Assembly: GCA_027004715.1 (NCBI GenBank)
Contig: JALTHG010000005.1
Span: 1 to 40,412, forward strand
DNA length: 40,412 bases
Direction of reading: 5' to 3'
DNA from: Deltaproteobacteria bacterium
GTDB taxonomy: Bacteria; Desulfobacterota; Dissulfuribacteria; Dissulfuribacterales; UBA3076
In this document: piece by piece, positions 1 to 40,412 of the stretch
How positions within the stretch are numbered: the first letter of the stretch is position 1
Layout of the letters: each line of letters starts with the position of its first letter
Notes under the pieces: model-generated
Told to the model about the DNA's origin: nothing
The model's input: the letters and a program-made list of their open reading frames with translations, nothing else
Databases searched by the model: none
Translations under genes and position numbers: made by a program

Positions 1-40
1 AAGGTGTATTGGCTGACACTTTTTATAATGCTCAAAAGCA

Positions 41-994
41 TTAAACCGACAAAAAATGTATATATTCATATACCCCATCTTCTAATTCTGTAAATTTATT
101 CGAATAGCCAGCTCTTCTCAATTTAGCAATCTCTGCCTCAGTAAAGTACTGATATCGAGAAAGCAATCTTTCAGGCATATTAAAATACTCAATATTCACT
201 TCTAATTCCATAGCTTGAAATACAGCTTTTGCCAAATCATTGAATGATCTTCTTTGACCTGTCCCTACATTATAAATTCCAGAGGTAGCATTTCCATTCA
301 ACAAAAAGAGTATAACATCTACCACATCCTTTACATATATGAAATCTCGTTTTTGCTCACCATCCTCATATTCGGGTTTATGAGATTTAAAAAGTCGGAT
401 ATGTCCATGATCACGAGCTTGAGGAAAGGCGTGAAAAACCACACTGGCCATTCTTCCTTTATGATCTTCATAAGGTCCATACACATTAAAGAATTTCAAA
501 CCATACCAACGAGGAGGTGTCTTTTTTTGTTTCAACACCCACAGATCAAATAGTTGCTTAGAAAATCCGTACGCATTAATTGGCCGCAATTTAGAAACTT
601 GAAAATGATCATCAGAAAACCCTCTTGTACCATCTCCATATGTTGCAGCGCTGCTCGCATAAATTAAAGGGATATTCCGTTCAGCACAAAACTCCCAAAT
701 TTTCTGAGAGTAATGCACATTATTTTCCATAAAATAATCGAAGTCATCTTCGGTAGTATCAGAACACGCTCCAAGATGGATAATCGCTTCAATCTCTAAT
801 CTAGGACAGGCCTCCATCCACTTCCAAAAATTATTCTTATGAATATAATCATAAAACGAGCGCCCCACCAAATGCTGCCACTTTTGTGTTTTATTAATAT
901 TATCAACAATAAGAATATCGCTTTTCCCTATATCATTAAGCCCTATCAATACGTTTGTTCCTATAAAGCCAGCCCCACCGGTAAGGATGATCAT
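41..994 (-). CDS. hldD: ADP-L-glycero-D-manno-heptose-6-epimerase
   Basis: N-terminal MIILTGGAGFIGTN Rossmann motif, YGFSKQLFD (YxxxK) and overall HldD/RfaD-like sequence; full-length ORF of 317 aa. Confidence 0.93.
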   Translation of the reverse strand: MIILTGGAGFIGTNVLIGLNDIGKSDILIVDNINKTQKWQHLVGRSFYDYIHKNNFWKWMEACPRLEIEAIIHLGACSDTTEDDFDYFMENNVHYSQKIWEFCAERNIPLIYASSAATYGDGTRGFSDDHFQVSKLRPINAYGFSKQLFDLWVLKQKKTPPRWYGLKFFNVYGPYEDHKGRMASVVFHAFPQARDHGHIRLFKSHKPEYEDGEQKRDFIYVKDVVDVILFLLNGNATSGIYNVGTGQRRSFNDLAKAVFQAMELEVNIEYFNMPERLLSRYQYFTEAEIAKLRRAGYSNKFTELEDGVYEYIHFLSV

Positions 995-1147
995 GATTAA
1001 TTATCTCTCCTTTTAATCATATTTACTTAAATGTTGCGTGAAATTGGATAGTTTTGCTCAAAAGTCCTGTACAATCAATAGGTTAGACAAAGTTGCCTCC
1101 CTGCTGCGCATCCACGCATAGATCTCGAGTCATTGAATTATATTCCA

Positions 1148-1300
1148 ATGATTGTTTTGGATCACAGGGAGGCCAGGAATTTCTATACCATAGAGGAGAG
1201 GATAATCCAAGAGAAAAAATTTGCTGATAGATATCAGATAGTTCTAGACTTGGTAAGAGATGAAGAGGTCCTAACTGAACAAATAATATGGGGTGAATAG
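1148..1300 (+). CDS. small 50-aa ORF of unknown function, possibly a remnant
   Basis: ATG at 1148 to TAG at 1298-1300, translation MIVLDHREARNFYTIEERIIQEKKFADRYQIVLDLVRDEEVLTEQIIWGE; plausible protein composition, just upstream of a transposase remnant; below the ORF track length cutoff. Confidence 0.3.
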   Translation: MIVLDHREARNFYTIEERIIQEKKFADRYQIVLDLVRDEEVLTEQIIWGE

Positions 1301-1305
1301 GTAAT

Positions 1306-1548
1306 TTGTCAATAGGGAAACGTCTGACAACTATCTGCGCTTGCTATCTTATATTTCTCATGATATCAGTGAGAAAACACACATTGAAAGAGGCGGCAAG
1401 ACTCTCAGGGATAGACAAGTCTCAGTTCAGTAGATTTTTAAACAACCACTACAGGGAAGCTGCTTACAATTTAGATTCTCTTTCGAAAAAACAGGCAAGA
1501 CAATTTTCCAGAATCTGCAAGGTGTTAAAAAGGAATATCTGCCGATGA
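1306..1548 (+). pseudogene. truncated DDE (IS4-like) transposase N-terminal fragment
   Basis: Translation KHTLKEAARLSGIDKSQFSRFLNNHYREAAYNLDSLSKKQARQF matches my recollection of the N-terminal region of IS4-type transposases; no catalytic domain follows before 1585. Confidence 0.55.
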
Positions 1549-1584
1549 TAAATCGCTATATTGATGGACCTGATTAGACGAATG

Positions 1585-2166
1585 TTATAAAATCGAGAAC
1601 TGCTTCAGTATGTCCGCCAAATCCGGATGTCTTTTGGCGTAATTACGGAGTACCTCAAAAAGCGACTCTAACCTTTTTCTGTCAGACACAATATCATTCT
1701 CTATCTTTTTCACCTTATATTCAAAGGGTCTGACCATGGTTCTCCTGTCCCATATGGCAAATCCTATAGCAACAGCCACAATGGCAGCAAAGGCTCCAAT
1801 GATAGCCATCATCAGATTCTGCTGCGATTCAAAGCGTCTGTCGATTTGCCCAAAGCGTCTGTTCATATCCTGTCTTAATTCATCAATGCGCCTGTCGACC
1901 TGCTCAAAGCGTTTGTCGACCTGCTCAAAGCGTTTGTCGACCTGCTCAAAGCGCCTGTCGACCTGCTCAAAGCGCCTGTCGACCTGCTCAAAGCGTCTGT
2001 CGACCTGATTGAGGCGTTTGTCGACCTGATTGAGGCGTTCATCGATGCGTATCAGCAATTCTCTATCTTTCTGTGTGAAGGAATCGTCACCTGCTCTCGC
2101 TGAAGAAGCGGCGAAGACATTGAAAAAACAGGTAATGGTAAAGAGCAAAACAATGGAGTTTTTCAT
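1585..2166 (-). CDS. secreted/membrane coiled-coil repeat protein with C-terminal TM segment
   Basis: N-terminal signal-like peptide, seven-residue repeats (RFEQVDR/K), then a hydrophobic segment MMAIIGAFAAIVAVAIGFAIWDRRTMVRPFE. Confidence 0.75.
   Translation of the reverse strand: MKNSIVLLFTITCFFNVFAASSARAGDDSFTQKDRELLIRIDERLNQVDKRLNQVDRRFEQVDRRFEQVDRRFEQVDKRFEQVDKRFEQVDRRIDELRQDMNRRFGQIDRRFESQQNLMMAIIGAFAAIVAVAIGFAIWDRRTMVRPFEYKVKKIENDIVSDRKRLESLFEVLRNYAKRHPDLADILKQFSIL
1888..2034. repeat. in-frame 21-bp tandem repeat, 7 units
   Basis: Units of gcgYYtgtcgacctgMtYRaR repeat every 21 bp from 1888 to 2034, encoding the 7-aa coiled-coil repeat. Confidence 0.9.
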
Positions 2167-2693
2167 GGACGAGATCTCCTTTTCTTATCTGTGACCGCTA
2201 TTCCTTTCAACCAGATCCATCAGCTCGTTTTCTTTCACTTCCTCGGTAAGAGCCTCAATCTGACGCTTTATTTCTTTGTACTCCTCAATCTTCGTCTTTT
2301 TAAGAATCGCACTGTTAATATCGCCTTCTCCTCAATATCCCCGCGGAGTTAGAATATAGGTATAACCTAAATTGAGCGATTTTTATAGCCATGTCAAGAT
2401 GCGGAAAGGGGAACATTGGTTCTAAAGCATTTTATTCCAGATATACCCGCTGATTTCCAGAGCTTCTCCAGGCACAGACAGGTTCTTTCAGTGTTTCCTT
2501 CACCCTGTAGGGATAAGGGTATGTTAAAAAAAGCAGTCTGTAATCGGTTACCAAAATGGGGCCAACCTGTTGAGAAGTTGCACATTGGCTGACCAATTGA
2601 CTAAAAAATCGTAAAAAATCATTTTTATCCCCTCTTGACATGCAGGATTTAGATCTTATGAAATCTCTGGTATAGGAGGTGGAAGAAGAGGAT

Positions 2694-3743
2694 ATGAAGA
2701 TTGCACAGGTAGCCCCCCTATTCGAGAGCATTCCGCCCAGACTGTACGGGGGAACCGAGAGGATCGTATCGTATCTTACAGAAGAACTGGTCAGAATGGG
2801 GCACGAGGTAACCCTCTTTGCCAGCCGGGATTCTGATACAAGGGCACGGCTTGAGGCAATATGCCCTAAGGCGCTCAGGCTCGATGCACGAGTCAAGGAC
2901 CCGCTGGCCTCTCATGTCCTGATGCTCGAACGCGTCCTGTCAAGGGCGGATTCCTTTGATATTGTGCATTTTCACATAGACTACATCCACCTCCCGATGG
3001 CAAGGAGGATGAATACGCCCCATGTGACGACCATGCACGGCAGGCTGGATATCCCGGACATAAAGCCGCTTTACATGGAGTTCAGGGACATGCCTCTGGT
3101 GTCCATATCGCACAGCCAGAGGAGGCCTCTTCCATGGGCAAACTGGAAGAAGACCGTCTATCATGGGTTGCCGCGCGACCTTTACAGGCCTGTCTTCAGA
3201 CCAGGCGAATATCTGGCCTTCCTGGGAAGGATTTCGCCGGAAAAACGGCCTGACAGGGCCATCGAGATCGCAAAGAGGGCCGATATCCCCTTGAAGATCG
3301 CTGCAAAGGTAGACCGTGCAGACACTGACTATTTTGAAAACAGGATAAGGCCTCTTTTGTGCCATCCGCTGATAGAATTCATTGGCGAGATATCAGACAG
3401 GGAAAAGAACGAGTTCCTGGGCAAGGCGCTTGGCCTTCTGTTTCCAATAGACTGGCCTGAACCTTTTGGATTGGTGATGATCGAGGCCATGGCCTGTGCA
3501 ACCCCTGTGATTGCCTATGAAATGGGTTCTGTGCCCGAGATTATGGTGGATGGAGTCACCGGTTTTATAGTAAAGGATATAGATCAGGCTGTGAAGGCGA
3601 CAAAAAGGCTGTGGTCCATTGACAGGAGGGCCTGCAGGAAGGTCTTTGAAGAACGCTTTACCTCAAGGCGCATGGCCCAAGACTATCTGGAGGTATACCG
3701 AAGCCTGGAATATGCCAAGTTCAGGCCCAGGCTTGCCGCATAA
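2694..3743 (+). CDS. glycosyltransferase family 4
   Basis: MKIAQVAPLFESIPPRLYGGTERIVSYLTEEL start, and C-terminal PEPFGLVMIEAMACATPVIAYEMGSVPEIM GT-B signature; ATG at 2694 preferred over the track start 2679. Confidence 0.9.
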   Translation: MKIAQVAPLFESIPPRLYGGTERIVSYLTEELVRMGHEVTLFASRDSDTRARLEAICPKALRLDARVKDPLASHVLMLERVLSRADSFDIVHFHIDYIHLPMARRMNTPHVTTMHGRLDIPDIKPLYMEFRDMPLVSISHSQRRPLPWANWKKTVYHGLPRDLYRPVFRPGEYLAFLGRISPEKRPDRAIEIAKRADIPLKIAAKVDRADTDYFENRIRPLLCHPLIEFIGEISDREKNEFLGKALGLLFPIDWPEPFGLVMIEAMACATPVIAYEMGSVPEIMVDGVTGFIVKDIDQAVKATKRLWSIDRRACRKVFEERFTSRRMAQDYLEVYRSLEYAKFRPRLAA

Positions 3744-3766
3744 CACACAGGGCAAGGAGTTTTCCC

Positions 3767-5983
3767 ATGGCCCAGCGAGAGCTGATATGCGTGGACAAGC
3801 AGTATTACATCAGGGCTACTTCCACAAGGATTGATGACCGTACCCTGGTGCTAAAACAGGGGGAGACATTTGCAGTATTTGACAGGTTTGGAGATATCCA
3901 CTCCATCGGCAGGGACGAACACGGGATCTATCACCAGGACACCCGGTTCCTTTCGAGTCTTGAGCTCAAAATAGAGGGCCAGAGGCTACTGCTGCTCAAC
4001 TCCACTGTAAAATCTGACAACAGCCTCCTTACTGTTGACCTCACCAACCCAGAACTTACCATAGACCCTGAAAGATGGGGACCAGGATTCATAAAGACAA
4101 CCGTCCTTCCACAGGGTGCCCTTCACATCTTCAGGTCAAAGCTCCTCTGGAAAGGCGCATGTTATGAACGTATCCGGCTCACAAACTACTGGCCCTGTCC
4201 TGTGGGGATAGACATGTCCATTGATTTTGATGCAGACTTTGCAGATATATTTGAAGTCCGAGGCACTGTGCACAAGAAGAAAGGGCACAGACTGCCTGCA
4301 CAGGTGGAGAAAGACCGTCTTCTACTCTCCTACATAGGGCTTGACAGGATGCTCCGCAGGCTGAGCATCGTCTCGTCAAGAATGCCTGATTCCATCTCTA
4401 ACAGCCGATTTCTCTATAACATCGCCCTGCGGCCAAGGCAGGACTGGAATCTCTACATACTTATATGTTGTTATACAGATATGGGCAAGAAGAAAGGATC
4501 GGTTCCAGTTGATCATGCCAGATACAAATGTGCGGTTGACAGTGCAGCTCGAGAACTGAAACACAGCAGGGACAGCCAGTGCAGGATATTTACTTCCAAT
4601 GAACAGTTCAATGACTGGATAAACCGGTCAGTTTCTGATCTTCACATGCTGACCACAGAGACAGCTTACGGCCCATTCCCGTATGCAGGTGTCCCCTGGT
4701 TCAGCGCACCGTTCGGGCGTGACGGCATCATAACCGCGCTTGAATGCCTCTCAGTGAATCCAGAGCTCGCAAGGGGCGTGCTGGCCTTTCTGGCCGCTAC
4801 CCAGGCCAGGGATACAGATCCGGAAAAAGATGCACAGCCGGGCAAGATACTCCACGAGATGCGCCAAGGCGAGATGGCTGCCTGTGGAGAAGTACCGTTT
4901 GGGGTGTATTACGGGAGCGTGGATGCCACGCCTCTGTATGTGACGTTGGCATGGGAATACTTCATGCGTACTGGTGATATTGAGTTCATCAAATCCATCT
5001 GGCCCAATATCCTGGCCGCGCTTTCCTGGATAGAAGACTACGGTGATATGGATGGAGATGGCCTGGTAGAATACAGCAAGAGCCATTCTAAGGGCCTTGC
5101 AAACCAGGGCTGGAAGGACTCAGATGATTCGGTGTTCCACAGGGACGGCAGCTCTCCTGTCGGTCCTGTAGCCCTATGTGAGGTCCAGGGCTATTGCGTC
5201 CGGGCCTATCTCGGTGCCGCAAGGCTTGCCTGCATCCTTGGAGAAAAAGAACTCGAGGGGAGATTCTATAACAGGGCAAAAGAGATAAGGGAGACCATAG
5301 AAAAGGCCTTCTGGATCGAGGAGCTGTCCACCTATGCAATCGCACTGGATGGAGAGAAAAGGCCCTGCGAAATCTGCTCTTCCAATGCAGGACACCTCCT
5401 TTTTGCCGGTGTTGTCAGACCTGACAGGGCGGAAAGGCTTTCCGATACCTTAATGTCACCCTCCATGTTTTCTGGATGGGGCATAAGGACAATATCTGAC
5501 AGGGAGGCAAGGTACAATCCCATGTCGTATCACAACGGTTCTGTGTGGCCGCATGACAATGCCCTGATTGCCCTCGGTCTGTCAAGATATGGGCTGAAGC
5601 ACCAGACACTGAGGATAATGACCGGACTGTTCGATGCCAGTATCTTTATGGACATGCACAGGCTCCCGGAGCTTTTCTGCGGTTTTATAAAACGGCCCTG
5701 CGAGGGGCCAACACTCTACCCTGTAGCCTGCCTGCCACAGGCCTGGGCAAGCGCTACGGTGTTTTGCCTTTTGCAGGCAGCCCTTGGCCTCAGCTTTGAT
5801 ATCAAGAGACCGCAACTGCGATTCTGCCACCCTGTGCTGCCGCCATTCCTGTCAGAGGTCCAGATCAGGGACCTGAACGTGCCAGGCGGCCGGGTGGACC
5901 TGGACCTTCAAAGACATGCAAACAATGTAAGTATCAATGTAAAAGACAAGGAAGGTGATGTAGAGATTGCAGTGATTCACTAA
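3767..5983 (+). CDS. glycogen debranching enzyme-like amylo-alpha-1,6-glucosidase (GDE_N_bis family)
   Basis: N-terminal LVLKQGETFAVFDRFGDIHSIGRDEHGIYHQDTRFLSSLEL and GYCVRAYLGAARLA / NPMSYHNGSVWPHDNALIALGL (alpha/alpha-toroid glucosidase) motifs. Confidence 0.9.
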   Translation: MAQRELICVDKQYYIRATSTRIDDRTLVLKQGETFAVFDRFGDIHSIGRDEHGIYHQDTRFLSSLELKIEGQRLLLLNSTVKSDNSLLTVDLTNPELTIDPERWGPGFIKTTVLPQGALHIFRSKLLWKGACYERIRLTNYWPCPVGIDMSIDFDADFADIFEVRGTVHKKKGHRLPAQVEKDRLLLSYIGLDRMLRRLSIVSSRMPDSISNSRFLYNIALRPRQDWNLYILICCYTDMGKKKGSVPVDHARYKCAVDSAARELKHSRDSQCRIFTSNEQFNDWINRSVSDLHMLTTETAYGPFPYAGVPWFSAPFGRDGIITALECLSVNPELARGVLAFLAATQARDTDPEKDAQPGKILHEMRQGEMAACGEVPFGVYYGSVDATPLYVTLAWEYFMRTGDIEFIKSIWPNILAALSWIEDYGDMDGDGLVEYSKSHSKGLANQGWKDSDDSVFHRDGSSPVGPVALCEVQGYCVRAYLGAARLACILGEKELEGRFYNRAKEIRETIEKAFWIEELSTYAIALDGEKRPCEICSSNAGHLLFAGVVRPDRAERLSDTLMSPSMFSGWGIRTISDREARYNPMSYHNGSVWPHDNALIALGLSRYGLKHQTLRIMTGLFDASIFMDMHRLPELFCGFIKRPCEGPTLYPVACLPQAWASATVFCLLQAALGLSFDIKRPQLRFCHPVLPPFLSEVQIRDLNVPGGRVDLDLQRHANNVSINVKDKEGDVEIAVIH

Positions 5984-6100
5984 TATCTACTTAATAAGGG
6001 GAGCATTCCCAGTCTGTCTTTTGTCACACGTAATTTACGTATAGAATAAGACTCCTTCTTGCACACAGTAAGGATTTCGGGTATATGAACTGTCGGCTGA

Positions 6101-6177
6101 CCGCCCATGGCTCAATTGGATAGAGCAGCGGACTTCTAATCCGCAGGTTGAGGGTTCGAGTCCCCCTGGGCGGACCA
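6101..6177 (+). tRNA. tRNA-Arg (anticodon TCT)
   Basis: Cloverleaf by eye: acceptor ccgccca/tgggcgg, D arm gctc..gagc, anticodon stem gcgga-cttctaa-tccgc, T arm gaggg-ttcgagt-ccccc (one A-C mismatch), discriminator A, encoded CCA. Confidence 0.92.
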
Positions 6178-6283
6178 CTTGACTGATTCCAGATATAGGC
6201 AGGTGCCTGATCTTGTGCATCGAGGTGCTCCTGAGACCCTGAGAAAGGCCACTGCCGGCCGGAGAAATGTGAATACTTACCTA

Positions 6284-7516
6284 CTATCTGTATATCGCCA
6301 GCCCCAGTCTGGCTCCAAGGATCCTGACAACAAAATGATCTGTCGAGGTCTTTGATGCCACCATAGCCCGAATCCTTTCCAGGGTTTCCCTATCACATCC
6401 GGCATTCTTAGCGGCTTCCATGGTAAATTCGTATGCATCCAGCACATCGTGACCTGTCACCTCGTAACCATATCCGGCAAGCAACCAGCGTAATGCCGCT
6501 ATTCCTGCCTCCAGGGCAAAGCGGGGTTCCTTACTCTTCATATCCCTTGCGGCCCTGGTGAGCGTCTTCGGATTACATGGGCCCTTATTGGCCAGCTCTA
6601 TGGCCTTACGATATAGACCTGCTGACCTGGCTGCAGCAAACCACTTGCCTTCATTACCCTGCGAGCTGGACACCAGGTCAGATAGTATCTCTTCTGGCTC
6701 CTTGTTCGGATATTTCTTTCTAATGGCACGGAAGGTCGCCAGATAGGTGGTCTTTTGGTTCGCCTCAATGGCATACTGGCGGTAGGCATCTTCAGACTTG
6801 CCCTCTGCCAACAGGATCTCTTCACAGGCCTCACTGATCTGGCTGTCTGGCTCATTCAGTCCACGGGAGTCCTCGGCATAATGAATTGCCTCTTTACTCT
6901 TTCCTGTGGCCACCAGCGCCTTGACGCCCCATTTCCTGTAATGCCAGAATTTGTGAGGCATCAGGTCTAACAATTCCATGACCTCTCTATAACGCCCGGC
7001 CCTGAACAGGGCACTCAGGCAGGCACTGGTCTTCTTAAAACTGCCCCTGACTCTCTGTCCCTGTGACCAGATCTCCCGCACCATAGATACAGATCTATCT
7101 GCCCACTGCGAGGCCAGCTCTGGGCTATGACACAGGGCACCCCAGTATTCCGGAAGGAGCTCAAGATAGGGCATATCATCTGCCTCTACTGCCTTCCAGA
7201 GACGTTCAAGCCATTTGCCGCGCAGATTATCGTCTGCAGGGGCATTGGCTATGATAGGCACCAGGTCGCTAATGGCGCTATTGACTGCATTGCCAATGGC
7301 ACCAGAAGAGCTGTCGACCTGTTCCAGTGCAGGAGACAGTTTTTCAAGGAGCCGTACTGCACCCTCTGCTCCCAGAGAGGGGTCTTTTCGACTCACGGAC
7401 TTGATCTCCTTTACGGCTTCCCTTATCCGCTTTATTGGGGTCTGGGAACGCCAGCCAAAGGAATGACGTCTGAAGTGGCTTGCAAATGTCCATTTATACC
7501 TTGATGCTCTGGCCAT
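6284..7516 (-). CDS. conserved hypothetical protein with helical (TPR-like) repeats
   Basis: 410-aa ORF, alpha-helical repeat character (SEACEEILLAEGKSEDAYRQYAIEANQ, LYRKAIELANKG); I recall similar proteobacterial proteins of unknown function. Confidence 0.75.
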   Translation of the reverse strand: MARASRYKWTFASHFRRHSFGWRSQTPIKRIREAVKEIKSVSRKDPSLGAEGAVRLLEKLSPALEQVDSSSGAIGNAVNSAISDLVPIIANAPADDNLRGKWLERLWKAVEADDMPYLELLPEYWGALCHSPELASQWADRSVSMVREIWSQGQRVRGSFKKTSACLSALFRAGRYREVMELLDLMPHKFWHYRKWGVKALVATGKSKEAIHYAEDSRGLNEPDSQISEACEEILLAEGKSEDAYRQYAIEANQKTTYLATFRAIRKKYPNKEPEEILSDLVSSSQGNEGKWFAAARSAGLYRKAIELANKGPCNPKTLTRAARDMKSKEPRFALEAGIAALRWLLAGYGYEVTGHDVLDAYEFTMEAAKNAGCDRETLERIRAMVASKTSTDHFVVRILGARLGLAIYR

Positions 7517-7618
7517 ATCTCATATACACCTGTCTTTATACAGTCTCTCCAAAAGTCCCGGTCCGTTTCTAAACCCTCTTTTTGCAATTCTGTCAATATC
7601 GCTCAGGAAATACCGTAA

Positions 7619-7741
7619 TTATGCAAGGGGATCAAGCCATTAATCGAAACCTGGAGGCTTACACTTGATATACCTGAGCATCCTTTGTATAAGGAGAGAT
7701 TGGAGTTGTCAGGATTTATAGAGAAAGATCATAATATTTAA
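7619..7741 (+). pseudogene. possible C-terminal gene remnant (no start codon)
   Basis: Open frame between TAA and TAA: LCKGIKPLIETWRLTLDIPEHPLYKERLELSGFIEKDHNI*; protein-like but lacks ATG/GTG/TTG. Confidence 0.25.
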
Positions 7742-7847
7742 AATCTACTGTGAAAATAGCTCAAGGCCAAAAGTAGAATAATTTCTTGTCTTATCCATTT
7801 AAGTTTCTGATTTCGAGCCTTGAGTCCATAAAGGTCTCTTAATAGAT

Positions 7848-8774
7848 ATGTCTATTGTCCTGCTTGGATACCACAACATGGGCTGTATTGCCCTTAGGGT
7901 CATAAGAGAACTCAATATACCCATCTCTGCAGTCTTTACCCACAGAGATAATCCCAATGAGAACAGGTGGTTTGATTCCCTTGGAGACCTGGCCAGGGAT
8001 ATTGGCATACCTGTCTACTTCCCAGAAGACATAAATACAGAGAAGTGGACAGGTCTTTTGAGGGACCTCGCCCCTGATCTCCTGCTCTCCTGCTACTTTC
8101 GGCAGCTAGTCAAGGAAGAGATATTGGCCATACCACATATCGCCGCAGTCAACCTCCATGGATCCCTGCTTCCACATTATAGGGGTCGGTGTCCAGTCAA
8201 CTGGCAGCTTATCTGTGGTGAGACACAGGGTGGGGTGACCCTCCATCACATGGTGCGCAAGGCCGATGCAGGAGACATCGTGGCGCAGCAGGCCGTGGCC
8301 ATTGATGAGAGGGACACGGCCCTTACGCTCTTTAGGAAGCTGGAGAAGGCCGCAGAAGTACTCCTAAAGGAATATCTGCCAAGGCTCTTAGCAGGTACGG
8401 CCCCAAGGATAGCACAGGACCATTCGCAGGCCACATACTTTGGTGGAAGGCGCCCTGAGGATGGTCGCATAGACTGGTCCTGGTCTGCCCGTCGGATCTA
8501 CAACCTGATCCGGGCAGTTACCTGGCCATATCCAGGTGCCTTTGGTTTTTTGGGAAGGGAAAAGATCATGATCTGGGCCGCTGAACCCCTAGATCATGCA
8601 GATGAAGGTCTGCCTTTTGGCAGCATAGTGACAAGGGACGGAAAACAGTTGGTCCAGACAGGCCATGGGCTCTTGCGCCTTGTGACGGTCAGCAGGGAGG
8701 GTGAGACCCCTGAAGACACGACTCTATCACAGGGAATCCCCTTAAGAGAGAAGGGCTTTAGGACATCTGAATAG
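7848..8774 (+). CDS. UDP-4-amino-4-deoxy-L-arabinose formyltransferase (ArnA N-terminal-domain-like)
   Basis: NLHGSLLPHYRGRCPVNW formyltransferase signature (HGSLLP), adjacent to ArnA dehydrogenase-like gene. Confidence 0.88.
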   Translation: MSIVLLGYHNMGCIALRVIRELNIPISAVFTHRDNPNENRWFDSLGDLARDIGIPVYFPEDINTEKWTGLLRDLAPDLLLSCYFRQLVKEEILAIPHIAAVNLHGSLLPHYRGRCPVNWQLICGETQGGVTLHHMVRKADAGDIVAQQAVAIDERDTALTLFRKLEKAAEVLLKEYLPRLLAGTAPRIAQDHSQATYFGGRRPEDGRIDWSWSARRIYNLIRAVTWPYPGAFGFLGREKIMIWAAEPLDHADEGLPFGSIVTRDGKQLVQTGHGLLRLVTVSREGETPEDTTLSQGIPLREKGFRTSE

Positions 8775-8803
8775 AGGTCCCTATTAAAAGGAGTTAAGAC
8801 TAA

Positions 8804-9859
8804 ATGAAATTACTGATTCTTGGAGTAAATGGATTTATTGGCAGTCACCTTGCGCACCATGCACTTGCAGAGACTGACTGGGAGATTTATGGGATGGATC
8901 TTGCTTCAGACCGTCTAGAGGCCCTGAGCAATAATCCCCATTTCCACTTTCTTGAAGGAGACATATCCATAAATAAGGAGTGGATTGAGTACCATGTAAA
9001 AAAGTGTGATGTCTGTCTGCCTCTGGTGGCAATAGCTACTCCGGCTTCTTACATTCGGGACCCCCTGGCCGTCTTTGAGTTGGACTTTGAACAGAATCTC
9101 CGTATAGTCCGTCAGTGTGCACAGTATGGCACCCGAGTAATATTCCCTTCTACAAGCGAGGTCTATGGTATGTGCCCGGACAAGGTCTTTGACCCAGAAA
9201 AGAGTCCTTGTGTCTATGGACCTATCCATAAACAGCGCTGGATATATGCCTGTGCAAAGCAGATGATGGACAGGGTCATATGGGCCATGGGCAGGGACCG
9301 CGGTCTGCAATTTACCCTGATTCGTCCCTTTAACTGGATAGGCTCTGGTCTTGACAGCCTTACTGCCCCTAAAGAAGGGAGTTCTAGGGTGGTGACGCAG
9401 TTCTTGGGACACCTGCTGAGGGGAGAGCCTATCAATCTGGTAGATGGTGGCACGCAGAGACGCTGTTTTACGCATATAGATGACGGTCTCAATTGTCTTA
9501 TCAAGATACTTGAGAACAAGGATGGCTGTTGCGACGGGCGGATATTCAACATAGGTAATCCCGGTAATGACTACTCTATAAGAGAACTTGCTGAGATGAT
9601 GATTGAGGTACTTGGAGAGATCCCTGCCCTTGCCCCCCTGGCCAGACAGGCGGAGCTGAGGGATGTCTCATCAGAGGAATACTATGGGCCAGATTACCAA
9701 GACATTGGGCATCGGGTACCAGACATCACTCTTGCCAGAGAGCTACTGGGCTGGGAACCAAAGATTGGTCTGAAAGAGGCCCTGCACCGGACCATAAGTG
9801 CCTATGTCAAGAACAGGCAGATAGCTGTGGAGGGACTCGGACGTCCTGAAGAGCTGTAG
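8804..9859 (+). CDS. UDP-glucuronate decarboxylase/dehydrogenase-like NAD-dependent epimerase (ArnA C-terminal-domain-like)
   Basis: MKLLILGVNGFIGSHL, FPSTSEVYGMCPDKVFDPEKSPCVYGPIHKQRWIYACAKQMMDRVIWA is ArnA-C-like. Confidence 0.9.
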   Translation: MKLLILGVNGFIGSHLAHHALAETDWEIYGMDLASDRLEALSNNPHFHFLEGDISINKEWIEYHVKKCDVCLPLVAIATPASYIRDPLAVFELDFEQNLRIVRQCAQYGTRVIFPSTSEVYGMCPDKVFDPEKSPCVYGPIHKQRWIYACAKQMMDRVIWAMGRDRGLQFTLIRPFNWIGSGLDSLTAPKEGSSRVVTQFLGHLLRGEPINLVDGGTQRRCFTHIDDGLNCLIKILENKDGCCDGRIFNIGNPGNDYSIRELAEMMIEVLGEIPALAPLARQAELRDVSSEEYYGPDYQDIGHRVPDITLARELLGWEPKIGLKEALHRTISAYVKNRQIAVEGLGRPEEL

Positions 9860-9861
9860 AA

Positions 9862-10767
9862 ATGGATGGTTCTGGTTTTGTCCTGAAGGTAGATGTGGAT
9901 ACCCATGATGGCATGCGTAATGGGGTCCCAACTCTCCTGGATGTCCTGGCACATCACCAGGTCCATGCCACTTTTTGTCTCTCCTTTGGGCCAGATAACT
10001 CAGGAAAGGCCATATATAGACTGTTCCGAGACCCTGAATTCCTAAAAAAGATGCTCCGTACTGGTGCACCTGGACTCTATGGATGGAGGACCATCTTCTC
10101 CGGGACCCTGCTTCCGGCCAGGCCCATAGCTGTGGCCTTTCCAGATCTCGTGCATCAGATCGTATCCGAGGGCCACGAGGTCATTGTCCACGCCTGGGAC
10201 CACAGGCGCTGGCAGGATCACCTGAAGGACATGACAAGGGCAGATATCAAGAGGGAATTTGACAATTCCTTTAAGGCCTTTGAGAAGATCCTGGGAGAGA
10301 GGCCCATGGCCGTAGCTGCACCTGGATGGCAGGCAACAGCGGACAGCCTTGCCGTAGAGGACCAGCTCGATCTGCTCTATGCAAGCGATCTCAGGGAAGG
10401 TCCTCCCTGTTTCCTCAGGTATAAAGGCCAGGAATTCTCTACCCTACAGATACCTACTACAGGTCCCTGTCTAGAAGAGCTTCTGAGTATAGGGATTCGA
10501 GGTGAACCAGACCTTGTGCAGGGACTTCTATGTCCCCTTCAAGAGGCAAGGCAACCTGTACTTGCGGTCCATGCCGAGGTAGAAGGTGGGCCTTTTGGGG
10601 CCTTCTTTGACAGACTCCTCCCCAGACTCCTGGAGACCTATAGTGAGGCCATCTGTCTGAGAGATGTGGCCAGACGCATCCTTTCAGGACCAGATCCTGT
10701 GCCTAGACGGGAACTTACCTATATCCGTCTGCCTGGACGGGCAGGGACCCTGGCCTCCTCCTGTTGA
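9862..10767 (+). CDS. arnD: 4-deoxy-4-formamido-L-arabinose-phosphoundecaprenol deformylase
   Basis: Polysaccharide deacetylase fold with LKVDVDTHDGMRNGVPTLLDVLAHHQVHATFCLSFGPDNSGKAIYRLF, characteristic of ArnD. Confidence 0.9.
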   Translation: MDGSGFVLKVDVDTHDGMRNGVPTLLDVLAHHQVHATFCLSFGPDNSGKAIYRLFRDPEFLKKMLRTGAPGLYGWRTIFSGTLLPARPIAVAFPDLVHQIVSEGHEVIVHAWDHRRWQDHLKDMTRADIKREFDNSFKAFEKILGERPMAVAAPGWQATADSLAVEDQLDLLYASDLREGPPCFLRYKGQEFSTLQIPTTGPCLEELLSIGIRGEPDLVQGLLCPLQEARQPVLAVHAEVEGGPFGAFFDRLLPRLLETYSEAICLRDVARRILSGPDPVPRRELTYIRLPGRAGTLASSC

Positions 10768-10820
10768 ACAGTTATCTATTGACTCATAAGGGATCATTTT
10801 GTTCGATACCTGCATAATAA

Positions 10821-11672
10821 TTATGAGGCCGCCTTTGTATAGTTATCAGGTATCAGACAGGAGACTCTCTTTGGGTCGAGCCTTATACTGGCTCCTATCT
10901 GTCTCGCCCTGACCCTTGCCAGATTGAGGGCCAGGACAAGGAGGGAGTTGTGTGGGTCTTTCCAGACCTCTACCCCTGACAGATCCATGCCAATAGGAAA
11001 GTCCTTTCCTGTATGTTCAAAATCCAACTGCCAGGCACTTGACTCTTCTTTTTGTCTCAGGCTCACTCTTAGATTGCCCTTTCCGTCCCTTCTTATCTCC
11101 TCTATACAGGCACTCAGTAGACTGTCAATCATATCTCGTAGTTGATTCTCATTGACTATATTCAGGCACGGAGCCCCAGATAAATCGGTCTCCTTTTTTA
11201 CAGAGTGTTTAAAGAAGAGGTCTGCATTCCAGAATGCCAATTCCTCTTTGAGTATCTGGTCAAGTGCAAGGAGTCTTTGGCCTCTTCCCCCATTTTGGGA
11301 CCTACATGCTATGATATTGATCATATATTCTATTTTGGCCAATACCTTTTCCATCTGCAAGAGCCGCTCTTTTCTCTTGTCTAAATTGCTACTGAGTCCG
11401 TCCAGGTCCTTGGAGTGAATGGCCTCCAGGTCTCTTTCGATATCCATTTTGCACAGCTCTATCTGCATAGAGAGTATCTGGATAAAGCCATTCATATTGT
11501 GAACAATACCCCTTACAAGGCGGCCGATTGTAGCGTCCTGAAAACAAACTAAAAGAAAATTTTCTTGAAAATTAACAGACCTCTCTCCTGTAAGTATATC
11601 TGAAAATTTGTCCTGCTCATCTAGTGACAATAAATGATCTGATGGGAAATATCTCTCCATGGCCTTCACCAA
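10821..11672 (-). CDS. degenerate sensor-histidine-kinase-like protein (HisKA-like, divergent HATPase)
   Basis: H-box-like GIVHNMNGFIQ; N-box position reads SLLSACIEEI and the glycine boxes are absent. Confidence 0.55.
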   Translation of the reverse strand: MVKAMERYFPSDHLLSLDEQDKFSDILTGERSVNFQENFLLVCFQDATIGRLVRGIVHNMNGFIQILSMQIELCKMDIERDLEAIHSKDLDGLSSNLDKRKERLLQMEKVLAKIEYMINIIACRSQNGGRGQRLLALDQILKEELAFWNADLFFKHSVKKETDLSGAPCLNIVNENQLRDMIDSLLSACIEEIRRDGKGNLRVSLRQKEESSAWQLDFEHTGKDFPIGMDLSGVEVWKDPHNSLLVLALNLARVRARQIGASIRLDPKRVSCLIPDNYTKAAS

Positions 11673-11950
11673 TCCATCCTTCTATTATCTGTTTTTCCTC
11701 TTATAGATATATACAAAAAGATCTCTAATCAGGCCAGCTTATCAGGATGACCTGTATACTACATAAGCTATCTGTATATTCTGTCCTGCACTGTGGCTTA
11801 CAGTATGATAGCCTGCAGACATTCCCTGTAATCCTATGTGGTTACATAACCTGTAATCAGAATTCCAGTTGTAGAAATCCTCTATTATTATTAATATCTC
11901 TCATAAGACTACTGGAGTCTATCTCCCTATCGACAGGAAGGATTAAAAAC

Positions 11951-13699
11951 TTGAGTATTGTGAAGCCAGATTCACTCCTGAATTTACCTGGGGCTGAGGC
12001 AGAGGCACTCATGAATAGACTGAGCCTTGCTGAACAGGCCTCTATAGTACTGATGACTCCTTGGGAGAGACGCCAGGAGATAATACTTCTCTCCAAAGAT
12101 GCCAGGGCCCTTGTACAAGGTATGCCTGTAGAGGAGTTATTCTGGACCATCAAGGCAATAGGGCCCCGAGATGCCGTCCATATCTTGAGTCTGGTCCTTG
12201 CAGAGCAGCTACAGTTCATGTTTGATCTGGACTGGTGGCATAAGGCAGAGCTCAGGCCAGAGAAGATAGCGACATGGATTCTGCTCCTGTTTGAGGTGGA
12301 AGAGGATATATTGGCCACCTGGCTGCAGTGGCTGATGAGGAAAGATGAGACACTCCTTCCTGCCATACTCAGCCTGTTTATTCTGGTCTATAAGCGGCCT
12401 GACGATATGGACATACAGGAGGCCAGGGACAAATTTCCACCTTTTACCCTGGACGATGTCTATTTCCTGTCTTTTAAAAAGCAGGCCCTGGAGCCGATCT
12501 TGAGTCGTTTTGTCACAAAGATCATGGAGGTATCTCCTGGCCTCTATAGAGATGTCTTAGAGACCATGCTCCTGGAAGACAAGACTGAAAATCTGGAGAT
12601 GGCCTTTCGTTGGCGGCGTTCCCGTATAAGTGACTATGGCATCCCTGATTACTACGATGCCCTTGACATCTATGCCCCACCAGTGGGTAATCAGATAAGA
12701 AGAGTCAATGCCCTGCTGCCTGATAGAGAGAGGCCAGATGCCCTGCTGCCTGCCTTTGTGCCGAGTCTGTATCTGGGAGACTATCCTGTCTTGAAGAGGG
12801 CCATAGAGGGACTTTGGGGCACAAGGGCTATAGAGAGAGTTATCCATGAATGGGTAGGTGCAGCAAACAAACTCCTTATGGCAGACGAGGTAGATCTCGA
12901 CGACCCAAAGGCGTTGCGCAGTTGCCTCTTTAGGGTATCAGCCCTACTCAATCTGGGCCTGGAGGCCATAACAAGGACAGACAATAGGGCACCCAAAGAG
13001 ATACTGATCTCTAGTGTAATAGAAGATATAATAAGACTCAGTAATGCCATGATCCGGAGGGTGGCTAACAGGGCCTATGCACTGATAAATTCTGGCCAGG
13101 TAACCACTGACCTTGCACATCTGCCAGATAGCTGGGCAGGTCTCTTGAGAGGGCTATTGAGGAAACCACCTATGCTGTGGGATCAGGCCGCCAATGGCTA
13201 TAAGACATTTAGGGGCCTGGTAGAGCTCTCCATGACAGAGGAGCTTGTGTCCCATATAGGTGACTGGGCATGCCTCATGTCCTATATCCTTTCCCCTTAT
13301 GACAACTGGGCCCAAAAGATAGCCTGGAACTCAACCAATTTTGGCCATCCAGATGAGGTCACATGGCCTCAGCTCCTCCTGAGCGCCCTTGCAAACGAGA
13401 TATTGACAGGAGACCTGAAGATACGGCCAGTACCAGAGGAAAAATTGCCTGTGTTGAGAAAGATGTGGTCTTTAGATATACAGGACTCTGTCCTGCCATT
13501 AGAGACAGTCAAGCGATGTGTAGGGGCACTGGAGCCTGTCAACAGGCAGGCCGGCCTTACAGACGCTGTACTCAATGCGATTGTAAGAGAGGCCTTGATG
13601 CCTCTCCATGAAGAGTGGAAGGCCCTGCCAGGGGACACAGAGATAGATGGACGTTTTGTGTCTGCCCTTATTGTCGGGCTTAACCCTTCAATGTCTTGA
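11951..13699 (+). CDS. DUF6178 family protein
   Basis: Resembles deltaproteobacterial DUF6178 (LTPWERRQEIILLS..., AFRWRRSRISDYGIPDYYDALDIYAPP). TTG at 11951 with upstream aggaagg preferred over the track start 11747, whose first 68 residues look non-genuine. Confidence 0.7.
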   Translation: MSIVKPDSLLNLPGAEAEALMNRLSLAEQASIVLMTPWERRQEIILLSKDARALVQGMPVEELFWTIKAIGPRDAVHILSLVLAEQLQFMFDLDWWHKAELRPEKIATWILLLFEVEEDILATWLQWLMRKDETLLPAILSLFILVYKRPDDMDIQEARDKFPPFTLDDVYFLSFKKQALEPILSRFVTKIMEVSPGLYRDVLETMLLEDKTENLEMAFRWRRSRISDYGIPDYYDALDIYAPPVGNQIRRVNALLPDRERPDALLPAFVPSLYLGDYPVLKRAIEGLWGTRAIERVIHEWVGAANKLLMADEVDLDDPKALRSCLFRVSALLNLGLEAITRTDNRAPKEILISSVIEDIIRLSNAMIRRVANRAYALINSGQVTTDLAHLPDSWAGLLRGLLRKPPMLWDQAANGYKTFRGLVELSMTEELVSHIGDWACLMSYILSPYDNWAQKIAWNSTNFGHPDEVTWPQLLLSALANEILTGDLKIRPVPEEKLPVLRKMWSLDIQDSVLPLETVKRCVGALEPVNRQAGLTDAVLNAIVREALMPLHEEWKALPGDTEIDGRFVSALIVGLNPSMS

Positions 13700-13787
13700 T
13701 AATTTTTCCCCCTCTCATTATGTTGCCTTAAAAATAGTATCTTAAAGAGATATGCCGACAAATCTATGAAAGGAAGGAATAGCTTCT

Positions 13788-15860
13788 ATGGACGTCAGCA
13801 AGATCAGAAATCTCGCTTTAGTAGGCCAGAGCGGAAGTGGTAAGACTTCCCTGGCTGAGGCCATGCTCTTTACTGCCAGGGCGATCCCATCTCCAGGCAA
13901 GGTAGATAATGGCTCCTCAACCTTAGACTTTGAACCCGAAGAGATCAAGCGTCACATCTCGATCAGCACGGCCTTTCACTCCCTGAATTGGAAGAAGACC
14001 AGGATCTATCTCATGGACACCCCGGGGGATGATAACTTCCTTACTGAGACCAAGATGGCCCTCAGAGTAGCTGATAATGTCTTATTTACCATAAATGCTG
14101 TAGACCCGGTAAAACCACAGATGCAGAAAATCTGGTCCATGGTCAAGGACCTGGGTCTTCCTATCATAATGTCTATCAACAGGATAGATAAAGAGAGAGC
14201 GGATTTCCAGAAGTCCGTAGGGGCAATACAAGAGGCCTTGGGCCTGAGGCTCGTTCCGGTCTCTCTGCCAATAGGTATGCAGGATGACTTCAGGGGCATT
14301 GTAGACCTGGTACAGATGAAGGCCTTTGAGTTTAGTGCAGATGGGACAGGCAAGGCCAATGTTATTGATATCCCATCTGATCTACAGGAAGAAGTAGAGA
14401 GTTCCAGAAATAATCTGATCGAATATGCCGCAGAGTCTGATGACACCCTGCTTGAGAAATTTTTAGAGAATGAGGAACTTACCCCTGACGAAATTATATC
14501 TGGCCTGAGACAGGGCATAGCAAAGGGTGGATTTGTGCCAGTATGCTGCAGTTCTGCTCAGAGAAACACGGCAAGCGCTGTCCTTGATCTCATTGTCAAA
14601 TTTTTGCCTTCACCCGATAGCCGAGGCCCTGTCCCTGGTGCAGACCCCAGGCATGGGAAGGAGATCACCAGAGACCCTGTCCCTGGTGCACCTGTATCAG
14701 GTCTGGTCTTTAAGACCCTTACAGACCCATATACAGGGCGTCTCTCCATACTCAGGCTCTATTCTGGTTCCCTAAGACCTGATGGGACCCTCTACAACTC
14801 TAGTAAGGGGATATCAGAGCGTTATGGACAGATATTTGCCATGGAGGGCAAGGCACAGAGGCCCTTGAAGGAGGCAGGCCCTGGAGAAATCATTGCAATA
14901 GCAAAGCTAAAGGAGACAGTTACTGGCAATACCCTCTGCGACCCTGCAGATCCAATAGTCTATCCCTTTGTAGAGCTTCCCAGGCCGATCCTGACCTATG
15001 CCCTCAGGCCTAAGAGCCGGGCAGATGAAGAGAAGATCACCCAGGTCCTTGGAAGGCTACAGGAAGAGGACCCTGCAATCGAGGTAAGGCGTGATCAGCA
15101 GACAAAGGAGCTCCTACTCTCAGGAAATGGACAGATCCATATAGACGCCACTATAGAGAAGATGGCAAGAAAATTTGGTGTACAGGCAGAGCTGGCACTC
15201 CCCCGGATCCCATATCGTGAGACCATAAAGAAAGAGAGAAAGGGTGTCATCTATCGGCACAAGAAGCAGACTGGTGGTGCAGGACAGTTTGCAGAGGTCC
15301 ACTTCGATATCACTCCCATGCCGAGAGGAAAGGGATTTGAGTTTGAGGAGAGCCTGGTAGGGATGAATGTCCCCAGGAACTTTGTCCCTGGCGTAGAAAA
15401 GGGAATCAATGAGGCCATGCAGTCTGGACCTGTTGCTGGATACCCGGTTGTGGATGTAAAGGTCAGATTCTATGATGGGAAGTCCCATGAGGTAGATTCA
15501 TCTGAGATTGCCTTTAAGATAGCATCCATGCATTGCTTCAGAAAAGGTGTATTGGAGGCCAGTCCTACGCTCCTGGAACCCATTATGAAACTCACTGTGG
15601 TTGTACCTGACAGTGCAGTTGGAGACATAATCGGCGATATAAACAGCAGGCGCGGCAAGGTTATAGGCATGGAACCAGGCCAGGGCAGGCAGACCATTGT
15701 GGCATTGGTACCCCAGGCAGAGATACAGCGCTATGCATTGGACCTCAATGCCATGACTGCCGGGAGTGGCACATTCACTGTAGAGGAATATCAATATGAG
15801 GAAGTGCCCCCAAACCTGGCAGAGAAGATCATTTCCCAGTCCAAGAGGGAAAAGGCCTAG
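13788..15860 (+). CDS. elongation factor G-like GTPase (non-canonical EF-G paralogue)
   Basis: GQSGSGKT P-loop, DTPGDDNF, SINRIDKER, and EF-G C-terminal domains IV/V (TGGAGQFAEVHFDITP, SRRGKVIGMEPG). Confidence 0.92.
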   Translation: MDVSKIRNLALVGQSGSGKTSLAEAMLFTARAIPSPGKVDNGSSTLDFEPEEIKRHISISTAFHSLNWKKTRIYLMDTPGDDNFLTETKMALRVADNVLFTINAVDPVKPQMQKIWSMVKDLGLPIIMSINRIDKERADFQKSVGAIQEALGLRLVPVSLPIGMQDDFRGIVDLVQMKAFEFSADGTGKANVIDIPSDLQEEVESSRNNLIEYAAESDDTLLEKFLENEELTPDEIISGLRQGIAKGGFVPVCCSSAQRNTASAVLDLIVKFLPSPDSRGPVPGADPRHGKEITRDPVPGAPVSGLVFKTLTDPYTGRLSILRLYSGSLRPDGTLYNSSKGISERYGQIFAMEGKAQRPLKEAGPGEIIAIAKLKETVTGNTLCDPADPIVYPFVELPRPILTYALRPKSRADEEKITQVLGRLQEEDPAIEVRRDQQTKELLLSGNGQIHIDATIEKMARKFGVQAELALPRIPYRETIKKERKGVIYRHKKQTGGAGQFAEVHFDITPMPRGKGFEFEESLVGMNVPRNFVPGVEKGINEAMQSGPVAGYPVVDVKVRFYDGKSHEVDSSEIAFKIASMHCFRKGVLEASPTLLEPIMKLTVVVPDSAVGDIIGDINSRRGKVIGMEPGQGRQTIVALVPQAEIQRYALDLNAMTAGSGTFTVEEYQYEEVPPNLAEKIISQSKREKA

Positions 15861-15865
15861 GAGAA

Positions 15866-16366
15866 ATGGCATACACGGCCGGTGTGCTCACTGTGAGTGA
15901 CAGTGCTGCCCATGGAGAGAGGATCGATGAGTCTGGCCCCATGATCTCTCGCCTCCTGGAGCAGAATAATTATAAGGTGGTTCTGCAAAAGATAGTCCCA
16001 GATGAAAAAGAAGAGATCAGGGAGACCCTGATTGAGTGGGTGGATAAGGCCGCCGTGGACCTCATATTCACCACTGGAGGGACTGGTCTCACCCCCAGAG
16101 ATATCACGCCTGAGGCCACAAGGTCTGTAATAAGACAGGAGATCCCTGGGATCTCTGAGGCCATTCGCGTCAAGGGCCTCGAGTTTACAGCAAGGGCCAT
16201 GCTTTCAAGGGGGATATCTGGTGTCCGAGACAGGACACTTATCATCAATCTGCCTGGTAGCCCAGAGGCAGTAAGCCAGGGAATGAGAATAGTCCTCCCC
16301 ATAATCAGGCATGCCCTGAATAAGATCAGGGGAGATCTCACCCCCTGTTCTGTTGGCAAGAGATAG
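15866..16366 (+). CDS. MogA/MoaB-type molybdenum cofactor biosynthesis protein
   Basis: GVLTVSDSAAHGERIDESGP, FTTGGTGLTPRDITPEAT, INLPGSPEAV motifs. Confidence 0.95.
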   Translation: MAYTAGVLTVSDSAAHGERIDESGPMISRLLEQNNYKVVLQKIVPDEKEEIRETLIEWVDKAAVDLIFTTGGTGLTPRDITPEATRSVIRQEIPGISEAIRVKGLEFTARAMLSRGISGVRDRTLIINLPGSPEAVSQGMRIVLPIIRHALNKIRGDLTPCSVGKR

Positions 16367-16374
16367 AGAGATAG

Positions 16375-17421
16375 ATGAAATTAGGAATAGTTGGCCTGCC
16401 AGGTTCTGGTAAGACTACCATATTTAATGCCCTTACAGGGAGTACTGCAGAGCTATCTGCATATCAGGGAGGCAAGAGAGATGCAAATCTCGCCGTTGTC
16501 AGGGTGCCGGATAGGCGTCTGGACAGACTCTCATCTATGTACAGTCCCAAAAAGACTACCCCTGCACAGATACAATATGTAGATGTGGGTGGGAGCGTAT
16601 CTGCCAAAAAGACAGATGCATCAATGGACGAGTTCATGAGATTCATCCGTCCTGTGGATGCCCTGGTGCATGTGGTCCGGAATTTTGAGCGGGCCGGTGA
16701 GCCTCCCAGGCCGGCAGAGGACCTGGATGCCCTGGAGTCTGAGTTTATACTTGCTGATCTCATTACGGTTGAAAACAGGCTGGAGAGGCTGAACAGAGAG
16801 ACTGCCAGGGGCAAAAGATGTGATCCCAAGGAGCTTGAGGTCCTGGAGGAGTGCCACAAGGTCCTGGAGAAAGGAGAGGCCCTGAGGGCCTATCCTGACC
16901 TGGCCCGCTCTCCTATGCTCAGAGGCTATGCGCTTCTCTCTGCAAAGCCCTGTATCCTGGTACTCAACAGCGGAGATGAAGTGGAACTCGGTGCCACAAA
17001 ACTGAGTGCTCCAAGGGGTGTCATCTCCCTAGAGATCAAGGGACGGCTTGAGATGGAGCTGACCCAGCTATCACCAGAAGAGGCAGTACTATTCAGGGAA
17101 GACCTGGGCCTTGATGAACCTGCCACCTTTCGTCTGATCAGAGAGTCCTATCGGCTCTTGGACCTTATCTCTTTCTTTACTGTAGGAAAAGATGAGGTCC
17201 GTGCCTGGACAATCCGTCTGGACACCCGAGCCCAACAGGCCGCTGGTGCTGTCCACTCCGATATGGAGAGGGGTTTTATAAGGGCAGAGGTAGTCTCCTA
17301 TAAAGACCTCATGGCCTGCGGTAACTACTCTGCTGCCCAAAGGGCAGGAAAGGTAAGGCTTGAAGGCAGGGAATATCTGGTCATGGACGGTGATATTATA
17401 AACTTCCGTTTCAATGTCTAG
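16375..17421 (+). CDS. ychF: YchF/OLA1-type P-loop ATPase with DUF933/TGS domain
   Basis: MKLGIVGLPGSGKTTIFNALT, VLNSGDEVE in place of NKxD, C-terminal ISFFTVGKDEVRAWTI...FIRAEVVSY. Confidence 0.92.
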   Translation: MKLGIVGLPGSGKTTIFNALTGSTAELSAYQGGKRDANLAVVRVPDRRLDRLSSMYSPKKTTPAQIQYVDVGGSVSAKKTDASMDEFMRFIRPVDALVHVVRNFERAGEPPRPAEDLDALESEFILADLITVENRLERLNRETARGKRCDPKELEVLEECHKVLEKGEALRAYPDLARSPMLRGYALLSAKPCILVLNSGDEVELGATKLSAPRGVISLEIKGRLEMELTQLSPEEAVLFREDLGLDEPATFRLIRESYRLLDLISFFTVGKDEVRAWTIRLDTRAQQAAGAVHSDMERGFIRAEVVSYKDLMACGNYSAAQRAGKVRLEGREYLVMDGDIINFRFNV

Positions 17422-17466
17422 TAATGCGCGGATTGACAGGCAGAGTTTCTGATCCTGTGCATCAAG

Positions 17467-17985
17467 CTATGCCCCTTTTTTGGCATAATCAGCCCTTGGA
17501 TGTAAGCTCGACCTGACTCTATAGGACTTTAAGTAGAGATCTATCATTGCCTGCCTCAAGTCTTGATCCTGGATGCCTGCTGTTATCTCCCTGGCCCTAT
17601 CTATCAGGGCATCTTGAGAGACCCCCTTTTCTTCTTCTGATATATCTCTCTCTGCCGTCTCCCTTGAGACCCATTGGGAACGCACTCTTGCCACATCACC
17701 CAGGACAAATCTGATATCTTTGATTTTGGTATCTGTGTCTAGACAGGCGTTTAGACGTTCCAGAAATAGCTGCCTCTGGAGAGAAAGCTGTTGCATCCAG
17801 ACTGAATCCGAGACCACTACTACCAACATGTCTTTCCCCATAAAGCGTTCTGGCCATGCATGGGCCGCAATCTGGGGACCTACTATCTCTTCCCAGACCT
17901 CCCAGATCTTTCCTCTGGATAACCTGGAACTCCAACCATATCTGAGGGCAATCTCTCCCAATATTTCTGCAAGTCTGGTAGGCAT
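17467..17985 (-). CDS. DUF721 (DciA-like) protein
   Basis: WEEIVGPQIAAHAWPERFMGKDMLVVVVSDSVWMQQLSLQRQLFLERLN matches the DUF721/DciA pattern. Confidence 0.8.
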   Translation of the reverse strand: MPTRLAEILGEIALRYGWSSRLSRGKIWEVWEEIVGPQIAAHAWPERFMGKDMLVVVVSDSVWMQQLSLQRQLFLERLNACLDTDTKIKDIRFVLGDVARVRSQWVSRETAERDISEEEKGVSQDALIDRAREITAGIQDQDLRQAMIDLYLKSYRVRSSLHPRADYAKKGA

Positions 17986-18023
17986 CTAGTTGGTCTAATG
18001 GATTTGCTTGATCTAAAAAATAC

Positions 18024-18707
18024 CTATTGAATAGTTACGTTACATTCTGCCAGGTCTTTGGCTAAGGGACATTCCCTACACCTTGGTCTGGTCTTTTTGC
18101 AGTAATTTTTCCCAAGGGCGACCCACAGGGCATGATACTGATTATAGAGTCCCACATCCTCTGGGAGGTGATCCATAAATAGAGATCGGACCTCATCATA
18201 GCTGGCATCTCTGTCTATAATGTCGTGCCTCGTGAGGGCCCTTACCGTATATACGTCCACTACAAAACTGGGGAGCCTTCCTGCATAGAGCAAGATACTG
18301 TCTGCGGTCTCAGGCCCTATGCCCTTTATGCCGAGGAGCAATGGCCTCAATACCTCAAGGCCTTCTGCGAACATGGCATCCAGGTCCCCGCCAAATCTCT
18401 CTACCAGAAAGGCCACAAAATTTTGGAGCCTGCCTGCCTTTATGTTGTAGTAGCCTGCCGGTTGGACAATCTCAGCAAGCGATTCCCTTGGCAGTCTATA
18501 GATGGCCTCTGGGCTCAAGAGGTCTCTGTCTCTGAGATTTGTAATGGCCTTCTCTACGTTTCCCCAGTTGGTATTTTGAGTCAGGATTGCCCCAACACAG
18601 ACCTCAAATGGCGACTCGCCTGGCCACCAATTCTGCGGTCCAAATGCCGCAAGGAGGTCTCTGTATATGGACATCAATTGGTCACCAATACGGCCATATT
18701 CAGACAT
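18024..18707 (-). CDS. endonuclease III / MagIII-like HhH-GPD DNA glycosylase with Fe-S cluster cysteines
   Basis: ILTQNTNWGNVEKAI, LLGIKGIGPETADSILLYA, FVVDVYTVR, C-x6-C-x2-C...C at the C-terminus. Confidence 0.88.
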   Translation of the reverse strand: MSEYGRIGDQLMSIYRDLLAAFGPQNWWPGESPFEVCVGAILTQNTNWGNVEKAITNLRDRDLLSPEAIYRLPRESLAEIVQPAGYYNIKAGRLQNFVAFLVERFGGDLDAMFAEGLEVLRPLLLGIKGIGPETADSILLYAGRLPSFVVDVYTVRALTRHDIIDRDASYDEVRSLFMDHLPEDVGLYNQYHALWVALGKNYCKKTRPRCRECPLAKDLAECNVTIQ

Positions 18708-18816
18708 AAGTTATCCTCTTCAATCCTCTCTTATTTAAGAATAGAGCAGACCCTCCAATGGAGCTCAGTAAAAAGTATGGACTACTGAGATCATAGGATG
18801 CTATCTTATACGCAAT

Positions 18817-20661
18817 ATGCCCTATGATCAGATCTTCTGTCTAATAGTAGCACTAGTCCTGGTAATTGCTGCACCCTCTGGCCAGGGACCAGCCCTATCT
18901 CTTGGGATGCTGGCCTTGCTGTGGCTATTAAAGGCCCTTGCATGGGTCATTATATCGCTCTGGCTCTTGAGTCGGACATATATCAGGTCGAACATAGCCC
19001 TCCAGAGACTGCAGTGGCTCTCTCTCGTCCCTCTGATAGCCGATCTCTACCTGCTGGATATAAAGACCTATCTGCTATCGATACCAGGGACATCTATGCT
19101 CCCATCCCTGATCGAGATTATAGGGATCGGTCTGTACCTTCTATATCTCATCCTCCTCTGGTCTTCATACTGGTGGCTACTCTACAAGAGAGGCCTCTCA
19201 ATATCTCCCTTGAGTGAAGAGCTGAGGTCTAGAATAGGCCTGATACTCCCGGCTCTGCTCATGTATCTGGTCCTGAGTGTATCTTGGGACCTGTTAGATA
19301 TTCTCCCCCTACCAAAAATACAGAATCTGCTGAAGGCCCCATGGATACAGCCCATAATCTTTATAGTCTCTATGATATTAATGCTCTATTACATCCCGTC
19401 AATAATATGCATATTCTGGAGGTGTAGACCCATTGCCCAGGGACCACTAAGGAGACTGATAGAGGGCTTCCTCAAAAAAAATGGTATATATTGCAGAGAT
19501 ATCCTCTTTTGGCCCCTGGACAGAGGCAGGAGCTGTACGGCTGCAGTCCTGGGCCTGATTCCCAGGTCACGCTATATACTCCTGACCCCCTGTATCTCAG
19601 ACCATATGCTCCCAGAAGAGATTGAGGCCATACTCTCACACGAGATAGCCCATATCCGTTACAGGCACCTGCTGTGGTATATATTCTTTTTGGGTGTATA
19701 TCTCCTTATCCTGTACCGGTCCTTTGATCCATTAGAGACATGGCTGTTATCTCATTACCTCTTTCTTGAGGTATTAACTCGACTCCAAGATAGCCATAGG
19801 TCCATAATTCCTCTCCTTACAGTATTTCCCCAACTGATATTATTTATTCTGTATTTCAGGTTTATTATGGGCTATTTTATACGAAATTTTGAGCGTCAGG
19901 CAGACCTTTTTGCCTTTAGGACACAGGGTCATCCATGGAATCTTATCAATGCACTGGAAAAGATTGCTATCCTGGCAGGGGGCATTCGTAATCGGCCTTG
20001 TTGGCACCACTTTAGTATTGCACAGAGGGTCAATTTTCTCGAAAGGGTTGCCAGACAGCCAGATCTGAGAGAAGAACATAATAGGAGACTGTCTTGGAAC
20101 AAAAGATTGTTTATATGTATTTCAGGCCTGATCATAATCGTGCCCAGTCTTTTGCCAGTGCAGTCCTGGAGGGACCTGGCCAGGAGAAATTTTACCCAGG
20201 TCTATATCGAGCAGCTTATTGGCCATGGAGAGCGACGACCAGATTGCTATATCGCCTTGGGACAGATCCTTGCTCAGAAGCAAGAATATGACAGGGCCTT
20301 AAAGGTCTATAGACAGGGCCTGGACCTTGCGCCTGACAATGCAGAGCTCTTGAATGATATAGCATGGCTATATGCCACTGCAGATAGGCCTGAATTTCGG
20401 AGGCCTAAAGAGGCCCTGAAGTATGCCTCAATGGCCGTCAGAAGGAAACCTGCCGGCTATATACTGGATACCTTTGCTGAGAGTCTGTTTATCAATGGAT
20501 ATATAAATAGGGCCATAACTGCTGAAAAGAGGGCCCTAAAGAGAGATCCTTCCAGGAGAGCATACTACCAGAGCCAGATAAAACGGTTTAAGATGGGTAA
20601 AAATCTTGATTCAGACACTAGAGAGGAGTCAAATCATGGAGATAATTTCAGTAAAGAGTAA
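18817..20661 (+). CDS. multi-TM M48-family metalloprotease with C-terminal TPR repeats
   Basis: HEIAHIRYRH (HExxH) within a polytopic N-terminal domain; C-terminal ALGQILAQKQEYDRALKVYRQGLDLAPDNAELLNDIAWLYA TPRs. Confidence 0.85.
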   Translation: MPYDQIFCLIVALVLVIAAPSGQGPALSLGMLALLWLLKALAWVIISLWLLSRTYIRSNIALQRLQWLSLVPLIADLYLLDIKTYLLSIPGTSMLPSLIEIIGIGLYLLYLILLWSSYWWLLYKRGLSISPLSEELRSRIGLILPALLMYLVLSVSWDLLDILPLPKIQNLLKAPWIQPIIFIVSMILMLYYIPSIICIFWRCRPIAQGPLRRLIEGFLKKNGIYCRDILFWPLDRGRSCTAAVLGLIPRSRYILLTPCISDHMLPEEIEAILSHEIAHIRYRHLLWYIFFLGVYLLILYRSFDPLETWLLSHYLFLEVLTRLQDSHRSIIPLLTVFPQLILFILYFRFIMGYFIRNFERQADLFAFRTQGHPWNLINALEKIAILAGGIRNRPCWHHFSIAQRVNFLERVARQPDLREEHNRRLSWNKRLFICISGLIIIVPSLLPVQSWRDLARRNFTQVYIEQLIGHGERRPDCYIALGQILAQKQEYDRALKVYRQGLDLAPDNAELLNDIAWLYATADRPEFRRPKEALKYASMAVRRKPAGYILDTFAESLFINGYINRAITAEKRALKRDPSRRAYYQSQIKRFKMGKNLDSDTREESNHGDNFSKE

Positions 20662-21055
20662 TGCAAGGACAGAATTGATAGATATCACCGGGCAGATACA
20701 ACAGGCAGTATCTAGAGCAGGGCTGGAGGATGGCCTTGTCTTTATCTATGTGCCTCACACCACTGGAGGTGTCATCATCAATGAGGGTGCAGATCCAGCC
20801 GTCAGGCGAGACATAATATCTGTCTTAAATATGGTGATACCCTGGGAATTTGACTATCACCATCAGGAAGGCAACTCTCCTGCCCATATCAAGTCATCGC
20901 TGGTAGGTCCAGGCGTACACGTAATTGTAGAGAAGGGTAGGTTGTGTCTTGGTACATGGCAGAAGATATTCTTCTGTGAGTTCGATGGGCCAAGAAACAG
21001 AAAGGTGTGGATAAAGCCCTTATCAGACCTGGGCAGATCACATGACACTAAATAG
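20636..21055 (+). CDS. YjbQ/UPF0047 family (secondary thiamine-phosphate synthase) protein
   Basis: FIYVPHTTGGVIINEGADPAVRRDI and HIKSSLVGPGVHVIVEKGRLCLGTWQKIFFCEFDGPRNRKVWI; start taken at ATG 20636 (MEIISVKS). Confidence 0.9.
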   Translation: MEIISVKSNARTELIDITGQIQQAVSRAGLEDGLVFIYVPHTTGGVIINEGADPAVRRDIISVLNMVIPWEFDYHHQEGNSPAHIKSSLVGPGVHVIVEKGRLCLGTWQKIFFCEFDGPRNRKVWIKPLSDLGRSHDTK

Positions 21056-21110
21056 TCTGATCAAAGGGCCCTGGCCTGCTGAGGATACAGCTGTCTCTCA
21101 GACATCGAGA

Positions 21111-21240
21111 GTAAGTGTTTACATCTCCTCGGTCAGCTGGCCTTTCAGGAGCGGCTTGATGCACAAAATCAGGGTCTGCCTGTTAATCCGCACTGAGACC
21201 CTCCAAGATGCCACCAGTGGCCGGCGACGTAAACGGTTAC
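21111..21240 (+). repeat. full-length 130-bp MITE-like element with imperfect terminal inverted repeats
   Basis: Left end GTAAGTGTTTACATCTCC, right end reverse complement GTAACCGTTTACGTCGCC; internal segments realign to 6195-6280, 17426-17467 and 35206-35286. Confidence 0.75.
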
Positions 21241-22121
21241 CATTTAAGGCCCTCGTGGTCTTTTTCTTGTTATGTCTATTCGTGTCTCGTGTCTCTCTTG
21301 CCTCAAGGGCTGCAGGTACCTCTATCTGGGACCCTCTTATACAACGTCTGGTAAAAGATGGGGAAAATGGGACGTCAATTCGCCGCATCTTTGCCAGACC
21401 AGAGGTAAAATTTGACCCCAGGGTCATGCCCCGTAAGCTCTCACACAGGGAAAATAGACTCGATTACAGAAAGTTTTTGAGGCCCGAGCGTATTGCAAGG
21501 GCCCGGTCTTTTTTACACAGGAATATGGAGCTCTTGACCCAGATAGAGGACATATATGGGGTCCCAAAGGAGCTAGAGGTGGCAATCCTCCTTATAGAGA
21601 CCGATCTTGGCCATTATCTGGGCTCTGACCTTAGCTTTAATGTATTGGCGAGCATGGCCCTGGCATGCGATTTAGATCGAGTGAGGCCCTGGCTTTCTCC
21701 TGAGGTAATCTCATCTATGGGGACAAGAGACCTGAGAGAGAGACTCAGAAGGAATTCGCAGTGGTCCTATAGAGAGCTTAAGGCACTCATTACTTATTGT
21801 ACACAGAACCGAATTGATCCACTGACGATCAGGGGCTCTATCTTTGGCGCCATAGGGATGTGCCAGTTTATGCCCTCGAGTGCACTCTGTTTTGGAGTTG
21901 ATCAGGACCATAACGGCCGGATAGACCTGTTTTCAAAAGGAGATGCCCTTGCCAGTATGGCAAAATACATCAAATACCACGGTTGGAGACCAGGTCTCAG
22001 CCGCAGAGAACAGGAGGCAGTGATCCTCAAATATAACCACAGTCTCCCCTATGCAGAGACTGTCTTAGAGGTGGCAGACAGGCTCTCTGATCCCCGGAAC
22101 AAAGGGGATGGGTCCAGGTAA
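21159..22121 (+). CDS. MltB-like lytic murein transglycosylase (SLT_2)
   Basis: EVAILLIETDLGHYLGSDLSFNVLASMALACD, GSIFGAIGMCQFMPSSALCFGVDQDHNGRIDLF, MAKYIKYHGWRPG. Track start 21042 lies inside yjbQ; ATG 21159 gives a shorter n-region before the hydrophobic signal segment. Confidence 0.85.
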   Translation: MHKIRVCLLIRTETLQDATSGRRRKRLPFKALVVFFLLCLFVSRVSLASRAAGTSIWDPLIQRLVKDGENGTSIRRIFARPEVKFDPRVMPRKLSHRENRLDYRKFLRPERIARARSFLHRNMELLTQIEDIYGVPKELEVAILLIETDLGHYLGSDLSFNVLASMALACDLDRVRPWLSPEVISSMGTRDLRERLRRNSQWSYRELKALITYCTQNRIDPLTIRGSIFGAIGMCQFMPSSALCFGVDQDHNGRIDLFSKGDALASMAKYIKYHGWRPGLSRREQEAVILKYNHSLPYAETVLEVADRLSDPRNKGDGSR

Positions 22122-23385
22122 AAGACCCCTCCATCAGTTCCTCTCTTACTGCCCCTATAAGGTAGAGCGACCCAGCCACGCAGAGCAGATCTGTCTTGTT
22201 ACAGCTCCCTACAGCCCTGTAGAGGGCCTTCTGCCAGTCCTGCTCCATGACCACCTCATCTGGGACATAGCTCTCTCTCCATCTATCTAATGTGACAGGT
22301 GCCCTTGGGCCAGGCGGCTCTGTGATAATGACCTCTCTGAAAAGGGGGGCTACCTGCCTGAGCATGCCTACAAAATCCTTGTCTCCGCCCTCATCTGTAC
22401 AGCCCCACAAGAGGCTATGAAGCTCTCCTGATTCCAGGAGGAGTCCCTTTAGAGATCTGACACCATCTATGTTGTGGGCCCCATCGAGTAATACCCTACA
22501 GCTCCCATAGAACATCTCTCCTCGGCCTGGCCAGTAGACATCCCTGCATCCCTTCCTGATGGCAGTCTCTGTGATCTCAAATTGTCCAGTCAGGCCCTCA
22601 CAGGCCCCTATGGCAAGGCCGGCATTGGCAACCTGGTGGCTTCCCTTCAGCCCCAGTTCTATCCCATTGATTTTAAAGAGCTTACCCTGATAGTCAAGCC
22701 CCTCTTTCCCTCTCCTTATCTGGATATCGCGGCCAAGTTCCCATAGGGGGGCATTTAGCCTGAGGCACTTTCCCAGGATTACCTCTTTAGCAGGCCCATT
22801 CCCTACACCAGTAACCACTGGTATCTCTCTCTTTATGATTCCTGCCTTCTCTCTGGCTATTTTAGAGATAGTGTTGCCCAGATGGCTTTGGTGTTCTAAA
22901 GAGACATTGGTGATGACAGAGACAAGGGGGACAATTACATTAGTGGCATCCAGCCTACCGCCAAGACCTGTCTCAATGACCGCCAGATCCACCCCTTTTT
23001 CTGCAAACCAGTCCATTGCAATTGCAGTGGAATACTCAAAATAGCTAAGTTCATATCCTCTCTCTACGAAGTGCCTTATCTTCTGGATCTCTCTGGTCAA
23101 TTCTCCTTCAGAGATCATGGTATCTCCTATCCTGAATCGTTCCCTGAGAGATGAGAGGTGAGGTGAGGTATAGAGACCTACTCTATATCCAGCGGCCTGA
23201 AGGATACTTGCTATCATGGCACATGTAGATCCCTTTCCATTGGTCCCGGCCACATGGACAGATGGATAGGTCTCTTCAGGACTACCAAGGGCCTCTAATA
23301 TGCTGACTATTCGCTCAAGGCCCAGGTGAAGGCCATAGAATTGGAATCTGTTTATATAGTTTAAGGCAGATCTATATCCATGCAT
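22027..23385 (-). CDS. folC: bifunctional folylpolyglutamate synthase/dihydrofolate synthase
   Basis: VHVAGTNGKGSTCAMIASIL, SPHLSSLRERF, ETGLGGRLDATNVI, DGAHNIDGVRSL motifs. Confidence 0.93.
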   Translation of the reverse strand: MHGYRSALNYINRFQFYGLHLGLERIVSILEALGSPEETYPSVHVAGTNGKGSTCAMIASILQAAGYRVGLYTSPHLSSLRERFRIGDTMISEGELTREIQKIRHFVERGYELSYFEYSTAIAMDWFAEKGVDLAVIETGLGGRLDATNVIVPLVSVITNVSLEHQSHLGNTISKIAREKAGIIKREIPVVTGVGNGPAKEVILGKCLRLNAPLWELGRDIQIRRGKEGLDYQGKLFKINGIELGLKGSHQVANAGLAIGACEGLTGQFEITETAIRKGCRDVYWPGRGEMFYGSCRVLLDGAHNIDGVRSLKGLLLESGELHSLLWGCTDEGGDKDFVGMLRQVAPLFREVIITEPPGPRAPVTLDRWRESYVPDEVVMEQDWQKALYRAVGSCNKTDLLCVAGSLYLIGAVREELMEGSFTWTHPLCSGDQRACLPPLRQSLHRGDCGYI

Positions 23386-23512
23386 AGATAGGTATTTTGC
23401 TAAGTCCCCAATACCCCATTATGAATATCAGGATGTAATTAATCCGTGGTATGATATCAGATTACATGATATAATCTCAACGTAACCGTTCGAGAGCCCA
23501 AGGCCAAAATCT

Positions 23513-24907
23513 ATGGGTCGTCTATATATCCATATTGCCATATTGACTGTATGTCTGGTCTCTGTATATCAGCCAGGTCTTGCAGGTCTCTCTCTGGGTA
23601 AATCCGGGTGTAGGCGGTGTCATAATGTAGAGATAGACCAGGCACATGACATTGGCTGCAATACATGCCACCATGGAAGGCCTGATGGATATACCATGGC
23701 CCAGGCCCACCAGGGCCTGATCTCTATGCCCTCTCATCCAGCATATATGGCCCGCATCTGTGGAAGGTGCCATGCCAGAGAGGTAGCTGCTGCCCGTACT
23801 TCTATACATTTTACCCTATCAGGTGAGATAGGTACAGTATGGTCTGCCTTTTTCCCTGACGAGCAGGTGCCAGGTCTGTCAGGACTGCCTGTAGAAAAAC
23901 CGATCCGCACAAAAGAGGGTCTTGTCTCAGACCTCCTGAGGAGACGCTGCCTTCGCTGTCATGTCTACTACCGTGGTGATGCATATATGGGCACCCAGAG
24001 GGGGACAGGGTGTGCTGCCTGTCATATGGATATCCAGTCCATACCATGGGACCACAGATTCCACAGGGAGGTCCCTGATTCCCGATGCCTCTCTTGCCAC
24101 TATGGAAACTTTGTCGGCTGGGACTACTATGGCCGATTTGAGACAGATTATCCATATGACTACCGTGCACCACTCGTCAAGGGCAGGCATATGGCAAGGC
24201 CCTATGGTCTAGAATGGCACGAGATGACTCCTGATATACACAAAAAGGCAGGTATGCACTGTACAGACTGTCACCCTTCAGGGCCATGCCAGGGCAAGAG
24301 GCGGCGTGTAAAGTGCATAGACTGTCACCTGAGTGGCAATAGAGGGCCACTGATGGACCAGAGACGCATAGGACACAGACCAGGAGACATACGAGTTGTT
24401 GCCTGTGTTGCCTGTCATGCAGTCTGGTCCTTTCAGGACCAGGGGAGGTCTCTGATCAGAGAAGACCTGGCAGACTATGACGACTGGTCCTATCTATCAG
24501 TCCAGGGAGACAGTGAAGTCGAGAGGATCATAAAGGACTCTATAGACCTGCCATATAGTGAGTGGCCTTTACCCAGGATGCTTGACAAAATCAGTGGCCG
24601 ATATAGAAATGGCATGTGGTTCGAGGGCTTTACCAAGAGGTCCTGGGGCGTAAGGCTCGGAGAGGATAGGCATGGGTGTCTGTCTGTTATGCGTCCCATC
24701 CTGGACCTGTCTCTGAGTTATATAGATTCTGACGATGTGGTGCGTTTTGACAGTCTTCGGCCTGATAGTATAAATGGTCTCTGGCTTCCCTATTCTCCAC
24801 ATACTATAGGCCCTGCCGATGTCTTTAGAACTATCTATGTCAGGTCCTGGTTAGAGAAGAGGGACAAAGAGGTCATCCCAAGGCCAAAAGCTGAAGACAA
24901 AAGATGA
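23513..24907 (+). CDS. periplasmic multiheme c-type cytochrome (nine CXXCH)
   Basis: Signal peptide and nine CXXCH motifs (CRRCH, CNTCH, CGRCH, CLRCH, CAACH, CLSCH, CTDCH, CIDCH, CVACH) followed by a heme-free C-terminal region. Confidence 0.9.
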   Translation: MGRLYIHIAILTVCLVSVYQPGLAGLSLGKSGCRRCHNVEIDQAHDIGCNTCHHGRPDGYTMAQAHQGLISMPSHPAYMARICGRCHAREVAAARTSIHFTLSGEIGTVWSAFFPDEQVPGLSGLPVEKPIRTKEGLVSDLLRRRCLRCHVYYRGDAYMGTQRGTGCAACHMDIQSIPWDHRFHREVPDSRCLSCHYGNFVGWDYYGRFETDYPYDYRAPLVKGRHMARPYGLEWHEMTPDIHKKAGMHCTDCHPSGPCQGKRRRVKCIDCHLSGNRGPLMDQRRIGHRPGDIRVVACVACHAVWSFQDQGRSLIREDLADYDDWSYLSVQGDSEVERIIKDSIDLPYSEWPLPRMLDKISGRYRNGMWFEGFTKRSWGVRLGEDRHGCLSVMRPILDLSLSYIDSDDVVRFDSLRPDSINGLWLPYSPHTIGPADVFRTIYVRSWLEKRDKEVIPRPKAEDKR

Positions 24908-24968
24908 CAGATATGCTCTTGCGTGTGTCTGAGCTTACATTAAATTTAGAGAGGATATAGATCTCATT

Positions 24969-26036
24969 ATGGATATTGAAACTGAACTCCTGGATGAATC
25001 AGAACTCAAAGGGCTTCTCTCTCCATCTGACCTGAGATTTGGTAGATGCTTTTCAGACCATATGTTTCTGATGGACTATAGTGAAGGGCATGGCTGGCAC
25101 CATCCCAGGATAGTACCCTATGGGAACTTTTCTCTTGATCCTGCTGCGGCATCTCTGCATTATGGTCAGGCCATATTTGAGGGACTCAAGGCCTATTGGG
25201 GAAAGGACGGCAAGATCAGGCTATTCAGGGCACGAGACAATATGGAGCGATTCAATCACTCTGCCTGGCGCATGTGCATGCCCCAGATAGACAAAGAGGA
25301 AGTCCTTGAGGGCATAAAGACACTTATTCGCATAGATAGACGATGGGTACCCAAGGCCAGGGGCACTTCTCTCTATATAAGGCCATTCATGTTTGCCACC
25401 GAGGCCTTTCTCGGAGTACGGCCTGCCAGGGAGTACATGCTCTCAGTGATCCTGAGCCCAGTGGGGGCATACTATGCAGAGGGCTTTAACCCAGTAAAGA
25501 TCTTTGTGACAGACAGATATATAAGATCAGCCCCTGGAGGAGTAGGAGAGGCAAAGACAGCAGGAAATTATGCTGCAAGTCTCATGGCCTCTAAAGAGGC
25601 AAAAGAACTTGGCTTTACACAGGTACTCTGGCTTGATGCCGCAGAGCGTCGTTATATAGAGGAAGTGGGTACCATGAATATATTTTTTCTCTTGGAAGAT
25701 ACGCTGGTCACTCCGGCCCTGACTGGGAGTATATTGCCAGGGATCACTAGAGACTCTGTGCTACAACTTGCCCGAGACTGGGGACTCAAGGCAGAAGAAC
25801 GACGGATCAGTATCAATGAGGTCTTAGAAAAGGCAGAGAGGCATGCACTCAAGGAGTGTTTTGGCACTGGCACTGCGGCCGTCATTTCACCAGTAGGGCT
25901 CCTGTATTACAGAGACAGAGGTTATGCAATAAATAGTGGCAGGACCGGGAATCTGGCACAGAGACTCTTTGATGAGATCACAGGCATACAATACGGAGAG
26001 AGAGAAGATATCCATGGCTGGACAGAGGTCATTTAG
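24969..26036 (+). CDS. ilvE: branched-chain amino acid aminotransferase
   Basis: LHYGQAIFEGLKAYWGKDGKIRLFR, GVGEAKTAGNYAASL, EVGTMNIFFL class IV aminotransferase motifs. Confidence 0.95.
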   Translation: MDIETELLDESELKGLLSPSDLRFGRCFSDHMFLMDYSEGHGWHHPRIVPYGNFSLDPAAASLHYGQAIFEGLKAYWGKDGKIRLFRARDNMERFNHSAWRMCMPQIDKEEVLEGIKTLIRIDRRWVPKARGTSLYIRPFMFATEAFLGVRPAREYMLSVILSPVGAYYAEGFNPVKIFVTDRYIRSAPGGVGEAKTAGNYAASLMASKEAKELGFTQVLWLDAAERRYIEEVGTMNIFFLLEDTLVTPALTGSILPGITRDSVLQLARDWGLKAEERRISINEVLEKAERHALKECFGTGTAAVISPVGLLYYRDRGYAINSGRTGNLAQRLFDEITGIQYGEREDIHGWTEVI

Positions 26037-27144
26037 CCTCTGCTGCTGCCCTTGCAGCCTCTCTATATCCCTGTACCAGTTCATCCATGAGCTCCTGGAC
26101 AGAGACTATCTTGTCTACCCGCCACACATTTGCGCCGCAGAAGACAAAGCCTGAATCCAGATTCCCCTTTTGGGCATTTATAAGGGCCATGCTGATGCAA
26201 TAAGGTGTGTCTGGATAGCGACAGGACTTGAGACACTTATATATGCATCTATGTGGTCTCTTCTCTCCTGCATTGGCCTTGTCTATAAAACTACTTCTGA
26301 GGGCCCTGCCAGGCATGTGTACTGGGCTGTTGATTATACATATGTCCTCTTTCCTGGCCCGGAGATAGGCCTGCTTAAACTCTTCTGAGGCATCACACTC
26401 ATATGTAGCCACAAACCGCGTCCCCATCTGCACTCCAGCAGCCCCCATCTGGATAAATTTATAGATATCTGCACCTGTATAGATTCCCCCTGCAGCGATT
26501 ACCGGTATAGGCCTTCCACATGTCTGTTCAAATGGTCTTACTGCCTCAATGACCTGGGGCACGAGATTTTCTATGGCATTTTCTGGCAGGTCTAGGGTAT
26601 TTGCCTTAAAGCCAAGGTGTCCTCCTGCCTTAGGTCCTTCCACTACAACCGCATCTGGAAGACGTGAGAAGTGCTCAGACCATCTGCGGCATATAATCTT
26701 GGCCGCCCGACCTGAAGAGACAATAGGGACGAGTTTTGCCTTACAGCCCTCTGGAACGAGGCCAGGCAGCTTAAGTGGCAGGCCTGCCCCGCTGATAATG
26801 AGGTCTGCCCCTGCCCCTCCTGCAATATAGACAATCTTTTCATAGTCAGTAAGGGCAACCATGATGTTTACCCCAACAACACCATTGGGAGCTGCCCTTT
26901 TGGCCTGCTGGATCTGCTTCTTTAGGGCACGAAATGTGGATCCACGTGGGTCTTTGTGAAAGTCTTTTTCTGCTATACCGATAAGCACTGAGGCAATGAC
27001 CCCTATGCCCCCAGCCCTGGCTACTGCAGAGGCCAGTCCTGCCATAGATATGCCGACACCCATACCCCCCTGGATAATGGGGATAGGTACAGTAAGATCT
27101 CCTATAGTCAATGGTGGAGGATCAAAAGATGTCTCTTCAGCCAT
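26029..27144 (-). CDS. nitronate monooxygenase / 2-nitropropane dioxygenase family
   Basis: PIIQGGMGVGISMAGLASAVARAGGIGVIA, GPKAGGHLGF, VIAAGGIYTGADIYKFIQMGAAGVQMGTRFVAT; start taken at MAEETS (27144). Confidence 0.9.
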   Translation of the reverse strand: MAEETSFDPPPLTIGDLTVPIPIIQGGMGVGISMAGLASAVARAGGIGVIASVLIGIAEKDFHKDPRGSTFRALKKQIQQAKRAAPNGVVGVNIMVALTDYEKIVYIAGGAGADLIISGAGLPLKLPGLVPEGCKAKLVPIVSSGRAAKIICRRWSEHFSRLPDAVVVEGPKAGGHLGFKANTLDLPENAIENLVPQVIEAVRPFEQTCGRPIPVIAAGGIYTGADIYKFIQMGAAGVQMGTRFVATYECDASEEFKQAYLRARKEDICIINSPVHMPGRALRSSFIDKANAGEKRPHRCIYKCLKSCRYPDTPYCISMALINAQKGNLDSGFVFCGANVWRVDKIVSVQELMDELVQGYREAARAAAEAK

Positions 27145-27300
27145 AGATGCCCTTTTAGTCTCCTTGAACAGGGACGTCAAGTAGATGGAAAGTCCATCTA
27201 GTGTCCTTGACAAGGTCTTATACACATGATAACGATATTGTCTGCCCTGTGAAATTTCAGGTCAGGATACTGAGGTCTGCCAATCCTCTAAAATTAGATA

Positions 27301-27373
27301 GGGCCGTTAACTCAGTTGGTAGAGTATCTGCCTTTTAAGCAGAGAGTCACTGGTTCGAGTCCAGTACGGCCTA
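27301..27373 (+). tRNA. tRNA-Lys (anticodon TTT)
   Basis: Acceptor gggccgt/acggcct, anticodon loop cttttaa, T loop ttcgagt; no encoded CCA. Confidence 0.93.
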
Positions 27374-27378
27374 TCAGT

Positions 27379-27456
27379 GTCCCCGTCGTCTAGCCAGGTC
27401 CAGGACATCGGCCTTTCACGCCGGCAACACCGGTTCAAATCCGGTCGGGGACGCCA
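27379..27456 (+). tRNA. tRNA-Glu (anticodon TTC)
   Basis: Acceptor gtccccg/cggggac, anticodon loop ctttcac, T loop ttcaaat, encoded CCA. Confidence 0.94.
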
Positions 27457-27492
27457 CATAGTGACCTCTACTGTCTAAGAAGAGCCAGCATC

Positions 27493-27669
27493 TCAAACAA
27501 ACTTCTCATTGAGAAATTCACACTCCCTTGGAGACAGGTCAAATCGCATCTCGGCCTCCTGTATGATCTCCTTGCGTCTCCTCTCTGGATTTTCCTTACA
27601 GGTCTCAGATATCCACTTTATGGCCATCCGGAGCTTCTCTCCTTTTGGTTTTAAGTCCTCTGTACTCAT
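27493..27669 (-). CDS. small conserved hypothetical protein
   Basis: MSTEDLKPKGEKLRMAIKWISETCKENPERRRKEIIQEAEMRFDLSPRECEFLNEKFV; ATG at 27669 preferred over the track TTG start. Confidence 0.6.
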   Translation of the reverse strand: MSTEDLKPKGEKLRMAIKWISETCKENPERRRKEIIQEAEMRFDLSPRECEFLNEKFV

Positions 27670-27764
27670 CTTGAATATCTCCTCTATAATATCTGGCTCC
27701 TTATAGCGCCCTCCTTCGCCCAACTTATTGAGAAATTGCTATAATAGCGCATTCTGCAGCTCTA

Positions 27765-29069
27765 TCAACCTGCCCTCAGGGTCTCAGATGGATTGACCCT
27801 GGCTGCCTGTCTGGCAGGATATATCGTGGCAAGGAAACATATCAGGATAGCAGACAGGGCAATTATGGTCACATCGCCTGGATGAAGGAGTATGGGCAGT
27901 GTATTGGTATAGTATACCTCTTTTGGTATCTTGATAAATTTATAGTGACTCAACAGGAGACAGAGACCGACCCCTCCAGAAACGCCCAATGCGGTCCCTA
28001 TCAGGCCTACTAATAATCCACTGTAGATAAAGATCCTCAGTATGGTCCTGTCTGTGGCCCCCAGGACCTTGAGAATCGCTATATCCTGAGCTTTTTCCAT
28101 AACCATCATGATGAGTGTACTTACAATATTGAAAGCGGCCACCAGGACGATCAGGGTAAGAATTATAAACATGGCCAGCTTTTCCAACTTTAAGGCAGAA
28201 AAGAGATTTCGACTCATCTTCTGCCAGTCTACGACCCAGAATGGAAATCCAAGTCTCTTCTGTATGCTCCTTGACAGCCTGTCTGTAGCATAGATATCTG
28301 AGACCTTTATCTCAAGTCCATGTACTCTGTTCCCAATCCCAAGGAGCCTTTGGGCCGACTTGATAGATATAAAGGCAAGGGAGGCATCATATTCATACAT
28401 CCCAGTGGTATCTATCCCTGTCACCAGAAAGGTGCGTATCTTTGGGAGCATACCCACAGGAGAGATGGTCCCACTGGGTAATATCACCTGGATGGCCTGC
28501 CCGACCGTGACACCCAGGTCATTGGCAAGCTCTTTCCCCAGGAGTATTGCTGGGGGTCTGGCACCACTTGGGTGCTCAAGGGCCTCAAGCCCCTTGCCCT
28601 TGATAACTTTCCCTATGTTGATGACCCTTGTCACAGAGCCAGGGTCTATACCACGGATGACTGCCCCGCTGACCCCCCTACCTGAGCTCAATAGGGCCTG
28701 GATATAGACTACAGGAGTGACTGCGGTCACTGTGGCCCGCTCCCTCTCCCCCCTTATCAGTCTCCAGAGCCTGTCCAGATGACCCCTATATGGCACACTG
28801 ACCCTGGCTATCTTCTGCTCTATAGACCTCACGTCACCAAAGGTCCCTTCATAGTTTCTGACCAGGATATGCGAATTTATTCCCAGTATCTTGGTCCGCA
28901 GGTGCGTATCAAAGCCTGTCATGACTGCAATTACCACGATCAGGGCCATTACACCCACAGCCACCCCTATTATGGATATAAAGGTGATGAGAGATATAAA
29001 GGCCTGTTTGCGCTTTGCCCTGAGATAGCGCAGGGCAATGAACCACTCAATAGACATGGCAGGCATCAA
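27765..29069 (-). CDS. lipoprotein-releasing ABC transporter permease (LolC/LolE family)
   Basis: EWFIALRYLRAKRKQAFISLITFISIIGVAVGVMALIVVIAVMTGF and C-terminal FtsX-like domain. Confidence 0.92.
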   Translation of the reverse strand: MMPAMSIEWFIALRYLRAKRKQAFISLITFISIIGVAVGVMALIVVIAVMTGFDTHLRTKILGINSHILVRNYEGTFGDVRSIEQKIARVSVPYRGHLDRLWRLIRGERERATVTAVTPVVYIQALLSSGRGVSGAVIRGIDPGSVTRVINIGKVIKGKGLEALEHPSGARPPAILLGKELANDLGVTVGQAIQVILPSGTISPVGMLPKIRTFLVTGIDTTGMYEYDASLAFISIKSAQRLLGIGNRVHGLEIKVSDIYATDRLSRSIQKRLGFPFWVVDWQKMSRNLFSALKLEKLAMFIILTLIVLVAAFNIVSTLIMMVMEKAQDIAILKVLGATDRTILRIFIYSGLLVGLIGTALGVSGGVGLCLLLSHYKFIKIPKEVYYTNTLPILLHPGDVTIIALSAILICFLATIYPARQAARVNPSETLRAG

Positions 29070-30586
29070 CTCTCAGGTCGTAACTGGGGAAATAGGATCA
29101 CGTCACGTATAGAAGGGGCATCTGTAAAGAGCATTACCAGACGGTCAATGCCTATACCTTCACCTGCAGCAGGTGGCATGCCCAGCTCCAGGGCCCTGAT
29201 ATAGTCTTTATCCAGGACCGGAGGTATCTCTTCATCATCTCCTCTGCTGGCTATCTGTTCCTCAAAACGCCGGCGCTGTTCCCTGGGGTCATTTAGTTCT
29301 GAAAAGGCATTAGCTATCTCATGACCAGCTATAAAGAGCTCAAAACGGTCTGTAAACCTGGAATCTTCCTGGCTCTTTCTGGCAAGGGGCGAGACATCAG
29401 TAGGATACCTGGTTATAAAGGTGGGCTGGATGAGTTTGGGCTCTACCAAGAGGTCGAAGAGCCTTGTCCAGAATTTGCCGATCTTTTCATTCCCCCTTAC
29501 TGGGGCATCAAGGGCCCTTAGCCTGTCTATAAGGCACTCTCTGTCGCTGAGTTCTGCCTCTGGAATATGTCCAATCTCTACCAATGCCTCTTCCAGGGTC
29601 ATACGGTACCAGGGAGGTGAGAGATTCAGTACATGGCCCTGATAGGAAAAGACTGGACCTCCCTTTATCTCATCGGCTATCATAGAGAACATCTCTTCTG
29701 TCCGTGACATCAGGTCTTTATAGGTGGCATATGCCTCATAGAACTCCAGCATAGTAAACTCGGGATTGTGTTGGACTGAGATACCTTCATTCCGAAAGTT
29801 TCGGTTGAGCTCAAAGACCCTCTCATATCCACCCACTAAAAGCCGCTTCAGATAGAGTTCAGGGGCTATCCGCAGATAGAGATCCATGTCAAGGGCATTG
29901 TGGTGTGTCTTAAATGGGCGTGCTGTCGCACCGCCGACAATGGGCTGCATCATGGGTGTCTCTACCTCTATAAAATCGCGGGAACTGAGGTATCTCCGTA
30001 GTATCTGGATGATACGAGATCGATCTCTGAAGACCTCTCTGACCTCTTTATTCATGATGAGGTCTACATAACGCTGTCTATACCTGATCTCCTTATCTCT
30101 GATCCCATGATATTTCTCAGGGAGCGGCCTCAAGGACTTGGCCACCAACCCTATGGTATCGGCAAGGAGGGTCAATTCGCCTGTCTTTGTCCTAAAAAGC
30201 CTGCCAGTGACCTTAATCAGATCACCTATATCGAATTTCTTGAAGATGATATAGGCATCTGCTCCTACCTGCTCTCTCTGCACATAGACCTGGAGCTGGC
30301 CAGTGCTATCCTGGAGATGCAGGAAGGCAGCCTTTCCAAAACGGCGCATAGTCATTATCCGGCCTGCCAGACTAAAGACATGGGATACCCTTTTTAAGGC
30401 CTCTTCCTCATAGGAATCATATATTGTATGTATCATCTCTATCTTCTCAGGCCGGCTTATGCCATTGGGATAGAGAGGCACATTGTCTCTTTCTAGTTGC
30501 TCTGCCTTCTCTCTACGCTGTCTTATGACCAGGCTCTCGCTGTCCAAACTGTCTTCTCCTTTCAATATACCTTTGAGCGAAATCAT
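29066..30586 (-). CDS. lysS: lysyl-tRNA synthetase, class II
   Basis: FRNEGISVQHNPEFTMLEFYEAY, GMPPAAGEGIGIDRLVMLFTDAPSIRDVILFP class II motifs. Confidence 0.96.
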   Translation of the reverse strand: MISLKGILKGEDSLDSESLVIRQRREKAEQLERDNVPLYPNGISRPEKIEMIHTIYDSYEEEALKRVSHVFSLAGRIMTMRRFGKAAFLHLQDSTGQLQVYVQREQVGADAYIIFKKFDIGDLIKVTGRLFRTKTGELTLLADTIGLVAKSLRPLPEKYHGIRDKEIRYRQRYVDLIMNKEVREVFRDRSRIIQILRRYLSSRDFIEVETPMMQPIVGGATARPFKTHHNALDMDLYLRIAPELYLKRLLVGGYERVFELNRNFRNEGISVQHNPEFTMLEFYEAYATYKDLMSRTEEMFSMIADEIKGGPVFSYQGHVLNLSPPWYRMTLEEALVEIGHIPEAELSDRECLIDRLRALDAPVRGNEKIGKFWTRLFDLLVEPKLIQPTFITRYPTDVSPLARKSQEDSRFTDRFELFIAGHEIANAFSELNDPREQRRRFEEQIASRGDDEEIPPVLDKDYIRALELGMPPAAGEGIGIDRLVMLFTDAPSIRDVILFPQLRPES

Positions 30587-30777
30587 TCATAGTTTACTCT
30601 TGGTATAGCGTCAAGTGAAATAAGCCGTAACCTGATAGACAGAGGACGCAGAAAGATATTTTCCGGTGAGAGGGCAGAGAGTCTCTATAATTGAGGTTAT
30701 GAATGGTTATGAAAGTACTTGCCACTATTCAACAATTTGGGATAGAATATATATATTAAAATTTATGTGAGGGATTT

Positions 30778-31080
30778 ATGGGCAAGATTGTAAGTATAAA
30801 AGATAAAAAGCGTTCTGATCGTGGACATGCCTACAGGCTTGAGAGAATAAAGGAGGAACTGATAAAATATTATAATATTGACCTGGATTATCTCATGGCC
30901 TCAGAGCCTGCCAGCAATCTTACCATCGATCAGTTCGAAGGCCTGACCGAGGGCATCTTAACTGTAATTGACGATTTTTTAGAAGAAAACCCCAAGGTCA
31001 CTCTTCACGACATCCTATACGTCCTTGAAAATGTGAAAGACATAATCAGAGAAAACACATATCCTGAAGGAGATGAATAG
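30778..31080 (+). CDS. small hypothetical protein
   Basis: 100-aa ORF, gtgaggg upstream of ATG, acidic helical C-terminus; not recognised. Confidence 0.55.
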   Translation: MGKIVSIKDKKRSDRGHAYRLERIKEELIKYYNIDLDYLMASEPASNLTIDQFEGLTEGILTVIDDFLEENPKVTLHDILYVLENVKDIIRENTYPEGDE

Positions 31081-31088
31081 AGAGGATA

Positions 31089-31150
31089 GTAACCATTCAC
31101 AGGTCCTGAAGAGGCCACTGCTGGCAGGGATGTGAGGGGTTGAGTATTAC
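31089..31150. repeat. short MITE-like element copy
   Basis: GTAACCATTCACAGG...GCCACTGCTGGCAGGGATGTGAGGGGTTGAGTATTAC; shares ends and GCCACTGCYGGC core with other copies. Confidence 0.6.
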
Positions 31151-31169
31151 CTATTTAAAGGGGATCTTT

Positions 31170-31556
31170 ATGGCAAGAGTGGTAGTAGGGGGTTCGCGGA
31201 GTATAGAGGACTATGAATTGGTCAGGGGGGTACTCAAGCAACTGTTAGTCGAGGAAGACACTGTACTGTCTGGCAATGCCCCTGGAGTTGACCGCCTGGG
31301 AGAGCGTTATGCTAAAGAGGCAGGGCTTGAGGTCAAAGTCATCCCTTCACCATGGGAAAAGCATGGACTGAAGGCCTCTATGATAAGAAATGAGCTTCTA
31401 CTGCGCTCAGCAGACCTTGTGATATGCTTTTGGGATGGAGAATCTAAGGGGACAAGGCATATGCTCGATATATCTAAAAGGGCCAAAAAGCTCCTGGCTG
31501 AGGTCCGGCCAGATGGTTATCTAAGGCTCTTTTCAAATCCCAGATACTTTAGATAA
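31170..31556 (+). CDS. SLOG/DUF2493-type nucleotide-binding protein
   Basis: MARVVVGGSRSIEDYELV, VLSGNAPGVDRLGERYA, ADLVICFWDGESKGTRHM motifs; start at 31170. Confidence 0.8.
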   Translation: MARVVVGGSRSIEDYELVRGVLKQLLVEEDTVLSGNAPGVDRLGERYAKEAGLEVKVIPSPWEKHGLKASMIRNELLLRSADLVICFWDGESKGTRHMLDISKRAKKLLAEVRPDGYLRLFSNPRYFR

Positions 31557-31570
31557 ACTTCAAGATAGAG

Positions 31571-32368
31571 ATGGGTCACTTTAGTATCGCTACCTTTAAT
31601 GCAAATTCCCTGAGGGCACGCCTTCACATAGTTATTCCCTGGCTTGAAGAGAATGCAGTAGATGTCCTCTGTATCCAGGAGACAAAGGTGCAGGACAGAG
31701 ACTTTCCAGAGAGGTCATTTAAAGAGATAGGCTATAATGTAATCTATAAGGGACAGAAGTCTTACAATGGGGTGGCAATCGCCAGTAGGCACGAGATAAA
31801 AGACCGCCTGACTGGTTTTGGTGGGCCTGATGATAGCCCAGAGGATAAGGCCAGGCTCATCCGTTGCAGAGTAAGGGACATAGCTATTGTAAACACCTAT
31901 GTCCCTCAGGGAAAGGCCCTGGAGGACCCCCATTTTCAGATCAAGCTCGGTTGGTTCAAGAGGTTAAGAGACCTGTTTAACAGGGATTATTCTCCAGACA
32001 GGCCTCTGGTCTGGTGTGGAGATCTCAATGTCGCTCCTGAAGCAAGAGATGTCTATGCACCAGATCAGTTCATGGACCATGTCTGCTTTCATATAAACAG
32101 CCGCAAGGCCCTAGAAGAGGTCAAGGCATGGGGATTTGTAGACGTATTTCGAAGACTAAATCCAGATCCAGGTCAGTACACATTTTATGATTATAGGATA
32201 CCTAATGCAGTAAAGAGGCATATGGGGTGGCGCGTAGACCATATATTTGCTACAGTTACTCTGGCTGAGAGGGCAGTAAAGGCATACATAGACCTCGCTC
32301 CAAGGTCTGCAGAGAGACCATCTGATCACACCTTTCTGGTGGCAGAATTCAAGAGGCCAGGAGACTAA
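31571..32368 (+). CDS. xthA: exodeoxyribonuclease III
   Basis: ATFNANSLRARL, LCIQETKVQD, WCGDLNVAPEARDVY, WRVDHIFAT, SDHTFLVAEF motifs. Confidence 0.93.
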   Translation: MGHFSIATFNANSLRARLHIVIPWLEENAVDVLCIQETKVQDRDFPERSFKEIGYNVIYKGQKSYNGVAIASRHEIKDRLTGFGGPDDSPEDKARLIRCRVRDIAIVNTYVPQGKALEDPHFQIKLGWFKRLRDLFNRDYSPDRPLVWCGDLNVAPEARDVYAPDQFMDHVCFHINSRKALEEVKAWGFVDVFRRLNPDPGQYTFYDYRIPNAVKRHMGWRVDHIFATVTLAERAVKAYIDLAPRSAERPSDHTFLVAEFKRPGD

Positions 32369-32398
32369 CCCCTCCTGGTACAGGCCTCATTCTTACGC

Positions 32399-32974
32399 TC
32401 AAGCCATGCCACACAACATAAATACCTCTACGCTCTCTGGCCTGGAGCTCCTTGGCTTGATTACACGGACTGACTTGAAGATTGACCTGCACCTGGCCAG
32501 AAAGGCGGGGAAGTCTTCCCCCTGAAAGACCTTACAGAAAAAGGTGCCTCCTGGTCTCAGGATCTCCTGGGTAAAAGATAGCGCACGTCCTGCAAGCCCT
32601 ATAGACCTGAAGTGATCCACATCCCTGCGCCCTGTGGTCTTTGGTGCCATGTCGCTGAGCACTACATCAAATACGAGAGAGATCTTCATGAGGTCTGAGG
32701 GCTCAAGGTCATAGACATCCCCCTGGAGGACAGAGACATTATCTGCCACGCATTCCAATCTCTGTAGATCTACTGCCACAACCAGTCCCTTAGGGCCAAC
32801 CAGCCTGGCTACATACTTTGTCCACGAGCCAGGATATGCACCGAGGTCCAGGACGGTCTGCCCAGGTCTCAGGAACCCGTACTTCTCTTGGGCCTCTTTC
32901 AGTTTATAGACCGAACGTGCAGGAAATCCCTCTTCTTTGGCCTTTTTGAAATAGTAGTCCTGGGTCTTTCTCAA
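32399..32974 (-). CDS. rlmE: 23S rRNA (uridine-2'-O-)-methyltransferase RlmE/FtsJ family
   Basis: DYYFKKAKEEGFPARSVYKLKEAQEKYGFLRPGQTVLDLGAYPGSW, VLSDMAPKTTGRRDVDH. Confidence 0.93.
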   Translation of the reverse strand: MRKTQDYYFKKAKEEGFPARSVYKLKEAQEKYGFLRPGQTVLDLGAYPGSWTKYVARLVGPKGLVVAVDLQRLECVADNVSVLQGDVYDLEPSDLMKISLVFDVVLSDMAPKTTGRRDVDHFRSIGLAGRALSFTQEILRPGGTFFCKVFQGEDFPAFLARCRSIFKSVRVIKPRSSRPESVEVFMLCGMA

Positions 32975-32977
32975 TTT

Positions 32978-34081
32978 TCAATGGCCACCGGGTCTCTTAA
33001 ACCTGTCTCTATAGATCTGCTCAATGCCCTCACGCAATCCGACCTTTTCTTTAAAGCCAAGTCTATGTAGACGACTTACATCCAGGAGCTTTCTTGGTGT
33101 GCCATCTGGCTTAGTCGCATCCCAGGCGATTCTGCCCTCAAAACCCACGATTTCTCGAACGAGTCCTGCGAGTTCCCTGATTGTCAGATCCTTACCCGTT
33201 CCGATATTGATATGGGTATTGCGTATCTCCTTGGAGTCCTTGCTGAGACCCAGGATATCTCTGAAGTCTATATGCTCCATCAGGTAGACACAGGCATCGG
33301 CCATGTCTTCAGAATACATAAATTCCCTTTTGGGAGAGCCCGTGCCCCAGAGTGTGACAGTAACGCCCTTATCTCTGCTGGAGATGCCATATCTATTCAA
33401 GATATCCAGGATGTCTCCCCTGGCAGCAGACCCATCGATCCCTTCTATTGGGTCCCTGTTCAGGTCGGCACAGATGCCCTGCCAGTTGTCTGTCTCCAGG
33501 CATCTGCCCAGATATATCTTGCGGATCAGGGCCGGCAGCACATGTGAACGTTCCAGGTCATAACGGTCTCCAGGACCAAAGAGATTGGTCGGCATTACAG
33601 AGATAAAGTTGGTGCCATACTGGATATTATAGGACTCACACATCCTCATGCCTGCAATCTTGGCAATGGCATAGGGCTCATTGGTATATTCTAGCTCGCC
33701 GGTCAAGAGATAGTCCTCTTTCATTGGCTGGGGGCATTCACGTGGATAGATACAGGAAGAGCCGAGGAAGAGCAGTTTTTTTACCCCATGGAGATAGGCC
33801 ATGTGGATGATGTTATTCTGGATCTGCAGGTTTTCATATATAAACTCGGCGCGATATCTATTATTGGCCAGGATCCCGCCTACCCTGGCGGCAGCGAGAA
33901 AGACATATTCTGGACCCTCTGATGCAAAAAAATTCTCTACTGCCTGTTGGTCCAGGAGGTCAAGTTCCCTGTGGGTACGGGTAATCAGGTTAGTATATCC
34001 CCTTTTTTTCAGGCTATGACAGATGGCAGAGCCCACGAGGCCCCTGTGACCTGCCACATATATCTTTGAATCAAGATCCAT
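32978..34081 (-). CDS. fcl: GDP-L-fucose synthase
   Basis: [52 protein letters not shown]. Confidence 0.95.
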
Positions 34082-34083
34082 AA

Positions 34084-35193
34084 TTATTCCCTGTATTCAT
34101 ATACCTTAAAGCCATTATCCCTACACAATCTGTCCCTCTTGGCCTCCTCCAGGTCCCTATGGACCATCTCCTTGACCATCTGTCTGAACGATATCTGAGG
34201 TTCCCATCCAAGTCTCTCCCTGGCCCGTGTCGGATCGCCAAGCAGGGTCTCTACCTCTGTGGGCCGGAAATAGCGTGGGTCGACCTCTACGATCTTCTGC
34301 CCTGGTCTGAGCGCTGTCCCTTCCTTCACATCCTTGACGACCCCTGTCTCTTCAATGCCCCTGCCCTGCCACTCGATCTCGATCCCAAGCTCTTCTGCAG
34401 CAGTCTCTACGAATTCCCTGACAGAATGCTGCTCACCAGTGGCAATGACAAAGTCATCAGGCTCTTCCTGCTGTAGCATGAGCCACTGCATCTTTACATA
34501 GTCCCTTGCATGTCCCCAGTCCCTTTTGGCATCCAGATTGCCCAGATAGACACAGTTCTGCAGACCCATACTGATTCGGGCCAGGGCACGGGTAATCTTT
34601 CTGGTGACAAAGGTCTCTCCTCTCACCGGGCTTTCGTGGTTGAAGAGGATGCCATTGCAGGCATAGATCCCATATGCCTCACGGTAGTTGACCGTGATCC
34701 AATAGGCAAAGAGCTTGGCGCAGGCATAGGGTGAACGTGGATAGAACCGCGTCTTTTCGCTCTGTGGCACCTCCTGGACCAGGCCAAAGAGCTCTGAGGT
34801 AGAGGCCTGGTAGAATCTGGTCTTTTGCTCCAGCCCCAGGATACGTATGGCCTCCAACAGGCGCAGGGCACCCAGGCCATCGGTCTCTGCCGTATATTCA
34901 GGCAGGTCAAAAGAGACCTTTACGTGCGACTGGGCCGCCAGGTTGTATATCTCATCCGGGCGTACCTCCTGGATAATGCGGATCAGGTTTGTGGAGTCGG
35001 TCAGGTCGCCATAGTGGAGGATAAATCGCCTGTCTGGCAGATGGGGGTCCTGATAGAGGTGGTCAATCCTGTCTGTATTAAAGCAAGATGACCGGCGCTT
35101 GATACCATGGACCTCATAGCCTTTCTCCAGCAGAAATTCAGCCAGGTACGCACCATCCTGCCCTGTAATTCCGGTAATAAGGGCCCTTTTCAT
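34084..35193 (-). CDS. gmd: GDP-mannose 4,6-dehydratase
   Basis: [57 protein letters not shown] at 35193. Confidence 0.96.
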
Positions 35194-35205
35194 GGTCTCC
35201 TCCAG

Positions 35206-35286
35206 GTAACGCACATCCCCTTCTGGCCAGCAGTGGCATTTTGAAGGTTTCAGTACGGATTAACAGCCAGGGATGTGAACAATTAC
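35206..35286. repeat. MITE-like element copy upstream of gmd
   Basis: GTAACGCACATCCCC...GGGATGTGAACAATTAC; reverse complement aligns with the distal half of the 21111-21240 element (ctgttaatccgYactgaRacc...atgccac). Confidence 0.7.
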
Positions 35287-35384
35287 CCTCCAAGAATTGG
35301 CTCGAAGCTGAAGGTCTTCATTAAGCCTGTTACCAATAAAGCAATAAAGGATGCTATAGTCAAGATTAACGTTCCTGAAACCCT

Positions 35385-37367
35385 TTATGGCGCGCCCAGT
35401 TCCCGGATCCTGTCTCTGAGCTCAGCGGCCTCCTCGAATCTCTGTTCTGCCGCAGCGGCCTTCATCTCTTTTTCAAGAGACTTGATATAGGCCTCCAGGT
35501 CTGCTGTATCCATAGAGTCTCTATCTAGAGTTGTGACCCTGTCTGGCCCTGGCACCTGTTCCACCTCATAGATAAGAGACAGGGCATCTCTGGTGGTCTT
35601 CTTTATGGTGACTGGAGTGATATTATGGATTCGGTTGTACTCTATCTGCAGACTGCGTCTGCGCTCTGTCTCTTCAATGGCCCGCTTCATGGATGCTGTA
35701 ACCCTGTCTGCATAGAGCAACACCAGCCCATTGGCATTTCTGGAGGCCCGCCCTGCTGTCTGTATGAGGGACCTCTCTGAACGGAGGAAGCCCTCCTTGT
35801 CTGCATCCAGGACGGCCACCAGGGATACCTCTGGGATATCCAGGCCCTCCCTCAAGAGGTTTATACCTATCAGTACGTCAAAATCTCCCTGCCTCAGGCC
35901 CTGGATCAACTGGCTCCTCTCTATGGTCTTTATATCAGAATGCAGGTATTCGACCCTGACACCCACTGAAGAGTAATAGTCTGTGAGGTCCTCTGCCAGC
36001 CTCTTTGTCAGGGTGGTAACCAGCACGCGTTCACCCCTTGCCACGATCTTTCTTATCTCTTCCAGGAGGTCATCTACCTGTGTGATGGCAGGCCTTACCT
36101 CCATCCGCGGGTCTATAAGACCTGTGGGTCTTATGAGCTGCTCAACTATCACTCCCGCGCTCTTTTCCAGCTCATAGGGGCCCGGAGTGGCAGAGATATA
36201 GATGGCCTGGCCTATGGCCTTTTCGAACTCGTCCGACCTGAGTGGCCTGTTGTCCAGGGCCGAAGGGAGCCTGAACCCAAACTCTACAAGGGTCTCTTTC
36301 CTGGAACGGTCTCCGGCATACATGCCCTTTATCTGTGGGATAGTTATATGGCTCTCATCAATAAAGGTGATAAAATCCTCTGGAAAGTAGTCTAAGAGCG
36401 TGGGAGGTGGCTCTCCTGGGAGGCGGCCTGAGAGGTGCCTTGAGTAGTTTTCGATCCCATGACAATAGCCCAGTTCCTCCAGCATCTCTATATCCAGATT
36501 GGTCCTCTGCTCAAGGCGCTGGGCCTCTACCAGGCGGTTCCTGGACTCAAAAAACAGGAGCCTCTCGTCCAGCTCTGCCTTGATGCCCAGGATGGCCCTC
36601 TCTAATACATTCCCAGTGGTCACATAGTGGCTCGAGGGATATATCACGACATCTCTCAGGTGAGCAATGACCTGTCCCCTGAGGGGATCAATGACACAGA
36701 TGTCCTCTATCTCGTCTCCAAAGAGCTCGATCCTTATGGCATGTTTTTCTTCATGGGCAGGGAAGACCTCTACTATATCTCCCCTGGCCCTGAAGGTCCC
36801 TCTATGGAAATCGATATCGTTGCGCTCATAGAGCATTGCAACCAGCCTGGCCAGGATATCTTCCCTGGACAATTCATCACCTACCCTCATATATAGCTGC
36901 ATCTCTTGATATTCTTCAGGAGAGCCCAGGCCATAGATACAGGACACGCTGGCGACAATTATTACATCTCTCCTGGTAAGCAGAGAGCGGGTGGCAGAGT
37001 GGCGGAGCCTGTCTATGAAGTCGTTGATAGATGAGTCCTTTTCAATATATGTGTCAGACTGTGGAATATAGGCCTCTGGCTGGTAGTAGTCATAATAGCT
37101 CACAAAGTATTCCACTGCATTCTCAGGGAAAAGGGCCTTGAATTCCCCAAAGAGCTGTGCGGCAAGGGTCTTGTTTGGCGCAATCACCAGTGCAGGCCTC
37201 TGTACCTGGGCAATTACATTGGCCATGGTAAAGGTCTTTCCCGATCCAGTTACCCCAAGGAGGACCTGGTGTCGAAGGCCCCTGTTAAGGCCATCGACAA
37301 GAGAGGCAATGGCCTTTGGTTGGTCTCCGCATGGAGAAAAGTCTGAGTGTATGCGAAAGCTCTCCGT
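35385..37367 (-). CDS. uvrB: excinuclease ABC subunit B, with probable non-canonical ACG start
   Basis: Body is UvrB ([49 protein letters not shown]). The track start (37226) lies after the Walker A; the frame remains open to 37367: (T)[46 protein letters not shown]. Confidence 0.9.
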
Positions 37368-37413
37368 TCACACCTCCTTATTTCGGGTGCCGGCCAGGGA
37401 TGTGAACAGTTAC
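37365..37413. repeat. short MITE-like element copy overlapping the uvrB 5' end
   Basis: CCGTTCACACC...GCCGGCCAGGGATGTGAACAGTTAC; inverted ends, right end identical in pattern to other copies. Confidence 0.6.
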
Positions 37414-37429
37414 GTGCCAGGATGGAAAG

Positions 37430-38485
37430 TTACAATACTGGCCAGTAATCCCTCTGGATATCTATTACATCTTTTATTACTTTTGGACCAGATCTAGAAT
37501 TATTTAATCTGGAGACAGTATCTCTATCTAAGATGCTCATGGACTTACATTCACACAGGACGGCAAACACACCCTCCCTGAGTCCTGAGAGGTTGTATCC
37601 ACCTTCAAGACAGAAGAGTATCCGTCCATTACAACAGGACTCTGCCAGTTCGAGCAAGACCCTTGCCAGATAGGCAAAGCCCTTGATGCTGACCTCCATG
37701 CCTCCTAGAGGGTCCATCTTATATATATCAAAGCCTGCTGAGACGAGTATAAAGTCAGGAGAGAAAGACTTGCCTATAGGTCTTACCAGGCGGTTATAAA
37801 TGGCGGCAAAGTCCTCATCACCGGCACCAGGACTCAAGGGCACATTTATTGTGAAACCCCTTCCCCTGGCCTCACCTATCTGATCTACACTGCCGGTCCC
37901 TGGATAATAGGGGAATTGGTGAGTAGAAAAATACAGTACATCGGGATCTCTATAGAAACTGCGTTGTGTACCATTTCCATGATGGAGGTCCCAGTCTACT
38001 ATCATGACTCGCTTATAGCCAAGGACCTGCCTTATATAGTGGGCACCGAGGGCCACATTATTAAAGATACAGAAACCCATGGCATGATCTGCCTCTGCAT
38101 GGTGCCCTGGGGGACGCACCAGGGCAAAGCCGTTTTTTACCTCAGGCCCTGCAATCAGGTCCAGGGCGGCAAATACTCCACCTGCAGCCAGACGGGCCAC
38201 CCCCCATGAATTCCTGTTGGTAGATGTATCTGGATCCAACTGCGAAAAGTCTCTGCCAGCAGTCCTGGCTATCTCTTCTATATAGGTGCCTGTATGATTC
38301 CACAGGAGTTCATCTCTGCTGGCCAGCCTGGGGACAACAGTCCTGAATATACCCCTGACCTCTTCGCTATCCAGATATTCATAGATGACCTCCAGGCGCT
38401 CGGGCGATTCTGGATGGCCAGGGCCCTGGTCATGCTCAAGATACCTGGGGTCTCTGACTACTGCTGTAGTGATGTAACTGTTCAT
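37430..38485 (-). CDS. histone deacetylase/acetoin utilization (HDAC) family protein
   Basis: RPPGHHAEADHAMGFCIFNNVALGAHY, IVDWDLHHGNGTQRSFY, SAGFDIYKMDPLG motifs; ATG at 38485. Confidence 0.93.
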   Translation of the reverse strand: MNSYITTAVVRDPRYLEHDQGPGHPESPERLEVIYEYLDSEEVRGIFRTVVPRLASRDELLWNHTGTYIEEIARTAGRDFSQLDPDTSTNRNSWGVARLAAGGVFAALDLIAGPEVKNGFALVRPPGHHAEADHAMGFCIFNNVALGAHYIRQVLGYKRVMIVDWDLHHGNGTQRSFYRDPDVLYFSTHQFPYYPGTGSVDQIGEARGRGFTINVPLSPGAGDEDFAAIYNRLVRPIGKSFSPDFILVSAGFDIYKMDPLGGMEVSIKGFAYLARVLLELAESCCNGRILFCLEGGYNLSGLREGVFAVLCECKSMSILDRDTVSRLNNSRSGPKVIKDVIDIQRDYWPVL

Positions 38486-38536
38486 AGCCCCTCCGTAACC
38501 GTTCAATTCCCCTCTGCCAGGGATGTGAACAATTAG
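38474..38536. repeat. MITE-like element copy/tandem termini overlapping the HDAC-gene start
   Basis: GTAACTGTTCA-TAGCCCCTCC-GTAACCGTTCAATTCCCCTCTGCCAGGGATGTGAACAATTAG. Confidence 0.6.
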
Positions 38537-38585
38537 TTCAACCTTCCATGTCTCTCCAGCTATAGAGTGATCATTATATCTGTCT

Positions 38586-39467
38586 TTAATGCATAGATGT
38601 GAGACGCCTCAGGGCCTCTTGATATCTCTTTTGGGTCTTTTTTACAATATCTGCCGGAATCTCTGGTCCAGGTGGCCTTTTGTCCCAGGAGATGGATTCC
38701 AGATAGTCTCTAACAAACTGCTTATCAAAGCTTGCTTGATGCCTTCCAGGGCTATAGGCCTCAAGAGGCCAAAAGCGCGAGGAATCAGGGGTAAGGAGCT
38801 CATCTATGAGGAGGAGCTCTCCATCTGATATCCCAAACTCAAATTTGGTATCGGCAATGATTATACCCCTCCTCCTTGCATAGTCTGCAGCCTTATTGTA
38901 AAGCCTTAAGCTGATATCTCTGATCTTGTCTGCAATCTCCTTTCCTATCAGGTTTTCTAGTTCTCTATACCCTATATTTCTGTCATGATGGCCAATCTCG
39001 GCCTTGGTAGATGGTGTGAATACAGGTCTTGGAAGCTCTTGGGACTCAGACATGGCATTGGGTAGTCTGATACCACATACAGAACCGCTACGGAGGTAGT
39101 CCTTCCAGGCAGATCCAGTGATATAACCCCTGACTATGCACTCAATTGGTAGAGGCCTTGCCTTTTTGACCAGCATGCTGCGTCCCTCAAGTAGCTCTGA
39201 AAACTGCCTCAATCTGTCTGAAAACTGCCTTATATCTGTCTGAACTATGTGGTTTGGTACCAGGTCTTTCAGTTTCTTAAACCAAAAAAGAGACATCTGG
39301 GTAAGGATACGTCCCTTTCCTGGTATGGGAGTAGGGAGTACCACATCAAAGGCAGAGAGACGGTCTGTTGCCACAATCAGCAGATAGTCTCCTATTTCAT
39401 AGACATCTCTTACCTTTCCCCTGTTAAGGAGTCTGAATCCTGGCAGTCTTGTCTCAAATACAGGCAT
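38586..39467 (-). CDS. purC: phosphoribosylaminoimidazole-succinocarboxamide synthase
   Basis: LNRGKVRDVYEIGDYLLIVATDRLSAFDVVLPTPIPGKGRILTQMS, IECIVRGYITGSAWKDY, DTKFEFGI motifs. Confidence 0.96.
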   Translation of the reverse strand: MPVFETRLPGFRLLNRGKVRDVYEIGDYLLIVATDRLSAFDVVLPTPIPGKGRILTQMSLFWFKKLKDLVPNHIVQTDIRQFSDRLRQFSELLEGRSMLVKKARPLPIECIVRGYITGSAWKDYLRSGSVCGIRLPNAMSESQELPRPVFTPSTKAEIGHHDRNIGYRELENLIGKEIADKIRDISLRLYNKAADYARRRGIIIADTKFEFGISDGELLLIDELLTPDSSRFWPLEAYSPGRHQASFDKQFVRDYLESISWDKRPPGPEIPADIVKKTQKRYQEALRRLTSMH

Positions 39468-39689
39468 AGATTTATCTCCACAAGTCTTGTTTTCCTCTGT
39501 GAACTCTGCGCCTTGAGCAGAGCAGGTGATTTAACCCATTAATTAACAGATAATCCCAATTTATGCACTCAGCTATCAAAAAATCCATAACTTCTCAATA
39601 AGTTGTGGCACATTTTGGTAACCAATTGCAGGCTAACCCCCTTACCCTGCCTTCTCCCCAGGGGAGAGGTTTGGGTGAGGGGGAACAGG

Positions 39690-39706
39690 GGAATGTGAAC
39701 GGTTAC
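39690..39706. repeat. MITE-like element terminus
   Basis: GGAATGTGAACGGTTAC matches the right-end consensus RGGRATGTGAACRRTTAC. Confidence 0.45.
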
Positions 39707-39793
39707 ACTTACAAAAATCCCTTTTATGTCTCTCTCCACTAGAAATATCTCTGTGTAGTATTATATATCTTATATCAGAATTGGAGGTCAAAG

Positions 39794-40108
39794 ATGCTTA
39801 CAGTAGATGAATCCTTATGTAAGGGCTGTGGAAAGTGTGTTAAGAGCTGTCCTCAAGGGGCAATAACACTGATAGACAAAAAGGCACATATCGATCCTGC
39901 ACTATGTAGGGGGTGTGGGATCTGTATGAGGGTGTGTCCTAATGGTGCAATCAAGCCAGTTGGCACTGAGGTCCCTGCCTCACCTTTCCCCTATCCACCT
40001 CATCAGCGTTATCCATATCATCCATGGATGAGATTCAGGCCATGGCTTAGGCCAAGATGCCGTGGAAGGAGAGGGAGAAGGCATAACAGAATGGGGATAC
40101 CTCAGTGA
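39794..40108 (+). CDS. 2x[4Fe-4S] ferredoxin with Pro/Arg/aromatic-rich C-terminal tail
   Basis: [16 protein letters not shown] and [16 protein letters not shown]; tail [34 protein letters not shown]. Confidence 0.8.
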
Positions 40109-40122
40109 GACAGGCCTTAGAT

Positions 40123-40412
40123 ATGAGCAATAAAGATTTTTATCCTACTGATTTCATACGTAATATTGTAGCAGAGGACCTTGAGGCAGACAAGAATGGG
40201 GGCCGGGTTGTGACCCGATTTCCACCAGAGCCGAATGGCTATCTCCATATAGGGCACGCCAAGTCCATCTGCCTCAATTTCGGAATTGCTGCAGAGAACA
40301 ATGGTGTCTGCCACCTGCGTTTCGATGACACAGATCCTACCAAGGAGTGTCCTGAATATATTGAATCGATCAAGGCAGACGTCAAGTGGCTGGGCTTTGA
40401 CTGGGGCAACCA
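40123..40412 (+). CDS. glnS: glutaminyl-tRNA synthetase, 5' part (runs off the window)
   Basis: ATG at 40123: [56 protein letters not shown]...[10 protein letters not shown]; not in the ORF track because it has no stop in the window. Confidence 0.95.

Follow-up and report, generated by a model that had tools for sequence, protein, structure and literature searches.

An unnamed MITE family with IS66-type ends in a deltaproteobacterial genome and its relatives

Repeat copies and their surroundings in the window

The window, by which we mean the whole 40,412-nucleotide stretch analyzed here, is contig C5 of a 1.44-Mb MAG (93% complete, 100 contigs). At 21111-21240 it carries a repeat copy that directly precedes the conserved region of a gene for an SLT_2 transglycosylase. 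An ORF at 21042-22121 reads through this copy; we take the read-through to be accidental, because the SLT_2 match starts at residue 97, past the repeat, and because the congener (genome G001) lacks the repeat at this position. A second copy, at 6185-6280, is bordered by a tRNA gene (6101-6174) on one side and by the 3' terminus of the adjacent ORF on the other, and the well-supported copies in the window lie at or between ORF edges. All loci that we assign to the family, with varying support, are collected in Table 1.

Table 1. Loci of the repeat family in the window, with profile and end-motif support
Position	Strand	Description	Support
21111-21240	+	MITE, near full-length, 130 bp; short form, lacking the additional right end; terminal sequences GTAAGTGTTTACATCTCC / GTAACCGTTTACGTCGCC	Profile E=8.6e-27
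6185-6280	-	MITE with GTAAGTATTCACATTTC as its left end; breaks off at profile position 108	Profile E=5.8e-18
17426-17476	-	Internal MITE fragment (profile positions 50-101), no ends; between convergent ORFs	Profile E=3.2e-9
35206-35286		MITE reduced inside, both ends recognizable (GTAACGCACATCCCC... / ...GGGATGTGAACAATTAC)	End motif with 1 mismatch; profile matches on opposite strands, 35222-35272 (E=6.3e-9) and 35212-35253 (E=4.6e-5)
37365-37413	-	End-only copy, GTAACTGTTCACATCCC at 37413-37397	Exact end motif; profile 37389-37413, E=0.018
38474-38536	+	Mini-copy composed of ends; a third one lies inside, at 38495	Two mismatches in each end; profile 38474-38523, E=0.021
31089-31150	+	Probable decayed mini-copy, one end GTAACCATTCACAG	Profile 31105-31141, E=0.28 (marginal)
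39690-39706	-	Single MITE end on its own; a second repeat family lies close by at 39588-39632 (BLAST)	Motif only, 1 mismatch

The initial annotation had treated these eight loci alike, as members of one dispersed family. To obtain the E values in Table 1 we built a profile from 41 full-length copies and then scanned the window with it; the reversed window, scanned as a control with the same profile, gave nothing better than E=3.1. Four loci are solid, two are weak and two are marginal or end-only; the family is confirmed, yet the eight loci are unequal members of it. Comparison with the congener, which covers the part of the window beyond 1-20500, supports the mini-copy at 38474 as a member because a 93-bp insertion of the window relative to the congener begins exactly there. 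The marginal locus at 31089-31150 falls inside a stretch of about 370 bp that is absent from the congener.

Two other kinds of repeat were noticed. About seven tandem 21-bp units of the TCAAAGCGTTTGTCGACCTGC type at 1829-2058, within a minus-strand ORF (1585-2166), look like a heptad-coding repeat. A second repeat family, with ends GTAACTTCTCAATAAGTT, is present in the window at 39588-39632 and 2538-2558, in the congener (G001:C81, L199 near 1016-1253) and at L208 near 160-370; it also has 8-bp duplications (TGGATAAA, GGAGAATC) and often holds a nested copy of the MITE family. In one genome of the sister genus (G007), an element of about 3 kb (L115 381-3392) combines ends of the type of this second family with an IS66-type ORF.

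Anatomy, number and age of the copies

The elements measure 130-173 bp, have no coding capacity and carry terminal inverted repeats (GTAACYGTTCACAYYCCC), as expected of MITEs in size and structure. By end pairing, the longest copies are about 145-170 bp in the window's own genome and 168-173 bp in the congener. The consensus of the 41 copies is 173 bp long and folds end to end (-96.6 kcal/mol); one full-length copy folds with z = -11.3 relative to shuffles, and the window copy at 21111-21240 folds moderately (z = -2.7). We distinguish two forms. The short form of 146-149 bp, which is the one seen in the sister genus, is a simple foldback, and the window copy, which matches profile positions 1-148, belongs to it. 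In the long form of about 173 bp, an extra 25 bp or so at the right adds an outer end beyond the inner one.

A genome-wide search found tens of dispersed copies with the same termini, far beyond chance, and so bears out the dispersed family with common ends that had been described from the window. The end motif GTAACYGTTCACATCCC, allowing at most 2 mismatches, has 133 matches in the window's own genome, compared to 2 for the reversed motif used as a control, and BLAST with window positions 21100-21250 as query hits 40 places in that genome. At least 40 copies are present in the congener, and related copies occur in five species of the sister genus. The copy at 21111-21240 is about 80-85% identical to many copies over about 100 bp, and most copies in the window's own genome share 71-90% identity with it over the part matched by BLAST. 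Given this divergence, and given that copies in this genome are often without clear target duplications, the family looks old and decayed in the window's own species. A recent burst is suggested for the sister-genus genome G008, where all 8 copies that we compared are identical.

Target duplications and empty sites

Mobility of the repeat is supported by the sequence at its borders. Among 117 end-to-end pairs, a set that includes some nested alternatives of one copy, 35 are flanked by perfect 8-bp repeats, whereas controls averaged 0.17; perfect flanking repeats of 4-7 or 9-12 bp occur in none of the 117. The family therefore shows a target-site duplication of constant length, 8 bp, as MITEs are expected to. 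Reduced copies share this property: 4 of 25 short pairs are end-to-end mini-copies of 41-64 bp with duplications matching at 7 of 8 positions (control, 0), in agreement with the variable internal deletions noted at the outset. Counting against this picture, the flanks of the copy at 21111-21240 agree in only 4 of 8 bases.

Empty orthologous sites are found in both directions relative to the congener. The copy at 21111 is missing from its orthologous site in G001:C81, where the flanks can otherwise be aligned, and the insertion at 38474, likewise missing from the congener, has an imperfect 8-bp repeat on its two sides (GTAGTGAT / AGAGTGAT). In the reverse case, a 64-bp copy in G001:C81 is bordered by AACTAGCC/AAATAGCC where the window has an uninterrupted CTAAATAG. 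One orthologous stretch of this congener contig (L204 2311-2410) contains a run of N beside two near-identical pieces, so this region of the congener is not fully read. Shared termini, 8-bp duplications, empty sites and an IS66 transposase gene with matching ends (described below) together uphold the reading of the repeat as a non-autonomous mobile element.

An IS66 partner and the place of the family among known elements

The gene with matching ends comes from relatives; a search of the window's own MAG for IS66 transposase (PF03050) found none. In the sister genus, genome G007 contains a 1648-bp IS66 element (L097) whose single ORF of at least 150 aa encodes a 519-aa protein (PF03050, E=1.6e-31). 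Its ends are GTAACCGTTCACTCCCCCC on the left and GTAATCATTCACTCCCCCCTG on the right, and this left/right asymmetry recurs in the MITEs of G007, which have GTAACCGTTCAC and GTAATCATTCACTTCCCCCC. With a single DDE_Tnp_IS66 ORF and neither TnpA nor TnpB, L097 has the organization of the ISBst12 group; no target duplication was seen at L097 itself. Close relatives or pieces of its transposase occur in genomes G006, G008 and G010, and the pieces in G010 end the same way. We also considered as partners the multicopy IS66-like ORFs (560 and 729 aa) of G007 but set them aside, since no matching ends were found around them in a search in which two of the stretches hold runs of N.

In the congener, contig G001:C404 (L218) begins with the C-terminus of an L097-type transposase, a match of 33 residues at the contig edge with 64% identity over those 33 aa. 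An IS end comes next; its terminal 24 bp (ACAGGAGGGGGTGTGAACGGTTAC) are identical to MITE consensus positions 150-173. This identity points to the IS66 partner and would account for the additional right end seen in the long form. Outside the ends, no similarity was seen between the MITE and the IS66 partner. Further along the same contig (L218 100-360), internal MITE sequence comes directly after the IS66 end, and more repeat ends come after that; this arrangement is either a group of elements nested in one another or a junction made in assembly.

Based on these data, we propose that the repeat is very probably a MITE whose ends are recognized in trans by a single-ORF, ISBst12-like IS66 transposase. 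In this model both ends of a gene-less element of about 146-173 bp would be bound by the transposase, which would insert it at staggered cuts and so generate the 8-bp duplication; this mechanism is read from the duplications, and the attribution to IS66 from the ends together with the duplications. The published ISBst12-group element ISDge4 has the terminal inverted repeat GTAACTGCTCAGCA, an 8-bp direct repeat and one ORF (PMC12898284). In common with this group, our family has ends that start GTAAC.G.TCA, an 8-bp duplication and a single transposase ORF in the partner. Unlike ISDge4, the MITE has no gene and an interior not visibly related to the IS, and the ends of ISDge4 differ in detail.

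We consider it improbable that the MITE belongs to another DDE family with 8-bp duplications (IS256-, ISL3- or IS1595-like, for instance): target length alone does not name a family and the DDE search covered IS66 only, but GTAA-type termini belong to IS66 elements, and the 24-bp identity lies in an end directly after an IS66-type transposase reading frame. We give equally little credence to the idea that the copies are kept mainly for an RNA hairpin, as a terminator or mRNA stabilizer, with mobility only in their past origin. Some copies do lie at gene 3' ends (6185-6280, and 17426-17476, which two convergent ORFs enclose), and folding is strong in full-length copies, but the window copy folds only moderately, copies decay freely, and those in G008 are identical and apparently fresh. 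Least plausible, and rejected here, is the REP/BIME-like alternative also raised by the initial annotation, in which a RAYT (Y1) transposase would mobilize palindromes: the repeats are likewise short, mostly intergenic and strongly palindromic (in the full-length copy), but they have 8-bp target duplications, two equivalent inverted ends as in a transposon and an IS66 partner with matching ends, while no Y1_Tnp match was found in the window's own MAG and those in the congener are all short and weak.

The IS66-dependent MITE that we favor belongs to a known kind. Like Chunjie from Geobacter uraniireducens, QMITE2 and MITEAba12 (PMC10969869), it is shorter than 500 bp, has terminal inverted repeats and a foldback structure, varies in size, is mostly intergenic and shows target duplications in young copies; this comparison is one of description. 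The main text of that review makes no mention of IS66, and the literature searched held little of direct use on IS66-derived MITEs. MITEs as a kind are already known, as are IS66 elements with both GTAA ends and the 8-bp duplication; new is this family, which is unnamed in the literature searched (ISfinder not included).

The two forms of the element suggest a further, more tentative idea, which we consider somewhat less likely than its opposite: the MITE and its IS66 partner may exchange ends. A foldback of about 148 bp would have gained the terminal 25 bp or so of a local IS66 element, giving the 173-bp double-ended form that would then have spread in this genus; on this view, the MITE would have taken the right end of its long form from the IS. 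If this is true, end exchange would let old MITEs stay compatible with a transposase that changes over time. The family otherwise represents ordinary genome biology, and it provides a clear case, across several genomes, in which MITEs and a single-ORF IS66 element form a pair. Given that copies are identical in G008 and decayed in the window's own genome, these differing ages make the family a usable system for studying the burst and decay of MITEs.
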